The notes beneath the pieces were generated by a model. It saw nothing but the letters and a program-made list of their open reading frames with translations, did not search any database and was not told the DNA's origin. Source: Lysinibacillus sphaericus (lineage in GTDB: Bacteria > Bacillota > Bacilli > Bacillales_A > Planococcaceae). From it: a stretch of 64,000 nucleotides of DNA. How positions within the stretch are numbered: position 1 is the first letter of the stretch; each line of letters starts with the position of its first letter. The stretch lies in contig NZ_SADV01000001.1 of the NCBI RefSeq assembly GCF_006864135.1, forward strand, positions 186,001-250,000, read 5' to 3'. The position numbers were made by a program, and so were the translations under genes. This document shows, piece by piece, positions 1-64,000 of the stretch.

Positions 1-296
1 AATCGTGTTTCAATTCGATGATGGGCAGCAAGTAAAGTCCAAGGTACGCCGTATTTCTCTTCTGCTGCTACATAGATCGGAATATATTGCTCGGGAATTT
101 TCATATCGAAATTTTGTTGAATTTCTTCTAGTGCTTTTTCCCGTGCTAATTTTTCAAATATAGGTAATGTTTGTAGCTCCTTCCATGCCAAAAAAGCGAA
201 AACACAAACAGTTATCGCTATTGGTATTAATAAAGCTATCATGCCCAATTGAGCGGAAGGCGATAGCATTGGTTTTTTCTTCTTTTTTTTAGTCAT
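1..296 (-). CDS. Lytic transglycosylase-like membrane protein (N-terminal part, cut by window edge)
   Basis: The minus strand reads from ATG at 296 off the left edge, giving 98 residues. A lysine-rich N-terminus (MTKKKKKKPM) precedes one hydrophobic segment at about residues 19-38, suggesting a single-pass membrane anchor with the rest outside. The stretch EKYGVPWTLLAAHHRIETRF resembles the start of the lysozyme-like SLT transglycosylase fold, in which the Glu of the IET motif is catalytic. The likely role is cleavage of peptidoglycan glycan strands during growth or sporulation. A weak AGGTGTG element precedes the start. The C-terminal part, including the remaining SLT motifs, is outside the window, so the family call rests on this one motif. 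Confidence 0.6.
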   Translation of the reverse strand, partial: MTKKKKKKPMLSPSAQLGMIALLIPIAITVCVFAFLAWKELQTLPIFEKLAREKALEEIQQNFDMKIPEQYIPIYVAAEEKYGVPWTLLAAHHRIETR

Positions 297-464
297 ATGT
301 CACACCTAATCTTTTATTCTATTTCTATATTACCAAAATTTTTGATTATATAGCAGATTTTTCGGTATATAATTACCACTACTTTAATAGTTGAAAAGGG
401 AGGGGAAAATATAGTAAAATATAATTCGATTATTTTATATGGATAATAATAGGAGGAATTGATT

Positions 465-854
465 TTGTGGAAAGACTTTAAAGAATTTGCTATGAAGGGT
501 AATATTGTCGATCTAGCAGTAGCAGTTGTAATTGGTGGTGCTTTCGGTAAAATTGTTACCTCTTTAGTTGAAAATATCATTATGCCATTAGTCGGTGTCT
601 TAACTGGTGGTATTGATTTAACAAAAAGCTTTATGTATGGCTCAGGTGACGCTCAAGTAAAATTAGGCGTATTTTTACAGTCAATTCTTGACTTTTTAAT
701 AATCGCATTTGCAATTTTCATGGCATTACGAATTATGACTAAGCTAACTAGTAAAAAAGAAGAGGCTGTTGTGGAAGAACCAACACCAGAATTAGATACT
801 AAAGAAGAGCTTCTAAAAGAAATTCGAGATTTATTAAAAAAAGAACACGCTTAA
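465..854 (+). CDS. mscL: Large-conductance mechanosensitive channel MscL
   Basis: Pentameric membrane channel that opens under hypo-osmotic tension. The 129-residue product begins [13 protein letters not shown], followed by TM1 (about residues 14-40, with the typical [19 protein letters not shown]), a periplasm-type loop, TM2 (about 66-90) and a charged C-terminal helix ([14 protein letters not shown]). Length matches the family. I chose TTG at 465 because AGGAGG at 451-456 sits 8 nt upstream; an in-frame TTG at 459 would be only 2 nt from the ribosome site and adds residues homologues lack. It stands alone, followed by a strong terminator. Confidence 0.95.
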
Positions 855-902
855 ATTGAAATCAATTATGCCTCGGCATTTCAGTGGGCTGCAAGAAGTT
901 GA

Positions 903-957
903 AAAGAATCTGTCTAATTACCTCGACTTATACCGAGGTAATAGGCAGATTCTTTTT
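903..957. terminator. Bidirectional intrinsic terminator between mscL and the SDR gene
   Basis: A long inverted repeat (AAGAATCTGTCTAATTACCT against its complement, with a short GACTTATAC-like loop) is followed by TTTTTT on the plus strand. It separates the convergent mscL and 961-1509 genes and probably serves both. Confidence 0.85.
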
Positions 958-960
958 TCT

Positions 961-1509
961 TTAAGGTCGTAAATTCCATGGTTCAAAAACGTCTACATGT
1001 TTTCCCGGTACTTCTTGTTCTATTGCATCGATAATTCCTTGGGCAATTTCACTATTTGTTAGCCATCTTGAAGAGTTGTTGTCTTCAATGATAAACCCAA
1101 GTTTCACCACTCTATAAGTTATATTAGAAGGGATATAATTTTTTGTATGTTCATTATTTACGTAAGAGCTACTCCCTTTAATATGGTATAAAATCACATT
1201 CTTCGTGTTAGGAATTGCTCTAAAAAGCGACTCCCTGACTCTTGTATCAGAGCCATGAATCCAAGCAATAACACCATCAAATGAACCATGTGTTTCTTGA
1301 GACCCCATTAACGCCGTTGTAAAGCTATTATAGTTCGTATAATCAACTATTAACGGTGATAATTTCGAAGAATAGTTAGCTTCATTTATCAAACTTTGCA
1401 TTTTCTTTTGTTGTCTCCCGATAACGGTTACATGATTTCCTTGCTGTATAAGCCATAAAGAAACATCCTTTAGCATTCCTGTTCCGCCTATTACTAACCA
1501 ATGTTTCAT
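961..1509 (-). CDS. Short-chain dehydrogenase-like NAD(P)-binding protein
   Basis: Small (182 residue) Rossmann-type protein. The N-terminus MKHWLVIGGTGMLKDVSLWL carries the Gly-rich dinucleotide-binding turn (GGTGML), and VTVIGR follows the second strand. No clear YxxxK SDR catalytic pair is visible, so enzymatic activity is uncertain and the substrate is unknown. GGGAGGAAG lies just before ATG 1509. It is divergent from metI with about 185 bp between the starts. Proteins of this size annotated as short-chain dehydrogenase are common in Bacillaceae; the assignment is by fold only. Confidence 0.65.
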   Translation of the reverse strand: MKHWLVIGGTGMLKDVSLWLIQQGNHVTVIGRQQKKMQSLINEANYSSKLSPLIVDYTNYNSFTTALMGSQETHGSFDGVIAWIHGSDTRVRESLFRAIPNTKNVILYHIKGSSSYVNNEHTKNYIPSNITYRVVKLGFIIEDNNSSRWLTNSEIAQGIIDAIEQEVPGKHVDVFEPWNLRP

Positions 1510-1588
1510 CGTTTCTTCCTCCCTCTCACATTTCCTACTATCCCTAGATGATTTAACATAAATAATATCACTAATTTTCTGAAATTAT

Positions 1589-1668
1589 CTTGTTCTTCTT
1601 TAGTATACATGTTAAATTGGTAACAATTATTGAGATTATGGGGAAAAGAAGTAATAGATTCCCCTTTT
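1589..1668 (+). promoter_or_regulatory. metI leader: candidate promoter and short hairpin, no S-box seen
   Basis: A possible sigma-A promoter lies about 90 bp before metI (TTGTTC, 16 bp, TTAAAT). Downstream a hairpin GGGGAA (1640-1645)/TTCCCC (1659-1664) is followed by TTTTATTA. The leader is far too short for the S-box (SAM-I) riboswitch that controls metIC in B. subtilis, and no S-box sequence is recognisable. Function of the hairpin is unproven. Confidence 0.35.
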
Positions 1669-1694
1669 ATTATGATGAAGAAAAGAGTGACGAC

Positions 1695-2828
1695 ATGACA
1701 AACAGCAGAAGTATTGAAACAAAACTTGTACAACTTGGGAATTTAAGTGATCCTAGAACTGGCGCTGTCAGCCCACCTATCCATTTATCGACAGCTTATA
1801 AACATACAGGTATCGGTGAATCCACTGGTTTTGATTATACACGTACAAAAAATCCAACTCGTGCTCTATTAGAAGCAGGAATTGCCGATTTAGAGGGCGG
1901 AGATGCGGGCTTTGCCTGTAGCTCTGGGATGGCAGCTATTCAATTAGTTCTATCCTTGTTTAAGCCTGGTGATGAATTAGTGGTGCCTGATGATTTATAT
2001 GGTGGTACATATCGACTTTTTAATTTCTTTGAAGACACATACAATATTAAGCCTGTCTACTCAAAATTTGAATCAGTTGAACAGGTAGAAGCATTAATCA
2101 ACGACAATACGCGTGCTCTATTTATAGAAACGCCAACAAATCCGCTTATGCAGGAATTTGATTTGCAAGTATATGCAGAATTAGCTCACAAGCATGGGGC
2201 TTGGTTAATTGTCGACAATACGTTTTACACACCATATTTCCAACGTCCAATCGAACTAGGTGCAGACATTGTCATTCATTCAGCTACTAAATATATTGGC
2301 GGACATAATGATGTGTTAGCTGGTTTAGTTGTCGCAAAAGGTAATGAATTAGCCGAACGTATTGGCTTTATTCATAATGGTAGCGGTATGGTTTTAGGTG
2401 CAATGGATTCCTGGTTACTTATTCGCGGATTAAAAACGATGCATCTTCGATTAAAGCAGCACGATGCGAACGCCAAAGCAATTGCCTCATATTTAGAGGA
2501 AGAAGAGCTTGTAACAGACGTGCTATACACAGGAAAAGGTGGCATGCTTTCATTCCGCTTGGCAAAGGCGGAGTGGATTGACCCATTCCTTCGAAACTTG
2601 AAGCTAATTACTTTTGCTGAAAGCCTTGGTGGTGTTGAAAGCTTTATTACATATCCAGCTACTCAAACACATGCGGATATGCCTTATGAGGAGCGTATCG
2701 AACGTGGTGTATGTGACCGATTACTACGATTTTCTGTTGGCGTTGAAGAGGCTGAAGATTTAATTGCAGATTTAAAACAAGTTTTCGGTACCCTTAGAAA
2801 AGAGGTTAAAAATGAAGCAGCATATTGA
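1695..2828 (+). CDS. metI: Cystathionine gamma-synthase / O-acetylhomoserine thiolyase
   Basis: PLP-dependent enzyme of the Cys/Met metabolism family that condenses activated homoserine with cysteine (or sulfide) in methionine synthesis. From ATG 1695 the product has 377 residues starting MTNSRSIETKLVQLGN. The PLP lysine is in IHSATKYIGGH; the Tyr/Arg of DYTRTKNPTR and DNTFYTPYFQRP are family hallmarks. The C-terminal ESLGGVESFITYPA motif is present. Earlier in-frame starts exist but add an unconserved leader overlapping the hairpin. The last 17 bp overlap metC, so the two are translationally coupled, exactly the metI-metC (yjcI-yjcJ) pair of B. subtilis. The B. subtilis S-box is not seen upstream. 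Confidence 0.9.
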   Translation: MTNSRSIETKLVQLGNLSDPRTGAVSPPIHLSTAYKHTGIGESTGFDYTRTKNPTRALLEAGIADLEGGDAGFACSSGMAAIQLVLSLFKPGDELVVPDDLYGGTYRLFNFFEDTYNIKPVYSKFESVEQVEALINDNTRALFIETPTNPLMQEFDLQVYAELAHKHGAWLIVDNTFYTPYFQRPIELGADIVIHSATKYIGGHNDVLAGLVVAKGNELAERIGFIHNGSGMVLGAMDSWLLIRGLKTMHLRLKQHDANAKAIASYLEEEELVTDVLYTGKGGMLSFRLAKAEWIDPFLRNLKLITFAESLGGVESFITYPATQTHADMPYEERIERGVCDRLLRFSVGVEEAEDLIADLKQVFGTLRKEVKNEAAY

Positions 2829-3978
2829 AACAAGTCTAATTCACGCAGGTGTCCGTGACGGCTATGAAAATAAAAAAGGTGCAGTCAATGTGCCTATGTA
2901 TGTATCATCTACTTTCCATCAGGAGAGTTTCTATGAATTCGGCGAATATGATTATGCACGTTCTGGCAACCCTACGCGGGATGCATTAGAAAAAGCAGTA
3001 GCTGAGCTAGAAGGCGGAGTACGTGCCCATGCATTTTCTTCTGGGATTGCTGCTGTATCTGCAGCATTAATGCTATTATCTCAGGGAGATCATATTGTCA
3101 TTACGGAGGATGTATATGGAGGGACATACCGCTTCGTCTCTAAAGTTTTACCACGCTTTGGTATTTCTCATACTTTCGTTGATTTCACAAATTTAGCAGC
3201 AGTAGAAGCAGCCATTACACCAGCTACAAAGCTACTCTATATGGAAACACCGTCAAATCCAACACTTGGCATCACTGATATTCGCGGAGTCGTAGCACTT
3301 GCCAAGCAGTATAATTGCTTAACATTTTTAGACAATACGTTTATGACACCTTTACACCAACGTCCACTTGAGCTAGGTGTCGATGTTGTTATTCATAGTG
3401 CGACAAAGTTTTTATCTGGGCACTCTGATATTATCGCGGGATTGACAGTAACAGCTGACGAAAAACTTGGTCAGGATCTGTACTTTATCCAAAATTCATT
3501 TGGCAATATATTAGGTGTACAGGACTGCTTTACTCTATTGCAAAATATTAAAACAACCGATGTACGTTTTAGTCGTTCTGCTGAATCGGCACAAAAGATT
3601 GCAGAGTTTTTAGCTACAAATCCCCTTGTCGAGCAAGTATACTATCCGGGACTTACATCACATCCTGGTTATGAGATTCATCATAGTCAATCCACGAGTG
3701 CAGGTGCAGTACTATCCTTCCGTTTACCAAGCTATGGAGCTGCAAAAGCGCTAGTAGAGGCGATGAAAATTCCAGTTTTCGCTGTCTCTCTTGGCGGTGT
3801 TGAATCGATTTTATCCTACCCTGCTAAAATGAGTCATGCTGCAATGGAGCCTGAGGAGCGTGCAAAACGTGGTATTACTGATGGACTTTTACGTTTCTCA
3901 GTAGGACTTGAGCATGTTGACGATCTAATCGCCGATTTCGCTCAAGCATTAGAGGTAGTTGTCGCAAAGGTTTTATAA
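2812..3978 (+). CDS. metC: Cystathionine beta-lyase
   Basis: Second step of transsulfuration: cleaves cystathionine to homocysteine, pyruvate and ammonia. The 388-residue product shares the fold of MetI (DYARSGNPTRDALE, PLP lysine in IHSATKFLSGHSD, SLGGVESILSYPA). It starts at ATG 2812 inside the end of metI, with GAGG a few bases upstream. Gene pair order and overlap match B. subtilis metIC. Paralogue discrimination between beta-lyase and gamma-synthase/lyase by sequence alone is imperfect, but the operon position supports MetC. A terminator follows within 10 bp of the stop. Confidence 0.88.
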   Translation: MKQHIETSLIHAGVRDGYENKKGAVNVPMYVSSTFHQESFYEFGEYDYARSGNPTRDALEKAVAELEGGVRAHAFSSGIAAVSAALMLLSQGDHIVITEDVYGGTYRFVSKVLPRFGISHTFVDFTNLAAVEAAITPATKLLYMETPSNPTLGITDIRGVVALAKQYNCLTFLDNTFMTPLHQRPLELGVDVVIHSATKFLSGHSDIIAGLTVTADEKLGQDLYFIQNSFGNILGVQDCFTLLQNIKTTDVRFSRSAESAQKIAEFLATNPLVEQVYYPGLTSHPGYEIHHSQSTSAGAVLSFRLPSYGAAKALVEAMKIPVFAVSLGGVESILSYPAKMSHAAMEPEERAKRGITDGLLRFSVGLEHVDDLIADFAQALEVVVAKVL

Positions 3979-3987
3979 CCACAAAAC

Positions 3988-4023
3988 AACCGCGTTTTCG
4001 ATTTACGGAAACGCGGTTTTATT
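3988..4023 (+). terminator. metIC terminator
   Basis: AACCGCGTTTT (3988-3998) pairs with AAACGCGGTT and is followed by TTTTATT. Compact Rho-independent terminator just after metC. Confidence 0.9.
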
Positions 4024-4059
4024 CATTAAATGTTCCTTCTAAATGTTTATGTTTAACAA

Positions 4060-4488
4060 TCAGTTGTTCACACGAGCCAACACTCTATATAAATAATCTC
4101 CATGTCCCTTAGCCAAAATTACTTCTTGTTCATCTGTTATCCAATAAAATGAAAATTCTAAACCTACCTCATTTACACCTGTCGGACAATGCTTCCAGGA
4201 ATCTCGTTGTTCATTTGTCGTTAAATGATAAAAATAGCGTTTTTGTAATAGCCCTGAATGATGATTAAAATAATCCTGGGCAATTAACCCCTTTACTTCT
4301 AAAAAGGATAAACCTGTCTCCTCAAACATCTCTCGTGTTACTGCCTCTAACGGCGTTTCCCATTCCTCTACCGTGCCTTTAGGAATTTGAATTCCTGCTC
4401 CTTCTGTATTTTGCTCAAATACTAGCACTTGTAACTGACCCTCATGCTCTCTCGTAATATAGCCAAATGCCTTTTCAACAACTTGCAT
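4060..4488 (-). CDS. Nudix hydrolase
   Basis: 142-residue Nudix-fold pyrophosphohydrolase. The Nudix box G-x5-E-x7-REUxEExGU is complete at about residues 38-60 (GTVEEWE... AVTREMFEETGL), so divalent-metal catalysis is expected. Substrate cannot be told from sequence. Single gene, convergent with metC. The start ATG 4488 has AGGAGATGACTTC-type spacing (GGAGATG). Nothing in the neighbourhood points to a pathway. Confidence 0.85.
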   Translation of the reverse strand: MQVVEKAFGYITREHEGQLQVLVFEQNTEGAGIQIPKGTVEEWETPLEAVTREMFEETGLSFLEVKGLIAQDYFNHHSGLLQKRYFYHLTTNEQRDSWKHCPTGVNEVGLEFSFYWITDEQEVILAKGHGDYLYRVLARVNN

Positions 4489-4557
4489 GAAGTCATCTCC
4501 TTTCGCGTCATTTAATGTTACAATAAATAGAAAAATTGGAATTGCAGGTGAAAAGTA

Positions 4558-5043
4558 TTGATATCAATTATACGGCATATGCAAAAGAATGACATCATTT
4601 CTGTACAAGAAATTGCCAAAAAGAGTTGGCATCAAACATACAAGGGAATTATCCCAATTGAGATTCAAAATCGTTTTTTACAAGCTGCTTATAGTAGTGA
4701 TCGATTACTAAGTCGTTTAGAAAAACGTCTATTTTTAGTTGCTATACTTGAAGAATCACTAGTAGGCTTTGCAAATTTTTCAAATGTTGTAGAGGGTGAA
4801 GCAACACTTTACTCCATCTATTTACTTCCAGAAATTCAGGGCAAAGGAATTGGTACAGCCCTATTACAGGAAGGGATCAAAATGCTTCCAGATTTAACAT
4901 CACTTTTAGTTTGTGTAGAAAAGGAAAACACAAAGGGCATGAACTTTTATCAAGCGAAGGGCTTCAAGAAATTGGAGGAGTTTGATGAGCTATTTGATGG
5001 TCATTTATTAAAAACAGTTAAACTAGGGTTAAATATAACTTAG
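4558..5043 (+). CDS. GNAT family N-acetyltransferase
   Basis: 161-residue acetyl-CoA-dependent acyltransferase. Motif A is in YLLPEIQGKGIGTALLQEG (Q/R-x-x-G-x-G/A pattern QGKGIG), followed by VCVEKENTKGMNFYQAKGFK, the typical motif B region. The start is TTG 4558 with AGGTG at 4546-4550 (7 nt spacing); no ATG fits better. Divergent from the Nudix gene with under 70 bp between starts. Substrate unknown. Confidence 0.85.
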   Translation: MISIIRHMQKNDIISVQEIAKKSWHQTYKGIIPIEIQNRFLQAAYSSDRLLSRLEKRLFLVAILEESLVGFANFSNVVEGEATLYSIYLLPEIQGKGIGTALLQEGIKMLPDLTSLLVCVEKENTKGMNFYQAKGFKKLEEFDELFDGHLLKTVKLGLNIT

Positions 5044-5068
5044 TGTAACGGAGCTTTAACTTACCCCG

Positions 5069-5428
5069 TTACACATTTTTTATGTCATCTTTTGCTAGAT
5101 TGATTTGCTCTGATTGGATGACAAGTGCTGTTAACCCTGAATTACTGCCAGATTCATGTGCTTCGCCTGTTTGCCAAAGAACACCTTCTCCAGTTTTTAT
5201 AAATACTTTCTCTTGATCCTCACCACAAACCCATCCTTCACCTTGAATTACAATAAATAACTGCGGTACAGGCGCCTTATGCATCCCAACGACACCACCA
5301 GGCTCTATATACATGAAGCCAATATTTGTAGGCTCCTCTGTTTTCATGATTTTCCTATAAAAAGCATCTATCGATTGAGAATTAGTAATTTGGTTAGCCA
5401 ATTTTTGTGTGAAATTATATTTTTTCAT
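5069..5428 (-). CDS. Cupin-domain protein
   Basis: 119-residue single-domain cupin. PGGVVGMHKAPVPQLFIVIQ and GEGWVCG with GEGVLWQTGEAHES form the two cupin motifs; only part of the usual His set (HKAP, EAHE) is present, so metal binding is uncertain. I chose ATG 5428 (AAGGG 10 nt upstream) rather than TTG 5446, which overlaps the upstream GNAT gene. It is the second gene of a two-gene unit with the acetyltransferase at 5443-5967. Role unknown. Confidence 0.75.
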   Translation of the reverse strand: MKKYNFTQKLANQITNSQSIDAFYRKIMKTEEPTNIGFMYIEPGGVVGMHKAPVPQLFIVIQGEGWVCGEDQEKVFIKTGEGVLWQTGEAHESGSNSGLTALVIQSEQINLAKDDIKNV

Positions 5429-5442
5429 GTAAGGATTTCCCT

Positions 5443-5967
5443 TCAAATTTTTACTACTATCTTGTACATTAAAATATCATCTATATATTCATTGTCTTGT
5501 AGCTTAATTTCATTTATTTTTCTTCCTTCTTCAACAAATCCCATCTTTTTATAGAGCGCAATAGCCCTTTCGTTCGTTGAAAATACACCAAGACTAATTT
5601 TTTCGATATAAGGGTTGTGCTCTGCCCATTCTAGTAGCTTTTCGATTAAGCGTTTGCCAATCCCTAGACCACGATATTTATTAAGTACCATCATACCAAA
5701 TGTACCTGTATGTGCTAATCGTTTTCTTTGCGGCGATTGAAATACAAGCCACCCAACTATTTTCCCTTGATATTGTGCGATAAAAATTGTTTCTCGTTCA
5801 TTTGTTATTTTCGCTTGTATCCATTCTCTTTGCTCATCAACCGTTCGCTGAAATTCATCTATTGTCGTGATTAAGTAAGTTTCTTCTGCTAAAACTTCTT
5901 TCTGAATTTCCAACAAGGCTTCAGCATCTTCTTGAGAAGCAACCCTAATTTTGATATTTTCTGTCAT
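5443..5967 (-). CDS. GNAT family N-acetyltransferase
   Basis: 174-residue acetyltransferase. The acetyl-CoA loop is in VLNKYRGLGIGKRLIEKLLEWAE (RGLGIG), followed by SLGVFSTNERAIALYKKMGF. The N-terminus IKIRVASQEDAEALLEIQ is typical of the RimI/PAT-like class; substrate unknown. GGAGAG lies upstream of ATG 5967. Cotranscribed with the cupin gene, whose start is within about 15 bp of this stop. Confidence 0.85.
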   Translation of the reverse strand: MTENIKIRVASQEDAEALLEIQKEVLAEETYLITTIDEFQRTVDEQREWIQAKITNERETIFIAQYQGKIVGWLVFQSPQRKRLAHTGTFGMMVLNKYRGLGIGKRLIEKLLEWAEHNPYIEKISLGVFSTNERAIALYKKMGFVEEGRKINEIKLQDNEYIDDILMYKIVVKI

Positions 5968-6014
5968 TAATCCACTCTCCTTTTATACTTACGATGTCTT
6001 CTTAGGTGATTCTT

Positions 6015-6275
6015 TTAATATTTTGTTGAGTATGTAGCATCAAGTACTTGCTGACTCGCTCCGTTTAAACTATTGACAAGCTTTTCATTTGTTTGAATAT
6101 ACAGAATAATTATAACAAGAACATTAAGTTCAATCTCTTCGTCAAATCGGCCTGCTGTTCCACACGAATAGTCTGTTGTTCCTCACTTTTAACAAAAATT
6201 AATTTCCTTCATCCTTGAAAATCAAAGCAATTTTTTGAGCAATCTCTTCTGGAATATATCTTGCAGTTGAATTTG
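6015..6275 (-). pseudogene. Degenerate coding remnants, unrecognised
   Basis: This stretch has no start-to-stop gene, but the minus strand reads as protein in two pieces. One ends at 6015 (about 55 codons, including QTNEKLVNSLNGASQQVLDA) and one ends at 6199 (including YIPEEIAQKIALIFKDEGN). Neither has a start codon or ribosome site. They look like C-terminal ends of genes lost by deletion. The family is not recognised. From 6276 to 6480 I see nothing further. Confidence 0.4.
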
Positions 6276-6483
6276 GTTATCAAATAACTTACATGATTAC
6301 GCACCAATTGTTACAGCATCCTGTTCTTTTTACTGTTTGAGAATTTACACCCTTAGTTTAGATTGGAGAAAATTAACCGTATTAGTATAGGACGTTATCT
6401 TCATAATAGAAATGACTCCCTCTTTATTTGTGTTAAAGACTATATATAAATAATAGTTGGATAAATTTACAATTTCAAGAAAA

Positions 6484-6512
6484 TAAAAAACCCAGAATAT
6501 TTTCTGGGCTTG
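6484..6512 (-). terminator. Terminator of the 50-residue gene
   Basis: On the minus strand AAGCCCAGAAAATATTCTGGG is followed by TTTTTTATTTT. It lies directly after the small ORF at 6536-6688; a similar hairpin follows the broken copy of that gene at 15.5 kb. Confidence 0.75.
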
Positions 6513-6535
6513 ATGACACTTACTTTTCTAGCTGA

Positions 6536-6688
6536 TTAAAACTGACGGGCTTTTGCTTCACTTCTCAAGATACGGTTATGGAGGGTAATCTCCGTTTCAC
6601 CATTTACTTGAGATTTTGAGCGTTTAATCCTTGACCAGTTGCGGTGGATTTTCTGAGATTTTGGGTCTAATTGTTCGAACCTACTCAT
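6536..6688 (-). CDS. Small basic protein of unknown function (50 residues)
   Basis: ATG 6688 has an excellent ribosome site (GAGGAGGATGGCAA) and the frame is open for 50 codons to a stop just before a terminator, so I regard it as real. The product starts MSRFEQLDPKSQKIHRNW, is rich in Arg/Lys (RIKRSKSQ) and ends EAKARQF, with no cysteine, signal or membrane segment. I do not recognise the family. A diverged, frame-broken copy with the same start, ribosome site and terminator lies at 15520-15675, showing the gene plus flanks was duplicated. A nucleic-acid-binding role is only suggested by charge. Confidence 0.6.
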   Translation of the reverse strand: MSRFEQLDPKSQKIHRNWSRIKRSKSQVNGETEITLHNRILRSEAKARQF

Positions 6689-6778
6689 TTGCCATCCTCC
6701 TCATCAATATAGACTTTATAAGTGAAACCTTTTTTAGTATGACCTTACAATTAATAATTATTCAATTTCCCATCTCCA

Positions 6779-7063
6779 TTATCCCCAAACTTCTTGCAAT
6801 GTACTTCTAAATAACGCATCTAATTTTTGTGTAGGATCATCGACTTTAACATGAAGATTTTTACAGTATGTCTCAATATGCAGTATTTCTTTATCTAAAT
6901 ATTCATTGATACTGTCAATTCGCGGCTCCATATTTAGTTCATCACCTGCCATTTTTCTCTGTAAAAGTTGCTGAATTTCCGTTTTTAAAGGGCCCTCAGA
7001 AATTATTTTATTTAACAATTCCTGGAAATCAATTGGTGGAACCATATTTTTTGGTTCGATCCA
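6779..7063 (-). pseudogene. Truncated C-terminal fragment of an unrecognised protein
   Basis: The minus-strand frame is open from a stop at about 7064, passing IEPKNMVPPIDFQELL and ending TLQEVWG. The only ATG (7045) has no ribosome site and the protein-like sequence begins before it, so the 5' part appears lost. It is acidic and helical, with no recognised motif. On the other strand the end of an unrelated reading frame occupies the adjoining DNA (7059-7154), placing a deletion or recombination junction near 7060. Confidence 0.45.
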
Positions 7064-7154
7064 TTTTCATGCTAAGATTGGTCTTAGAGGTATTCAAAGT
7101 ATTAGTCCACAATTCGATGATAAGAAAGAGTTAATTAAGAAATGGGGAAATTAA
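7059..7154 (+). pseudogene. C-terminal remnant of a lost plus-strand gene
   Basis: The plus strand reads IHFHAKIGLRGIQSISPQFD and then DDKKELIKKWGN, stopping 12 bp before ATG 7167. Charged composition and operon-like spacing to the next gene suggest the true 3' end of a coding sequence whose 5' part is missing. The family is not identified. Confidence 0.4.
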
Positions 7155-7166
7155 GGAGGTTTTAGT

Positions 7167-7769
7167 ATGTTGAACACTTCTTCAAAACGCGTCATCACAC
7201 TAACAGTTGTTACACTCATAATCTTATTATCTTTGTTTTTAATAATGGGGAAGAAAAAAATAACGCCAGTGGTTCAAGTAGACGCAAACGAAATTACTTT
7301 TGAAACTCCTGATGAACTGGATGCTGCTGCAGATCTCATTATTATCGCATCTCCATCTGATGAGTTTATGGACCGTGAACACAAGGTATCCTACTTTGAT
7401 GACGGTACGATTCAAGACTATTATACTTTAACAGAAGTCCAAATTGATAAAGTTATTAAAGCATCTAGCGACTTTAATCTTGCAAACAATAATACTATCA
7501 GTATTATTGAACCCGTTGGAATTGTAGACCGAAGTGTAGGTAAGAGAAAGTTAGTAACCAATCATTATGAGGAACTCAAGGAAAAAAGTTCTTACATTTT
7601 GTTTTTAAAACAAAACTCAATGGGACAGTACGCAATAATTAATAACAATTTAGGGAAATTTAGCCTGGATAATACGGATTCTTTATATAATGGAGATAAG
7701 AAATCATCAGAAGCTGAGAAATTTAAAAATGAAGTTTTCCAAAAATATTCTATCGACGAAACAAATTAA
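7167..7769 (+). CDS. Membrane-anchored extracytoplasmic protein of unknown function
   Basis: 200 residues, preceded by a near-ideal AAGGAGGTTTTAGT ribosome site. A single hydrophobic helix at about residues 10-28 (VITLTVVTLIILLSLFLIMG) without a lipobox Cys suggests an uncleaved N-terminal anchor. The body contains DELDAAADLIIIASPSDEF and long beta-rich stretches (YFDDGTIQDYYTLTEVQIDKVI), like small secreted Bacillaceae proteins. The family is not named with confidence. It follows a truncated coding remnant with operon-like spacing, so its native promoter may have been lost. Confidence 0.6.
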   Translation: MLNTSSKRVITLTVVTLIILLSLFLIMGKKKITPVVQVDANEITFETPDELDAAADLIIIASPSDEFMDREHKVSYFDDGTIQDYYTLTEVQIDKVIKASSDFNLANNNTISIIEPVGIVDRSVGKRKLVTNHYEELKEKSSYILFLKQNSMGQYAIINNNLGKFSLDNTDSLYNGDKKSSEAEKFKNEVFQKYSIDETN

Positions 7770-7818
7770 AAGTACACTTTCTTTGAGAACCGTAAAAAGC
7801 ACTTGATTCCATAAATTT

Positions 7819-7959
7819 ATGGATAAATATCCTAATGATGAAAAAGCCCAGGCTCAAATTGAGAATCTGTGCTTTAACATTAGTCTAGAATTCACTCAGC
7901 ATACGGTTGTATGCCGAGACGTTTATTTCGAGGATAACATTATTAGCAACCGCCTGTGA
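7819..7959 (+). other. Possible 46-codon ORF or remnant
   Basis: ATG 7819 opens a frame reading MDKYPNDEKAQAQIENLC and ending DNIISNRL. The residues look protein-like, but there is no ribosome site. It could be a decayed tail. The rest of 7960-8069 shows nothing I can support. Confidence 0.2.
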
Positions 7960-8069
7960 AAAAGACACTGATGCAGGTCAGTTAACCTTTATCACATGAA
8001 TGCGATTATTTTAAGCTAACACCCTTTATTGAACTCCTTTTCGATTCCGTGACATCCCGCTTAAAGAAG

Positions 8070-9716
8070 TTAAAGCATTTGCCTTGTATCAACTATACCT
8101 GTTTTATCACATACTCTAAGTTGGTTTCGACCGCTTTCCTTTGCAATATAAAGTGCTTGATCCGCCTTGTCAAGTAGCTCGTAAAATGTTGAAATATTTT
8201 CAGAATCACCGTATCCTGCGATGCCAATACTCACTGTCACATTGATCTCAAAATCCGCAATATAAGGATGATCTTCAACATGTTGCCGGACTCTTTCCGC
8301 AATTTTCACTGCACTCTCTAGCATAGTATTTGGAGATAAAATGACAAACTCCTCTCCCCCATACCTTGTAACAATATCGATTCTTCGCACAGAATTTGTA
8401 ATGATGTTTGCGACATGCTTTAGCACTTCATCACCGATTAAATGTCCATAGGTATCATTAACCTTTTTGAAAAAATCAATGTCAATCGCTATACATGAAC
8501 AATGGTGTTGTTCTTCTAAACATTTCTGAAAAGCAAGCTCCCCCTGCTCAATCAAATAACGACGATTATACAGCTTCGTCAGCTGACAGGTAATCGATAA
8601 TTCTTTCAGTAAAATAGTATCTTTTCTTACTTTGTCGCTCATTTCATTGAAGGACGCACAAAGCTCCTGAAATTCTTGCGCATATGGTGTCAGCTGTTGG
8701 TCATTTATTTGATATTCATAAAAACCTTGTTCTACCTTTCTAACTCCTGTTAGAAGCTGCTGGATAGGTTCTTCAATTTTTTTAGAGAGATGTAACATCA
8801 TTTTAATCATAAAAAATGACCCTACTACTAAACAAATAGTTATCCATAAAATTCTATTGATTAATGGTTTATAGGCCTCTAACAGACCAATTTCTGATAT
8901 AATAAACCATTTCCCTCCATTTATAGGCTTACTTTTAGCAAGAACCCACTTATTATTCGCGTCTTTATAAAGCTCGAGGCCGCTTGTTTTATTTTTTAAA
9001 GCTACGTTTAGGATATGGTCATCAACTAAATAATTTCCTGAAGACCGTTGTTGTTTATTGTTAAATTCAGAGAGCATAGTACCTTCTTGGTCTATAATAT
9101 AAGCATGACCTAAAAAACCCACTCTCGATTCTTGCAGCAGTTGATTGATGATATCTAAATTTACTGCGCCGAAAACTACACCATTGAATTGTTGCTGTGC
9201 ATTAAGAATCGGTGAAGCAAATGCCATAATAGGCTGCTTTGTAACTTTACTTATTAAAATATCTGTTATATATGGTTGTTTCGTTTTTTTAGCAACTTGA
9301 AAATACTTTCGGTCATTAACATCCACGCTAACACCATTTTTACTGTATTCAGTAACTGTATCAACTTGCACGATGCCCTCTTTATTGACGAATATTAAGT
9401 CTGTGAAATTTGTTTTTTCTTTAAAATCTTGAAAAAATTTTTGTGATTTTTGAAAATTATAGTCCTTGACAAAATCAAAATTAGCTATTGTATGTATATC
9501 ACTGGATCGCTCTGCTAACCAGCTTTCAAAAAAATAGGATTGAGCATCCAAATAATGCGTCATCTTTTCATTTTGATGTTGAATGGTTTGTCGATATTCA
9601 ATATAAAGCGTTGGAATAAAAATACATAAACCAGTAATAAAAGTGATCCATACAAGTGCTCGATGAAGCTGACCTTTTATTGTGTTTGGCTGTGGAAACT
9701 TTTTTAAAACCCTCAA
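8070..9716 (-). CDS. Membrane diguanylate cyclase (Cache sensor, HAMP, GGDEF)
   Basis: Makes cyclic di-GMP from two GTP. From TTG 9716 (GGAGG 8 nt upstream) the product has 548 residues: TM1 at about 22-44, an extracytoplasmic dCache-like sensor to about residue 280 (TDLIFVNKEGIVQVDT and ISKVTKQPIMAFASPI are typical), TM2 at about 285-307, HAMP to about 365, then GGDEF. The active-site loop is RYGGEEFVIL, with an RxxD product-inhibition site (RRID) five residues before it, so an active, feedback-inhibited enzyme is expected. DIDFFKKVNDTYGH carries metal-binding Asp. No EAL domain. Monocistronic. The ligand is unknown; such Cache domains often bind small organic molecules. Confidence 0.9.
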   Translation of the reverse strand: MRVLKKFPQPNTIKGQLHRALVWITFITGLCIFIPTLYIEYRQTIQHQNEKMTHYLDAQSYFFESWLAERSSDIHTIANFDFVKDYNFQKSQKFFQDFKEKTNFTDLIFVNKEGIVQVDTVTEYSKNGVSVDVNDRKYFQVAKKTKQPYITDILISKVTKQPIMAFASPILNAQQQFNGVVFGAVNLDIINQLLQESRVGFLGHAYIIDQEGTMLSEFNNKQQRSSGNYLVDDHILNVALKNKTSGLELYKDANNKWVLAKSKPINGGKWFIISEIGLLEAYKPLINRILWITICLVVGSFFMIKMMLHLSKKIEEPIQQLLTGVRKVEQGFYEYQINDQQLTPYAQEFQELCASFNEMSDKVRKDTILLKELSITCQLTKLYNRRYLIEQGELAFQKCLEEQHHCSCIAIDIDFFKKVNDTYGHLIGDEVLKHVANIITNSVRRIDIVTRYGGEEFVILSPNTMLESAVKIAERVRQHVEDHPYIADFEINVTVSIGIAGYGDSENISTFYELLDKADQALYIAKESGRNQLRVCDKTGIVDTRQML

Positions 9717-9834
9717 AACACTAACCTCCAAATTAATCTAAACATTTCCTTAAAATGGGCAATAAATAGTAATTTACTCATTAAAAATACCACAACCGTA
9801 AAATTGCGGCAGTGATAAATTTAACTTTTCCAGA

Positions 9835-9895
9835 AAATGTTTTGGTAGCGAAAGCAAATCGACCAACTACAATTATGCCGAGGCATAATTGATTA
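9835..9895 (+). repeat. Dispersed repeat, short copy (copy C)
   Basis: Contains TTTGGTAGCGAAAGC, as in the copies at 21.6 and 61.0 kb, and the palindrome AATTATGCCGAGGCATAATT (9871-9890), shared with 29.28 kb. Non-coding. Confidence 0.7.
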
Positions 9896-10018
9896 GTTTG
9901 TCAAAGAGGTATAGCCGTGTAAAAGTGGCATATCAAAGACTATTTATATTACATAACTAGTTTCCACTATTAATAGATTCAATTAATACTATTGGGCTTA
10001 TCATAAAAATTAATCTCT

Positions 10019-10201
10019 TCATTTCAAACTCCTTCTATAATCATTACTAAATTCCCTTAAATTAATAAACCTAACGTTTTGAGTGTTGGATTCAATTAAA
10101 ACATTGTAAACAGCTTCAGTAATAATTAAATTACCGTACCAGTTATTAAAGTAGAAAATATCACTACCATCCCACTCTTTTTTATCTACGCTTACCCCTT
10201 C
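10019..10201 (-). pseudogene. C-terminal fragment of an immunity-protein-like gene
   Basis: The minus-strand frame (60 codons, no start codon) reads EGVSVDKKEWDGSDIFYF, then NNWYGNLIITEAVYNVLIES, then NVRFINLREF. The order W-DGSDIF, N-x-G-x-I-I-x-T-E, V-x-x-L, N-V-x-F matches, from memory, the C-terminal part of immunity proteins of the DUF1629/Imm11 or Imm43 type found beside polymorphic toxins. The 5' two thirds is absent and no toxin gene is in the window. It is best read as a leftover of a lost toxin-immunity locus. The intervals 9896-10018 and 10202-10318 hold only this remnant and a hairpin. Confidence 0.5.
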
Positions 10202-10225
10202 TCAAATTTAAGACCTCACAAATAT

Positions 10226-10258
10226 AAGCTGAACTAATCCGAATTAGTTCAGCTTTTT
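10226..10258. terminator. Hairpin terminator
   Basis: AAGCTGAACTAAT (10226-10238) pairs with ATTAGTTCAGCTT and is followed by TTTTAAAT on the plus strand. On the minus strand it lies 60 bp after the acyltransferase gene and could end that transcript. Confidence 0.6.
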
Positions 10259-10318
10259 AAATAAATTGTTATAATGTTGAACATTAATAAAAATCAAGAA
10301 TGGTTTTTTTGTTGTTTA

Positions 10319-11384
10319 TTATTTTATGATTTTCCAAAACTCTGCTCCATAGCTTTTATTTTTAAATTCAACAGATGTTTGTGTTTTCGCAAAACTCTCA
10401 CCAATATCTATCTTGTTTACCTGATTTTGTAATGGTGAGCCAAATGAAAATTCCATTTGCAAATCAGTTAGGTTAAACAAAATTGAATGTACTGTTCCAA
10501 AGCCTTCTTTGTAATTATGGACAGACAATCCTTTAGGGAACTCTGTTAAAAGAAGTTCTTGGATTTCATCGATAGATCTTTTTCCACTTTCTTTAAATTT
10601 CTCCTCTAAAATATTATATCTTAATTGAGAATGCTCGAGCTTGCCAGGCTCCATTTCTTGTATTGTGGAAAATAGTCCGTGGTTAGTTGCAATAAGAAAA
10701 TCTAGTTCTGCACGTTTAACCTCTTTTATTCCGTCATATGTTCCAATCAAAGCTGCATCGCCATTCGCATCAGCAATAAGTAAATTCATATTCGTTCCTA
10801 CTGGCATAGTGTTAACCATATAAATTGCTTCTTCTACATTTCCGCAATTTTCTAACAGCGCTCTAACAATAACCATAAACTGTAATCCAGGTACTGCTGG
10901 TGGTCTCATTCCAGGATATTTGCCAATGGGCATGCCACAAGATGCATATGCAATACATAGTCCCTTCTCATTTAAACCTTCACTTCGACCGAATGTCGAA
11001 ACTGAAAATCCTGTATGAGCATATTTCCCTTCAACACGAGTAGTACATAAGCGCATATCCGAAATATCAGGCGATAAATCATAATTTCTTAAAACATATG
11101 TTTTACCATCTGCCATCTTTCCAGGTAAAATAGCCGCTAAACTACATCCCCCAGGCATTAACCATGCATTTTGATAAAAATTTAGTTGTTCAGGCGTATA
11201 GCCAAAGCCTTCTGCAAAGCCTTCTAATTCTTTATTTAAGCCTGGGCAATACTGCTCTATTTGTGTTTTCATTTCTAAATAAGCGTTGTCAGCAGTTAAA
11301 TTTTCCGTAAAGAATAGCGATTTTGCAAAAGGATTCTTTTGAAACTCTCGCGCTTGATGTTGTCCAATCTCATATTGTTTTCAT
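10319..11384 (-). pseudogene. Acyl-CoA:6-APA acyltransferase-type (C45) Ntn hydrolase, frameshifted near the start
   Basis: The long open part (ATG 11272 to 10319, 317 codons) has the family nucleophile Cys in PGGCSLAAIL and continues RNYDLSPD, GLNEKGLCIA and NTMPVGTNMNLLIAD, as in C45 Ntn hydrolases acting on amide bonds. But ATG 11272 has no ribosome site, and the same frame is open for 36 more codons upstream with family-like sequence (YEIGQHQAREFQKNPFAKSL). That frame then meets a TGA. A better start, ATG 11384 with GGGG 7 nt upstream, runs MKTI and stops; a two-base loss there would join MKTI to YEIG. So the gene is either disrupted or carries an assembly error. Substrate unknown. Confidence 0.7.
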
Positions 11385-11471
11385 CGATATACCCCATTCT
11401 ATATTTAAGTAGCAAGACATTTCTTACCTTGCTAAATACAGAATAAAGTCTCCAGCTACTGGAGAGTTTAG

Positions 11472-12326
11472 CTAGTATCTTAGTTTCACAAATACTTTTG
11501 TCAAAAAATCATTTGGATGTAGCTCAATATTTGGTTTAATATTAATTGGATTTACAACCTCAGTTGGGATTAAACCTATTATGTACTGCTCCATAAATGT
11601 CCCTGCTGCCTGAAGGGATTGCTCAGTCAGCCATTCCTGCAAGCGACTATAGCCAAAATGTAACTCTGAATACGGTCCCGTTACATTTATACAAGCATAC
11701 TTGCCTTCTGTTATTACTTTAATATACTCCTCTTGTTGAATTGCTTTTACTGGTAACAGTAGTTCAACATCTGCTATATTTTGGTTCCTTTCTCTTTCGT
11801 GAAAAATTGCAACAAGCGCCCCCTCTATCTCAAATTGATACGCATATATTCGTTCAAATAATTTTTGTACTAGCTTATCCATTTCTATAATATGTATCTT
11901 TTCATGGATAGAAAACACCTGTATGTTTGGACGTTCTTCTATGTAACAACTTGATAATATTGGCTTTTGCTTTGGATTAAACGTCTCAGTGTTCCTAATT
12001 GAATTTTTCACTTGGACAATATTTTAAAGTTGTTCAGCGATTACTTTTTGTTGGTGCTCTAATTCCTGAACTTTTTTATTTAATCTTATCTCTAAATCTT
12101 GCTTATCACTTTTCCCTTTAATAATCTGTTCAATTTCGTTTAATGAAAACTGGCAATGTTTAAGTACCTGTATAGTATTTAGTTCTTTCATTTTATCGTA
12201 ATCATAATAACGATAGCCCGTCACTTCGTCTATCAAGGATGGTTCGAGTAACCCAAGATCGCTATAATAACGAATCGTTTTTACAGGAACATTACACAGT
12301 TTTGAAAATTTCCCAATGCTATACAT
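11472..12326 (-). pseudogene. MerR-family (BmrR-like) regulator split by one in-frame stop codon
   Basis: Residues 1-100 form a MerR DNA-binding domain (YSIGKFSKLCNVPVKTIRYY, GLLEPSLIDEVTGYRYYDYD) plus dimerisation helix. Residues 106-284 form a GyrI-like effector-binding domain (PVKAIQQEEYIKVITEGKYA, GPYSELHFGYSRLQEWL). The two lie in the same reading frame with only a TAA (12026-12024) and four codons between them: IAEQL-stop-NIVQVKNSIRN. Total length would be about 283 residues, close to BmrR-type multidrug regulators. The downstream part could restart at GTG 12011 but has no good ribosome site. No obvious efflux target is adjacent. One substitution from CAA, AAA or GAA explains the break. 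Confidence 0.8.
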
Positions 12327-12433
12327 AATAAAACCTTCTTTTCAAATATTGTTGAATTCGATTAATCCGCTTAGTTATTACTATATCGTACGATAAAAAT
12401 ATGGTAAATGATTTAACAAATAACATCCCGAGC

Positions 12434-12466
12434 CCCAAAAAAGTATGCTCTGATTTGAGCATACTT
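12434..12466 (-). terminator. Terminator of the GntR/DUF1648/hydrolase operon
   Basis: AAGTATGCTCAAATCAGAGCATACTT on the minus strand is followed by TTTTTGGGG. It lies about 90 bp after the hydrolase stop. The rest of 12327-12555 shows nothing else. Confidence 0.75.
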
Positions 12467-12555
12467 CCTTTTGTTAGATACTAATTATGAGCATTACTTT
12501 TTTCGCAAGTTTTTCTCCATTTCGCGCAAGTATTCACCTTTCTACCGTGGATAGC

Positions 12556-13845
12556 TTAGTCTCTACTTCCATTCATAATAAACTGCTGAATGGCTGGCAG
12601 TAATTCTTTATGAAGTGGTAATGATGGGTCTGAATAGGTTGCTGCATTTTTCGTACGATCTGCTGGAGCATTTTTTAACACATGATTCATTCCGTCCATA
12701 TATACAAGCTTAGCATCTGGCTTACCTTTTTTTAACGCTTCCGCATCCGTTGTAACTACTTGTAAATCGGTTGTTCCTTGAAGAATTAAAACTCGGCTAT
12801 TTACTTTCGCTAACTCATTTGCAGGATTATATTTTAACCATGAAATCATATACGGTTGAACTGAAGAACGGAAGAGTGACTGTAAATCTGGAGAAACGTT
12901 CTTCACTAGCTCGCCTTTTTTCAAGGATGCAAGAGCATCTGTTGATTCTTTTAGAAGCTCTGGCGATATTTGACCTTTTAATTGCTCTAACAAAATTTCA
13001 TCGGCTGGTCTACCAGAGCCTGCTATAGAAACAAAGGACTCTACTTTTGTTTTTTGTGCTGCTAGTAAACCGATCAGTGAGCCTTCGCTATGTCCAATAA
13101 TATGAACACTCAAATACGCTTTATCGGCTAAAAGGGTATTAATCACTTGAACTGCGTCATCTACGTATTGGTCAATCGTAATATCCTCTTCCTTAGTTAA
13201 AAGGGACTGATTATCGCCAAGTCCACGTTTATCATAGCGAACAGTAGTAATACCGTCTTTTGCTAACCCTTCCGCTATCATTTTTAAGCTATCATTTTTA
13301 CCAGCTATTGCTGAATTTCCATCCTTATCAGTTGGACCAGAGCCTGCTATAATAAGTGCAACTGGAGATGGCTCCTTGCTAGCCTTTTGAAGAGCCACTG
13401 TTAACGCACCATCTTTAACAGGAATCTTGGACGTTTCATACGTAACTGGTTGTTCTTTGAATGGCTTTAAGACAAGTGGGAATTTGCCACCACTTTGTTG
13501 AAACGTTGCTGCAATTTGCCCATCTTTTAATGTTCCGTTAATGACAACAGCCGAGTCATTTAAATTGATCGAAACACTTACTTGATCACCATCGTATTTG
13601 ATGCTTTTAAATGGATAATCGGATAATCCTTGGGCTGGTACTGATAATGTCCCACTATCTTTCTGCAAATCAACGATAATCGGAAGTGCTCCGTTTGGCG
13701 TTTTAATATTCCCTTCCCATTTACCTACTAGCTGTTCATTCATTTTATTGTCCTCCTTTATCTCTTTACCTTTTGTGTTGTCCTCCTTTTGTGCGCATGC
13801 TGCTAATAAAAAAAGTGCACAACATAAAAATAATAGTTTTTTCAT
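12556..13845 (-). CDS. Alpha/beta-hydrolase lipoprotein
   Basis: 429-residue secreted lipoprotein: MKKLLFLCCALFLLAACAQ is a type II signal peptide with lipobox LAAC (Cys about 17). An N-terminal beta-rich domain (about 35-150, KWEGNIKTPNGALPIIVDL) precedes an alpha/beta-hydrolase domain with GSGPTDKDGN (oxyanion region), nucleophile Ser in GHSEGS, Asp in LQGTTDLQV and His in GMNHVL. This arrangement is common in Bacillus alpha/beta-hydrolase proteins with an N-terminal DUF3887-like or similar extension. Substrate unknown. The start lies 13 bp after the DUF1648 gene, in an operon with the GntR regulator. Confidence 0.82.
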   Translation of the reverse strand: MKKLLFLCCALFLLAACAQKEDNTKGKEIKEDNKMNEQLVGKWEGNIKTPNGALPIIVDLQKDSGTLSVPAQGLSDYPFKSIKYDGDQVSVSINLNDSAVVINGTLKDGQIAATFQQSGGKFPLVLKPFKEQPVTYETSKIPVKDGALTVALQKASKEPSPVALIIAGSGPTDKDGNSAIAGKNDSLKMIAEGLAKDGITTVRYDKRGLGDNQSLLTKEEDITIDQYVDDAVQVINTLLADKAYLSVHIIGHSEGSLIGLLAAQKTKVESFVSIAGSGRPADEILLEQLKGQISPELLKESTDALASLKKGELVKNVSPDLQSLFRSSVQPYMISWLKYNPANELAKVNSRVLILQGTTDLQVVTTDAEALKKGKPDAKLVYMDGMNHVLKNAPADRTKNAATYSDPSLPLHKELLPAIQQFIMNGSRD

Positions 13846-13858
13846 AAAATCTCTCCCT

Positions 13859-14938
13859 CTAGACGAAAATGACTAATAAGATTGGTAAAAATATTACAAG
13901 TAAAATGATATAGCTCCATTTATTCGCTAAATTCACAGTCCAACCAACGCCGTATTTCTTTTGCACTAATAGTGAAGGATCATTTTTATTGAGATAAACA
14001 ATCCCCCATTTCCAGTATCGATCATCGGCTGCAGCTGTTTCGTTTGTCTGTAAATCATCAAAGCGCTCATTACTGTTACTTAACTTCCAAATTAACAGGA
14101 TAAGTCCCCCTAAAGAGACGAACATAAAAACAATAAAAAGCGGGAAGAAGTAAGGAGCTGTTTGATTTTTTAAAATAACTGTCGTGTAATGTAAAACAAC
14201 AAGAACAATAGTCATACTATAATTAATCGCTGCTAAGTACCAGCTACCATATTTACGCTGGTTAAGCTCTCGATTGGCTGAAGCCTCTTTTGCTTGTGCA
14301 CTCAATTGTATTTTGGCACTTTTCATACCGATACTGATGATGAAAAAGCTAATTTGTGTCCCTAGTAAAATAAGTGGCATTACAATAACTGCTAGCCATG
14401 TTTTTTCAGTCCTACCGTCTACCTCACCTGCTGCATTCCAATGGGTAGCAAAAACATCTGGGATGGCATTGTAATTCATATAGGTAAAAGTAATCAATGC
14501 TAAAGTGATAATAATCGGTAATGCGAAAAATGTAGGTGAAAGTACTTCATCTCGATCTCGAAAAGATAAATCCATCACATAAACAGTTTTTACATGTGCT
14601 TCCCAATTTTCTTGTTTTTTCAGTTTTTTTGTTTTTATATGATAAAACATATAAAGTCCAGCTGCTATGAGAAGCACGACATAAAGCAAAACAAAGGATA
14701 ATAAAACAAATTGCTCTTCTTGAATGGACGTAAACAGTAGTAAAATTTGAGCTATAAGACATGCAACTGCTATGCTCCCGACCATCATACTGTAATGCTT
14801 TTTAAAAATAAGTAATTGTTGATGTTGCACATAAGGTTCTGGAATAGATACACCAAACACAGTTGTTTTTCTCGCTAAATATGGTGTTAAAGTTTCCAGT
14901 ACACCTACAAAGATAAAGATGCTTAATATAAAAAGCAT
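13859..14938 (-). CDS. DUF1648 / DUF5808 integral membrane protein
   Basis: 359 residues with about eight hydrophobic segments. IPDVFATHWNAAGEVDG matches the DUF1648 signature, and the C-terminal RYWKWGIVYLNKNDPSLLVQ followed by KYGVGWTVNLANKW matches DUF5808. Biochemical role not established; such proteins usually travel with small YtrA-type GntR repressors, as here. The start is 8 bp after the GntR stop and a hydrolase lipoprotein follows, so this is the middle gene of a three-gene envelope-related operon. Confidence 0.8.
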   Translation of the reverse strand: MLFILSIFIFVGVLETLTPYLARKTTVFGVSIPEPYVQHQQLLIFKKHYSMMVGSIAVACLIAQILLLFTSIQEEQFVLLSFVLLYVVLLIAAGLYMFYHIKTKKLKKQENWEAHVKTVYVMDLSFRDRDEVLSPTFFALPIIITLALITFTYMNYNAIPDVFATHWNAAGEVDGRTEKTWLAVIVMPLILLGTQISFFIISIGMKSAKIQLSAQAKEASANRELNQRKYGSWYLAAINYSMTIVLVVLHYTTVILKNQTAPYFFPLFIVFMFVSLGGLILLIWKLSNSNERFDDLQTNETAAADDRYWKWGIVYLNKNDPSLLVQKKYGVGWTVNLANKWSYIILLVIFLPILLVIFV

Positions 14939-14945
14939 ATTTCCC

Positions 14946-15323
14946 CTACTTCCATTGTTTTAAAATTCGATGAAACAAACTCGTCATTTGTTCTTTTTCG
15001 AGACCCCGTGCAATGGCCTCTGCCATAATTGGTTTTAATGCATTTTCTACTTTTTCAACTTCCGTCTCTTTCAGTTCTTTTTTTTGACCACCGATAATGA
15101 TCGCTTTTGCTTTCGGCTTTAATTCGATTAAACCTTTTTCTTCAAGTTCATGATAACTCTTACTAACCGTGCTGACATTAATCCCTAAATCCGCAGCCAT
15201 TGAACGAACTGAAGGTAAAGTGTCACCATTTTTTAGGTTTCCCTTTGCAATCAACTCAATTAACTGATTCGCTAATTGTTTATAGAGCTGTAATTCACTG
15301 CTTGGATCTAAATGAATATTCAT
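14946..15323 (-). CDS. GntR-family repressor, YtrA subfamily
   Basis: 126 residues from ATG 15323, chosen over an in-frame start at 15371 because GGGAGGGG lies 5 nt upstream and family members begin here (MNIHLDPSSELQLYKQLANQ). The winged helix-turn-helix covers about residues 10-75 (SVRSMAADLGINVSTVSKSY, then LEEKGLIEL). The short C-terminal dimerisation region (about 50 residues, MAEAIARGLEKEQMTSLFHR) is typical of YtrA-type regulators, which have no large effector domain. It probably represses its own operon with the DUF1648 and hydrolase genes; an inverted repeat lies 36 bp upstream. Confidence 0.87.
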   Translation of the reverse strand: MNIHLDPSSELQLYKQLANQLIELIAKGNLKNGDTLPSVRSMAADLGINVSTVSKSYHELEEKGLIELKPKAKAIIIGGQKKELKETEVEKVENALKPIMAEAIARGLEKEQMTSLFHRILKQWK

Positions 15324-15358
15324 TTTACCCCTCCCATCTGTATCGCTTATCACCAAAC

Positions 15359-15394
15359 AGAAATCTGTCATATGTAGAGTAATACAGATTTCTT
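15359..15394. promoter_or_regulatory. Inverted repeat upstream of the GntR operon, candidate operator
   Basis: AGAAATCTGT and ACAGATTTCT (10-bp arms, 15 bp apart) sit just upstream of the gntR start. Position and symmetry suit a YtrA-type operator. It could alternatively be a terminator for the decayed small gene upstream; there is no long T-run. Confidence 0.45.
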
Positions 15395-15477
15395 AAAAAG
15401 GCAAATTTTCTCTAAATTGGGGATTAACCAATTAGGCTATTTTCTCTGAGGTTTTTAAGGTATTTAATGCGAAATAA

Positions 15478-15506
15478 AAAAGGACCCAGAAAAATTCTGG
15501 ATCCCA
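15478..15506 (-). terminator. Terminator hairpin after the broken small-gene copy
   Basis: On the minus strand GGATCCAGAATTTTTCTGGGTCC is followed by TTTTTTATTT. It corresponds to the hairpin after the intact copy at 6484-6512. Confidence 0.65.
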
Positions 15507-15519
15507 AGGACACTTATTT

Positions 15520-15675
15520 CTATTTGATTTGATCTGTATCGGTTTTTGCTTCTTCTTAAGATACAGCAAAACAGAATATCCGCCTCGCTGATTCCATAAG
15601 ATTTTAGAAGCTCACCCTATACAGTTGTGGCGGACTTTCCTGAGATTCCTGGTCTTTGGGTGTTTGACTACTCAT
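15520..15675 (-). pseudogene. Frame-broken copy of the 50-residue gene
   Basis: ATG 15675 follows TTAGGAGGATGTAGA and the frame reads MSSQTPKDQESQESPPQL, then hits a stop after 23 codons. Downstream DNA keeps nucleotide similarity to the intact copy at 6536-6688 (CTTAAGAAGAAGCAAAAACC against CTTGAGAAGTGAAGCAAAAG), and the terminator hairpin and the GACACTTA element after it are also shared. It is therefore a duplicated gene that lost its frame by indels. The neighbouring 15676-15798 is empty apart from its ribosome site. Confidence 0.6.
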
Positions 15676-15798
15676 TCTACATCCTCCTAATCATTTTAGA
15701 TTAATAAGTGATTCCGTTCTTAATATGAACCGTTTCGTAAATGTTTATTCATGTGAAGCACATTTTTATGAATATGCCTTGTTATAGAATTAAAACTC

Positions 15799-16176
15799 CT
15801 AAGCTTCTTCTTTAAAAATTTGTTGCGCAATGGTTAAAGCATTTTGGACACGTGGAAAACCAATGTATGGTACTAATTGTAATAATGCTTCCACAATTTC
15901 TGTCTGTGTTAAACCTGCATGTAGACCACGTTTAATATGTGTTTTTGTTTGTGGGGCAGCACCTTGAGTTACTACCGCTGTAATGACAACAAGTGCACGG
16001 CTCTTTGCATCTAGCCCTGGTCGTGAATAAACATCACCATAGGTAAATTCAACAATCATTTTGCGTAAATCTGGTGCTATGTCAGCTAGTACATCTGCCT
16101 CCATCATTCGTGCCGCTTCTTCCTTTGTCACATACTGTTTAATTGTTTCTAACCCCTTTGTAAAACGCTCGTTCAT
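15799..16176 (-). CDS. Carboxymuconolactone decarboxylase (AhpD-like) family protein
   Basis: 125 residues from ATG 16176 (GGAGAG 7 nt upstream; longer in-frame starts lack a ribosome site). The CMD core LDAKSRALVVITAVVTQGAA, then IKRGLHAGLTQTEIVEALLQ and PYIGFPRVQNAL, is clear. The AhpD CxxC redox pair is absent, so it is more like 4-carboxymuconolactone decarboxylase-type proteins than a peroxidase partner. No catabolic genes adjoin it, and its substrate is unknown. Small single gene between two terminators. Confidence 0.82.
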   Translation of the reverse strand: MNERFTKGLETIKQYVTKEEAARMMEADVLADIAPDLRKMIVEFTYGDVYSRPGLDAKSRALVVITAVVTQGAAPQTKTHIKRGLHAGLTQTEIVEALLQLVPYIGFPRVQNALTIAQQIFKEEA

Positions 16177-16203
16177 TGACAATCTCTCCATTGTTATTTC
16201 TTT

Positions 16204-16241
16204 ACACAAAAACCCCAATTCCGCGTCTCCAGAATTGGGTA
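16204..16241 (-). terminator. Terminator of the arg operon
   Basis: On the minus strand CCCAATTCTGGAGACGCGGA then ATTGGGG is followed by TTTTTGTG. It lies 150 bp after the argH stop. The interval 16242-16386 shows no gene. Confidence 0.8.
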
Positions 16242-16386
16242 TTGTCCTTCACCTATGTAAGGGTCTCTTTTTCGTTTCACCCTCTGGCTCTAACGAAAAA
16301 GGAAAATATTGTTTCATAGTGCCTCACTGGACAGCTTTAATGAATATCTATGCAAAAGTCACAAGGACATGCACGCTAAGTTATAG

Positions 16387-17760
16387 TTACGAGAGACAGG
16401 ATTTTGCCTTTTCAATTTGGATAATTACTTGATCAAATCCTGTACCTCCTAAAGAATGACGACGACGAACAGCAGCTTCAGGTGATAATACATCGTAAAT
16501 ATCCGCTTCGATAAGCTCACTTTCTTTTTTCATGTCTGCAAGTGGTAAATCTAATAAGTAGATGCCCTGTTGAATACATGTGAATACAAGTTTTCCTGTC
16601 ACTTCATGTGCTTCACGGAAAGGCATCCCCTTTGTTGCTAGATAATCTGCAAGCTCCGTAGCATTGGAGAAGTCAGCATGTACTGCCTGGTGCAAACGCT
16701 CTGTATTGACAGTCATTGTGCGAATCATACCTTCAAAGATTTTTAATGAACCAAGAATTGTCTGGACTGTATCAAACATACCTTCTTTATCTTCCTGCAT
16801 ATCTTTGTTGTATGTTAACGGTGTTCCTTTCAGAACAGTTAATAAGCCCATTAAGTTACCGTAAACGCGTCCCGTTTTTCCACGGATTAACTCCGCCATA
16901 TCAGGATTTTTCTTTTGTGGCATAATAGAAGAACCTGTTGAGAAGGCATCATCTAATTCGATAAATTTGAATTCATCTGTCGACCACAAAATAATTTCCT
17001 CTGCAAACCGAGATAAATGCGCCATTAATAATGATGAATTACTTAAAAATTCAACGATAAAATCACGGTCACTTACTGCATCCATCGAGTTCGCATAAAC
17101 TTCGCTGAAGCCTAAAAGCTCCGCGGATTTTAAGCGATCGATTGGGAAAGTAGTACCTGCCATGGCACCTGCACCTAAAGGCAGAATATCAATACGCTTA
17201 AGCGACTCCGTGAAGCGTTGTTTATCACGCTCTAACATCCAGAAATAGGCCATCAAATGATGGGCAAATGAGATTGGTTGCGCACGTTGTAAATGTGTAT
17301 AGCCTGGAGCAATTGTTTCTACATGCTCCTCAGCCTTTTCAAGCAATGTCTTTTGGAATATCTCAATTAAACCGATTGTTTCCTTCACACGTTTTTTCAA
17401 GAAAATATGCATATCCGTTGCTACTTGGTCATTTCGGCTACGGCCAGTGTGAAGCTTACCACCTACAGGACCAATTAAATCAATGAGCATTTTTTCCAAA
17501 TTTAAGTGGATATCTTCATTAGCAACTGTAAATTCAAGCTCACCTGCGATTGCTTTTTCTTGTAATTGTGCAAGGCCACCTAGAATGGTCTCTACGTCAG
17601 CTGCTGGTAAAATTCCTGTTGCGCCAAGCATCGTAACATGTGCTACGCTACCTTCAAGGTCTTCTAGAACAAGCTGTTGGTCAAAGCCAATCGATGCGCC
17701 GAACTCGTCCACCCATGCTTCTGCTGATTTTTGGAAACGCCCGCCCCAAAGTTTTGTCAT
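16387..17760 (-). CDS. argH: Argininosuccinate lyase
   Basis: Last step of arginine synthesis: cleaves argininosuccinate to arginine and fumarate. The 457 residues match the family length. The N-terminal LWGGRF, the substrate-binding [26 protein letters not shown] (catalytic His) and the fumarase/ASL superfamily signature [15 protein letters not shown] (catalytic Ser loop) are all intact. Second gene after argG with an 83-bp gap containing a hairpin (17797-17829). Expression is expected to follow the ARG-box-like sites upstream of argG. Confidence 0.97.
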
Positions 17761-17843
17761 AACAGCTCACCTTTTCCTTAAACTCTTTTTGAAAAAGGTG
17801 TAGTACAGCGTTTAATGCTACACTACACCCTGCTGTCAAAAGA

Positions 17844-19037
17844 TTATTTTTTATTTACTGAAGAGTTAACCACTGTTGGCAGACCCCATAATTCGATGAA
17901 GCCTACTGCTGAAGCATGGTTGAATTGATCTTCTTTAGAATATGTTGCTAGCTTTTCACTATAAAGTGAATTTGGAGATTTTCGTCCTTCCACAATTGCA
18001 TGACCTTTGTAAAGCTTCACGCGCACAGTTCCGTTCACAAACTTTTGTGATTCAGCAAGGAATGATTCCAGTGCTACACGTAATGGAGAGAACCATAAAC
18101 CATCATAAATTAATTCAGATAATTTTTTCTCAATGACTGGCTTGAAGTGTGCTAACTCTTTTACAAGCGTTAAGTCTTCAAGTTCTTTATGAGCCGTTAA
18201 TAGAACTTTTGCTCCTGGAATTTCATATACTTCACGAGATTTAATACCAACTAAACGGTTTTCAACGTGATCGATACGCCCAACACCATGTGCTCCAGCT
18301 ACTGCGTTTAGCTCTTGGATTAAATCGGCAAGCTTCATTTCGTTACCGTTTAACGATACTGGTTTACCTGCAACGAATTCAATTTCTACGTATTCCGCTT
18401 CATCTGGAGTGTTTTCCACAGAAACTGTTAAACCGTATGCTTCTTCTGGTGGAGATACCCATGGATCTTCCATTACGCCCGCTTCATTTGCACGGCCCCA
18501 TAAGTTTTGGTCGATAGAGAATGGTGAATCTAATGTTGCAGGAATCGGTACATCATGTTTCATAGCATATTCGATTTCCTCATCACGGCTCCAGCCCCAC
18601 TCACGTACAGGTGCTAACACTTCTAAGTCTGGATTTAACGCTTTAATAGAAACTTCGAAACGAACTTGGTCATTACCTTTACCTGTGCAACCATGAGCTA
18701 CTGCGTCCGCACCCACTTGGTTTGCAATTTCCACTAGTTTTTTAGAAATTAATGGACGAGAAAGTGCTGATACTAGTGGATATTTTTGTTCATACCAAGT
18801 ATGAGCTTGTAATGAGATTAATGCATATTCTTCAGCGAATTCATCCTTCGCATCTACCATATATGATTCAATTGCTCCTACTTGAAGAGCTTTATTTTTT
18901 ACAAACTCAAGGTCTTTACCTTCACCAACATCAAGACAAACTGCAATAACGTCCCAACCTTGTTCTTTTAACCACGGAATTGCTACAGAAGTATCAAGAC
19001 CTCCTGAATATGCTAATACTACTTTTTTATTCGCCAT
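17844..19037 (-). CDS. argG: Argininosuccinate synthase
   Basis: ATP-dependent condensation of citrulline and aspartate. 397 residues; the ATP pyrophosphatase loop [12 protein letters not shown] is at residues 9-20 and [13 protein letters not shown] at about 115-127. Family length and motifs are complete. First gene of the argGH operon, as in many Bacillales. A good sigma-A promoter lies about 70 bp upstream, flanked by ARG-box-like sequences, implying repression by AhrC/ArgR with arginine. Confidence 0.97.
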
Positions 19038-19068
19038 AAAAATCGCGCCTCCAATTAATCTATTAGAT

Positions 19069-19149
19069 ATGTATGTTTATACATTCATTTAAAACTTTAT
19101 ACACGAATAGTATCATGTTATAAAAATAAAAACAAGTGCATTTTTATAA
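19069..19149 (-). promoter_or_regulatory. argG promoter with ARG-box-like sites
   Basis: On the minus strand TTGTTT (19135-19130), a 17-bp spacer and TACTAT (19112-19107) form a sigma-A promoter. AT-rich operator-like sequences lie just upstream (TATAAAAATGCA, 19149-19138) and downstream (TGAATGTATAAACATACATA, about 19088-19069), resembling the TATGAATAAAAATGCATA-type ARG box bound by AhrC in Bacillus. The pairing around the promoter fits arginine-dependent repression; binding is inferred. Confidence 0.55.
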
Positions 19150-19372
19150 ATTTATAGACTTTTATGTTTATTGTAAAAAGTGTGTCATTATAACACTTTA
19201 AGCGCTTGTAAAAACTATGAATAGTTTTACTCGGAAAAACGATTTTTTACGCGCAACATGAATGTATATAGTATTCGCCGGAGCGCGTAAACTAGCGCTA
19301 ACTTAGCGGCGTTTTTTGCGCGAATGGACATCCTTTCATCACCTAGTTGACGGACTTGCCCGGCATACAAAA

Positions 19373-19403
19373 AAGAGTTGTCTCAGCGCAAGAGACAACT
19401 CTT
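19373..19403. terminator. Strong hairpin between argG upstream region and yqjQ
   Basis: AAGAGTTGTCTC pairs with GAGACAACTCTT around AGCGCA. On the minus strand it is followed by TTTTTTGT, so it probably ends the yqjP-yqjQ transcript, reading through the 21-bp array. Confidence 0.75.
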
Positions 19404-19410
19404 TACTTAA

Positions 19411-19515
19411 TTTCGTTCGTTTTAATGAAGATTTATCGAAACTATTTGAGCTTTTATCGAAACAAAACCTCATTTTATCGGAACTTTTTGGGCTTTTATC
19501 GAAAAACAAGCTCTT
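19411..19515. repeat. 21-bp tandem array 1
   Basis: TTTATCGAAAC-like units begin at 19432, 19453, 19474 and 19495, exactly 21 bp apart, with a weaker unit (TTTCGTTCG) at 19411. Seven to ten bases at the start of each unit are conserved and the remainder varies. The array abuts the 3' end of the yqjQ homologue. An open frame runs across it only because 21 is divisible by three. Confidence 0.8.
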
Positions 19516-20270
19516 TACTTCTTATTGAAAAATGATTTACCTAAAAATTCTACAGTTGCAGGTGCCATTGCATACAGCTTGCTTGTTAACCCCATGACCC
19601 TTGGTAAATTAACCTCTCGAACTGGTCGTTCAATTGTTTTTACTGTAGCTTGTGCCACTTCTTCAGCTGTAAGTAAAAATCTTCCTAAAGACTCGCGATA
19701 GCCACTTTCATCACTCGCCTTATCTAAAAATGGTGTATCGATTGGACCTGGATGTATCGCCGTAACTTTAACATTATACGGAGCCAGTTCCATGCGAAGC
19801 CCATTTGTAAAACCGACAATCGCATGCTTTGTAGCAGCATAAACACTAGCCTTAGGTGTCGCTACCTTTCCTGCCTGTGAGCCGATGAAGATTAATTGAC
19901 CTCGCTGACGTTGTATCATAGGTTCTGCTAGACGTTTTGCTAAATACATCGGTACACTGACATTTAGCTCTACCATTTGTCTAATAGCTTCATCTGCTAA
20001 GTCTGTTGCAATGCCAAATTTACCTACCCCTGCAGATAAAATAGCTACATCAAGAGGCGGTAGTTGTGCGCATACTTCATCGATTGTAGATAAATTAATT
20101 AAATCTGCTTGGATCACATTTGCGCCTACGCGTTCTAATGCTTTTAATGCAACTACATTGCGTCCTGTTGCATAAACCGTATGACCCTGTGCTACTAATA
20201 ATTCTGTAATTTTCAATCCTACACCACTTGTTGCACCTGTAACGAAGATGGTCTTTTTATTCATGTTCAT
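19515..20270 (-). CDS. yqjQ: SDR-family oxidoreductase, YqjQ homologue
   Basis: 251-residue short-chain dehydrogenase. Cofactor loop TGATSGVG at residues 11-18, NAG-equivalent LSAGVG, catalytic Ser in IGSQAGK and the YAATK (Tyr-x-x-x-Lys) pair are intact; PGPIDTPF follows. The C-terminal part is conserved with B. subtilis YqjQ, and the location next to yqjP, proI and namA (yqjM) homologues matches that genome. Substrate unknown. The start lies 9 bp from the yqjP stop, so the two are cotranscribed. Confidence 0.85.
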   Translation of the reverse strand: MNMNKKTIFVTGATSGVGLKITELLVAQGHTVYATGRNVVALKALERVGANVIQADLINLSTIDEVCAQLPPLDVAILSAGVGKFGIATDLADEAIRQMVELNVSVPMYLAKRLAEPMIQRQRGQLIFIGSQAGKVATPKASVYAATKHAIVGFTNGLRMELAPYNVKVTAIHPGPIDTPFLDKASDESGYRESLGRFLLTAEEVAQATVKTIERPVREVNLPRVMGLTSKLYAMAPATVEFLGKSFFNKK

Positions 20271-20278
20271 ATTTAAAC

Positions 20279-21226
20279 CTACTTCCTTTGAAATAAATAG
20301 ATACCTTCTTCCGTTTTTGTAGATGTAATGAAATTGTTGGCCTCTAAGTAATCTAAATAACCGAGCGTTTTGGACAACGTCAGACCAAACTGACGCTGAA
20401 AAACAGCTGGGTAAAAGCGCTTCGTTACTTGTACAGCAGTTAATGAATCATCTCCAAATAATTCACAAACCTTCAAAGATTGCTGATGCTGACGTTCTAG
20501 TCGTTTATCAATTATATTAGGAATATTCTCTAGCTCAGCACCATGTCCTGTAAACATCTTTTTTACAGGTAATCGACGTAAAATTTCTAGTGATTCATTA
20601 TATTGTAGTAACGATTTAGTACGTCCTAATGTACGGTCTAGTGGTGGCTCAATTAATGGATTTGGCGTTATTTTTGCAAGCAATAAATCTCCACCTATTA
20701 CATCATGAGTTTTTTCATCCCAGTATATTAAGTGACTTTGCGCGTGTCCTAATGTTTCAATAGCTTTTAATCCAGGATGTCCTGGCACTTCATCTCCATC
20801 GTTAAGAATTTGTGTTAAAGGTCGTTCACCTACAAGCTCTATTTCACGGCGGACATGTACACTCGGCTGGATATATTCTTGAGGAACTCCGTGCTCAAAT
20901 AAGCGCTCACTGTAAAACTGCACATGGTAACGTAAAAAATCCTCGTCACGACGAAGCCATTTATCGTTATAGGCATGCCCTAAAATTTCAGCGTTCGGAA
21001 AGGCATCCACCCAACCTGCATGATCTGGATGATGATGGGTTAACACAACCTGTTCAATATCTCGCATATCAAAGCCCACTGCTCGAATACCTCTTTTAAG
21101 TGCATCATAGGCTTCCATTGTTTTTGGACCAACATCAAAAATGGTCAATGCATCTCCTTTTACAACAAATGCATTCACATCTCCTACTTCATAGGGTGTT
21201 GGTATTTCTATTTTGTGTATAGACAA
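20279..21226 (-). CDS. yqjP: Metallo-beta-lactamase-fold hydrolase, YqjP homologue
   Basis: 315 residues. The metal site motif THHHPDHAGW (HxHxDH) is at about 63-72, with later ligands in GHAQSHLIYW, GGDLLLAK and FTGHGAE. The C-terminal 90 residues (RRLPVKKMF... LSKTLGYLDYLEANNFI) form a winged-helix-like tail seen in the glyoxalase II/LACTB2-like group. Activity is unassigned. The start TTG 21226 follows AAAGGGGGAAACAGCT. Divergent from the T-box-controlled proI, as in the B. subtilis yqj cluster. Confidence 0.85.
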   Translation of the reverse strand: MSIHKIEIPTPYEVGDVNAFVVKGDALTIFDVGPKTMEAYDALKRGIRAVGFDMRDIEQVVLTHHHPDHAGWVDAFPNAEILGHAYNDKWLRRDEDFLRYHVQFYSERLFEHGVPQEYIQPSVHVRREIELVGERPLTQILNDGDEVPGHPGLKAIETLGHAQSHLIYWDEKTHDVIGGDLLLAKITPNPLIEPPLDRTLGRTKSLLQYNESLEILRRLPVKKMFTGHGAELENIPNIIDKRLERQHQQSLKVCELFGDDSLTAVQVTKRFYPAVFQRQFGLTLSKTLGYLDYLEANNFITSTKTEEGIYLFQRK

Positions 21227-21308
21227 AAGCTGTTTCCCCCTTTAATGCAACTAGTGAATACCTATTCATTCTATTTTACAAGTTTTTCTTCTTTTCGTCA
21301 CCCTCCTG

Positions 21309-21337
21309 TTGACAGGTTGACGTATTATTAATATAAT
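21309..21337 (+). promoter_or_regulatory. Consensus sigma-A promoter of proI
   Basis: TTGACA (21309-21314), 17-bp spacer, TATAAT (21332-21337): a perfect consensus, feeding straight into the T-box leader. Confidence 0.9.
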
Positions 21338-21354
21338 TTTGAATAATCTAATTA

Positions 21355-21595
21355 TTTTGTGCGTTGATGAAGCCAAGTACGTAATTGGTGAAGGTGTCTT
21401 AGAGAGTGTTACATTTGCTGAAAGTGACATCACCCGCTCCCATTACAGAACCTACTTCTGAGCAGTTATGAAAACATAACCGTTTCCCTTGCGATAAAAG
21501 GGCTATGAGTTGTGCCAATTGGCAAACAAAGGTGGTACCGCGGAAACAACAGCGTTTTCGTCCTTCTTTATAAGGACGGGAGCGCTTTTTTTATC
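21355..21595 (+). promoter_or_regulatory. T-box leader, probably tRNA-Pro specific
   Basis: The T-box core AGGTGGTACCGCG (21530-21542) is exact and is followed by a terminator (GCGTTTTCGTCC / GGACGGGAGCGC, then TTTTTTT, about 21552-21592) that competes with the antiterminator. Stem I carries an AGTA element near 21376 and, on its 3' side, GAA-CCT-AC with CCT (21451-21453) in the specifier position, a proline codon. Uncharged tRNA-Pro would allow transcription of proI. TGGT in the T-box bulge fits a tRNA ending ACCA. Confidence 0.92.
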
Positions 21596-21599
21596 TTCA

Positions 21600-21755
21600 T
21601 TTAGCAAATGCTTTGGTAGCGAAAGCGAAGCGGCAGCTGAATGAAGATAAAGCCTCCGGCGGATGTCACGGATTTTGAAAAACCGGACGCATTGTTTATC
21701 TGTAGCGAAAGAGAAGCGACAGCTACAATTACGCCAAGGCGAAATTGATTTTGAG
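21600..21755 (+). repeat. Dispersed modular repeat (copy A) between the T-box and proI
   Basis: Contains the TAGCGAAAGCGAAGCGGCAG module, flanking CTTCATT/AATGAAG arms, AAAGCCTCCGGCGGATGT, GTTTATCTGTAGCGAAAG and a decayed AATTACGCCAAGGCGAAATT palindrome. The same series of blocks occurs at 60.93-61.10 kb, also between a riboswitch terminator and the first codon of the controlled gene. Confidence 0.75.
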
Positions 21756-21771
21756 AACTGGAGGTTTTATC

Positions 21772-22578
21772 ATGAAAAAAATACTATTTATTGGTGCAGG
21801 CTCTATGGCAGAGGCATTGATTCAGGGCTGGATTAAACAAAAGGTATTTACAGCACAAGAAATTTACGTCACCAATCGCACAGATAAGGAACGCTTACAA
21901 TTTTTACACGACACATATAATGTAAATAGCAATTTTGATGATGCTATTTATCAGCAGGCTGATTTAATCATTCTAGCGATGAAACCAAAAGATGCCGTTG
22001 TAGCGATGCGTGAGCTAAAGCCTAAAATTACAGAGCAATCAGCCGTACTTTCTATTTTAGCTGGTATTGCCATTACTACTATTACAGAACATTTAGGTGC
22101 TCGTCCAGTCGCACGCGTTATGCCTAATACTTCTGCGACTATTGGGATGTCTGCGAGCGGGATTGCCTTTAATGACGAAGTAACAGCAGAACAACGCGCT
22201 CTTTTCTTACAGCTTTTAGAGGCGATTGGTTCAGTTATTGAGGTAGATGAGGATCAATTACATGCTGTAACTGCCCTTTCCGGGAGTGGGCCAGCTTATA
22301 TTTATTATTTAATGGAGGCATTTGAACGGGTTGGTACAAAGGTCGGTCTCTCGAAGGATACAGTACGACTATTAATGACACAAACACTTGCTGGTACTGC
22401 AGAAATGCTGAAGCAATCCGTCGATGAGCCTGATGTATTACGCCAAAAAGTAACCAGTCCGGGCGGTACAACAGAAGCTGGAATTAAAGCTCTTGAGCAA
22501 TATCAATTTAATGAAGCCATTGAAGCATGCATTAAAGAAGCTGAAGCTCGATCTCGATTACTTGCAAATAGTAAATAA
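21772..22578 (+). CDS. proI: Pyrroline-5-carboxylate reductase
   Basis: Final step of proline synthesis, NAD(P)H-dependent. From ATG 21772 (TGGAGG 8 nt upstream; an in-frame TTG 27 bp earlier overlaps the repeat) the product has 268 residues. FIGAGSMAEALIQG is the Rossmann start, and the family signature near ALSGSGPAYIYYLMEAFERVG with TLAGTAEML and KVTSPGGTTEAG is complete. It lies in the yqj neighbourhood, so it corresponds to B. subtilis ProI (YqjO) rather than ProG/ProH. Under a proline T-box. Confidence 0.95.
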   Translation: MKKILFIGAGSMAEALIQGWIKQKVFTAQEIYVTNRTDKERLQFLHDTYNVNSNFDDAIYQQADLIILAMKPKDAVVAMRELKPKITEQSAVLSILAGIAITTITEHLGARPVARVMPNTSATIGMSASGIAFNDEVTAEQRALFLQLLEAIGSVIEVDEDQLHAVTALSGSGPAYIYYLMEAFERVGTKVGLSKDTVRLLMTQTLAGTAEMLKQSVDEPDVLRQKVTSPGGTTEAGIKALEQYQFNEAIEACIKEAEARSRLLANSK

Positions 22579-22624
22579 TGTATGCCAAAATAAAGTATAT
22601 CAATAGGGATTAGGGGGCTTTAAA

Positions 22625-23635
22625 TTGGCTAAATTATTCGAACCTTATCAATTGCAAAATATCACTTTAAAAAACCGTGTAGTGATGGCGCCGATGTGTA
22701 TGTACTCGGCACAGGATGATGGACTTGTCACACCTTTCCACCAAGTACATTATGCAACGCGGGCTGCTGGTCAAGTTGGTTTAATTATTGTTGAGGCTAC
22801 AAGTGTTGTACCAGAGGGTCGTATTTCTAGTAACGATCTTGGTATTTGGAATGACGCTCATATTGAAGGTTTAAGTCAATTAGTTCAAGGAATGAAAGTA
22901 TACGGAGCAAAAGCTGGCATACAGCTGGCACACGCTGGACGTAAAGCAACTGTAGATGGAGAAATATTTGCCCCATCAGCTATTGCATTTAGCGATGCTT
23001 TTAAAACGCCAACTGAAATGACACTAGAAGACATTGAATATGTTGTAGAAGCATTTAAACAAGCAGCTGTCCGGGCAGCTAAAGCAGGCTTTGACGTTCT
23101 TGAAATCCATGGAGCACATGGCTACTTAATAAGTGAATTTTTATCACCAGCAACGAATAAACGCAATGACCAATACGGTGGCTCTCAAGAAAATCGTTAT
23201 CGATTATTACGTCAAGTCATCGATGCTATTCGAAGTGTTTGGGATGGCCCTTTACTTGTACGCGTTTCCGCTGAGGACTATGCAGAAGATGGTACAACAA
23301 TGGATGATTTTATCGTCTTCAGTCGTTGGATGAAATCACAAGGTATCGATTTAGTGGATGTTTCTACAGGTGGTGTAGTGCAAGCACATATTAATGTTTT
23401 TCCAGGCTACCAAGTAACTCATGCTGAAGCGATTAAGCATGGTGCTGATATTCCAACTGGAGCAGTCGGCCTTATTACGACAGCTATTCAAGCAGAGGAA
23501 ATTTTACAAAATAATCGTGCTGACTTAATCTTCCTTGCGCGTGTTCTTCTGCGCGAGCCATATTGGCCACTTCATGCTGCTATGGATTTAAGAGAAGAAG
23601 TTAAACCTCCAGTGCAATACGTACGTGGTTGGTGA
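22625..23635 (+). CDS. namA: NADPH dehydrogenase NamA (YqjM-type old yellow enzyme)
   Basis: FMN-dependent ene-reductase reducing alpha,beta-unsaturated carbonyls, part of the electrophile stress response. 336 residues against 338 for YqjM. Active-site features visible: Cys and Tyr in MAPMCMYS, His pair in [19 protein letters not shown]-site [11 protein letters not shown], and the C-terminal YVRGW whose Arg reaches into the partner subunit in YqjM. Start TTG 22625 with GGGGG upstream. It follows proI by 46 bp, so it may share the T-box transcript; a strong terminator closes the pair. Confidence 0.95.
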
Positions 23636-23669
23636 AAAATAGCGGTATAGCGACTATTCATCAACATAT

Positions 23670-23706
23670 AAAAAACAGCTTGTTGCTTAATGCTAACAAG
23701 CTGTTT
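23670..23706 (+). terminator. proI-namA terminator
   Basis: AAAACAGCTTGTT and AACAAGCTGTTTT enclose a 9-bp loop. Symmetric, so it may also serve the decayed minus-strand gene beyond. Confidence 0.8.
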
Positions 23707-24120
23707 TCATGTTAATAAACAGGATTTTTGTTTAATTTCATCTTCAATTGCCTTCACTATCGTCTCTGCATCATCTGCCGTTATGAGTTCTCCATTGACG
23801 ATGGTGAAAATCCCTAATACCTCGCTGACAGTATACTCTTTTACCAATCTAATTCTGCACGAGAAAATATTAATGGGTATGAAACAAAACAAAGTTCTCA
23901 AAGTCATCAGAGTAATCTATCCTTCTATCTTTTGCCTCAACAATGTGTTAGAATCATCACCCTCATTTTCGACGGAATATACCTATTGCTATCGAAAAAA
24001 AACGATATAAAATCTCTTTTTCCTGGAACATCGTCAGATACAATTTCATTAATCTCAGAAGTCAATATTCCCTTCCAAGAATTCTCAAACAAAATATCTA
24101 TTAATGTTACCTTTTGAATT
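23707..24120 (-). pseudogene. Decayed minus-strand gene, unrecognised
   Basis: The minus strand carries consecutive protein-like stretches in shifting frames: IQKVTLIDILFENSWKGIL, then SEINEIVSDDVPGKRDFISF, then NEGDDSNTLLRQKIEG, and finally EYTVSEVLGIFTIVNGELIT with TADDAETIVKAIEDEIKQKS to a stop at 23707. At least two frameshifts and one stop are needed to join them. No family is recognised. 24121-24510 holds nothing else I can support. Confidence 0.4.
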
Positions 24121-24528
24121 TTTATTTATGTCTACTACCCCTTGTTATTTCAAATTTTGTATTCAACTACATTGTGTTAAGAAAACACCTAGCGCAAAGT
24201 TAGGACAAGGAAGTAGTACTACATATTTCACGGATTTCTTAGCAATTATTTGTAACCTGGTAAGAGTTCATACTACGTTCATCTAATTTAGGAAAATCAA
24301 TATATTCTCATAGATTAGAAATTGATGAGTTTTAGAGCAAAAGTATTGTGTCCATTTTAAAGGAGCTTTTGATGTAAAAATCGAAATTTTGTGATAAATT
24401 AGACACGACATAGTAGGATGAAAACTTTTAAGGAATCGTTATTGTTCTGTAGAGTTTTCCTTCCTTTTGGAGATAGTAGATAAGACTAGTTAATGAGTCA
24501 ATAAAATTGAAAGGAGCCTTATTCATAT

Positions 24529-24891
24529 TTGAAAACTCAACTAAAAATGAAAAAAAAATTAGTTATTTCTATGCTTTTAATTACAGGTCTTGTTACCTGC
24601 ATTATTGGTTGTTCAGAACATACAACCAATAATGCAGAATCAACTATGGAAGGAATTGTAGCGAAAATAAAGGATAATCAGATATTAGTAGTAAAAGGCG
24701 TGACAAAAGAGGAAATTAAAGGTTTATCTGAAGAAGAAACGATAAAGAAAGCTCAAAGTGCGGCTTATTTTGAATTAAAACGAGAAGTAAAAAATATGAA
24801 AGTCGGTAGTAAGGTAAAAGTTTGGATTGAGAGCATAGACACTTCGAATCTAGCTTATGGAATTAGTAGTAAAGTAGAAGTTATAAATTGA
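24529..24891 (+). CDS. Small lipoprotein, DUF3221 (YobA-like)
   Basis: 120 residues. A signal peptide with a lipobox at IIGC (Cys about residue 28) is followed by TMEGIVAKIKDNQILVV... KVGSKVKVWIESIDTS, the small beta-barrel-like DUF3221 fold also found in B. subtilis YobA. Function unknown. Start TTG 24529 has AAGGAG 12 nt upstream; ATG 24547 would keep a good signal peptide but is too far from the ribosome site. Single gene, followed by two terminators. Confidence 0.75.
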   Translation: MKTQLKMKKKLVISMLLITGLVTCIIGCSEHTTNNAESTMEGIVAKIKDNQILVVKGVTKEEIKGLSEEETIKKAQSAAYFELKREVKNMKVGSKVKVWIESIDTSNLAYGISSKVEVIN

Positions 24892-24892
24892 A

Positions 24893-24943
24893 AAAGTAAA
24901 AGCACCCTTTAAAACCTAAGCAGGGTTAAAGTGCTTTTACTTT
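24893..24943 (+). terminator. Terminator of the DUF3221 lipoprotein gene
   Basis: AAAGTAAAAGCAC pairs with GTGCTTTTACTTT, with further inner pairing. Confidence 0.8.
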
Positions 24944-24981
24944 CGTCTTGCCAATGGCTCTTGAAGCGTTTGTTTGTTACT

Positions 24982-25016
24982 TGACCGTATGGTGTTACAG
25001 CACTATACGGTCTTTT
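24982..25016 (+). terminator. Second hairpin terminator
   Basis: GACCGTAT and ATACGGTC enclose 14 nt, followed by TTTTTCTT. No gene of its own precedes it, so it may be a leftover. Confidence 0.7.
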
Positions 25017-25154
25017 TCTTACCCCTATTATAACACATCACTTTTATTTTCAAGAATTTATACCCAAAAAGTATCGCTGATAGAACCACGAACATCGATG
25101 ATTAAAGTGGAAGAATGGCTTATTGCCAAGATGCACTAAACTGCTTGGCTACTT

Positions 25155-26042
25155 CTATTTCAAATCCCTTTTTACACACACTAAAAACTCAATCATGCCT
25201 TCTTCTATTTTGGCTGTTGCACTTCCACCTAATTTTTCTGCTAGCAGCCTGACAATAGATAACCCTAGTCCCGTGTTTTTACGTCTGGAATTGTCTGTTG
25301 TATAAAATCGATCAAAGAGCTGGTTAGGATTTAGTTGACTATTTTCATCAATCGGATTTTGAAAACAGATATATGCATGTTCTTCTTCTAACCACAGCTT
25401 GATCGTTACATCCCCTTGCGCATGCATGATACTATTTCGTACTAAGTTTTGTACAATGCGTAAAAGCATTTCTTCATCAGAGTGAATAATGAGCGGCTCA
25501 AAATTTGGTAAGTTGACGGCTATTCCTTTTTGTTCAAATTGTACAAAGGCACCAGCAATCTCTTCAAATACTATGTTTGAAATATTAATACGATCTTTTT
25601 TGGGCTTATCTTCATTACTATGCAAATAGGAATATTCGAAAAATGTTGCTAATAATTGCTCTAGTCTTCCAACATGTTTTTGTGCGATTTCAAGCTTTGC
25701 AAGCTGCTTTTCTGTTAAGGGTTCTTTTAAAAGCATTTGTTGATAGCCCTTTATCGCAGTGAGTGGCGTACGAAAATCATGCGAAATGTTTGAAATCATT
25801 TCCTTATAGTATTTTTCTTCCCGCTTAATATACGACCTTGATTTTTGTGATTCTATTAATATGCGATTTATATTTGCCACTAGTTGATTTATTTCTTTGT
25901 TTAATAGCTCTACGCTAATTGGCTGTGTATATTGCTCATGTAGACGTTGTGACAATTGAATGTTCATCAATTGTAGTTGCCTTTGTATATAAAAAATATA
26001 AAATAGTAATCCTACAATGATTACAATTGCCACAATCCACAT
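25155..26042 (-). CDS. Sensor histidine kinase
   Basis: 295 residues with one N-terminal membrane helix (2-21) and almost no extracytoplasmic part, so the signal is probably sensed in the membrane or through the ABC partner. A linker coiled coil (about 25-85) leads to the H-box SHDFRTPLTAIKGYQQM, N-box QNLVRNSIMHA, and G-box TGLGLSIVRLLAEKLGG. Last gene of an RR-ATPase-permease-HK operon, 14 bp after the permease. Signal unknown; this arrangement is often used for antibiotic or peptide stress. Confidence 0.87.
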   Translation of the reverse strand: MWIVAIVIIVGLLFYIFYIQRQLQLMNIQLSQRLHEQYTQPISVELLNKEINQLVANINRILIESQKSRSYIKREEKYYKEMISNISHDFRTPLTAIKGYQQMLLKEPLTEKQLAKLEIAQKHVGRLEQLLATFFEYSYLHSNEDKPKKDRINISNIVFEEIAGAFVQFEQKGIAVNLPNFEPLIIHSDEEMLLRIVQNLVRNSIMHAQGDVTIKLWLEEEHAYICFQNPIDENSQLNPNQLFDRFYTTDNSRRKNTGLGLSIVRLLAEKLGGSATAKIEEGMIEFLVCVKRDLK

Positions 26043-26056
26043 TCCCTACCATCTCC

Positions 26057-26839
26057 TTACTTGATTTCTGCTTTTCTAAATGTCATGAATGTTACATATA
26101 AAATGACTACTATAAATACGACACAAATGGAGACGGCCGAAATTAAATCACCTTTACTCATGCTTAAATTAATCGCAAGATACTCCGCTGAATAGGGTGT
26201 GAAGGACAATACTTTATCTACCATCTTAAATGAATTCTGAAAACTAGCAACTTGCCCAAAGAACATGGACATCATGTAATACGCAGCTACTACAAGCACC
26301 GATTTTCTGAAGGCAAACGCCAGTAAAATACAAGTCGTTAACTGCGCAAGATAGACTATTGTCATAGTGCTCATTATTGTTACGTAATCGGCAAAGCTGC
26401 CACTAGTAGTCGCCGTTAGAATGCTTAAAAAACCTGCTGCTTTCCCGCCCATACTAATCGTGCTGTCCATGGATAAACCAATTATTGTCACGATGATATA
26501 AGGACTTACAAGAACAATAAGTAAGATCCAAAAAACAATCGCTTTACTGATGACTATTTGGATTCTTGCAAAGCCGCTTATAATCGGATGATGGATATTT
26601 TTTGTATCAAAATCTGAACAAATAAGTGTAGTGGCAAGTACTGCGCCTACTATTGACATCATATTCATATCAGATAGTAAAAAACCAACGTTGCTGATGC
26701 TTTCATTTATTGAGTTATTGCCTATAGCATAAGCAATACTAAACATTGCTGTTGCAGAACATGTTGTAAGAGCCAGTAAGACCCAAAATATTTTGGATTT
26801 AGTTGTTTTATAAAGGTAAGCACGTACTAAATTAAACAT
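26057..26839 (-). CDS. ABC-2 type transporter permease
   Basis: 260 residues, six predicted membrane helices, starting MFNLVRAYLYKTTKSKIFW, the usual start of ABC-2 permeases of the bacitracin/lantibiotic immunity kind. ATG 26839 has GGAGGTGAGCGCC upstream and overlaps the ATPase stop by 8 bp, showing translational coupling. It would form an exporter with the preceding ATPase. Substrate unknown. Confidence 0.85.
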   Translation of the reverse strand: MFNLVRAYLYKTTKSKIFWVLLALTTCSATAMFSIAYAIGNNSINESISNVGFLLSDMNMMSIVGAVLATTLICSDFDTKNIHHPIISGFARIQIVISKAIVFWILLIVLVSPYIIVTIIGLSMDSTISMGGKAAGFLSILTATTSGSFADYVTIMSTMTIVYLAQLTTCILLAFAFRKSVLVVAAYYMMSMFFGQVASFQNSFKMVDKVLSFTPYSAEYLAINLSMSKGDLISAVSICVVFIVVILYVTFMTFRKAEIK

Positions 26840-27755
26840 GGCGCTCACCTCCAATTAACGTAAGGAAGTAGTTCTCTAATGTGTCTCCTTGTAGACTAAA
26901 TTCCGTAAGTGTTACCCCATTTTCAAATAAGGCGGTTGATACGTCCCCAAGATTCTCTAAGAAATCATACAATTTAATTGTTTTATTTGGCATGACTTGA
27001 AAATTTTGTGTTTTAAGAATTGTTTCTAATACATGTGCACATTGTTCGGGAGCTGTACAACCAATGCGAATATAATGTCTACATTCTTCGTCGAGCTGTT
27101 GTTGCGTCATTTGTTTCATAATTTTCCCTTTATGAATAATGATATAATCAGTTGTTGTTTGATAAAGTTCCGGTAAATTATGACTCGAAATTAAAATCGT
27201 CATCTGTCGCTCTTCACAAAGACGTGTTAAAAGCTGACGAATTTCAACAACACCTATAGGATCTAACCCATTCACTGGCTCATCTAAAATCAATAGCTCT
27301 GGATTAGTTAATAACGCAATAGCAATGCCTAAACGTTGTTTCATGCCGAGTGAAAAATGCTTAGCTTTCTTATTGTTTGTACTCGTCAATCCAACCAATT
27401 GCAGTATTTCATCTTCTAGCTCCTCATTCGGAATCCCCCGCATTAAACGATGATATTTAAGGTTTCCTTTTGCGGTCATATCAGGGCTAATCGCTGGTTG
27501 TTCAATCATACTGGCAATCCTTTTTCGTTGCTGCTGTATTTCCTTGTCAGATGATTTCCCAAATAACTCAAATGAACCTTCTGTTTGAAAACTAATCCCT
27601 GAAACAATTTTCATTAAGGTTGTTTTTCCCGCACCGTTTTCACCAATAAGCCCATAAATACGTCCTTCTTTTAATTCGATTGATACGTCGTGAAGTACTG
27701 TATGCTTTTTATATGTTTTCGTTAATTGATTCGTTTTTAATATGGTTTCTCCCAT
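26832..27755 (-). CDS. ABC transporter ATP-binding protein
   Basis: 307 residues from ATG 27755 (GGGAGG 8 nt upstream). Walker A GENGAGKTTLMK, signature FSLGMKQRLGIA, Walker B LLILDEPVNGLDP and the switch His in LISSHNLPELY are intact, so it should hydrolyse ATP. The roughly 90-residue C-terminal extension is typical of BcrA/lantibiotic-immunity-type ATPases. Partner of the permease downstream; regulated with the two-component genes. Confidence 0.92.
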   Translation of the reverse strand: MGETILKTNQLTKTYKKHTVLHDVSIELKEGRIYGLIGENGAGKTTLMKIVSGISFQTEGSFELFGKSSDKEIQQQRKRIASMIEQPAISPDMTAKGNLKYHRLMRGIPNEELEDEILQLVGLTSTNNKKAKHFSLGMKQRLGIAIALLTNPELLILDEPVNGLDPIGVVEIRQLLTRLCEERQMTILISSHNLPELYQTTTDYIIIHKGKIMKQMTQQQLDEECRHYIRIGCTAPEQCAHVLETILKTQNFQVMPNKTIKLYDFLENLGDVSTALFENGVTLTEFSLQGDTLENYFLTLIGGERHV

Positions 27756-27837
27756 ATTAAGCACCTCCCTTTCATATTCATAGATTACTCATGAAAGGTA
27801 TAGATAAAGTAAAGATGACGTATAGATTACGGATGAT

Positions 27838-28509
27838 TTATGGACGTAAACGATAGCCAAGCCCACGAAGCGTCTCGATATAATCTGCTTGTGAATTTTT
27901 TGTCTTCAATTTATGTCGAAGATTACTAATATGAATTTTAATAATATGTTCATCTCCTAAATATTCTTCTTGCCAAATGGATTCGTATAAATTCGCTTTC
28001 GTGAATACTTTTTCTTGATTTGCCATAAACAATTCTAGCAGTAAATATTCCTTTGCAGTTAGTAAGACCTCCTCACCACCCACTGTAACCCGCTTAGCGA
28101 CATCATCCAGCATTATATCCTTGTATTGCAGCTGCTTCATTGGTGTAGCTTTTTTAACACGACGTAATATCGATTCAATACGAGCGAGAACCTCACCAAG
28201 GTCAAAAGGTTTCGTAATATAATCGTCCGCTCCTAAACGAAGCAAATCAATTTTTGTTGACACTAAATCTTTTGCTGAAATCATAACAACAGGTACATCC
28301 GAAATAGCGCGAATTTCTTTTAATAATTCATCACCACTTTTATAGGGAAGCATAATATCAAGAAGCACAATATCAAATTCATTTTGTAGAAATGCTCGAT
28401 GTCCTTCTACTCCATCCATCACACTTGTTACCTGATAATCTGCTTGCTCAAACAATTCTGTTAACATTGCATTTACATCTTCATGATCCTCAACCATTAA
28501 AATTCTCAA
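27838..28509 (-). CDS. OmpR/PhoB-family response regulator
   Basis: 223 residues starting MRILMVEDHEDVNAML. The receiver domain has the phospho-acceptor Asp in IVLLDIMLP, Lys in ITKPFD, and a C-terminal winged helix (TAKEYLLLELFMANQEKVFT ... ISNLRHKL, LRGLGYRL). TTG 28509 fits AAAGGTG 8 nt upstream better than the earlier GTG 28518. First gene of the RR-ABC-HK operon; it probably controls its own transporter. Confidence 0.9.
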   Translation of the reverse strand: MRILMVEDHEDVNAMLTELFEQADYQVTSVMDGVEGHRAFLQNEFDIVLLDIMLPYKSGDELLKEIRAISDVPVVMISAKDLVSTKIDLLRLGADDYITKPFDLGEVLARIESILRRVKKATPMKQLQYKDIMLDDVAKRVTVGGEEVLLTAKEYLLLELFMANQEKVFTKANLYESIWQEEYLGDEHIIKIHISNLRHKLKTKNSQADYIETLRGLGYRLRP

Positions 28510-28530
28510 TACAACCACACCTTTAATAAA

Positions 28531-28620
28531 TTATGACTCGGCATAATTGCGTCCGGAATCGGCTTTGCGCTTAGGCCTGCAAATATTTTTTGGGCGAAAG
28601 CGTAGCGTCAGCAGCAGGAC
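28531..28620 (-). repeat. Partial dispersed repeat (copy E)
   Basis: CTCGGCATAATTGCGTCCGG and AATCGGCTTTG match the left part of the element at 29284-29405, and GGGCGAAAGCGTAGCG matches the GCGAAAGCGAAGCG module. It lies between the response regulator and the 21-bp array. Confidence 0.65.
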
Positions 28621-28629
28621 TCTTTTCCA

Positions 28630-29040
28630 TCCGTCGTCTACTTGGCCTTCCGTCGTTCTGCCCGACCTTTCCGTCGCCTGCTTTTCCATCCGTCGCTCTG
28701 CTCGGGACTTCCGTCGCTTCGCCTTTTCTTTCCGTCGTTCTGCTCGAGCCTTCCGTTGCCTTCTTTCCCATTCATCGCTCTGCTCGGGACTTCCGTCGTT
28801 TCGCCTTTTCTTTCCGTCGTTCTACTCGGGCCTTCCGTCGCTTCGCCTTTTCTTTCCGTCATTCTGCTCGGGACTTCCGTCGCTTCGCCTTTTCTTTCCG
28901 TCGTTCTGCTCGAGCCTTTCGTCGCTTCGCCATTTCCTTCCGTCGTTCTGCTCATGCCTTCCGTCGCTTCGCCTTTTCTTTCCGTCGTTCTGCCCGACCT
29001 TTCCGTCTCTTCTTCTTTTCGATTCGTGACTTCCGCTTGG
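28630..29040. repeat. 21-bp / 42-bp tandem array 2
   Basis: TCCGTCG-like heads occur at 28792, 28813, 28834, 28855, 28876, 28897, 28918, 28939, 28960, 28981 and 29002, all exactly 21 bp apart; earlier heads (28630-28771) show 21- and 19-bp steps. Two alternating tails (TTCTGCTCGGGAC and CTTCGCCTTTTCTT) give a 42-bp higher-order unit. It produces overlapping open frames on both strands with 7- or 14-residue repeats, which I take as by-products. Non-coding, upstream of the RR-ABC operon. Confidence 0.85.
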
Positions 29041-29115
29041 AGGCAATACCTTCTTTGCTGAAAAAAAGTTAAAATATCCCTATTAATATTATATGGGAAT
29101 TCATGTTAATAAACA

Positions 29116-29265
29116 TTAAATAATTTTATTAACTATCACCCTATTGTCTAGCTGATGCATATGAACTGTAATACTTGGCTGCGATAAATGAAGTTCTTCT
29201 GCGTCTACTCGAAAATTACAAGATTTAGCGGCAACTACAAAAGACTGTATCCATTTATAATCCAA
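29116..29265 (-). pseudogene. Truncated LysR-family regulator (N-terminal DNA-binding part)
   Basis: With AGAGGTGAGCGT before TTG 29265, the frame reads DYKWIQSFVVAAKSCNFR and then AEELHLSQPSITVHMHQLDN, the start of a LysR helix-turn-helix, but stops after 49 codons (VNKII). The recognition helix is present, but the wing and the whole effector domain are gone. The start signal is intact, so a short peptide might still be made. Confidence 0.7.
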
Positions 29266-29283
29266 ACGCTCACCTCTTTCTAT

Positions 29284-29405
29284 CAATTATGCCTCGGCAT
29301 AATTGCGTCCGGAATCGGCTTTGTGCAAGCACAAAGCCGATTCCAAAACATCCGCCGGAGGCTTTAGCTTCTTTCAGCGGATGTTTGAACACCCGCTGAA
29401 AGATT
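29284..29405 (-). repeat. Dispersed modular repeat (copy D)
   Basis: Begins with the AATTATGCCTCGGCATAATT palindrome, then GCGTCCGGAATCGGCTTTGTG/CACAAAGCCGATTCC arms, ACATCCGCCGGAGGCTTTAG and a TTTCAGCGG/CCGCTGAAA hairpin. Read on the minus strand the blocks are in the same order as copy A (AAAGCCTCCGGCGGATGT, CCGGACGCA, palindrome). Confidence 0.7.
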
Positions 29406-29507
29406 AATCTTTTTAACCAACTTCATTAACTATATTTAATTTACTAAATTATCGAACAATAATAAACTAAAATTAGATCGATTACTTTTAACAAAGGGGA
29501 GAATCGT

Positions 29508-30533
29508 ATGTTAGCTAAATTAAGTAAGCAATTCCGTACTTTTGCCAAAAATGAATGTGAAAATTCAAGTCCACTATATGAACATTTAGCCAATAAGATT
29601 GCCGATGATGATGAAATATTAAAAGTTGCCGCATTTATACCTAAAGGACAACCTGTACCTAATTTATTATTAGCTGGCGTTCAGTATTTACTGTCATCAA
29701 CCAAAGACGAATTAGTTTATTTTTATCCATCCTTAACGACAACACCAAAACCAATAAATGAAGTCTATCCTGTTTTTAAAGCATTCGTATTATCCCATTC
29801 AGATGAATTGAAGATTTTATTTCAAGAAAAACTTGTCCAGACTAATGAGATTCGCCGTTGTACTTACCTTTATCCGATGATGACAGAAATTTATGAAGGC
29901 CATCAAAAACCTTTAGCCTTAATAGAAATCGGGGCAAGTGCAGGACTTCAACTTGGGATGGATCAATATAATTACTGCTACAATCAACAGCTTCATATAA
30001 ACCATTCAAATAGCGCTTTCGTTTTGTCCTCAGAAAATCGGGGAGAACGGCTTCCAGCTTCCATTACAAATGCTCCTGTTGTTTGTAAACGTGTTGGGAT
30101 CGATTTAAATCCTATTGATATTCATAATGAGGAAGAGCTTCGATGGCTCCAAGCTTTAATTTGGCCAGAGCATCAAGAACGTAGACTTTTATTAAATCAA
30201 GCACTCCCTATTTTAAAAGAACTCGATTTAGAACTGATAAAAGGAGATGCTATTAAATTTATAAAAGAAATTAGTAGAGATATTAATCAAGATGCGCTAT
30301 TAGTTGTTTATCATACGCATGTGGCCAATCAAATCCCAATGGAGTTACGCCTTGAACTAATTGAACAATTAAAAGAGATCAGCATGGAACGACCTCTCTA
30401 TCATTGTTATAACAATTTATTTGATATACAACTGCATCAAGATTTTATGGATCAAGGTGAAATAGAATCTATCCGAATAATGGAACGACCTGATGGTCAT
30501 GCTCGATGGTTCAAGTGGTCCAACCAAAAATAA
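29508..30533 (+). CDS. DUF2332 family protein
   Basis: 341 residues matching the DUF2332 layout: an N-terminal helical region (FRTFAKNECENSSPLYEHLA), then a methyltransferase-like core with LIEIGASAGLQLGMDQY resembling a Gly-rich SAM loop, GIDLNPIDI, and VVYHTHVANQIP. Enzymatic function is not established; the core suggests a Rossmann-type fold. GGGG upstream of ATG 29508. Isolated gene preceded by two repeat structures and followed by a hairpin. Confidence 0.8.
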   Translation: MLAKLSKQFRTFAKNECENSSPLYEHLANKIADDDEILKVAAFIPKGQPVPNLLLAGVQYLLSSTKDELVYFYPSLTTTPKPINEVYPVFKAFVLSHSDELKILFQEKLVQTNEIRRCTYLYPMMTEIYEGHQKPLALIEIGASAGLQLGMDQYNYCYNQQLHINHSNSAFVLSSENRGERLPASITNAPVVCKRVGIDLNPIDIHNEEELRWLQALIWPEHQERRLLLNQALPILKELDLELIKGDAIKFIKEISRDINQDALLVVYHTHVANQIPMELRLELIEQLKEISMERPLYHCYNNLFDIQLHQDFMDQGEIESIRIMERPDGHARWFKWSNQK

Positions 30534-30549
30534 AAGTTGCCACGAAAAA

Positions 30550-30585
30550 ACGCTGCATGAGATTTTTCTCTCATGCAACGTCATG
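30550..30585 (+). terminator. Hairpin after the DUF2332 gene
   Basis: CGCTGCATGAGA and TCTCATGCAACG enclose TTTTTC. There is no T-run, so termination strength is uncertain. Confidence 0.5.
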
Positions 30586-30637
30586 TTGATTAAAAACTAT
30601 TAAATCAATGAAATTAAGTTTTCTCGGCAAAACGAGG

Positions 30638-30817
30638 GGTTGATTTCCGCTCCGGCTGGGCGCTTTCCTAGGGGCGTCCGATGAGCCGCTTCGCTGCAGG
30701 GTCTCTGGCCAACACAATGTTGGTCACGAAGGCGTTATCACAGGACGTGATGCTTTTAGCCTTCGTTCCTCTATCGCTGATCCCCAAGGAGTCGCCCAGC
30801 CTCCAATCCAATCAACC
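30638..30817. repeat. 180-bp inverted-repeat intergenic element
   Basis: Ends are GGTTGATT (30638) and AATCAACC (30817); inside them GGCTGGGCGCTTTCC pairs with GGAGTCGCCCAGCC. The centre carries GATGAGCCGCTTCGCTGCAG and TCTGGCC. No coding capacity. The overall design matches abundant intergenic elements I know from Bacillales genomes (TTGATTTCCG... GGGAGTCG... CAATCAACC); the transcript would fold into a long hairpin. Confidence 0.75.
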
Positions 30818-30851
30818 GCTTTATTAAGCAAGTATCTTATAGTATATCACT

Positions 30852-31910
30852 CTATTTTTTTGCAGTATATTTTCTAATTGCTGGTAAAATATCGTTCCCG
30901 ATAATTTCGATATTTTTCATTAATTTATCGAATGGCACACCGCCAAAATCAATTTGTGCCATAAATCGTTGCATGCCATAGAGCTCGTATTGATACAGTA
31001 ATTTTTCAATAATTTGCTCCGTACTTCCGACCATTAAGGCATCTTTTGTATCCGGTGCTTCCGCAAATTGTTGCTTTGGATAACCTGCGCCGCGAATTGC
31101 TTGGAATCCACCATTTAAATGGGGATACATCCCTTGTAGTGCCTCTTCCGTCGTATGTGCGACGTGGAATAGGCTTGTTGTAGCAATCGGTAACTCTTTC
31201 GGATCAAAGCCATTTCTCTCCGCTGCCTCCCTGTAGGCATCAACTGATGGCTTAAAGTTAACAGCGGGACCACCTAATGTCGTTAGCATCATTGGAATGC
31301 CCATATAGCCTGCTTTCATGGCACTTGCAGGTGGACCACCAACAGCTCGCCAAATTGGTAACGACCCATTTTTAGGTTGTGGCAAAATTTGTGCATTGTG
31401 AAGTGGTGCACGAAATTGTCCTTCCCAAGTGATCAGCTCGTTGTCATTTATTTTTTTCAGTAACGCTAATTTTTCTTCAAAAATTTCTTCATAATCCTTT
31501 AAATCGATACCTAGTAATTGATATGCACCAACTCGAGAGCCACGCCCTGCGACTATTTCTGCACGTCCATCTGAAATTAAATCAATCGTTGCAAAATCTT
31601 CATATACGCGTACAGGGTCAGAGACACTAAGGACTGTTGCAGAGCTTGCTAATTTAATTTTTGATGTAGCGTGTGCGATTGCTCCTAAAACAACTGTGTG
31701 TGCCTGTGTCGTAAAGTACGATTGATGACTTTCGCCAACAGCAAAGACATCAATATCCGCTTGTTCTGCAAGCTGACTTGCTTCAATTAGCTCTTGGATT
31801 CGTTGTTGAGCTGAAATACGTTCACCTGTTAATGGATTTGGAATATGATCCCCTAATGAATATAGGCCAAATTCGATGCCTTTCGATTGATCAATACGGT
31901 ATTTATCCAT
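30852..31910 (-). CDS. LLM-class flavin-dependent oxidoreductase
   Basis: 352-residue luciferase-like TIM barrel using reduced FMN or F420-like flavin (FMN expected here). FGLYSLGD, DVFAVGESHQSYF, ASSATVLSVSDPVRVYEDFA, and VGSTEQIIEKLLYQYELYG are family signatures. Start 15 bp after the ring-cleaving dioxygenase, so it is the third gene of the MarR operon. By context it may act on quinones or related aromatics, but the substrate is inferred only. Confidence 0.87.
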   Translation of the reverse strand: MDKYRIDQSKGIEFGLYSLGDHIPNPLTGERISAQQRIQELIEASQLAEQADIDVFAVGESHQSYFTTQAHTVVLGAIAHATSKIKLASSATVLSVSDPVRVYEDFATIDLISDGRAEIVAGRGSRVGAYQLLGIDLKDYEEIFEEKLALLKKINDNELITWEGQFRAPLHNAQILPQPKNGSLPIWRAVGGPPASAMKAGYMGIPMMLTTLGGPAVNFKPSVDAYREAAERNGFDPKELPIATTSLFHVAHTTEEALQGMYPHLNGGFQAIRGAGYPKQQFAEAPDTKDALMVGSTEQIIEKLLYQYELYGMQRFMAQIDFGGVPFDKLMKNIEIIGNDILPAIRKYTAKK

Positions 31911-31925
31911 GATGAATATCTCTCC

Positions 31926-32867
31926 TTAATCTAGCGGCTCTAAAATAGCTTCGATTTCTGCACGTCTTTCTTCTAAAAATGGTGGAAGATCAAGTTCTTT
32001 GCCAAGATCCTCTATTGCCGAATCAACTGTAAATCCTGGGCCATCTGTTGCCATTTCAAATAAAATGCCATTACGATCTCTAAAATAAAGACTTTGGAAA
32101 TAATAACGATCCACAATGCCAGTACTATCAAAGCCCTGCTCCTTAATTTTAAGATCCCACTGTTGTAATTCCTCCACTGTTCCAACACGTAGTGCAAGAT
32201 GGTGAATACTACCACGTCCAGGTTTCTCACTTGGCCCTTCTAATTCTTGAACAACGATTTCTCCAAGCACTTCACCAGGAATCGATTGCAATACTGCTTC
32301 TTTTTCACTTTCTGTTACAACTGTGTAATTAAATAGCTCTTTTAATACACTTACTGTCCGTTGCAAGTAACGAACTGTCATTTCAACTGTACCCATCCCT
32401 AAAATACGATGTTCTGCAGGGATATCAGAGCCGTCCCATGGTTGCCAATGAGCTGGTGTTTCATGACCATGATTGTTTAACAGCACCATTCTTAACCCTT
32501 CATGATCCTCAAAAAACAATGCATCTTTCCCTGCATAAGTTGTTATTTCACTATGCTCAATCTTTAACTGTTGAAAACGGTTTTTCCAAAATTGCAGACT
32601 GTCATAGCTTGGCACTAGTAATCCAATACGTGTAATGGCATTTGTTCCGCGCACTGTCCGACCTGCTACAGGCATTTCAAAAAATGTTAATTCTGTACCT
32701 GGTGCTCCAGTCAAGTCTCCATAAAACAAGTGATACATGGAAGGCGAATCTTGGTTTACTGATTTCTTTACACGACGTAAGCCGAGAAGTTTTGTGTAAA
32801 AATCATTATTACGTTTCCCGTTTTTTGTTAGCATTGATATATGATGATGTCCACTTAATTTGTTCAT
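31926..32867 (-). CDS. Ring-cleaving dioxygenase, MhqO/MhqE-like (tandem VOC domains)
   Basis: 313 residues with two glyoxalase/VOC repeats (about 1-140 and 150-290). The N-terminus LSGHHHISMLTKNGKRNNDF and metal-site regions IHHLALRV and LFEMATDGPGF match the MhqO/YodE group, which in B. subtilis detoxifies hydroquinones and catechol-type electrophiles and is repressed by MhqR. Strong ribosome site AAGGAGGAAACATTC. Middle gene of marR-dioxygenase-LLM operon. Confidence 0.87.
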   Translation of the reverse strand: MNKLSGHHHISMLTKNGKRNNDFYTKLLGLRRVKKSVNQDSPSMYHLFYGDLTGAPGTELTFFEMPVAGRTVRGTNAITRIGLLVPSYDSLQFWKNRFQQLKIEHSEITTYAGKDALFFEDHEGLRMVLLNNHGHETPAHWQPWDGSDIPAEHRILGMGTVEMTVRYLQRTVSVLKELFNYTVVTESEKEAVLQSIPGEVLGEIVVQELEGPSEKPGRGSIHHLALRVGTVEELQQWDLKIKEQGFDSTGIVDRYYFQSLYFRDRNGILFEMATDGPGFTVDSAIEDLGKELDLPPFLEERRAEIEAILEPLD

Positions 32868-32919
32868 GAATGTTTCCTCCTTGTTTTCGCTTGACTAAGC
32901 AAGTGATTGTGTAAAAAAA

Positions 32920-33363
32920 TCACGCTGGTGGTAATTTTTTATCACGACTATGCTTCTCTATTTTCGACATTAGTGTATTTAAAGTTTTCAGTTCTTCTTC
33001 TGTTAATACTTCTTCAAAAAATGAAGATTGAAATTGTAGCTGACTTGGTGTTGCCATATCAATCATCTGCTCGCCTTTTGCTGTTAGTGAGATTGTTTTA
33101 GTCTTCCAATTTTGCTTCCGTTCAATAAGTCCATCTTTTTCAAGACGAGCAAGCATCCTAGACATACCACCTTGCGTCACTATCACTTTCTCTGCTAATT
33201 GGGATTGCGTTAACGGTGCATATGTCTTAATTTGGATTAGGACATCAAATTGTGCAGTCGTTAAACCAAAGCGCTTTAAAAACTCATTGGATAGCTGATT
33301 ACTTTGATTTGTAAAGCGCATCATCCGAATCCACGTCACTGTCCCGAGCGTATGTTTTTGCAT
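32920..33363 (-). CDS. MarR-family regulator
   Basis: 147 residues: dimerisation helices flank a winged helix ([46 protein letters not shown]). GGGGGAGGAAGCG precedes ATG 33363. It heads an operon with a quinone-type dioxygenase and an LLM oxidoreductase and lies 58 bp below a perfect palindrome close to the MhqR operator, so it is probably an autorepressor released by quinones. There are no Cys residues, so direct thiol sensing, as in YodB/CatR, is unlikely; ligand-type sensing as in MhqR is more plausible. Confidence 0.87.
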
Positions 33364-33416
33364 CGCTTCCTCCCCCTCTCATTGTCACTTTACCACGCAA
33401 GTGATGTACAAGCAAG

Positions 33417-33444
33417 AAAAATATCTTGAATTCAAGATATTTTT
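33417..33444. promoter_or_regulatory. Perfect palindrome resembling the MhqR operator
   Basis: ATATCTTGAATTCAAGATAT (33421-33440) is a perfect 20-bp palindrome flanked by A4/T4. It differs by one position per half from the TATCTCGAATTCGAGATA-type MhqR box of B. subtilis. A candidate promoter for marR (TTGCTT, 17 bp, TAAAGT) begins just below it. It may also help to terminate cdaS transcription from the other side. Confidence 0.7.
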
Positions 33445-33460
33445 CAGTGTGAAGCTCACA

Positions 33461-34081
33461 CTATATAATGCCATGCGTCGTAATCGGATATAAGTTTCCT
33501 TTAAAGGCAAAGGAAATTCTCCCTGTTTCTTCAGACACTATCATGACAAGCGCATCACTTACTTCACTTAACCCTAATGCTGCTCGATGCCTTGTGCCTA
33601 ATTTCTTTTCCCCCATATATCTCTCTGACAGTGGCAGTACATTTGCTGCTGATTTAATTAGATTTTGGCTTATTAAAACGGCGCCATCATGAAGTGGATT
33701 TCCAGGGAAAAAAATAGATTCTAATAAGGAATGCGTTACTTCTGCACCAATATGAATACCAGGCTGTATAATAGATGCTACTGAATCCTCCCGTTCAATA
33801 ACAATTAATCCGCCGTGTCTTCTTTTAGACATATTTTGTACGCTATGTGAAAGCTCAGGATATTTTTCAGTAAACGGCGAAAGATAGCAATTCAAATAAA
33901 ACGTAGCAGCCTTCATTTCAATCGTTACAAATTTCTCTTTTATTTTTTCAAAATTCCCAAGAAGACAGTTTGTATCCGTATCCATAGCTTCTACACTTTG
34001 CTGTAATGAATGTATGACCTGCAAAAGCTCTTCCTTTAATGTTTGTTTCATTGGTGAAAAATCGCAATTTGTTGGATCCAT
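33461..34081 (-). CDS. cdaS: Sporulation-type diadenylate cyclase
   Basis: Makes c-di-AMP from two ATP. From ATG 34081 (GGGGTG 6 nt upstream) the product has 206 residues, against 207 in B. subtilis CdaS. An autoinhibitory two-helix N-terminal region (about 1-65) precedes the DAC domain with DGA in NPLHDGAVLI and RHR in LGTRHRAALGLSE. No membrane helices, unlike CdaA; no DNA-binding domain, unlike DisA. It should act in the forespore or during germination. Monocistronic. Confidence 0.9.
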   Translation of the reverse strand: MDPTNCDFSPMKQTLKEELLQVIHSLQQSVEAMDTDTNCLLGNFEKIKEKFVTIEMKAATFYLNCYLSPFTEKYPELSHSVQNMSKRRHGGLIVIEREDSVASIIQPGIHIGAEVTHSLLESIFFPGNPLHDGAVLISQNLIKSAANVLPLSERYMGEKKLGTRHRAALGLSEVSDALVMIVSEETGRISFAFKGNLYPITTHGII

Positions 34082-34266
34082 AAAAAACACCCCGCTTTTC
34101 AAATTTAACATGAAAAAACTTGTATTTTTAGTTTCTCTCTATGGAATTATTTTATTCGCCTTGAATTCAACATACACACTACATAAGTTGTAGATTAATC
34201 CATCCTTATCACGCCAAGTGAAGCGTAATAAAGAAGCAGGTAACAGTATGGCTGTTTTCTTTCAAG

Positions 34267-34300
34267 TTAAAAAGCGTATTCAAATTGTAATTGAATACGC
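34267..34300 (-). terminator. Terminator of the sco operon
   Basis: On the minus strand GCGTATTCAA and TTGAATACGC enclose 7 nt, followed by TTTTTAAC. It lies 34 bp after the thiolase remnant. The rest of 34112-34333 shows only a 27-codon frame without ribosome site. Confidence 0.8.
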
Positions 34301-34333
34301 ACACTAATCTTCTACTGATAAATTTTAAAAAGT

Positions 34334-34795
34334 TCATATTTTTAGAATCCTATTTATAGATGATAATGGGTGTCTAAAAATTATAAATCCGTTTTCCCTA
34401 TTAGTACTACAAATAAAATTGCAATTCCCACCACCAATACATAAGCTTGCTATACCGTATTTGATACCTCGTTTTTGCATCTCCAATGCAAGGGAATAAG
34501 TAATACGCGCACCACTTGCCCCAACTGGATGTCCAAATGCCACTGCCCCTCCATTAACATTTACTTTTTCTTGATCAATATCTAACTCCTTTAAAACTGC
34601 TAAAGCCTGTGCTGCTAATGCTTCGTTGAGTTCATATAAACCAATATCATCTAATGTTAAATTAGCTTTACTCAATACTTTACGAATTGCCGGGGCAGGA
34701 CCAATTCCCATAATAGTTGGGTTTACACCTGCTGTTGCTGAAGTGACAATCTTAGCTAATGGATTTAACTGATGCTCCTTTACAGACATGGTCAA
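34334..34795 (-). pseudogene. Acetyl-CoA acetyltransferase, internally deleted and damaged at the 3' end
   Basis: A thiolase normally has about 390 residues; here only about 150 remain. The frame starts right after a good ribosome site (AAAGGGGG) but jumps at once into mid-protein sequence ([20 protein letters not shown]), then ELNEALAAQ and [20 protein letters not shown] with the active-site His. The N-terminal half with the acyl-accepting Cys is missing. After CIGGGN the expected conserved tail is replaced by [11 protein letters not shown], indicating a frameshift. It cannot be a functional thiolase. Last member of the sco operon. Confidence 0.8.
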
Positions 34796-34804
34796 TCCCC
34801 CTTT

Positions 34805-35551
34805 TTACATCCCGCCTGAAACATTCAATGCTTCACCCGTTATCCCCGTTGCTTGCTTCGAAGAAATAAAGAATACACTATCTGCAATTTCTTGTGCTGT
34901 AATAAAACGTTGCATCGCTTGCTTTGGATAGACAATTTCATTTAATGCCTCATTTTCCGACATGCCTCTACTTTCTTCAAGATCTTTTAATTGTTTTATA
35001 AGTAATGGTGTTTTCACAGGACCAGGTAAAACAGCATTCACAGTAATTCCATGCATTGCACCTTCTAGTGCTGCTACACGTGTCAAGCCAATGACACCAT
35101 GCTTCGCTGCGACATATGCAACTTTTTCAGGTGTAGCCATTTCACCATGAACCGATGATATATTAACGATACGTCCATGTTGTTGCTTTTTCATATAGGG
35201 GAACACATACTTAGTCATTAAGAATGGTCCTTTTAACATGACATTTTGAAGCAAGTCCCACTTATCTTCTGGAAAATCTTCAATTTTAGCACGGTATTGT
35301 ATACCAGCATTATTCACAAGAACATGCAGTTCATGCTTTCTGCAAATGGTATCAATTACATATTGGACAGAAACTACATTTGAAACATCTAACTCAATTG
35401 CCTCGACCTTGCCTGGATATAAATCTGCCACTGCTTGAGCTGCTTCTAACTTTAAATCTGTAGCAAATACATAATCCCCTTCCTCAACAAACTTTTTCAC
35501 CATCGCTGCCCCTAAACCGCCTCCTGCACCTGTCACTAAAATATTACGCAT
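34805..35551 (-). CDS. 3-hydroxybutyrate dehydrogenase-like SDR (YxjF homologue)
   Basis: 248 residues from ATG 35551 (GGGAG 7 nt upstream). TGAGGGLG cofactor loop, NNAGIQYRAKIEDF, catalytic Ser in NISSVHGEMA and YVAAKHG (Tyr-x-x-x-Lys), GPVKTPLL, and the C-terminal QATGITGEALNVSGGM agree with D-3-hydroxybutyrate dehydrogenases. It lies downstream of the succinyl-CoA:3-oxoacid transferase genes and a GntP permease, the same company as yxjF in B. subtilis, supporting ketone-body-type use of 3-hydroxybutyrate. Overlaps the preceding gene by 8 bp. Confidence 0.85.
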   Translation of the reverse strand: MRNILVTGAGGGLGAAMVKKFVEEGDYVFATDLKLEAAQAVADLYPGKVEAIELDVSNVVSVQYVIDTICRKHELHVLVNNAGIQYRAKIEDFPEDKWDLLQNVMLKGPFLMTKYVFPYMKKQQHGRIVNISSVHGEMATPEKVAYVAAKHGVIGLTRVAALEGAMHGITVNAVLPGPVKTPLLIKQLKDLEESRGMSENEALNEIVYPKQAMQRFITAQEIADSVFFISSKQATGITGEALNVSGGM

Positions 35552-36500
35552 GCTCAATCTCCCATTGTATTTTATCGAATGTTTTTAGTTGTTGAATTAA
35601 TGAACGATCACGCTCTATTACGTATTCATCTAAGCTTTGCCCTGGATAGTCAAAGAAACCTTTCGAAGATTTGACACCTAAATTACCTTGATCGATTTTA
35701 TCTTTTATTACGCTAAACGAACGCACATTCGTTTCAATCTCTGGTTGTAATTGTCCTAATACAATATCCCAAATATCTAACCCACCAAAATCAATAATTT
35801 TCAGTAAACCACTTGACGAAAATCGGAATCCAGGTCCTGCAAAGATGGCCCTTTCTAAATCTCGCTCTGAGACAACACCATCTTCTAACAATGATAATGC
35901 TTCACGTGCTAATGCTACTTGGATACGATTGGCTACAAGACCTGGCACCTCTCGTCGAACTTCAATTGTAACCTTCCCCATTTTTTTCATAAACGCATTA
36001 ACTTCATCATAGGTCTCTTGTTTCGTATCAGGCCCTTTAAGAAGCTCTACAAGTGGAACAATATGCGCTGGATTAAAAAAATGTGTTATCATCACTTTAT
36101 CCTTATGTTTTTCTACATTACGACTGATTTCTGATAGTTTTAAACTTGAAGTATTAGATGTTAAAATTACATTTTCCCCGCAAATTTCATCTAGTTGCCT
36201 GAAAATTTCCTGTTTGAGTTCGAGGTTTTCTGTTGCAGATTCAATTACCAAATCACATCCAGCAACACCTTCGATTTTTGTAGTAAAGGTTAACCGATTT
36301 GTAATTGTTTCATCTGAATCGCCAAACAATGTCCCTTCCTCACGAAAAATTTTTAAATAAGTTTTTAATTTTTCACCTGCTAATTGCAAAGATTCCTCCT
36401 TAATATCTTGTAAAACAACGGGCATTCCATTCGTGATAATTTGAAACGCTATCCCAAATCCCATTGTTCCAGCTCCAATAACTCCAACCTTTTGAATCAT
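35544..36500 (-). CDS. 3-hydroxyacyl-CoA dehydrogenase
   Basis: 318 residues from ATG 36500 (GGGGGAAGTAAGT upstream). N-terminal NAD domain GVIGAGTMGFGIAFQI, THFFNPAHIVPLVE with the catalytic His, SNTSSLKLSEIS, and a C-terminal dimer domain PGLVANRIQVALAREALSLL. The family oxidises 3-hydroxyacyl-CoA to 3-oxoacyl-CoA. In this operon it could link 3-hydroxybutyryl-CoA to acetoacetyl-CoA. It is not part of the B. subtilis yxj cluster, so it is an addition here. Confidence 0.9.
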   Translation of the reverse strand: MIQKVGVIGAGTMGFGIAFQIITNGMPVVLQDIKEESLQLAGEKLKTYLKIFREEGTLFGDSDETITNRLTFTTKIEGVAGCDLVIESATENLELKQEIFRQLDEICGENVILTSNTSSLKLSEISRNVEKHKDKVMITHFFNPAHIVPLVELLKGPDTKQETYDEVNAFMKKMGKVTIEVRREVPGLVANRIQVALAREALSLLEDGVVSERDLERAIFAGPGFRFSSSGLLKIIDFGGLDIWDIVLGQLQPEIETNVRSFSVIKDKIDQGNLGVKSSKGFFDYPGQSLDEYVIERDRSLIQQLKTFDKIQWEIEHA

Positions 36501-36520
36501 ACTTACTTCCCCCTTAGGCA

Positions 36521-37831
36521 TTAGTATAATAAAACCGTAGCAATCAACATTGGAATACTTGCAATTAAAGGCGCAATAACCGAAACAACGAAGATATGTT
36601 TATAGGCGTCTTTATGTGTTAACTTTGAAGCAACTAATATTGTAATGACAGCACCATTATGCGGTAATGAATCAAGTCCTCCTGAGGCAACTGCCATTAC
36701 CCTATGCATGGCATCCGGATTTAATCCTAAATTTAGATAAGTTGATGATAGCGCTTCCATTGCAATCCCTAAACCACCACTTGAAGACCCCGTGATGCCT
36801 GCAAGTGCCGTTGTTGCTAAGAAAAGCGAAATTAGGGGACTACCGGGAATTTGTGTCATGGCTTCATTGAAAAGACTGAAACCTGTTGTAATTGCAATGA
36901 CAGAGCCATAACCAACGTCTGCACTCGTATTAACAATTGGTAGTATGGCTGATACTGCACCTTCATTTAGTGTATTTTTCTTTATTTCAATATAATTCCA
37001 GAATAATATAGTTGTTAATACTACAACACCCATTAATGTATAAGTAATATCAATTTTGAAAACATTCAGTATCACTAGTAAAGCAATTGGGGGAACTAAA
37101 CTCACAACAATATTTGGTAATGGACGACCTTCATAGAGGTCCTTAATTCCTTCTTGACCATCTTTTTCTGGGTTTGTCATATTTGCATAAGTTTCCTTAC
37201 GTTGTTCTGAACGTTTTAACGCGAACTTCATATACCATAGGTTAATCGCAATGACGAACACCGCTGCAATAATACCTAGTAAAGGTGCCGCTGTAACTGT
37301 TGTCCCAAGGTACTTTGTCGGGATAATGTTCTGTACAGAAGGTGTCCCTGGCAACATGGTCATCGTGAATGTCCCAATCCCTGTAAAGAACGGTGCCATG
37401 AATAGATGCCACGGAATATCTAGCTCTTTGAATAATGGTCTTGCGATCGGTAATACTGCAAAAACTACTACGAATAAGCTTATCCCACCATACGTTAAAA
37501 ACGCACAAATGACCATAATTGCTACTAACACTTTGTATTTGCTATTCTTACCAATAATCAACAATAAGAGATTAGCAATTTGACGAGCTGCACCACTATC
37601 ATCCATTAGCTTTCCAAACATAGATGCAAATAAAAAAATCAGGAAATATTTCTGAACATAACCTATAAATCCTGTCATGTACGTATCTTGGAACGTCTCT
37701 AAAATCGGAAATCCATTCGTTACCATTACAAATAAACTCACAGCAGGAGCGATGATGATAATACTAAATCCCCTTAAAGCTAATACGATTAAAAGAATTA
37801 ATGAAATCACAATCGTAATTAAACTCCACAT
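36521..37831 (-). CDS. GntP-family permease (YxjC homologue)
   Basis: 436 residues with about 12-13 membrane helices, including the GntP features MTMLPGTPSVQNIIPTKYLG, TGSSSGGLGIAMEAL and VASGGLDSLPHNGAVITIL. The family takes up small hydroxy or keto acids with protons; in this operon 3-hydroxybutyrate or acetoacetate is the likely cargo, by analogy with YxjC beside scoAB. AGGAGGGAAAAGTAG precedes ATG 37831. No cytosolic domains. Confidence 0.87.
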   Translation of the reverse strand: MWSLITIVISLILLIVLALRGFSIIIIAPAVSLFVMVTNGFPILETFQDTYMTGFIGYVQKYFLIFLFASMFGKLMDDSGAARQIANLLLLIIGKNSKYKVLVAIMVICAFLTYGGISLFVVVFAVLPIARPLFKELDIPWHLFMAPFFTGIGTFTMTMLPGTPSVQNIIPTKYLGTTVTAAPLLGIIAAVFVIAINLWYMKFALKRSEQRKETYANMTNPEKDGQEGIKDLYEGRPLPNIVVSLVPPIALLVILNVFKIDITYTLMGVVVLTTILFWNYIEIKKNTLNEGAVSAILPIVNTSADVGYGSVIAITTGFSLFNEAMTQIPGSPLISLFLATTALAGITGSSSGGLGIAMEALSSTYLNLGLNPDAMHRVMAVASGGLDSLPHNGAVITILVASKLTHKDAYKHIFVVSVIAPLIASIPMLIATVLLY

Positions 37832-37855
37832 CTACTTTTCCCTCCTGATAGTTGT

Positions 37856-38491
37856 TTATTTTTGTCTCAACGGTAAACCAATTCGCCTTTTTAATTCTTC
37901 AAATGTCAAATCTCCATAAATATCATTTATGAAAATCTCATCATCTTGGAAAATAAAATTTGCATACTCCGTTACAAATTGATTAACACGTCGTTCACCA
38001 CTTGAATCAAGCGTTAACGATTCTACTAACTTAGGAGTTCCATCTTTTTTAAAAAGAGTACTAGCTACAATTACTTTCTTTGCTCCAGCGACTAAATCCA
38101 TTGCACCTCCAACACCTAAAATTGGTTGATTCGGTACAGACCAGTTTGCGATCTCACCATAACGGTCAACCTCAAGTGTTCCTAAAACAGCTACGTCTAT
38201 GTGTTTTCCTCTAATCATTGCAAACGAGAATGCGCTATCAAAAAATGACGCTTCGGGTGTAATTGTTACGGGATGTTTCCCTGCATCAATTAAATCTATA
38301 TCTATGTCATCCATGAGTGGTGATGGACCCATGCCTAGTAGCCCATTTTCAGTTTGCAAATATACTTTTTTATCTGCAATATATTTAGAAACAAGTGTTG
38401 GAATTCCTACCCCCAGATTCACTACGTCCCCATCTTTTAGCTCAATTCCAATACGCTTTGCAATTATTTCTCGACTATTTAATGTCAACAT
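37856..38491 (-). CDS. scoB: Succinyl-CoA:3-oxoacid CoA-transferase subunit B
   Basis: 211 residues from ATG 38491 (GGGAGGT upstream; the ORF opens earlier but overlaps scoA too far). LNLGVGIP-equivalent VNLGVGIPTLVS, the catalytic Glu in QTENGLLGMGP, GGAMDLVAGAKKVIV and TLDSSGERRVNQFVTEYA are diagnostic for the beta subunit. With ScoA it moves CoA from succinyl-CoA to acetoacetate. Its start overlaps the scoA stop by 17 bp, fitting 1:1 production. Confidence 0.93.
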   Translation of the reverse strand: MLTLNSREIIAKRIGIELKDGDVVNLGVGIPTLVSKYIADKKVYLQTENGLLGMGPSPLMDDIDIDLIDAGKHPVTITPEASFFDSAFSFAMIRGKHIDVAVLGTLEVDRYGEIANWSVPNQPILGVGGAMDLVAGAKKVIVASTLFKKDGTPKLVESLTLDSSGERRVNQFVTEYANFIFQDDEIFINDIYGDLTFEELKRRIGLPLRQK

Positions 38492-39161
38492 AAGTACCTC
38501 CCTGTTTGATGTATTTACTTTCAACTATGAAATCTACAAAGACGTGTGGTGTTACAATTTCTTCAGGATTTAGCTCTCCAATTTCAACGATTTCATCTAC
38601 TTCAGCAATAACTACCTCTGCAGCAGTAGCCATTAGAGGATTAAAATTCCTTGCAGTTGTGTGGTACACTAAATTTCCTGCTTTATCGGCTTTCGATGCT
38701 TTAATAAGTGCTATATCCCCTTTAATTGCCTTCTCAAATAAATAACGAACCCCATCAATTTCACGAACTTCTTTGCCTTCAGCTAATCGTGTCCCAACAG
38801 CTGTTGGTGTATAAAAACCACCTATTCCAGCACCACCGCAACGAATTGCTTCTGCTAACGTCCCTTGTGGCATTAAATCAATCTCCAATTTTCCAATTGA
38901 CCAAGCCATAACAGCTTCTTTGTTAATTGTAAAAAAAGAACCAATCGCTTTAGCAATTTTCCTTGCCTCGAACACTTTATGAAGCCCTTTGCCGTCATCA
39001 CCTAAGTTATTACTAACAATCTCATAATTTCCTGCCTCGAACTTTGCTACAGCATCTAATAATGTTAACGGCGTTCCTGAAATACCAAATCCTCCAACTA
39101 ATAAACGCATATTATCCTTAAATAATGATTCCAACTCTTCAGAACTTCTTAATTTTTCCAT
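38475..39161 (-). CDS. scoA: Succinyl-CoA:3-oxoacid CoA-transferase subunit A
   Basis: 228 residues. GGFGISGTPLTLLDAV, NNLGDDGKGLHKVFE, GAGIGGFYTPTAVGT and TARNFNPLMATAA are signatures of the alpha subunit. AAGGAGGTGTTTTAAA precedes ATG 39161. First gene of a six-gene operon ending in a damaged thiolase; a broken tetR lies divergently upstream and was probably its regulator. Confidence 0.93.
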   Translation of the reverse strand: MEKLRSSEELESLFKDNMRLLVGGFGISGTPLTLLDAVAKFEAGNYEIVSNNLGDDGKGLHKVFEARKIAKAIGSFFTINKEAVMAWSIGKLEIDLMPQGTLAEAIRCGGAGIGGFYTPTAVGTRLAEGKEVREIDGVRYLFEKAIKGDIALIKASKADKAGNLVYHTTARNFNPLMATAAEVVIAEVDEIVEIGELNPEEIVTPHVFVDFIVESKYIKQGGTYVDIK

Positions 39162-39199
39162 TTTAAAACACCTCCATACATTAGATTGTGGTCTATATT

Positions 39200-39534
39200 A
39201 TGAATGTAGCGCTCGAAATATTTAAAAGTCTTGGATATGATAATGTTTCTGTGGATCGAATTACCAAGGAGAGTAAAACACCTAAGGGGTCTTTCTATCA
39301 ACACTTTTCTTCTAAATCAAATATTTTCATGATGCGCTTTAAGAAGATGAATGGACATTATGTACAATCTATGAGGATAATGAGCACACTTTTTTCACAA
39401 ATGAAAATCGTAAGTTGAACGTAATTCTTCTTTTTTCCAAGTAATTGTACAAAGTTTAATGGGGGCCTTTTTCTAAATTAGAGGATTTAGGGGAAACACT
39501 TGTCAAGCAGCTCATCATGTGCCTTCGTTTATAA
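39200..39534 (+). pseudogene. TetR-family regulator, truncated and frame-broken
   Basis: From ATG 39200 the frame reads NVALEIFKSLGYDNVSVDRI then TKESKTPKGSFYQHFSSKSN, a typical TetR helix-turn-helix, but lacks the usual first 5-10 residues and a ribosome site, and breaks off at 39418. A later stretch ending at 39534 (LEDLGETLVKQLIMCLRL) looks like the tail of the same protein. About 80 residues of the ligand domain are missing. Divergent from scoA. 39535-39600 holds nothing else. Confidence 0.65.
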
Positions 39535-39593
39535 ATGAGTTTTGACTTCTAATATCAGCAATAACTTTAACAATATGACAATAAAGACTTCAA

Positions 39594-39641
39594 AGAAAAA
39601 AACACGTGTATCCATTAGATAAACTAAAGAATACACGTGTT
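39594..39641 (-). terminator. Terminator of the small membrane protein gene
   Basis: On the minus strand AACACGTGTAT and ATACACGTGTT are followed by TTTTTTCTTTG, 10 bp after the stop at 39650. Confidence 0.8.
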
Positions 39642-39649
39642 GTTATTAC

Positions 39650-39880
39650 TTACATTTGTCCGGAACGAATTTTCTTGACGATACTGAATGTTGTGTAGGC
39701 AGCAGCCGGTGCAAGCACTACAATAAAAATAAACCAAACCGTTAAGTTGTCCGTCGCTTTTAATGTGTCATAATTTGAGATAACAAACATAATTAGTCCA
39801 AATAGTAATAAATAGCTCAGCACATTGGGAAAAATAACGATTAAACGCAATAGTGCTGGTGGCATCTTTTGCTGATTCAT
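39650..39880 (-). CDS. Small two-helix membrane protein, unknown function
   Basis: 76 residues from ATG 39880 (AAGGGGAG 9 nt upstream; the earlier TTG 39904 lies before that site). Two hydrophobic helices at about 14-36 (LIVIFPNVLSYLLLFGLIMF) and 45-65 (VWFIFIVVLAPAAAYTTFSI), with a basic tail KKIRSGQM. Not recognised as a named family. Single gene with its own terminator. 39905-40146 upstream holds no gene I can support. Confidence 0.65.
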   Translation of the reverse strand: MNQQKMPPALLRLIVIFPNVLSYLLLFGLIMFVISNYDTLKATDNLTVWFIFIVVLAPAAAYTTFSIVKKIRSGQM

Positions 39881-40146
39881 ATAAAACCACTCCCCTTTAA
39901 TCAATTATACAAAAATTAACTATTAATCGCATTATAATTCTTCCATATTCCAAATTTCCATTCTAACTATTACTACTTTTCTTTTAACTTGAAAGGTAGA
40001 GACTACTTAATCATATGGCTGTTTTCTTACATAAATTGTTGCTACCTACTAATAGAGCAATTTACAATGAGGTATTGGTTTCGCTGGCTTGTAAATAGAG
40101 AACAAATGCTAAATTCCACTCGTTGAAAATTACCTCAATTAAAAGA

Positions 40147-40716
40147 CTAATTTTCAGGTATATATTTGTTACTTCCAGGGAGTTTCTTCATTTTATTCCA
40201 AGCTTCAATCGCCTCTGCACGACTTTTCCCTTTATTTTTTGAATCAGAGAAAAAGTCACGAATGAATTGATTGTATTCAAACTGAGGTGGAATTTTCTTC
40301 TGGTGTGATGGGTCTTTTTTACGTTTTTCTTCTTCATACCAAGCATCCACAACATCACGATACGTTTTTCCAATATTGTTTTTAATGTAGTTTTGGATAT
40401 AGGTAGAAAAATGAAACTTTGGAATTACCGTCTTGAAAAATGCTCTCACATCTTGACTACAACGATGATTTTCCGTAATGACTGTATCAAGACTTAATTC
40501 ACTGTTAGTTCGAGGTTTATTATTAGCCTTTGAATTTCTTTGTGGTTTTTTTATCTTTCCTGTCCGAAGAAAAGTTTCAATTCTATCAGAAATCTCGATC
40601 TTAGAGCCCGACGCGCTTATTCCATTATCTCTACAAAATGATTGCAATTCTTCTTTTAACCAATAAAAATCCATAAAATCTTGACTACTAATTTCTTTTG
40701 TAAGCATAGGTCTCAT
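40147..40716 (-). CDS. SAP-domain protein with DUF6434-like repeats
   Basis: 189 residues from ATG 40716 (AAGGAG 8 nt upstream). An N-terminal SAP motif at about 13-50 (LKEELQSFCRDNGISASGSK then IEISDRIETFL) suggests nucleic-acid binding. A basic linker (KPQRNSKANNKPR) leads to two similar segments, FHFSTYIQNYIKNNIGKTYR at about 100 and FEYNQFIRDFFSDSKNKGKS at about 145, the DUF6434-type F-x(2-3)-F-I-x-x-N-x-G-K-[TS] pattern. Small single gene; role unknown, possibly chromosome or RNA related. Confidence 0.72.
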   Translation of the reverse strand: MRPMLTKEISSQDFMDFYWLKEELQSFCRDNGISASGSKIEISDRIETFLRTGKIKKPQRNSKANNKPRTNSELSLDTVITENHRCSQDVRAFFKTVIPKFHFSTYIQNYIKNNIGKTYRDVVDAWYEEEKRKKDPSHQKKIPPQFEYNQFIRDFFSDSKNKGKSRAEAIEAWNKMKKLPGSNKYIPEN

Positions 40717-40830
40717 GCATAACACTCCTTATATGTACACATCCATATTATAGAACATTCGCTCTTTAATGTAAGCAAATTTTTATTAAAAAGAGCAACA
40801 AACTTTACGAAAACAGCCAATTGTAAAAAC

Positions 40831-40866
40831 ATAGAGCCTTGCTACAGTTTATTGTAGTAAGGCTCT
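40831..40866 (-). terminator. Terminator of the MFS exporter gene
   Basis: AGAGCCTT-CTACA and TGTAG-AAGGCTCT form a stem with one mismatch; on the minus strand ATGTTTTTAC follows. Confidence 0.65.
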
Positions 40867-40893
40867 TAAAGTTGTTCTTTGAATGCTTAATCA

Positions 40894-42324
40894 TTATGCT
40901 TGTTGTTTAAACTTATTTTTAGATGGAACAAATAGAGTTAATACAAATGCAATGATCGCTAAGATTGTCATGAAATAATAGGCATCACTTGAACCTAAGA
41001 TTGAAGCAAGTGTACGAATACCTTCAGCCGTAGCATCTGGTGTTTCTACTAGCAATGTTTTCGCATGGTTTGTCGTTTGTGCTGTGAAAATTGTAATAAC
41101 GACAGCAGATCCAATTGCGCCTGCGATTTGACGTAATGTATTATTCACTGCTGTACCATGTGTGACAAGTGTCTTCGGTAAGGCATTCAAACCAGCTGTA
41201 TTCAATGGCATTGTGATAAAACTCAACCCTATACGTAGAAAAATAGTACGTATCATTATAAAGCTATAGGTTGTTGTTTCTGATAAATCCGTTACACCCC
41301 ACATTGAAGGAATGACAAAAATCAAACCGATAATAAATAACGGCTTTGCTCCAAAGCGGTCATACATTTTTCCTGTCACTGGAGACATAAAGGCATTTAC
41401 AAGTGCACCCGGTAATAATAATAAACCGGCATCTAAAGCTGTAAATCCTCTTCCGTTTTGTAAATATATTGGTAATAAAATCATATCCGCATACATCATC
41501 ATTGTAACAATAATGTTGATGATGGACGTGAGCGTAAATAACTTATTGTTAAAAACGGATAAGTTAAGAAGTGGATCAGATGATTTAATTTGTCGAAGAC
41601 AAAACATTGCTGTAATCATTATCCCTACAAGTATAGAAGCAATTACAACTTTATCATCCCAACCATGGCTTCCTGCATTACTAAATCCATACAAAATAAG
41701 ACCAAAGCCCATTGTTGATAAAATAACGCTGATACCATCTAACTTTGCTTTTGCGGTTTCTGAAACATTATTTAAATATTTCATTGCCATAAATAGAATG
41801 GTCACGACAAATGGAATGATGCCGATAAATAACCAACGCCAAGAATAATTATCTATTACAAAACCTGCTAATGTTGGTGCAATAGCTGGAGCGAAAATCA
41901 TAGCTAGCCCAATTAACCCCATCATACTACCTCTTTTTTCAGGAGGGAAAATAAACATCACGATACTCATTAGCAACGGCATAATAATTCCCGCCCCTAT
42001 TGCTTGAATCATACGACCTATTAGTAAAGTGGTGAAGTTCGGAGCTATTGCACAAAAAATAGAGCCTACTAATAAAAACAGCATTGAACTTATAAATAAT
42101 TGGCGTGTTGAGAAGCGTTTCATTAAGTATGCTGTAATAGGGACTAGCACCCCGTTTACTAACATAAAACCAGTAGCTAACCACTGAACGGTTGTCGCAG
42201 AAACAGAAAATACGTCCATTAAATTACTTAATGCAACGTTTAACAGCGTTTGATTTAGTGTAGATAAAAAACACCCGAAAATTAAAACTGTTAATAGTAC
42301 TTTTTTATTGATCGATTCCGACAT
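40894..42324 (-). CDS. DHA2-type (EmrB/QacA, 14-TM) MFS multidrug exporter
   Basis: 476 residues with about 14 membrane helices. FLSTLNQTLLNVALSNLMDV is the motif D1-like start, WLATGFMLVNGVLVPITAYL and GRMIQAIGAGIIMPLL match EmrB/LmrB-type drug:proton antiporters. SPVTGKMYDRFGAKPLF resembles motif A. Substrate not determinable. A TetR gene is divergent with 169 bp between starts, a classical repressor-exporter pair. Confidence 0.9.
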   Translation of the reverse strand: MSESINKKVLLTVLIFGCFLSTLNQTLLNVALSNLMDVFSVSATTVQWLATGFMLVNGVLVPITAYLMKRFSTRQLFISSMLFLLVGSIFCAIAPNFTTLLIGRMIQAIGAGIIMPLLMSIVMFIFPPEKRGSMMGLIGLAMIFAPAIAPTLAGFVIDNYSWRWLFIGIIPFVVTILFMAMKYLNNVSETAKAKLDGISVILSTMGFGLILYGFSNAGSHGWDDKVVIASILVGIMITAMFCLRQIKSSDPLLNLSVFNNKLFTLTSIINIIVTMMMYADMILLPIYLQNGRGFTALDAGLLLLPGALVNAFMSPVTGKMYDRFGAKPLFIIGLIFVIPSMWGVTDLSETTTYSFIMIRTIFLRIGLSFITMPLNTAGLNALPKTLVTHGTAVNNTLRQIAGAIGSAVVITIFTAQTTNHAKTLLVETPDATAEGIRTLASILGSSDAYYFMTILAIIAFVLTLFVPSKNKFKQQA

Positions 42325-42493
42325 TACATTCTTCCTCTTTCTACTTGTTTTATTAACACTATGTCAATAAAATAGATAATAACACGTTTATTTTTTGATT
42401 CCTATTTACAATTTTTCAAGAACTGTCAATTAAACAACAAAGTTAAAAATACTATTCATTAAATTTGTATTTAATAGATAAAGGAGAATTAAA

Positions 42494-43027
42494 TTGACCA
42501 CACACAAAAAGCAAGACCCACGAGCTATTCGCTCTAAACGGGTATTTAAAGAAGCTGTCGTAGATATATTAATCGAAAACCCAGATATTTCGAAACTTAC
42601 AGTACAAAAAATAGCCCAACGTGCAGAGCTAAATCGAGCAACTTTTTATTTACATTTTATAGATATTAATGATTTATTAAAGCAAGTAGTTTACGATATG
42701 TTCGACGACTTGTTGTCGGAAATGTCTCCTTCTTTACAAATTGATAATTTAAATAATCAAGAACAATTAATTACATTTTTAGATTACTTTTATAAGCACA
42801 GAAAAATTTTAGCTGTTCTATTTGAGCACCCTGGTTTCATAAAAAAATTGCATAGGACATTAAAGGATTTGATTGTCATACAACGTAAAAGTGAAGGTGC
42901 TGATAGTACTCTATCAATGGATATTCTCGCATCTTCAATACTTGGCATTATCATGTGGTGGCTCAGAAACGGGGTTCACTTTAGCTCCGAATATATAGCC
43001 AGTCAAATTATTGAATTATATCGATAA
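42494..43027 (+). CDS. TetR-family regulator of the MFS exporter
   Basis: 177 residues starting at TTG 42494 (AAGGAG 7 nt upstream). Helix-turn-helix at about 18-60 (KEAVVDILIENPDISKLTVQ, RAELNRATFYLHFIDINDLL), with a C-terminal DUF6128/TetR_C_7-like domain ending WWLRNGVHFSSEYIASQIIE. By divergent position it most likely represses the exporter and responds to exported compounds. No operator could be assigned with confidence. Confidence 0.87.
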   Translation: MTTHKKQDPRAIRSKRVFKEAVVDILIENPDISKLTVQKIAQRAELNRATFYLHFIDINDLLKQVVYDMFDDLLSEMSPSLQIDNLNNQEQLITFLDYFYKHRKILAVLFEHPGFIKKLHRTLKDLIVIQRKSEGADSTLSMDILASSILGIIMWWLRNGVHFSSEYIASQIIELYR

Positions 43028-43080
43028 TTATTCGTACTAATAAATGGCTGACCTCAAAATATTGGGTGTACTTCGCTATG

Positions 43081-43166
43081 AAAACATTTGTTGCTGGCGC
43101 TTCGCTTTCGCACAGTTAAAACATTTGTTGCTGGCGCTTCGCTTTCGCACAGTTAAAACATTCGCT
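43081..43166. repeat. Exact 37-bp tandem duplication containing the dispersed-repeat module
   Basis: Units 43081-43117 and 43118-43154 are identical, starting AAAACATTTGTTGCTGGCGC and ending GCTTTCGCACAGTT; a third partial unit (AAAACATTCGCTG) follows. Each holds CGCTTCGCTTTCGC, the complement of the GCGAAAGCGAAGCG module seen elsewhere in the window. Confidence 0.85.
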
Positions 43167-43177
43167 GAATAAAGATG

Positions 43178-43218
43178 AAAGTACCCTTTAAATGAAACGT
43201 CATCTAAAGGGTACTTTA
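43178..43218. terminator. Terminator of rnz
   Basis: AAAGTACCCTTTA and TAAAGGGTACTTT enclose 15 nt, 10 bp after the rnz stop on the minus strand. Confidence 0.75.
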
Positions 43219-43227
43219 TGTTTTTGC

Positions 43228-44160
43228 TTAAGTTAATTTGTTGTTATTCCAAGAGAATACAGATTGATCGGATGTCAGGAAGGTTTGTGGGAAAACCTCC
43301 TGTGCATCTGCTAAAAATTTTGGTAAATCATGTGGTAAAAAGCGGGCACTTAAATGGTTTAGCAATAAATAGTTCGCTCCTGCCTGTTGTGCCACCTTGG
43401 CCGCTTCGACATTTGTAGAGTGTCCGTAGTTCGCTGCTAAATCTGTCGTAGTACCATCAAAGGTCGCTTCATGAATCACAATATCTGCTCCATTAGCTAA
43501 TGAAACAGCCTCTGGACAGTATTTAGTATCTCCTAAAATAGTGAGCGTAAAGCCTTTTTTAGATGAGGCGACAACATCTTTCGCATATACAACGGTGCCA
43601 TCCGTTAGCTCAATATCTTTCCCTGCTTTTAATTGCCCTAGCAAAGGACCTTTTGGGACACCAAGGGCCTGTGCTTTTTCCATTAATAGTTCGCCAGGTA
43701 AATCCTTCTGCTCAATACGGTAGCCATAGCATGGAACTACATGTCGCAATTCACTTGCACTTACTGTAAAATGTTCATCTTCATAAATAATACCTTCATG
43801 AACTTCAACAAATTGTAATGGATATGTTAAATGCGTCTTTGACAAGGCTAAAGTTTGCTCAATCCATTGCTGTAAACCTTGTGGGCCAAAAATCGTTAAT
43901 GGCTCGTCCCCGCCTTGAAATGAACGAGAGCTTAAAAAGCCAGGTAAGCCAAAAATATGGTCACCGTGTAAATGTGTAATAAATATTTTCGTTACTTTAC
44001 GTGGCTTTAATGATGTATGCAAAATTTGATGTTGGGTCGCCTCCCCACAATCAAAAAGCCACATTTCCCCCACTTCATCCAAAAGCTTTACCATTAGGGC
44101 ACTTGTATTTCGTTCCTTTGAAGGCATTCCTGCGCCTGTTCCTAAAAAATGTAGTTGCAC
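43228..44160 (-). CDS. rnz: Ribonuclease Z
   Basis: Endonuclease that trims the 3' ends of tRNA precursors lacking encoded CCA. 310 residues from GTG 44160; AGGTGG lies 5 nt upstream and homologues begin with M-x-L-x-FLGTGAG. The GTG at 44169 is the alternative. FLGTGAGMPSKERN, LFDCGEATQHQIL, the metal motif THLHGDHIFGLPG, ILGDTKYCPE, and HEATFDGTTTDLAANYGHST are all present. Transcribed alone between two terminators. Confidence 0.95.
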   Translation of the reverse strand: MQLHFLGTGAGMPSKERNTSALMVKLLDEVGEMWLFDCGEATQHQILHTSLKPRKVTKIFITHLHGDHIFGLPGFLSSRSFQGGDEPLTIFGPQGLQQWIEQTLALSKTHLTYPLQFVEVHEGIIYEDEHFTVSASELRHVVPCYGYRIEQKDLPGELLMEKAQALGVPKGPLLGQLKAGKDIELTDGTVVYAKDVVASSKKGFTLTILGDTKYCPEAVSLANGADIVIHEATFDGTTTDLAANYGHSTNVEAAKVAQQAGANYLLLNHLSARFLPHDLPKFLADAQEVFPQTFLTSDQSVFSWNNNKLT

Positions 44161-44215
44161 ATATGCCACCTCACTTCTATTTCTATATCGCTTTATTGTA
44201 CCCTATCGCTTCCAA

Positions 44216-44252
44216 TAAAAAAAACCTTTGGTCTGTTCGTCCAAAGGTTTCA
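44216..44252 (-). terminator. Terminator of the cobalamin operon
   Basis: On the minus strand AAACCTTTGG and CCAAAGGTTT enclose ACGAACAGA, followed by TTTTTTATTGG. It lies immediately after the last gene of the operon (stop 44256). Confidence 0.88.
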
Positions 44253-44255
44253 TAA

Positions 44256-45092
44256 TTATTTCGGCTCCCATGATACGAGTGCCGCATGGAAATCATGACG
44301 ATAATAATAACGACCGTTCTTTTCTTCAATAAACGGCAAGAGCGATTCTTCAACATGCTCTCTATTAAAAGTGTTATTTACTATTTTTTTACATTGTGTT
44401 GTTATTAGCTGTTCATAGCTTTCATATTCATACACTCGTTCTAACGGGATGATTTTGCACTCTGCATAAATATCCATTTCATAGAGCAAATTTAAAAATT
44501 CTATATAATCTCTTCGTGGAAATTTAATATCATAGCCATACTTGTCGTATAAAACTTCATAATGGGGTTGAATCGGCCCTGTCGTCATGCCAATAATTGC
44601 ACGCTTTTTAGCTAGACGATTCATATGGTAAAGAGCTGATTTGATTTCATACATACGATAAAAGCAATTGACACCGATGACTATATCATGCTCTTCTACT
44701 TCATCTTCAGCAAGGGTTTCCCACTTTGCATGAAGATAAGAAATATGTTGCCTATCCTCCAGACAATTTTCTAAATAGCTAAGGATACTTTCTGAGCTAT
44801 CTACACAAGTTAGCTGTCGCACATGATTAGCTAGCGGAAACGTATAATTGCCCCAGCCTGGACCAATTTCCAATACAGAGTGCTCCGGTTGAATACTTTT
44901 TTTAATTTCTTGAAAAATTTTTGCGGCGTAAGGATCTGTTTGTCCAGTCTTTTTACGTGCGATTGACTGCGCCCAAAACTGCTCCTCTAATTGATCATTG
45001 ACCATTCTTTCAGGCATTTGACCATGCCAATCTTTCATACCTTCCTGCCATAATGCCTCATAATCAATGGCTAACGGTCCTTTTCTTGTCAT
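44256..45092 (-). CDS. Class I SAM-dependent methyltransferase at the end of the cobalamin operon, function unknown
   Basis: 278 residues. SAM-binding motif I is VLEIGPGWGNYTFPLA (about 83-98), with acidic post-I LTCVDSSESILSYLE and IVIGVNCFYRMYEI as motif II. The N-terminal 70 residues (WQEGMKDWHGQMPERMVNDQ) and the long C-terminal helices are unlike the CbiE/F/H/L tetrapyrrole methylases, so it is not a standard corrin-ring enzyme. Its ATG overlaps the cbiP stop in ATGA, so it is translationally coupled to the pathway. A role in cobalamin use, lower-ligand chemistry or an unrelated job are all possible. Confidence 0.75.
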   Translation of the reverse strand: MTRKGPLAIDYEALWQEGMKDWHGQMPERMVNDQLEEQFWAQSIARKKTGQTDPYAAKIFQEIKKSIQPEHSVLEIGPGWGNYTFPLANHVRQLTCVDSSESILSYLENCLEDRQHISYLHAKWETLAEDEVEEHDIVIGVNCFYRMYEIKSALYHMNRLAKKRAIIGMTTGPIQPHYEVLYDKYGYDIKFPRRDYIEFLNLLYEMDIYAECKIIPLERVYEYESYEQLITTQCKKIVNNTFNREHVEESLLPFIEEKNGRYYYRHDFHAALVSWEPK

Positions 45093-46588
45093 ACAGGTAC
45101 CTCTATATTCGTGATTTCGTATACTTTTTTCATATTGAGATTCGCACGCACATGTTTTGCAAGCATATTGTACGCATCCTCTCTACGTTCTGCATCACTT
45201 TTCACATCACTTGATAACGCAGCGAGCCCTTTTTTCACGCGAATGTCATTAACAAGCTGTCTTGTAAAGATGCGATTATGGAATAAACCGTGGAAATATG
45301 TTCCGATCACTTGTTCATCAGCACTTACTGCACCATCTTCTCGCCCATCTGCAAGCTGTAAAAATGGGGATACTTCATCACGCAAAATTTTTGTACGTCC
45401 TAGATGAATTTCATAGCCAGTAAACGTATCCTGGCCTCTTGTTCCTGCCATTTGCACTGTTTTTTTATCACCAACAAAAACCGTTTCCATCGGTAATAAT
45501 CCTAGACCTTGCGCTGAATCCCCATTACCTTCTACTGCATCTGGGTCCAGTAATGTTTCACCCAGCATTTGGAAGCCACCGCAAATGCCAATAATCTTTG
45601 TCCCTCGTGCGCGTAAATTTGCTATCGCATGATCGAAGCCTTGTTCCTTTAGCCACGCTAAATCATCGATTGTACTTTTTGTTCCAGGTAGTATAAGTAA
45701 GTCGGGCGTACCAAGCTCATTGACATTGCCAATTAAACGCACACCAACCTCTGGCTCATCAAAAAATGGATCAACATCCGTAAAATTTGAAATGCGCGGC
45801 AGCCGAATCATTGCCACATCCACGCCAAACTCCCCTTGCTTTGGCTTTTTAAAGCGCAATGAAGATAATGCGAGCGAGTCTTCAGCCTCAATATTGACAT
45901 CTACATATGGTATAACTCCAAGGACAGGAATCCCCGTTTCACGTTCTACCCATTCAATGCCATCATCGAGTAATTCTCGCAGCCCTCTGAATTTATTTAT
46001 AATCAGCCCTTTTACACGTGCACGTTCTGCATCGTCAAGTAATGCGAGTGTGCCAATTATCGATGCAAATACTCCACCCCGATCGATATCAGCCACTAGC
46101 ACAACCGCTGCATCTGCTAGATGAGCCATGCGCATATTTGCTATATCACGGTCTTTCAAATTAATTTCTGCAGGGCTACCCGCACCTTCAAGGACAATGA
46201 CATCATATGTATTTTGTAAAGTTCGTACTGATTTTTCAACGATCGGCATCGCTTCTTGTACGAATTGATTGCGATAGCTTTTGGCGTCCATATTTAAAAA
46301 ATGCTTGCCATGAACAATTACTTCTGATAGCATATCCTGCTTTGGTTTTAGCAATATAGGATTCATATCCGTAGTTGCGACAACTCGTGCTGCCTCTGCT
46401 TGTACACCCTGTGCCCGGCCAATTTCTCCGCCGTCTTGAGTTACGAACGAATTAAGGGCCATATTTTGTGATTTAAACGGTACTACCTTTAGCCCATCAT
46501 CAGAGAAAATACGGCACAGCGCAGTACAAATCATACTTTTCCCTACATCAGATGCCGTTCCTTGAACCATGATAGATTTTGCTGGCAT
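45089..46588 (-). CDS. cbiP: Cobyric acid synthase
   Basis: Glutamine- and ATP-dependent amidation of four carboxylates (b, d, e, g) of adenosylcobyrinic acid a,c-diamide. 499 residues: N-terminal P-loop-like VQGTASDVGKSMICTALCRI, then VLEGAGSPAEINL, and a C-terminal class I glutaminase with Cys in GICGGFQMLGE and His in YFHGLFHN. Complete for CbiP/CobQ. AAGGAGGGAAAAGACT precedes ATG 46588. Separated from btuR by 265 bp of repeats, unusual for this otherwise tight operon. Confidence 0.95.
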   Translation of the reverse strand: MPAKSIMVQGTASDVGKSMICTALCRIFSDDGLKVVPFKSQNMALNSFVTQDGGEIGRAQGVQAEAARVVATTDMNPILLKPKQDMLSEVIVHGKHFLNMDAKSYRNQFVQEAMPIVEKSVRTLQNTYDVIVLEGAGSPAEINLKDRDIANMRMAHLADAAVVLVADIDRGGVFASIIGTLALLDDAERARVKGLIINKFRGLRELLDDGIEWVERETGIPVLGVIPYVDVNIEAEDSLALSSLRFKKPKQGEFGVDVAMIRLPRISNFTDVDPFFDEPEVGVRLIGNVNELGTPDLLILPGTKSTIDDLAWLKEQGFDHAIANLRARGTKIIGICGGFQMLGETLLDPDAVEGNGDSAQGLGLLPMETVFVGDKKTVQMAGTRGQDTFTGYEIHLGRTKILRDEVSPFLQLADGREDGAVSADEQVIGTYFHGLFHNRIFTRQLVNDIRVKKGLAALSSDVKSDAERREDAYNMLAKHVRANLNMKKVYEITNIEVPV

Positions 46589-46639
46589 AGTCTTTTCCCT
46601 CCTTTTTTATAGTTGAAGCGGGGGTGCAAGTCCAGGTCC

Positions 46640-46857
46640 TTGTGCGGGTGTTCTTCTTGCTTTCGCGTATATTCCCTCCAAAGCGGGAATATTCTGATAC
46701 GTTCCGCGAGTATTTTCACAAACATGCGAAGTTCACCTTGATACACGAGGTTCAGCTTGCTTCCGGTATTCTCCCCCGTTCCGTGGGTATTTCCTCCGAA
46801 GCGCGAGTATTGCCACGTTCCACAGGTATTCTCACAAAAGTGAGAATCTCGAATTAG
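46640..46857. repeat. Degenerate ~21-bp array 3 inside the cobalamin operon
   Basis: Units of the type TATTCTC...GTTCCGCGAG recur with junctions at about 46648, 46667, 46687, 46710, 46731, 46750, 46766, 46787, 46807, 46826 and 46844, spacing 16-23 bp (mostly 19-21). Conserved pieces include GTTCCGCGAGTATT, GTTCCGTGGGTATT and GTTCCACAGGTATT. It fills the gap between btuR (stop 46854) and cbiP. Its short open frames on both strands have heptad repeats and no ribosome sites. Confidence 0.7.
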
Positions 46858-47390
46858 AATTCTAGACCTTTTACCGCTGGAATGCCTTCATCATAATAAT
46901 GCTTTGTCGCATCGATTGTTGATACTAAATCGGCCATTGCAATTAGCGCTGGATTCGCGCTACGTCCTGTTACGACTAAATGCATTGTAGATGGACGCTG
47001 CTGAATGGCTTCAATGACTTCGGCTAATGGGAGCACATCATCGATTGGAAATTTTGTAATAGCCAGCGCATTGTTGAGCTCGTCTAATACGAGTACATCA
47101 ATACTGTCGTCTTGCAAGGCAGCCTTTGTTTTTTCCCATGCTTTTGCTAATGCAGCACGATGCTCGTCTGGTGTTTTTGTCCAAGTGAAGCCAATTCCCA
47201 TTTGCTCCATTTCTACGCCAAGCTTACGAAGAGCAATTTGCTCTCCGTATGTACGCTCTGGTGATTTAATAAATTGCATATAGCGTACATTCAGGCCTCG
47301 ACCAACTGCTCGCAATGTGACACCAAGAGAAGCAGTTGTTTTGCCTTTCCCTTCACCCGTGTACACTAAAAATAAGCCTTTTCTAGCCAT
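46854..47390 (-). CDS. btuR: Cob(I)yrinic acid a,c-diamide adenosyltransferase
   Basis: Adds the 5'-deoxyadenosyl upper ligand to the reduced corrinoid (BtuR/CobA/CobO type). 178 residues with P-loop YTGEGKGKTTASLG at 10-23, MQFIKSPERTYGEQ, VLVLDELNNAL (Walker B) and LVVTGRSANPALIAMADLVS. ATP binds in the unusual orientation known for this family. Placed between the nitroreductase and cbiP. It corresponds to the last gene, btuR, of the B. megaterium cobI operon. Confidence 0.95.
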   Translation of the reverse strand: MARKGLFLVYTGEGKGKTTASLGVTLRAVGRGLNVRYMQFIKSPERTYGEQIALRKLGVEMEQMGIGFTWTKTPDEHRAALAKAWEKTKAALQDDSIDVLVLDELNNALAITKFPIDDVLPLAEVIEAIQQRPSTMHLVVTGRSANPALIAMADLVSTIDATKHYYDEGIPAVKGLEF

Positions 47391-47404
47391 TCTTCATGCC
47401 TCCC

Positions 47405-47965
47405 TTAAAGCCATGTTGTTTTTTCTTCAAATGAGGTACGTTTCTTGTCTTTAAGCTCCTGTTCCTCTGGGTAGCCAATAAAGATCGTTCCTACTACCTT
47501 TTGTGATTCACTTGCGCCAATGAATGCATGCATACGTGGATCATGAACAAGCCCTACACCACGTGTACGCCATACAAAACCAAGCCCAAGCTCTTCTGCA
47601 GCAAGCCACATAGACATAATAGCACTACATACGGCAAAAACATTATCTGCTGTCGCATCAGCATCGTCTTCTACACTATCTGCTGTCACAACAATGGCCA
47701 CAGGCGTTGTTTGAACAACTTTTAACGAGCTTTCCACTAAATTTGGTTTTGTTGGGAATCGCTCTTGCAAATAGGCATTCGCCATTTCCTCGTAGCGTTT
47801 CATCGCATCGTCCTGAATAACATAAAAATGCCAAGGCTCACGCATACGGTCATTTGGAGCATAAGTTGCGGCTTGTAAAATTTGCTCAATCTTCTCTTTT
47901 TCAACAGGCTGTGTCGTGTAATTACGAATCGCTCGACGATTTTTTAAAGCCTCGATTACTGTCAT
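47405..47965 (-). CDS. Nitroreductase-family flavoprotein in the cbiY position
   Basis: 186 residues from ATG 47965 (AAGGAGGAAACACATC; an earlier in-frame start lacks a site). FMN-binding features RRAIRNYTTQPV, ATYAPNDRMREPWHFYVI and AVCSAIMSMWLAAEELGLG, and IFIGYPEEQE match the nitroreductase fold. Within cobalamin operons this fold suggests BluB (5,6-dimethylbenzimidazole synthase) or a cobalt/flavin reductase, but the C-terminal BluB signature is not evident. In the B. megaterium cobI operon the gene between cysGA and btuR is cbiY, of unknown function, the equivalent slot. Confidence 0.75.
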   Translation of the reverse strand: MTVIEALKNRRAIRNYTTQPVEKEKIEQILQAATYAPNDRMREPWHFYVIQDDAMKRYEEMANAYLQERFPTKPNLVESSLKVVQTTPVAIVVTADSVEDDADATADNVFAVCSAIMSMWLAAEELGLGFVWRTRGVGLVHDPRMHAFIGASESQKVVGTIFIGYPEEQELKDKKRTSFEEKTTWL

Positions 47966-47998
47966 GATGTGTTTCCTCCTTATGCTCAAGTAAGTTTT

Positions 47999-48766
47999 TT
48001 ATGAGAAAGCAAGCCCTTGCTCCTCAAACCATTGAATTTTCTCGCGTACATTGACGACTTCGCCAACGACAATCATGGAAGGATTATGATAGCCTTCTCG
48101 TTCAATAATGCTAGCAATTTCATCAAGCTGACCTGTGATGGTACGTTGTTGCTCTGTTGTTCCCCATTCAATAACGGCAACTGGAGTAGATGCCTTGCGA
48201 CCATTTTCGATGAGCTTTCTAGAAATATAAGCAATATTACCAACACTCATATAAAAGGCAACTGTATCGATGCCTGTTGCAAGTGCGGGCCAATTTAAAA
48301 AGTCCTGTCCTTTTTCCTCACGACCATGACCTGTTACAAGCGCAAAACTTGTCGCAAAATCTCGGTGTGTTACAGGGATGCCCGCATATGCTGGGGCAGC
48401 AATTCCAGCTGTAATACCTGGTACGATTTCATAAGCAATACCATGATCTTTTAAAATTTCCGCTTCTTCTGCACCACGACCAAAAACAAATGGATCGCCA
48501 CCTTTTAAACGTGTGACAATCTTGCCTTCATGCGCTTTTTCAACAAGTAATGTATGAATCTCATCTTGAATGAAGTGATGCTTCCCAGGTAATTTACCAC
48601 AGTACACAAGCTCTGCATCTTTTTTGGCAAACTCTAGTAATTTCGGGTTCACAAGACGGTCATATGCAATGACATCAGCCTTTTGAATACACTCGAGCCC
48701 GTACACTGTAATGAGCTTTGGATCTCCTGGTCCAGCTCCAACTAAATACACTATTCCGTCTTTCAT
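47999..48766 (-). CDS. cobA: Uroporphyrinogen-III C-methyltransferase (SUMT)
   Basis: Methylates uroporphyrinogen III at C2 and C7 to precorrin-2, the branch point to corrins and siroheme. 255 residues of the tetrapyrrole methylase fold: VGAGPGDPKLITVYG, VIAYDRLVN, RLKGGDPFVFGRGAEEAE, VPGITAGIAAPAYAGIPVTH and the C-terminal MIVVGEVVNVRE. It corresponds to cysGA of B. megaterium. Overlaps the precorrin-2 dehydrogenase gene by 4 bp (ATGA). Confidence 0.95.
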   Translation of the reverse strand: MKDGIVYLVGAGPGDPKLITVYGLECIQKADVIAYDRLVNPKLLEFAKKDAELVYCGKLPGKHHFIQDEIHTLLVEKAHEGKIVTRLKGGDPFVFGRGAEEAEILKDHGIAYEIVPGITAGIAAPAYAGIPVTHRDFATSFALVTGHGREEKGQDFLNWPALATGIDTVAFYMSVGNIAYISRKLIENGRKASTPVAVIEWGTTEQQRTITGQLDEIASIIEREGYHNPSMIVVGEVVNVREKIQWFEEQGLAFS

Positions 48767-49401
48767 TGCGCTTCTCCCATCAGTATTTGTTGTAAAAATG
48801 CTTCACGTCTCTCAATCTCTCCATTACGTGTCCATTCTAGTAGGCTCGGTTCAAGTAATGCTTGTAAGGCGTTGCGCCTTTGTGGGCCCTTGTCAAACTG
48901 AGCCGCAATCATTAAACGTGCCTGCTGTAAGAAGCATACATAGTCGTCATAAACCTCATCAAATTGCTCTTCGAGGTCAGCTTTTATTTTACGCGCTAAT
49001 GCAGGACTGGCACCTGACGTTGAAACTGTTAACACTAAAGGACCCCGGCGCACTGTTGCTGGCGTTATAAAGTCGCTTTCAGCCTGTGCATCTGTGCGGT
49101 TGATGAGCTGCCAATGTTGTGCTGCTTCTTGTACAGCCTCATTTACTGACGTATCATTTGTAGCCGCAATGATGAGTGATGCATCATCTAAATCACGCGC
49201 TTCAAATTCTTTTTCACGCCACGTAATTTGTCCTAACTCGGCAAGAGGCAGTAATGATTCATCTAGAGTTGGACTAACAACGACAATATTAGCTTTAGCT
49301 GGAAGCAGTGAAGCTATCTTCTGTGTTGCTACGTGTCCCCCTCCAACAATTACTACAGTTTTATATTCAATATTGATGTGAATAGGAAAATAATTAGTCA
49401 C
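48763..49401 (-). CDS. Precorrin-2 dehydrogenase / sirohydrochlorin synthase (CysG N-terminal type)
   Basis: 212 residues equivalent to the CysG-B/Met8/YlnF (SirC) module: VVIVGGGHVATQKIASLL NAD loop, then IIAATNDTSVNEAVQEAA, LINRTDAQAESDFITPATVR and STSGASPALARKIK. It oxidises precorrin-2 to sirohydrochlorin with NAD, supplying CbiX. A chelatase function in addition, as in Met8, is possible but not shown. Overlaps cbiA by 8 bp and SUMT by 4 bp. Confidence 0.92.
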   Translation of the reverse strand: MTNYFPIHINIEYKTVVIVGGGHVATQKIASLLPAKANIVVVSPTLDESLLPLAELGQITWREKEFEARDLDDASLIIAATNDTSVNEAVQEAAQHWQLINRTDAQAESDFITPATVRRGPLVLTVSTSGASPALARKIKADLEEQFDEVYDDYVCFLQQARLMIAAQFDKGPQRRNALQALLEPSLLEWTRNGEIERREAFLQQILMGEAQ

Positions 49402-50761
49402 GATTTTTCACCTTCTTACAAGCTGTTAACCAATTGTCAACAAGCTTTGGGTTCGATACGAAATGAAAATGCGTATAGCCAGCTACTAAATTTTCAGCTT
49501 GGTAGCCCTCTTGTTTGTTACCAAAACGCCCCTTCGTTTCATAGGCCGGCGTATTATGCGAGCCGCTATATTTTGAATAGTGGAATTCATGCCCCTTTGC
49601 TTCTTCATCCGTACCAATTAAAAAATTATTTGGTGTGCCAAAAATTTCACGGTAGCCGAGAGCCGCTAGCTTCGCTTGCATCGCTACTTCTCCTGGAATA
49701 ACACCAACCATGTCATAACGGTCACCATTGCTATTCGTAATAGCCTCCGTCAAATACATAAAGCCACCACACTCAGCTAATGTTGGTAGACCTTTGGCAA
49801 CTGCTTCACGAATAGACTTTTTGGCAACCGAATTGTCCGCCAAAATATTTGCAAATTCCTCTGGGAAGCCCCCACCAATATACAATCCGTCTGCTTCAGC
49901 TGGAACAGGCTCATTTGCAAGTGGTGAGAAAAATTGCAGCTCAGCTCCTTTTGCACGTAGCAGATCCAAATTCTCTTTATAATAGAAGTTAAAAGCTGCA
50001 TCCTTTGCTACGGCAATGCAAATATTTTGCGATGGTTGTTCATCAAAAAGTTGCCCTGATTCTTGTAGAACAGGAGCCTTTGTTAATGCAAGCAATTGAT
50101 CTAAATCAATGGTCTCTGCCATTAGAGCGCCTAGCTTATCAAAAAATGTATCTAGTTCCCCTCGTTCGATGGCAGGGACTAGTCCTAAATGACGACTAGG
50201 AATAGCAATCCCTTCCTCACGCTTTAAATAGCCGATGACAGGAATACCACATTCCTGCTCAATAGCAGCCTTCGCTATTTCATAATGACCGACACTTCCG
50301 ACTTGGTTAGCAATGACACCAACGATATTCGGTTGATCAGACAACAATTGAAATCCTTTCACAACTGCCGCTACACTTCGTGCCATACTTGCACAATTGA
50401 CAATTAAAATAACGGGGCTCTCTGTGACAACACTAATGTCTGCTGCAGAGCCAGCATTCGATAGCGGACTTTTGCCATCATAAAAGCCCATAACTCCTTC
50501 AATAATGGAAACATCAGCATCTTTACTTGCGCGTGCGACAATATCTCGCACTGCTTCATGTGAAAACATCCAACTATCGATATTACGTGATACACGTCCT
50601 GTAACAGCGGTATGATAAGTAGGGTCAATATAATCGGGACCACATTTAAAGCCTTGCACAATTTTGCCCTTTTCTTGTAACGCTTTCATTAGTCCAATGG
50701 TAAAGGTTGTTTTACCAACTCCACTACCAGTACCAGCAAGTACAAAGCGATTCGTTTGCAT
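49394..50761 (-). CDS. cbiA: Cobyrinic acid a,c-diamide synthase
   Basis: Amidates the a and c side chains of cobyrinic acid using glutamine and ATP. 455 residues: LAGTGSGVGKTTFTIGLMKA at 8-27, FKCGPDYIDPTYH, VIEGVMGFYDG, and the C-terminal glutaminase with Cys in LAECGGFMYLTE and His in THFHFVSNP. Length and order match CbiA. Tight spacing on both sides (11 bp to cbiG). Confidence 0.96.
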   Translation of the reverse strand: MQTNRFVLAGTGSGVGKTTFTIGLMKALQEKGKIVQGFKCGPDYIDPTYHTAVTGRVSRNIDSWMFSHEAVRDIVARASKDADVSIIEGVMGFYDGKSPLSNAGSAADISVVTESPVILIVNCASMARSVAAVVKGFQLLSDQPNIVGVIANQVGSVGHYEIAKAAIEQECGIPVIGYLKREEGIAIPSRHLGLVPAIERGELDTFFDKLGALMAETIDLDQLLALTKAPVLQESGQLFDEQPSQNICIAVAKDAAFNFYYKENLDLLRAKGAELQFFSPLANEPVPAEADGLYIGGGFPEEFANILADNSVAKKSIREAVAKGLPTLAECGGFMYLTEAITNSNGDRYDMVGVIPGEVAMQAKLAALGYREIFGTPNNFLIGTDEEAKGHEFHYSKYSGSHNTPAYETKGRFGNKQEGYQAENLVAGYTHFHFVSNPKLVDNWLTACKKVKNRD

Positions 50762-50772
50762 AGGCTTCCTCC

Positions 50773-51894
50773 TTAAAATGTTAATCTAGCAACAGAGATT
50801 GTAGCATTGCCCGATTTTTTCTTTTCTAGTACAAGTGACTCCACCTGCGCATAACGCATTGCTGCAGGCTCACTCACCCCGTATGCTCCTGTATAGTTAA
50901 AAACGGTTTCCGAAGGTGAAGGGAAATTAATTTCATTTAATTCCGCCGGTGAATATGTTACAAATTCCCAATCGTATTTCTTTGTTATTTCTAAGAAACA
51001 TTGCTCGTCCTTCTTTAAATCAATCGTGCATAGCGCTTTCACACTTTTTTTCGAAAGCTTCAGCTCTGCAAGGGTTTCATCAATGACTTGCTCAATTTCT
51101 TCCACAGCTGTCCCACGATTACAGCCCATGCCAAGCACAACCGATTTTGGTCGATAAATAACACCATTTTCTAGAAGCACTTCTTCTTTTGGGTCAATGA
51201 TGCGGTCTGTAATGAGTAATGTCGCATGTGGTTTCGCTTCAATCGCATCATATGTTGACGGATAAATTTTAATTTGCTCTGGCATCGTTGTGTCACGCAT
51301 CCACCAGTCACGTTCCCCCGTTTCCTGAACGATTGCAACGTGCTCCTCATTGACAACAGAGGCACTGACAGGTGTTAGTTTATCGGCACTATCCCATACC
51401 CAGCCAAAACGGGCACCAAATAAATCAACCGGAATGGTCTTTTGCACATCTGAGGCTGTTGTAATAATAGGATTTGCTCCAAGTGCTGCAGCTACTTCAT
51501 GTGTCAGCTCATTGGCGCCACCTAAATGCCCCGATAACACGCTAATCACGTTTTCACCACGGTCGTCAATGACTACAACACCTGGATCAGTCTTTTTATC
51601 CTTTAAAATCGGTGCTATCATGCGTACAACTGCACCGAGTGAAATGATTAAAATTAAGCCTTTATATCGCTTAAAAAGAGTTGGCAGCAGTAAACGCACA
51701 GTACCTGTAAACATCTGAATATGCTTTTTTGCTTCATCACCTTGCTCGAATTTACTCATGTAATATAAGTCGCTTGCTGCAAAGGTTTGCTGCAAGCGAC
51801 GTCCGATTTGAACACCGTGCTTTGTAATGGCTACAACTGCATAAGGATTTCGTTGGTCAACTTCTGGCAATACGCCCTCTTGTAACTCAATCAC
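50773..51894 (-). CDS. cbiG: Cobalt-precorrin-5A hydrolase
   Basis: Opens the delta-lactone ring of cobalt-precorrin-5A and releases acetaldehyde, a hallmark of the anaerobic route. 373 residues: N-terminal domain (VAITKHGVQIGRRL), central part LISLGAVVRMIAPIL, VVIDDRGENVISVLSGHLGG, and the C-terminal CbiG_C domain GMGCNRGTAVEEIEQ, STIDLKK-like CTIDLKKDE, ending VSEPAAMRYA. Overlaps cbiF by 8 bp. Confidence 0.95.
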   Translation of the reverse strand: MIELQEGVLPEVDQRNPYAVVAITKHGVQIGRRLQQTFAASDLYYMSKFEQGDEAKKHIQMFTGTVRLLLPTLFKRYKGLILIISLGAVVRMIAPILKDKKTDPGVVVIDDRGENVISVLSGHLGGANELTHEVAAALGANPIITTASDVQKTIPVDLFGARFGWVWDSADKLTPVSASVVNEEHVAIVQETGERDWWMRDTTMPEQIKIYPSTYDAIEAKPHATLLITDRIIDPKEEVLLENGVIYRPKSVVLGMGCNRGTAVEEIEQVIDETLAELKLSKKSVKALCTIDLKKDEQCFLEITKKYDWEFVTYSPAELNEINFPSPSETVFNYTGAYGVSEPAAMRYAQVESLVLEKKKSGNATISVARLTF

Positions 51895-52672
51895 TTGTTT
51901 TCACACCTTTTCTAAAGCCATGTGTAAAGGAAGCATCATATAATTTGGAACGATATTGATCTTTATCATGAATATTCGGGTCTAAAGCCCAGCCAGCTAA
52001 AATCATCGCATGTTTACGAATCCCATTGACACGCATTGCTTCATCCAGTTCAATTAATGTTGTACGTACGATTTTTTGATCTGGCCAAGAAGCTCGTTGA
52101 ATAACAGCTACTGGTGTATCATCGGCCCATCCAGCATTTTGTAATTCTTTTACTATTTTCTTTGTTAGCGTTGCGCTCAGGAATAAGGCAATTGTACAGT
52201 GGTGACTCGCTAAATCACGTAGCTTCTCAAATTCTGGAACAGGTGTACGTCCTTCGGCACGCGTTAAAATAAGTGTTTGTGTTAAATCAGGAATTGTTAA
52301 TTCTGCCCCTATTGCCGCTGCTGAAGCGAAGACAGAGCTAACACCAGGAATAACCTCGTAGCCAATGCCTTCTTTTTTTAATAGAGCTACTTGTTCCATG
52401 ATTGCTCCGTACATCGCAGGGTCTCCTGTATGCATACGAGCTACTACTTTACCTGCCTTGACGCGATCTACCATGACCGCTACCATTTCCTCTAAATGCA
52501 TACCTGCTGTACGAATAACCTCTGCATCTGGTCTTGCCTTTGCAATAAGGTCCTCATTCACTAATGAATCTGTATACATCACAACGTCTGCTGTTTGTAG
52601 CATATGTAGACCTTTTACTGTAATTAAATCTGGATCACCAGGACCAGCGCCGACAATATATATTTTCTTCAT
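51887..52672 (-). CDS. cbiF: Cobalt-precorrin-4 C11-methyltransferase
   Basis: SAM-dependent methylation at C11. 261 residues: YIVGAGPGDPDLITVKGLHM, YTDSLVN, RMHTGDPAMYGAIMEQ, VPGVSSVFASAAAIGAELTI and ILTRAEGRTPVP, the last being diagnostic for CbiF/CobM. Start coincides with the cbiL stop (1-bp overlap). Confidence 0.95.
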   Translation of the reverse strand: MKKIYIVGAGPGDPDLITVKGLHMLQTADVVMYTDSLVNEDLIAKARPDAEVIRTAGMHLEEMVAVMVDRVKAGKVVARMHTGDPAMYGAIMEQVALLKKEGIGYEVIPGVSSVFASAAAIGAELTIPDLTQTLILTRAEGRTPVPEFEKLRDLASHHCTIALFLSATLTKKIVKELQNAGWADDTPVAVIQRASWPDQKIVRTTLIELDEAMRVNGIRKHAMILAGWALDPNIHDKDQYRSKLYDASFTHGFRKGVKTSD

Positions 52673-53379
52673 TATTTACGCACCACCATTAACGTTAAAT
52701 ATTCTAAATCGACACCGTCTAGCTCCCGTACATCCCAAATGATTTCCTCGTCAGATGTTACTTTTGTTACGACCGATGCCTTATCAAGTAAATCTAAATC
52801 GCGTAGCACCTCAAGCATTAAATCAATAACTTTCGCTACTTTTATAAACACTACTGCATCGTGACTTTCAATCGCTTCACGCATAGCATCATAGTCATCA
52901 TGGGCAGGGACAATGGCAACACGGTCATCGCCATCTGCTAGCGCAATCCCAAGTCGGGATGCTGAACCATTGAACGAAGAAATTCCAGGAACCGTTCGGA
53001 TTTCAACATTAGGGTGCATGTCCTGCATAAGCTTCATCATATGGATGAACGTACTATATAATAATGGGTCACCTTCTGTTACGAATGCGACGTCCTTACC
53101 TTCTTTTAATTTCTCATAGACAAGTTCCACTGATTTCGTCCATTCGCGTTCTAATACAGCCTCATCCTTTGTCATTGGAAATACTAGGCCAAGCATATCT
53201 TTTTCTTCTGGGTTAATGTAGACATCTACGATACGATGTGCATAGCTTTTACTGCCCTTTAGTTTTTTCGGATAGGCAATAACAGGAGATTCTTGAATAA
53301 CACGGAATGCCTTAACTGTAATTAACTCTGGATCGCCAGGACCTACGCCCAAGCCATATAAAATACCAAGATTACTCAT
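52672..53379 (-). CDS. cbiL: Cobalt-factor II C20-methyltransferase
   Basis: Methylates C20 of cobalt-sirohydrochlorin (cobalt-factor II). 235 residues: [54 protein letters not shown] and [18 protein letters not shown]; CbiL rather than CobI is implied by the CbiK/X-type early cobalt operon. Overlaps cbiET by 8 bp. Confidence 0.95.
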
Positions 53380-54574
53380 GATTTTCTTCCTTTCGATATG
53401 CAGAAATAATGTAAATAGGATTTAATGGGACAAAACGTGTCATATCTAATATTGGTTTACTGCGCGCAAGCTGTGCCTGCAATATGTCTACAGCAAAGCC
53501 ACAAGACTTAAACGCTTCGACTGCTTTATATAAATTTTCAATTGTTGCAGCATTCAAGACAATACGACCATTTGGCTTTAAGCGTGTACAACACAATTGT
53601 AATAACTCCACCATTTCTCCTCCAGTGCCGCCGATAAAAATCGCATCCGGATCAGGGAAGTTTTCAAGTCCTGCTGGCGCTTTACTATGAATAGCTGTAA
53701 TATCTACACGGAACTTTTGCTGATTTTGCAGACAATTTTCTAAATCGGGAGCATTTTTCTCCACGGCAAATATTTGACCTTCTGGCGCAAGCTTGCCGGC
53801 CTCAATGGCCATCGAACCCGTACATGTGCCAACGTCCCAAATGATGCTATCAAATTGTAGCTGCATTGCTTGTAAACTTAAAACACGAATTTCTTTTTTT
53901 GTAATCAGCCCTTTATCTGGCTTACGCTGTGAGAATTCTTCATCAGCGATACCGAGTGCATAGCGTTTTGGTACTGAAGTTTGCTGTAAAATAACAACAT
54001 TTAACGGAGAAAAATCAGCCCTTTCTAATTCATCAAGTGAATACCAGCCGAATTTTTCATTTGTGCCCTGTAAATTTTCTGCGACAAATGCACGGTATTC
54101 TGTCATGCCAAAATGCTTTAAATAACGTGCCAACTCATTCGGATTATTCTCTGCATCTGTTAGCAATGCCACTTTCTTTTTACCATCAATACGTTGTGCT
54201 AAGCCTTTCATGGAGCGCCCATGAATACTTGTAACATAAGCATCCTGCCAGCTTTCCCCCATCTTTGAAAAAGCAAGCTGCACAGAGCTCATATATGGAT
54301 ACACGTCAATGTCTAGCTTTTTCGTTAAATAACCACCGATTCCGTAAAATAATGGATCACCTGACGCTAAAATAACTGTAGTTCTAGTTTCTGCAGATAA
54401 TCTTTCGACAAGCGCTGAAAGACCACCTTTAATTAACATTTTTTCACCCGTGAAATTCGGGAAAAATTCTAGGACACGCTCCCCTCCAACAAGTACCTCA
54501 CAGTCTTCAATCCACTGTACATATTGCGGTAGTAAGCTTTCTTGTCCGTTATCCCCGATCCCAATCAATTTCAT
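53372..54574 (-). CDS. cbiET: Fused cobalt-precorrin-7 C5-methyltransferase and C15-methyltransferase/decarboxylase
   Basis: About 400 residues. The N-terminal half is CbiE ([49 protein letters not shown]), and the C-terminal half CbiT ([10 protein letters not shown]..., [33 protein letters not shown]). The fusion is as in B. megaterium CbiET. I favour ATG 54574, where CbiE proteins begin; it lies inside cbiD. ATG 54592 is the alternative, with GGAAGGG 3-4 nt upstream. Confidence 0.94.
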
Positions 54575-55682
54575 CGATCGATGCAATGTCATCAGCCCTT
54601 CCTAATAATTGTCCCTGCATCGAATAGATCGATGTGGAAAGCGTTAAACCGCCCCTAATGTGATGTATTGATGAATAGCAGCACGCCTCACATAAATGGT
54701 TGAAGAATGCATCATAACCTTTTTCCGCCATAATTTCACCGACTTGTGATGCAGTGTTTGCCTGTCGTACATCGGCTACGGTTTCTTCATCTGCACCAGT
54801 ATTCATTGCTAATTGTGCTAAAAAGTTAAAATCAATAGGAGCACTTTTCGAGTGCACCATCATGACACCTTGTGCCACCTTTGAAAATTTCCCCATCATC
54901 CCAACAAGTGATACTTGCTCCATACCAAGTCGTTTACAATGCTTTAATGTAAAGCCTACAAAATCGCCCATCTCTATGAACGCTTCCTCTGGTAAATGAG
55001 GGTACTGTGCCATCGCGTACTTTTCACTACGACCACCTGTAGTGACAACTAAATGCTTACAACCAGCCTCTTTTGCAACACTAATTGCTTGGACGATACT
55101 GGCCATATAGGCGGAACTCGAAAAAGGCACGACGGTTCCCCTTGTGCCTAAAATGGAGATGCCTCCTATAATACCAAGGCGCCCATTTAACGTTTTTTTA
55201 GCAATTTCCTCACCCTCAGGGACTGAAATAACAACGTTAACACCTCGTTTAATTTGAAATTCATCTAGCACACCTTGAACAGTACTATGAATCATCTTCC
55301 GTGGTACAGGATTGATAGCTGCTTCTCCGACAGGTACTGGTAAGCCGGGCTTTGTTACGCGCCCGACACCAACTCCACCGTCCAGATGAATACCTGGAGT
55401 ATCCGCCCAACTTACCGTGCCAACAATAAGTGCTTTATGTGTTGCATCCGGGTCATCACCAGCATCTTTAATCGTTTCACAGCTTACAGCATCATGCTGA
55501 AATGTACATTTTTCTATCGTAAAGGTTGCATCTCGCCCAATTGGCAAATGAATCGTACTTGTTTCTTGCTCTTCATTTGTAATTAAGGCAAGTAATGCAG
55601 CCTTTGTAACTGCAGTCGCACAGGATCCCGTTGTATAACCGTGACGCATGTCTTTTGGATCCTTTTTAGGCTTCCGCTCCAT
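54549..55682 (-). CDS. cbiD: Cobalt-precorrin-5B C1-methyltransferase
   Basis: SAM-dependent C1 methylation in the anaerobic route. 377 residues with the family start [56 protein letters not shown], and GILGTRG-like [17 protein letters not shown]. CbiD has its own fold, unrelated to other methylases of the pathway. ATG 55682 shares bases with the cbiC stop (TAATG). Confidence 0.95.
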
Positions 55683-56341
55683 TATTTTTTCGCCTGTTCA
55701 TCCGCTAAAAGTGAGACAGCATTCAATGCGGCAACCGTCACTGTACTACCGCCTTTACGACCAACGTTTGTAATGTACGGAATGCCTTCTAGTTTTAATA
55801 GCTCTTCCTTCGATTCAGCCGCTGATACGAAGCCAACTGGCATACCGATAATTAAATCTGGTTTCGCTATGCCTTCTTTAATTAAACGAATTAATTCAAG
55901 CAATGCTGTCGGTGCATTCCCAATTGCATAAATGCCACCTTCGTGTAATCTAGTAGCCTTTTGCATAGAGATAATCGCACGTGTTGTGTTTTGTTTTTTT
56001 GCTTCAACTGAAACATCTTCATCTGCAATATAGCAGTGTAAATCGCCACCATGTTTTTGGAAGCGTTTTTTCCCTGAACCACTTTCAATCATTTGCACAT
56101 CTGCAATGACATGGCGACCAGCAAGGATTGATTTAATACCGGCCTCAAGTGCTCCCGGTGTAATAATAACACTACGCCCTAATTCAAAGTCAGCAGAAGC
56201 GTGAATGATACGACGTACAACTTTCCACTCATCCTCTGAGAAATTATGCACGCCCATTTCCTCTGCAATAATAGAGAAACTGTAATCATAAATTTTATCT
56301 GGGTCTACTGTTAATGGTTTGAAATCTGTTTTAAAGTCCAT
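55682..56341 (-). CDS. cbiC: Cobalt-precorrin-8 methylmutase
   Basis: Moves the C11 methyl group to C12 to give cobyrinic acid. 219 residues: FSIIAEEMG, the catalytic His in RRIIHASADFELG, GALEAGIKSIL, DVQMIESG, AIGNAPTALLEL, IGMPVGFVSAAESKEEL and GRKGGSTVTVAALNAV. AGGAGGCTATCCA precedes ATG 56341. Confidence 0.96.
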   Translation of the reverse strand: MDFKTDFKPLTVDPDKIYDYSFSIIAEEMGVHNFSEDEWKVVRRIIHASADFELGRSVIITPGALEAGIKSILAGRHVIADVQMIESGSGKKRFQKHGGDLHCYIADEDVSVEAKKQNTTRAIISMQKATRLHEGGIYAIGNAPTALLELIRLIKEGIAKPDLIIGMPVGFVSAAESKEELLKLEGIPYITNVGRKGGSTVTVAALNAVSLLADEQAKK

Positions 56342-56352
56342 TGGATAGCCTC

Positions 56353-57114
56353 CTAAAGTGTGTTTTGTACAGCTTGAAGTACATCTTCAAATGTAGAATA
56401 TTGCTGTCCATATTTTATATTTGGTCTGGCAATTAAAATCGTTTCGATGCCACATGCAAGGGCAGCCTCTAGCTTTTCATCCACCGAGCCGACCTTGCCG
56501 CTTTCTTTCGTAATCATCAATGTCACATCATATTGACGAAAAAGTGCTTCATTTAATTCCTTTGAAAAAGGGCCCTGTATGGCAACAATATCTCTTTGTG
56601 CCACACCAAGTGCTTCGCATTTTTCCATATTATCGAGTCGAGGAAGCATACGCGCAATTACTCGTGTATTTTCTAAACCATGTAATACCTTTGTAAAGGT
56701 TGCTAGCGTTTTACTGCCCGTCGTTAGCATAATGACACCACGTTTTTCTGCTGCTAAATGGGCAGCCTCGTCGTAATCTTTCACAATCGTAATTAGTGGA
56801 TCTGCATAATGCTCATGAGCACGTTCATAGCGAATATATGGAACATTTGCTTGCTCAGCTGCCACCATAGCATTTTTTGAAGCTTCTTCAGCAAATGGAT
56901 GAGAGGCATCTACAACTAAACGATACCCTCGCTCTGTAATAATCGTCGCCATTTCAGCCGCAGTTAAACGACCAATTAAATGAGGAAGACCGACTTCAGC
57001 AAGGCTAGAAGCAGCTGATTCAGTAACGACTGTTGCTGTCACAGCATAACCCGCTGACTGGATTTCAAGTGCTAGATTTCTAGCATCGCTCGTCCCTGCT
57101 AACATGAAAATCAT
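56353..57114 (-). CDS. cbiJ: Cobalt-precorrin-6A reductase
   Basis: NAD(P)H-dependent reduction of the macrocycle. 253 residues: IFMLAGTSDARNLALEIQSA, VVDASHPFAEEASKNA, YIRYERA, MLTTGSKTLATF, ARMLPR and MITKESGKVGSVDEKLEAAL agree with CbiJ/CobK. Start overlaps the cbiX stop in ATGA. Confidence 0.94.
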   Translation of the reverse strand: MIFMLAGTSDARNLALEIQSAGYAVTATVVTESAASSLAEVGLPHLIGRLTAAEMATIITERGYRLVVDASHPFAEEASKNAMVAAEQANVPYIRYERAHEHYADPLITIVKDYDEAAHLAAEKRGVIMLTTGSKTLATFTKVLHGLENTRVIARMLPRLDNMEKCEALGVAQRDIVAIQGPFSKELNEALFRQYDVTLMITKESGKVGSVDEKLEAALACGIETILIARPNIKYGQQYSTFEDVLQAVQNTL

Positions 57115-58019
57115 TTCACTGGCTCCTCTTCATGGTGGTGATGATGGTCATGGTCGTGATCGTGATGATCATGTCCATGATCGTGGTCATGGTGGTGATG
57201 ATGATGCGCATGTCCATGTACTGCCGCATAAGCACGATAATTTTCTAAATCTTGCATACCTGTTGATGTCCCATTTACAGCTTGCTCAATACGCTCTAAT
57301 AGCACATTTTGCAAACGCTCATGATAGCCAAAATAATTGGCAATTTGAATATCACAGCCAGCATATTTTTCGTTAAATTGCTTACACATATCGTTCATAC
57401 GTTCCATTAAGATACCAGTGAATAAAAAGTACGGTAGCATAATGATTTTTTTAGCACCGAGCTTCACACAGCGCTCAATTCCTTCTTCAACACGCGGATC
57501 TGTGACACCCATAAAGGCGCTTTCGACATACTGAACCGGGAGTTTTTCCCATAGCAAACGTGTAATTTTATAAAAATCACCATTTGCAGCAGGATCACTG
57601 CCACCACGTGCAATTAATAAAATGGCAGTATCTTCATGTTCTTCTTCAGCATTAAAGCCGATTTCAACTAAACGGTCTTCTAAAATAGCGAATATTTCTT
57701 CATGGATACCGATTGTTTGACCATATGTGAACGTTATATTTGGATAATGCTCGCGTGCATGTTCGATTTCTGCTGGAATATGTAGTTTTGAATGTCCAGC
57801 ATGAAGCAAGATAATCGGAATAACATGCACCTCTGTAGCACCCTTCTTCACACAGTTCGTAATACCTTCTTCAATGTTTGGCGAGGCAAACTCTAAAAAA
57901 CATGTTTCTACTAAAAAACTTTCATCAATGCGAGGTGTCATTTGCTTGATAAACGTGCGTACCTCTTCATTTCCTGCTTCTAAACGGCTCCCGTGGCCGA
58001 CAAATAAAATTGCTTTCAT
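57111..58019 (-). CDS. cbiX: Sirohydrochlorin cobaltochelatase, long form with His-rich tail
   Basis: Inserts cobalt into sirohydrochlorin. 302 residues from ATG 58019 (GAGGAGTAATGAG upstream). Two CbiX/ferrochelatase-like halves: LFVGHGSRLEAGNEEV with the catalytic His, VIPIILLHAGHSKLHIPAE with metal His, then LLIARGGSDPAANGDFYKI and MLPYFLFTGILMERM. The C-terminus holds about 30 residues of His/Asp (GHAHHHHHHDHDHGH... onward), probably a cobalt reservoir. The long CbiX of B. megaterium carries an MxCxxC iron-sulfur motif before the His tail; here the corresponding stretch reads MQDLENYR with no Cys, so a cluster is not expected. Confidence 0.95.
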   Translation of the reverse strand: MKAILFVGHGSRLEAGNEEVRTFIKQMTPRIDESFLVETCFLEFASPNIEEGITNCVKKGATEVHVIPIILLHAGHSKLHIPAEIEHAREHYPNITFTYGQTIGIHEEIFAILEDRLVEIGFNAEEEHEDTAILLIARGGSDPAANGDFYKITRLLWEKLPVQYVESAFMGVTDPRVEEGIERCVKLGAKKIIMLPYFLFTGILMERMNDMCKQFNEKYAGCDIQIANYFGYHERLQNVLLERIEQAVNGTSTGMQDLENYRAYAAVHGHAHHHHHHDHDHGHDHHDHDHDHHHHHEEEPVK

Positions 58020-58033
58020 CTCATTACTCCTCA

Positions 58034-59704
58034 CTAGTCGCCGCATGGAGCGGGCTCTACTTTTATTTTTGAAGACATATCCTGATACGTAAAATGTAGG
58101 ATCTTTTTCACACGCTTGAAGTATTTAAACAAACGTTCATTTGGATGTGCATTTGCTTTATATTCTTCGATAATGTCGGTGATAAGTGGTATAAGTTGTT
58201 CAGGCTCTAATCCCTCAACAACAGGCTGGGCCGCATGTGCTGTACGACCAACAGGTTTAGCACCAATAAAAACATCAAATTTACTTTTACGATAAACGAT
58301 GCCAATATCATCAAATACTGCTCGATAACACGCCATACCGCAGCCGTTAAAGCCAATATTTAATGTTTTCGGTAACGCCATACCCCCAAGCTTTTCTTGA
58401 ATCTCTTCTGCATATGGAATCGAATCGACCTTTTCTCCGTAACAGAAGTCACAAGCCTTTAACGAAAGTACGTCACCAAGTGGTGCAAGTAAAAAGCCAA
58501 CTTCACGGAGCTTTGCTGTAATTTCTTCAGGCTCAGACGTTGGAATTTTCAAATGAATTTGATGGTCTGGTGTATACTCCATCGTTCCTTCTTCTCCAAC
58601 TACTTCAGCTAATGTCATCATTTGTTGAGGCGTAAAGAACTTATTGGCTACCCCAGGACTAACCGCTAATTCAAAAACAGATTCGATTTTTTGTTGAACG
58701 AGCTTGGGAGTTACTTTCATAGCGCTCGTACCCTTCACCAAAGCAAGAGCTGCTGTTGCCATTTCAAGTGACGATTTTTTAGGCTTTGGTTGTGGTTTAA
58801 TGGCTAAACTGGGCTTAATACGATTTGCATTAGGATCTGTCGCAAAATCATTACGCGCTGCTCCTGTTTCTTGATTCATCGCCCATGGTTCGTTTTCTTC
58901 CTTGAGTCGTTGATGTGGTCGTAACGGTTGTTTTTCATCACCAAGTGTATATTTACGCTGATAACCACGTGGCGTAATCATCTTATTGTCGTAGAAGAAT
59001 GTTGTTGAATTCCCAATAATAACTGTCGTTAACATGCCGATATCATGTTCAAGCATTTCTGCTAAAGTCGTCATCGTAATTTCTTGACGGTCACGATATG
59101 CGCTTTTCACAAGTCCAACCGGTGTATCTGGCGATCGATATTCCAATAAAATTCGTTGCGCCTCTACGATTTGTCTCGTACGACGTCCACTTTTTGGGTT
59201 ATAAAGAGCAATAACAAAATCCGCCATTGCTGCCGCTTCTACTCTTTTTGCAATTAAATTCCAAGGTGTTAAGTGGTCACTTAAACTAATGGTACAGGCG
59301 TCATGCATAATTGGAGCACCTAGTAAACTTGCACACGAATTAATAGCTGAAATACCTGGAACAATTTCTACCTCGATGCCAGTTGCCTCTGTCCAGCCTA
59401 GCTCGATTAATACCTCATACACTAATCCTGCCATTCCATAAACCCCGGCATCTCCACTAGAAATGACCGAGACGATACTTCCAGCCTCTGCTTGACGTAC
59501 CGCTTCCTGTGCACGTGAAACTTCCTCCGTCATACCAGTACTAATAATCGACTTTGCACTAACTAAATCCTGAATAAGCTCAACATACGTTTTATAGCCT
59601 ATAACCATATCACTTTGTTGTAGTGCCTCCACAGCACGAGTCGTAATATGTTTAAAGTCTCCAGGACCAAAGCCAACTACGAAAATCTTACCTTTTTGTG
59701 CCAT
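58034..59704 (-). CDS. cbiH60: CbiH60: cobalt-factor III C17-methyltransferase with Fe-S domain
   Basis: 556 residues. The N-terminal 245 are CbiH/CobJ (VGFGPGDFKHITTRAVEALQ, SVISSGDAGVYGMAGLVYE, VPGISAINSCASLLGAPIMH, ALYNPKSGRRTRQI), which methylates C17 and contracts the ring. A Pro/Lys-rich linker (to about 315) leads to a nitrite/sulfite-reductase-like domain with Cys in KACDFCYGEK and NGCGMACYRA, able to hold a [4Fe-4S] cluster as reported for B. megaterium CbiH60. Directly follows cbiW by 4 bp. Confidence 0.95.
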   Translation of the reverse strand: MAQKGKIFVVGFGPGDFKHITTRAVEALQQSDMVIGYKTYVELIQDLVSAKSIISTGMTEEVSRAQEAVRQAEAGSIVSVISSGDAGVYGMAGLVYEVLIELGWTEATGIEVEIVPGISAINSCASLLGAPIMHDACTISLSDHLTPWNLIAKRVEAAAMADFVIALYNPKSGRRTRQIVEAQRILLEYRSPDTPVGLVKSAYRDRQEITMTTLAEMLEHDIGMLTTVIIGNSTTFFYDNKMITPRGYQRKYTLGDEKQPLRPHQRLKEENEPWAMNQETGAARNDFATDPNANRIKPSLAIKPQPKPKKSSLEMATAALALVKGTSAMKVTPKLVQQKIESVFELAVSPGVANKFFTPQQMMTLAEVVGEEGTMEYTPDHQIHLKIPTSEPEEITAKLREVGFLLAPLGDVLSLKACDFCYGEKVDSIPYAEEIQEKLGGMALPKTLNIGFNGCGMACYRAVFDDIGIVYRKSKFDVFIGAKPVGRTAHAAQPVVEGLEPEQLIPLITDIIEEYKANAHPNERLFKYFKRVKKILHFTYQDMSSKIKVEPAPCGD

Positions 59705-59708
59705 GTCG

Positions 59709-60080
59709 TTACCCCTCTTTCACCTTTTCAATGCCTTTAATGGCTGTTGTTTGTGCTGTACGCTGTAACGAACCTTCCCGCAATGTAAAGACATGCTCAT
59801 TATGTAACGACTCATGATTTAAATCTTGTACGAGTGCTCTCGCATGCTCCGTTGTTGGCACACGGTACCAATTTCCCTGAGGATATGCAATGACAACACA
59901 AGCATCTTTACATCTGCCATTACAACGAGTTCTCGTCGTATGTATTTCCTTATCAAGCGCCAGCAACTGTATTTCATCACGGATCGCCTGTGTAATGTCC
60001 TCAGCATCTTTTTTCATACAGCTACTACCATTACAAATAAAAAGATGTGTTTTCATTCCCTCTAAATTCCAAGTTGTCAT
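59709..60080 (-). CDS. cbiW: CbiW, 2Fe-2S thioredoxin-like ferredoxin of the cobalamin operon
   Basis: 123 residues with a thioredoxin-like ferredoxin pattern: HLFICNGSSCMKK (Cys-x4-Cys, residues about 16-21) and RTRCNGRCKDACVVIAYPQG (Cys clusters near 55-63), then WYRVPTTEHARALVQDL. It would bind a [2Fe-2S] cluster and pass electrons, perhaps to CbiH60 or the corrin ring; exact role is unproven. First gene of the operon as in B. megaterium. ATG 60080 has GAGGGGAG 7 nt upstream. Confidence 0.88.
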   Translation of the reverse strand: MTTWNLEGMKTHLFICNGSSCMKKDAEDITQAIRDEIQLLALDKEIHTTRTRCNGRCKDACVVIAYPQGNWYRVPTTEHARALVQDLNHESLHNEHVFTLREGSLQRTAQTTAIKGIEKVKEG

Positions 60081-60111
60081 AGTCGTTCTCCCCTCATTTG
60101 CTTTTAGGAAA

Positions 60112-60150
60112 AAGAAAAACCTTTACTCTAGACGAAGAGTAAAGGTTTAG
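60112..60150 (-). terminator. Riboswitch-controlled terminator before cbiW
   Basis: On the minus strand AAACCTTTACTCT and AGAGTAAAGGTTT enclose TCGTCT, followed by TTCTTTTTC. It lies between the cobalamin aptamer and cbiW, so it is the expression platform that B12 would turn on. Confidence 0.88.
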
Positions 60151-60221
60151 TAGAAGCCAAATAAAAACGAATATATACAGGTACTCGCTCTTGCTTCAAC
60201 TTCTCCCTCCGAAAAGTTTGC

Positions 60222-60400
60222 ATGCATCATCCCATAAGCAGGTTTCCTGACTTAAGCTTCCTTTTACTTTCGCGCCTTCCTAATTTTCACTAGTGGCATC
60301 CACGATTTCATCAGCTATTACAGTAGCGGGGGCTGTATCGGATTTTCACCGAATTCCCTATTATCTTGAAAATATTCAAGCACTTATGGATGTTTTATAT
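60222..60400 (-). promoter_or_regulatory. Cobalamin riboswitch of the biosynthetic operon
   Basis: Read on the minus strand: AATTCGGTGAAAATCCGATA, CAGCCCCCGCTACTGTAA, GATGCCACTAG (B12-box region), GGAAGGCGCG, and AAGTCAGGAAACCTGC. These are the conserved blocks of the adenosylcobalamin aptamer in the right order. High B12 should favour the downstream terminator and shut the operon off. Confidence 0.92.
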
Positions 60401-60637
60401 GAATTTTTAAGTTTTTTGTAATAGAAAACTGTTTCTATCATAGCTTATTTTTTTAAAATTTCAATATTTCTTTCTTAAATTGTGACATTTTTATTAATTT
60501 TTTTTAGAAGAATACGACATTTATTTTAGATTTATCCGAATTTTCGACATAGAGACTCAATTAAAAATTTTTTCACAAAAAGGATGGCGTATTTATGGAA
60601 AATCATGTTACACTTTGTCGTGAAATCTCACAACTTC

Positions 60638-60806
60638 ATCTTTTTTCGGTGCGAATTGTTCTGCATTTCGCTTAAAAGGGAAGCCGGTTCAAGACCGGCG
60701 CGGTCCCGCCACTGTACTAGGGAGTTTTATAGAGAATGTCACTATCCAAAGGATGGGAAGGCCTATAAAACGTTGAACTAAAGCCAGGAGACCTGCCGAA
60801 AAATAT
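60638..60806 (+). promoter_or_regulatory. Cobalamin riboswitch of cbiMNQO
   Basis: Blocks in order: TTTCGGTGCGAATTG, AAGGGAAGCCGGTTCAAGAC, GCGGTCCCGCCACTGTA (exact B12 box), GGGAAGGC and AAGCCAGGAGACCTGCC, closed by a TTTTTTCGG/CCGAAAAAT P1 stem. A canonical aptamer on the plus strand, back to back with the one above; about 240 bp separate them. Confidence 0.95.
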
Positions 60807-60873
60807 GTGATCGTTTCAACCTACGAGGATGGGTGTGCGGCTTAGCAGATTAGAATTTTATTTGCTTTTTTAG

Positions 60874-60912
60874 CTATGCACTTTTCCATTATCGGAGAAG
60901 TGCTTTTTTTCA
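60874..60912 (+). terminator. Expression-platform terminator of the cbiM riboswitch
   Basis: GCACTTTTCC and GGAGAAGTGC enclose ATTATC and are followed by TTTTTTTC. It lies 70 bp after the aptamer. Confidence 0.88.
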
Positions 60913-61105
60913 TTCAGCAGAGACTCCATCTCAAGGTGGTAGATGCGTACAGAAATGGTTCCAACCAGGCCAAAACACCTACTGAATGAAGAAAAAGCCT
61001 CTGGCGGACTTTGAAAGGAATGCACAATTCAAAATCCGGACAAATTGTTTATCTGTAGCGAAAGCGAAGCGACAGCTACAATTACGCCATGGCACATTGG
61101 ATCGA
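60913..61105 (+). repeat. Dispersed modular repeat (copy B) between riboswitch and cbiM
   Basis: CATTCAG/CTGAATG arms, AAAAGCCTCTGGCGGACTT, ATCCGGACA, then TTGTTTATCTGTAGCGAAAG and GAAGCGACAGCTACAATTAC are shared almost word for word with copy A at 21.6-21.75 kb. The terminal palindrome is decayed (ATTACGCCATGGCACATT). It extends the untranslated leader by about 200 nt. Confidence 0.75.
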
Positions 61106-61149
61106 TTGCATACTAATTCGAAAAATTTTAAAGCTAGGAGGAGAGATTC

Positions 61150-61896
61150 TTGAAATTTTCAGGTTGGAAGCTTAGTTATTTCTTATTGGCATTTTTATTC
61201 GTGCCAAATCGCGCATTTGCGATGCATATTATGGAGGGCTTTTTGCCAATCGAATGGGCAATTTTTTGGTGGGTCTTATCGATTCCATTTATTATTTTAG
61301 GATTACGTTCTATTCGAAAAACCATTGAAGAAAATCCTGAAACAAAAATGATATTAGGGCTATCGGGTGCCTTTGCCTTTGTACTATCTGCCTTAAAAAT
61401 CCCTTCTGTAACAGGGAGTTGTTCGCATCCAACTGGAGTTGGGCTTGGGACAGTTCTTTTTGGACCATTAGCAATGAGTGTTATCGGAACAATCGTATTA
61501 TTATTCCAATCTTTACTGTTAGCACACGGTGGGCTTACAACATTAGGGGCAAATACCTTTTCCATGGCAATTATGGGCCCTATTATCGCTTACTATGTAT
61601 TTAAGGGCTCACAAAAAATGGGATTATCATTTTCAGTAGCCGTCTTTTTAGCAGCAATGCTTGGTGATTTAGGTACATATGTTGTCACTTCAGTGCAACT
61701 AGCTCTTGCCTTCCCTTCTGAAGTCGGAGGCTTTATGGCTTCATTCACAAAATTTGCTGGTATTTTTGCATTAACGCAAATTCCTCTTGCTGTTAGTGAA
61801 GGAATTTTAACAGTAATTGTTATGAACTTCCTGAAAAAATACAATGTGAGTGAATTAAAAGCTCTACGTGTGTTCTCTGCAAAGGAGGTACACTAA
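61150..61896 (+). CDS. cbiM: Cobalt ECF transporter, substrate-binding membrane protein CbiM
   Basis: 248 residues. The N-terminal 24 are a signal-peptide-like helix ending NRAFA; cleavage would expose MHIMEG, the Met-His metal-binding N-terminus essential in CbiM/NikM. About 6-7 further helices follow with [18 protein letters not shown] and SAKEVH tail. Start TTG 61150 after AGGAGGAGAGATTC. First gene of cbiMNQO; the cobalt gathered feeds CbiX. Confidence 0.95.
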
Positions 61897-61897
61897 A

Positions 61898-62170
61898 ATG
61901 AAAAAAAACTTACTGCTCTTAGCCATTGTTGTGTTATTAGCAATCGTTCCTCTATTTATTCAAAAAGGTGCAGAATTCGAGGGGGCTGATGGCGAAGCGG
62001 AGGCAGCTATTAGTGAAATAGATGCTAGCTACGAGCCATGGTTTGAAAGCTTATGGGAGCCACCAAGTGGTGAAATTGAAAGCTTATTATTCGCACTACA
62101 AGCTGCTATTGGCGCTGGATTTATCGGCTATTTCATTGGCTTAATGCGTGGCAAACATAAAGAGGGTTAA
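61898..62170 (+). CDS. cbiN: Cobalt ECF transporter accessory protein CbiN
   Basis: 90 residues from ATG 61898 (AAAGGAGGT 8 nt upstream, 1 bp after the cbiM stop). Two membrane helices (5-22 and 66-84) flank an extracytoplasmic loop with FEGADGEAEAAISEIDASYE and PWFESLWEPPSGEIESLLFA, the family hallmark. CbiN helps load metal into CbiM. Confidence 0.94.
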   Translation: MKKNLLLLAIVVLLAIVPLFIQKGAEFEGADGEAEAAISEIDASYEPWFESLWEPPSGEIESLLFALQAAIGAGFIGYFIGLMRGKHKEG

Positions 62171-62173
62171 GCG

Positions 62174-62944
62174 ATGTTACTCATTGATAAGTATGCATAT
62201 TTGAATAAATTAGCGTCTGTTCATCCGCTAGAAAAAATGACGTTATCCCTTGGACTACTTATATTGTCGCTTATCATGAGAGATGAACGAATGTCACTCA
62301 TTACATTTATTGTGATGAGTGCTTTTATCATTTTAGGCGCAAAAATCCCTGCTAAATATTATGCTAAATTACTATTGCTACCTGGATTTTTTTTACTATC
62401 AAGTTTAGTGTCAATTTTAATTTCTATAGCGCCAACAACTAGCACGTTACCAACGCATATTTGGTCATTTTCATTTAATAGTTGGACGATTTTTATCGGC
62501 AGAGCGAGCCTCGTGACAGCGCAACAGCTTTTTTTCATCGTCCTTGGCAGCATTAGCTGTTTGTATTTTTTAATTCTCACAACATCAGTCCAATCTATTT
62601 GTTACGTGCTAAGACAATGGCGACTCCCAACTCTATTTGTAGAGCTAGTGGAGCTAACGTATCGTTTTATTTTTATCTTTTTAGATAGTATGCAAAAAAT
62701 TCATCTTGCCCAGCAGGCTCGTCTAGGATACAGCTCCCCTATGCAGTGGCTTCGTTCGGTATCAATGTTAATTGCAGCTTTATTTATCGAGATGTTCCAA
62801 CGAAGTCGTGAGCTAAACAATGCGATGGAAGCGCGTGGTGGCGAAACTGTTTATTGGCAAGACGATGTTACCTATAACACGAAAAATTGGGTAGGTATTG
62901 CTACTATTTTTATACTCCTCATCATTTATGGAGGTTTTTACTGA
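62174..62944 (+). CDS. cbiQ: Cobalt ECF transporter transmembrane protein CbiQ
   Basis: 256 residues, about five membrane helices, with the T-protein coupling motifs LVELVELTYRFIFIFLDS and the Ala-Arg-Gly signature in NAMEARGG near the C-terminus that docks on the ATPase. Starts 3 bp after cbiN and its TGA overlaps the cbiO ATG. Links CbiMN to CbiO. Confidence 0.93.
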   Translation: MLLIDKYAYLNKLASVHPLEKMTLSLGLLILSLIMRDERMSLITFIVMSAFIILGAKIPAKYYAKLLLLPGFFLLSSLVSILISIAPTTSTLPTHIWSFSFNSWTIFIGRASLVTAQQLFFIVLGSISCLYFLILTTSVQSICYVLRQWRLPTLFVELVELTYRFIFIFLDSMQKIHLAQQARLGYSSPMQWLRSVSMLIAALFIEMFQRSRELNNAMEARGGETVYWQDDVTYNTKNWVGIATIFILLIIYGGFY

Positions 62945-63780
62945 TGACAGATTTATACTTTGATTTAACACATTTATCCTACGCTTATGCAGATGGGACT
63001 CATGCCCTAACAGATATTTCACTTCAAATTCCAAAGGGTAAAAAAATCGCTTTACTCGGTCATAATGGAGCTGGAAAATCAACGTTATTTCAGCATTTAA
63101 ATGGTATTTTGAAGCCTACCGCTGGAAGTATATCCTTTTGTGGCAATGATCTAAACTATAATAGAAAAGCATTAAAAAAATTACGCCAACAGGTTGGTAT
63201 TGTTTTTCAGGATGCCGACAATCAGCTTTTTTCTGGCACAGTTAAGCAAGATATTGCATTTGGTCCTTTGAATCTTGGCTGGACAACCGAAAAAATTGAA
63301 GAGAAAATTGCGTGGGCTGTCGCTCAAACCGAAGTCGAAGCATTGCTAGATAAACCGATCCATTTCTTAAGTGTTGGACAGAAAAAACGTGTCGCAATGG
63401 CAGGAGTACTTGCAATGGAACCTTCCGTTTTATTATTAGATGAACCGACAGCTGGACTAGATAATTATTATAGTGCACAAGTTTTACAGTATTTGGCAAC
63501 GTTAGAGAACGGTGAACGAACAATTTTACTGTCTACGCATGATATTCCATTAGCCTATGAATGGGCAGATCAAATAATCGTGATGGAAGCTGGGACAATT
63601 ATTTATAATGGAGATCCAGTTGCAATGTTCTTCCAAGAGGATTTGCTTGAAAGAGCCCATCTTGAACGCCCCTGGGTCTTTGAAATGGCCGTTGCCTTGC
63701 AAAAGAAACAGTTATTTAAAAAAAACATTAAAATGCCTCGTTCGAAGGAAGATTTGCACAGACTTCTTGAGCAACTTTAA
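62944..63780 (+). CDS. cbiO: Cobalt ECF transporter ATPase CbiO
   Basis: 278 residues from ATG 62944 (GGAGG 9 nt upstream, overlapping the cbiQ stop). Walker A LLGHNGAGKSTLFQHL, Q-loop VFQDADNQLFSGTV, signature LSVGQKKRVAMAG, Walker B VLLLDEPTAGLD and switch His LLSTHDIPL. All catalytic residues intact. A single ATPase gene, so a homodimer drives the CbiMNQO transporter. Confidence 0.95.
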   Translation: MTDLYFDLTHLSYAYADGTHALTDISLQIPKGKKIALLGHNGAGKSTLFQHLNGILKPTAGSISFCGNDLNYNRKALKKLRQQVGIVFQDADNQLFSGTVKQDIAFGPLNLGWTTEKIEEKIAWAVAQTEVEALLDKPIHFLSVGQKKRVAMAGVLAMEPSVLLLDEPTAGLDNYYSAQVLQYLATLENGERTILLSTHDIPLAYEWADQIIVMEAGTIIYNGDPVAMFFQEDLLERAHLERPWVFEMAVALQKKQLFKKNIKMPRSKEDLHRLLEQL

Positions 63781-64000
63781 GATAATTTGTTCATAGTTAA
63801 TTGAATCTGTGCTCCTACTCCCATCTCACAAATCGAGTAGAATGTTTCGACCACTCTTCTCATATTTTTATAACGGGATAAATATGGTAAAATATAGAAT
63901 GGTGATTTTGGAAAAATATATACTTATTACGAAACTTTTCTATCAGTCATCCGTATTAGTATAGATGTCACAAATATTTGGCACACTCAAGGAGGGAAAA
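63781..64000 (+). promoter_or_regulatory. Leader region of the next gene beyond the window
   Basis: No ORF. It ends with AAGGAGGGAAAA at 63989-64000, a strong ribosome site whose start codon must lie just outside. An AT-rich segment with GGTAAAATATAGAATG near 63886 could hold its promoter. Confidence 0.45.

Follow-up and report, generated by a model that had tools for sequence, protein, structure and literature searches.

Is the long array of short tandem repeats at this locus junk, or does it have a function? It lies between an operon for a response regulator, an ABC transporter and a histidine kinase on one side and a truncated lysR gene on the other. Judged from the DNA letters, the family to which it belongs looks like a chromosome signal, with members that stand mostly behind genes and nearly always along the direction of replication. 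The features of the locus are given below in coordinates of the window (the whole 64-kb stretch of DNA that was analysed).

25155..26042, minus strand: histidine kinase gene (HisKA, HATPase_c; Pfam)
26057..26854, minus strand: gene of a 265-residue protein without Pfam match, probably a permease from its context
26832..27764, minus strand: ABC transporter ATPase gene (Pfam)
27838..28518, minus strand: response regulator gene (Response_reg, Trans_reg_C; Pfam), the first gene behind the array
28525..29067, minus strand: 543-bp insertion that holds the array (comparison with four relatives)
28540..28567, plus strand: first exact 28-bp copy of a second dispersed repeat, GGCATAATTGCGTCCGGAATCGGCTTTG, inside the insertion
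28629..29030, minus strand in family orientation (GACGGAWAGAA strand): repeat array (TRF, autocorrelation, head positions)
29068..29138, minus strand: block conserved upstream of the response regulator gene in four relatives, with a TATAAT-like stretch (local alignment)
29143..29268, minus strand: lysR remnant of 42 residues (Pfam HTH_1, below cut-off)
29296..29323, plus strand: second exact 28-bp copy of GGCATAATTGCGTCCGGAATCGGCTTTG, on the far side of the lysR remnant

The plus strand of the array carries heads of the TCCGTCG type; the family orientation, GACGGAWAGAA, is the minus strand. The heads are found at 28792, 28813, 28834, 28855, 28876, 28897, 28918, 28939, 28960, 28981 and 29002. 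As the original prediction had it, all eleven are exactly 21 bp apart, three of them being degenerate (TCCGTCA at 28855, TTCGTCG at 28918 and TCCGTCT at 29002). Tails of the CTGCTCGGGCC type alternate with tails of the CTTCGCCTTTTCT type, so that the true period of the array is 42 bp. This superstructure, also predicted, is recovered by TRF (period 42, 9.0 copies, score 459; a second call has period 84 and score 508). Like TRF, autocorrelation places the array far above chance: over 28629-29030 it is 0.47, 0.68 and 0.57 at lags 21, 42 and 84, the maximum over lags 10-59 being 0.431 in 300 dinucleotide shuffles of the array. No second 400-bp segment of the whole 64 kb exceeds 0.40 over lags 15-59. 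The predicted 19-bp steps of the 5' part correspond to three units starting at 28629, 28669 and 28751, and Pfam matches agree with the neighbours that had been named. For the lysR remnant, HTH_1 scores 25.3 bits, slightly under the cut-off of 26.6; in three relatives a lysR-like reading is open for 285-304 codons where the window has the short remnant. A CRISPR array, already set aside in the prediction, is rejected here too: the 21-bp units follow each other head to tail, with five free positions only and no unique spacers.

How did the array come to lie there? The conserved upstream block ends 17 nt from the response regulator codons in four relatives, versus 560 nt in the window, and all four closest orthologues (response regulator 93-96% identical) lack an array upstream of the gene. 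Local alignment of the block scores 57-87, compared with a maximum of 35-41 for shuffled queries, and the block is probably the promoter of the operon. Our consensus promoter scan did not list it; at this locus that scan called promoter-like and terminator-like sites at about the shuffle rate. Since the 543-bp insertion separates the block from the response regulator gene, the array is placed in the predicted 5' leader of the operon, whose expression may thereby change. A search of the genome contigs with the response regulator protein found distant response regulators only. The window copy is atypical of its family: it lies in an operon leader and has no terminator in front of it. The comparison with relatives identifies it as a young member of the family, which would have arrived by recent ectopic insertion. 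The genome is a draft; in G001 and G015 the response regulator gene lies on the minus strand of the left arm and, if synteny with these two holds, the orientation of the window array would fit the leading strand.

Other repeats were noticed on the way. The second dispersed repeat resembles CAATTATGCCTCGGCATAATTGCGTCCGGAATCGGCTTTG and ends in a palindrome; its two exact 28-mers flank the array and the lysR remnant. Loci of G000, G001, G007 and G015 carry its 15-bp core as well, and the repeat was seen at loci L013, L164, L170, L184, L190, L213, L221 and L246. At 43081-43162 of the window, a 37-bp unit, AAAACATTTGTTGCTGGCGCTTCGCTTTCGCACAGTT, stands in 2.2 perfect tandem copies; GCTTCGCT-rich stretches similar to it adjoin the L013 array. 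Units of about 30 bp make up a further tandem repeat, TTAGCGGCG(T/G)..., beside the short array of L023 (G000:C71:193700-196900). Rfam models run over 24000-34000 gave no match above the gathering score in the array. The sole match in that range, outside the array, is Bacillaceae-1 sRNA (RF01690) at 30709-30775 on the minus strand, with 73.3 bits, behind a DUF2332 gene.

The window array is one of many. Profiles taken one unit away from the seed gave the same unit in five genomes, AARYGAnGGAWAGAAnnnnnA on the strand opposite to the TCCGTCG heads. The commonest step is 21 bp, with 19 bp second in four of the five. Arrays of 2-87 units occupy dozens of sites per genome, and this single unit recurring at many intergenic places makes them a dispersed intergenic direct-repeat family. 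The window's own genome has at least 32 matches at at least 23 places, at least 22 of which are elsewhere than in the window; 21 of the 23 places were examined. Array lists, here and below, are samples among the matches listed from BLAST or pattern searches, and the rule used found no array in three fetched regions, L195, L223 and L266. Window-type arrays matched 8 of 31 other genomes of the genus, one of them weakly, and one genome of another family, again weakly. Two arrays queried against plasmids and phages gave no match at E 1e-5. In titles and abstract openings from one open-access library we found no description of the family.

All 32 genomes of the genus contain a less strict two-unit motif, GGAWAGA-N11..14-GGAWAGA, in numbers from 1-2 copies in six species to 768 in G007. 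Absence of excess 21-bp periodicity in the genus, which the original prediction named as evidence against itself, is therefore not what is seen. The reversed control motif occurs 0-3 times in 29 genomes; it occurs 9, 10 and 20 times in G003, G025 and G031, so that these three may also have tandem arrays of comparable composition that are unrelated to the family. The motif is rare among 135 genomes of the family outside the genus: most have 0-3 copies, six have 5-8, and the highest counts, 13 in G086 and 29 in G124, come from a single genus (g38). In a whiA-crh tree covering 30 species (G013 and G015 left off), the seven array-rich relatives, including the window's species, form one clade (100/99). 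Five of the six array-poor species (G017, G020, G022, G023 and G029) form another (100/100), and the sixth, G010, sits on a long branch. Since six of the 32 genomes have only 1-2 motif copies, the element is dispensable. Genome G026, with 408 two-unit matches mostly on one strand of its draft contigs, branches apart from the amplified clade, and its richness in arrays is an independent amplification.

Where do the arrays lie? In family orientation, the upstream gene is co-oriented with 42 of 43 listed arrays in G007, 31 of 34 in G015 and 20 of 22 in G000, and also in the low-copy G001 (21/26) and G002 (10/13). Among the leading-oriented arrays of G001, G007 and G015 this holds for 85 of 93; at the same loci, intergenic regions without an array have it in 143 of 227 cases (p 7e-8; p-values assume independent sites, and merged counts are given beside them below). 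Divergent promoter regions are avoided. A terminator-like hairpin precedes 84 of 109 arrays standing within 200 bp behind a co-oriented gene, versus 120 of 311 control gene ends; the controls comprise ends with a gap of at least 60 bp, 301 tighter ends being left out. The median distance from the T-run to the first unit is 26 bp. Terminators were called by a crude hairpin-plus-T rule and genes by a codon-score ORF finder.

The orientation of the arrays was compared with replication in G001, G007 and G015. These are complete chromosomes with a dnaA motif at the contig start and GC-skew switches at 2.715-2.75, 2.765-2.80 and 2.815-2.85 Mb, respectively. The purine-rich strand is the leading strand at 93 of the 97 sites listed in them, or at 65 of 68 once orthologous sites are merged. 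It is so too between convergent genes (22:2, merged 19:1), where gene direction by itself predicts no preference, and for short arrays (25 of 26 sites in G001, with 2-7 cores). The upstream gene is on the lagging strand for only 3 of 88 arrays behind a co-oriented gene, 20% of called genes being lagging. There are four exceptions: L160 and L198, which are one orthologous site in two species, L214, and L246. The last, counted as an exception with the G001 boundary at 2.715-2.75 Mb, consists of two cores 18 bp apart and may be a chance occurrence.

Four further genomes are left out of the 97-site count. In the outgroup G002, where calls come from local skew and gene direction and the terminus is not located, 10 of 13 arrays agree with the local GC skew, L263 and L264 look lagging and L265 is ambiguous. 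The two-unit matches of G005, G011 and G019 (31, 48 and 61) fall in arcs of a single orientation, origin and terminus not being located. One plus-oriented site of G005, at 3.38 Mb, lies past the chromosome midpoint; it may lie past the terminus and is a possible exception. With the lagging-looking arrays of G002 and the exceptions above, the orientation rule is strong but not absolute. Where there is no array, the leading strand of intergenic DNA is only weakly skewed (A 0.334, T 0.314, G 0.194, C 0.158), so that drift in composition alone does not give the orientation of the arrays.

Are the sites old? Between crh and clpP, a region fetched from 30 species, 7 of the 16 species shown have arrays that start behind the crh terminator, with motif counts of 8-47 (the array is cut off by the contig end in G018 and runs into masked sequence in G025). 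A few proto-units stand at this place in the sister species G001 and G005, and the remaining seven species lack an array. Among listed sites, G007 shares 18 with G015, 13 with G000, 8 with G001 and 4 with G002, and one site, behind a gene for a 416-residue protein, is common to all five genomes. Sites are kept between deeply separated species with only 2-5 units. Orthologous arrays share a fraction of 0.031 of their exact 21-mers (30 pairs), compared with 0.006 for different loci of one genome (1071 pairs); for unrelated loci of two genomes the value is 0.005. Loci therefore evolve separately, and genome-wide homogenisation of the units is ruled out by the same figures. These comparisons indicate that the sites are old and often shared between species and that the units turn over locus by locus.

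Within the unit, the conserved positions and the five free positions are identical across the five genomes. Neighbouring units of G001 mismatch at 72-77% at the five free positions, that is, at random, and at 79% at the n position. The mismatch is 23-28% at the two A's before the core and 40-61% at the other flanking positions. Neither the AA nor the free positions were used for seeding, and we read the retention of the AA beside random free positions as a sign of sequence-specific constraint. Between G001 and G005, for which 9 of 26 sites could be aligned, substitutions number 18/188 in the core, 34/135 at free positions, 28/153 in AARYGA and 279/2531 in other intergenic DNA; the core rate is lowered because cores were chosen intact in G001.

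Because the polarity of the arrays tracks the fork even where gene direction is free, we favour, tentatively, the view that the family acts as a polar boundary where leading-strand transcription units end, read by a putative DNA-binding protein. A protein is favoured since the same conserved and free positions recur at loci between which units are not exchanged. In each unit, the conserved part would be the site of this putative sequence-specific protein and, being repeated about every two helical turns, the sites would face one side of the DNA. Such a boundary could, for example, stop machinery moving head-on to the fork, or ease the fork past the gene end. Slippage would let the unit number drift and so account for the strong amplification seen in some lineages. 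Several points tell against this reading. The analysis linked no trans-acting gene to the arrays, and G002 has two arrays that look lagging. Unit number varies hugely, as in a satellite, and 19-bp steps break exact helical phasing. The element is nearly absent from five related species, and the window copy is not behind a terminator. The fuller proposition, a replication-polar boundary with its own dedicated protein, placed behind leading-strand terminators genus-wide, governing how transcription and the fork meet, and amplified in some lineages to satellite-like arrays of up to 87 units with higher-order repeats of their own, is on the doubtful side.

The original prediction had offered a protein-binding array and a selfish mini-satellite among its options; the first survives as our preferred reading and the second as its strongest rival. 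A selfish or neutral satellite would be copied rarely to ectopic places, grow by slippage and be kept only where place and orientation are harmless. Less than probable as we judge it, this explanation still has to be taken seriously. The orientation filter could act, for instance, through R-loops that purine-rich transcripts would otherwise form head-on to replication; the sense strand is rich in A (0.39-0.41) and G (0.29-0.34). Large swings of copy number between species with clade-wide amplification, near-absence in the five related species, avoidance of divergent promoter regions, as expected of harmless repeats, and a window copy freshly inserted at an unusual place all agree with it. Place and orientation filtering, however, does not readily account for identical conserved and free positions at loci without unit exchange, nor for sites kept across deeply separated species with 2-5 units, and the weak skew of array-free DNA makes drift insufficient for the orientation. 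We retain filtered satellite DNA as a serious but not a probable alternative to the polar boundary.

An element acting at the RNA level is improbable. Pyrimidine-rich antisense transcripts, running head-on to replication, would load Rho or another RNA-binding factor and end before the leading-strand gene. The antisense strand has the composition for this, with C at 0.29-0.34 and G at 0.10-0.17. RNA was folded for two arrays: the antisense strand folds more weakly than shuffles (z +2.0 and +3.3), and neither strand folds better than shuffles. Rho is encoded in 32 of 32 genomes of the genus, a presence that does not discriminate, as it is equally there where arrays are nearly absent. Moreover, the downstream gene is co-oriented for most listed arrays (28/43, 23/34 and 16/22), where no antisense transcript is obvious, and Rho is not known to need a strict 15-bp core.

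Far less likely still is a sequence that guides a translocase or repair enzyme along the chromosome, in the manner of KOPS/SRS or Chi. Leading-strand polarity would suit it, and AGCGG, which we take to be the B. subtilis Chi, is somewhat denser on the sense strand of the arrays, with 57 copies in 55,098 bp, than outside (0.588 per kb per strand). However, the octamers that we take to be E. coli KOPS or B. subtilis SRS, a kind of sequence recognised by the gamma domain of an FtsK/SpoIIIE translocase, are absent from the same 55,098 bp, and a count by thirds between origin and terminus gives an even distribution of array loci (14/13/10 and 12/11/9), so that arrays of KOPS/SRS are rejected. Single GGATAGA copies outside arrays also have no extra strand bias (leading 61/92, versus 0.66 for 60 permuted heptamers). 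Arrays of DnaA boxes, with box letters likewise as we assume them, were considered and rejected. Finally, a coding repeat of DGKKRRS- or FRRFAFS-type peptides, which the original prediction already doubted, is barely credible: frames are open on both strands in the window and, among 80 arrays with at least 8 units, a frame that stays open for 90% of the length or more is found on the antisense strand in 31 and on the sense strand in 10, but 69 of the 80 contain a core-to-core step that is not a multiple of 3, conservation has no codon pattern and orthologous sites shrink to 2-3 units.

Returning to the polar boundary, how does the family compare with known systems? The BOX elements of S. pneumoniae contain tandem boxB subunits and probably differ from the arrays in sequence and structure. 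Both are small interspersed repeats (PMC3049150). The nearest published kind among those compared is the staphylococcal STAR element. As described in PMC3532100, STAR elements are likewise direct repeats dispersed over intergenic DNA; they have a conserved core, vary in copy number, have sequences specific to their loci and lack a known function. Their 14-bp core is T(G/A/T)TGTTG(G/T)GGCCC(C/A), and cores are separated by 40 bp or more; that study reports no STAR neighbourhood common to different species, and its text does not contain the word 'orientation' (PMC3532100). The arrays differ in core and in spacing (19-21 bp), share many sites between species and are oriented with replication, and they are thus not STAR elements. 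With KOPS, SRS and AIMS they have in common a leading-strand preference, 93 of 97 listed sites in our case, compared with the 82% quoted for SRS of B. subtilis in PMC4744071. AIMS are octamers defined, in PMC5993296, by rising abundance toward the terminus; no such rise is found for our sites, which are intergenic tandem arrays of different sequence, evenly spread (PMC4744071, PMC5993296). Prokaryotic satellites are also intergenic tandem repeats that form families within a genus, but the account of them in the relevant portion of PMC6749651 includes no polarity or post-terminator rule, no strand and no Lysinibacillus.

A genus-wide family, its orientation with replication, its place behind terminators, its orthologous sites and the recent, atypical insertion in the window all go beyond the original prediction. 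Firmicutes have long been known to carry intergenic direct repeats, such as STAR, that have no assigned function. In three chromosomes the orientation of the present family follows the fork almost without exception, also in arrays of 2-7 units and between convergent genes. This polarity makes the junk-or-function question for intergenic repeats directly testable, and the family would offer a bacterial model for satellite amplification and higher-order repeats.
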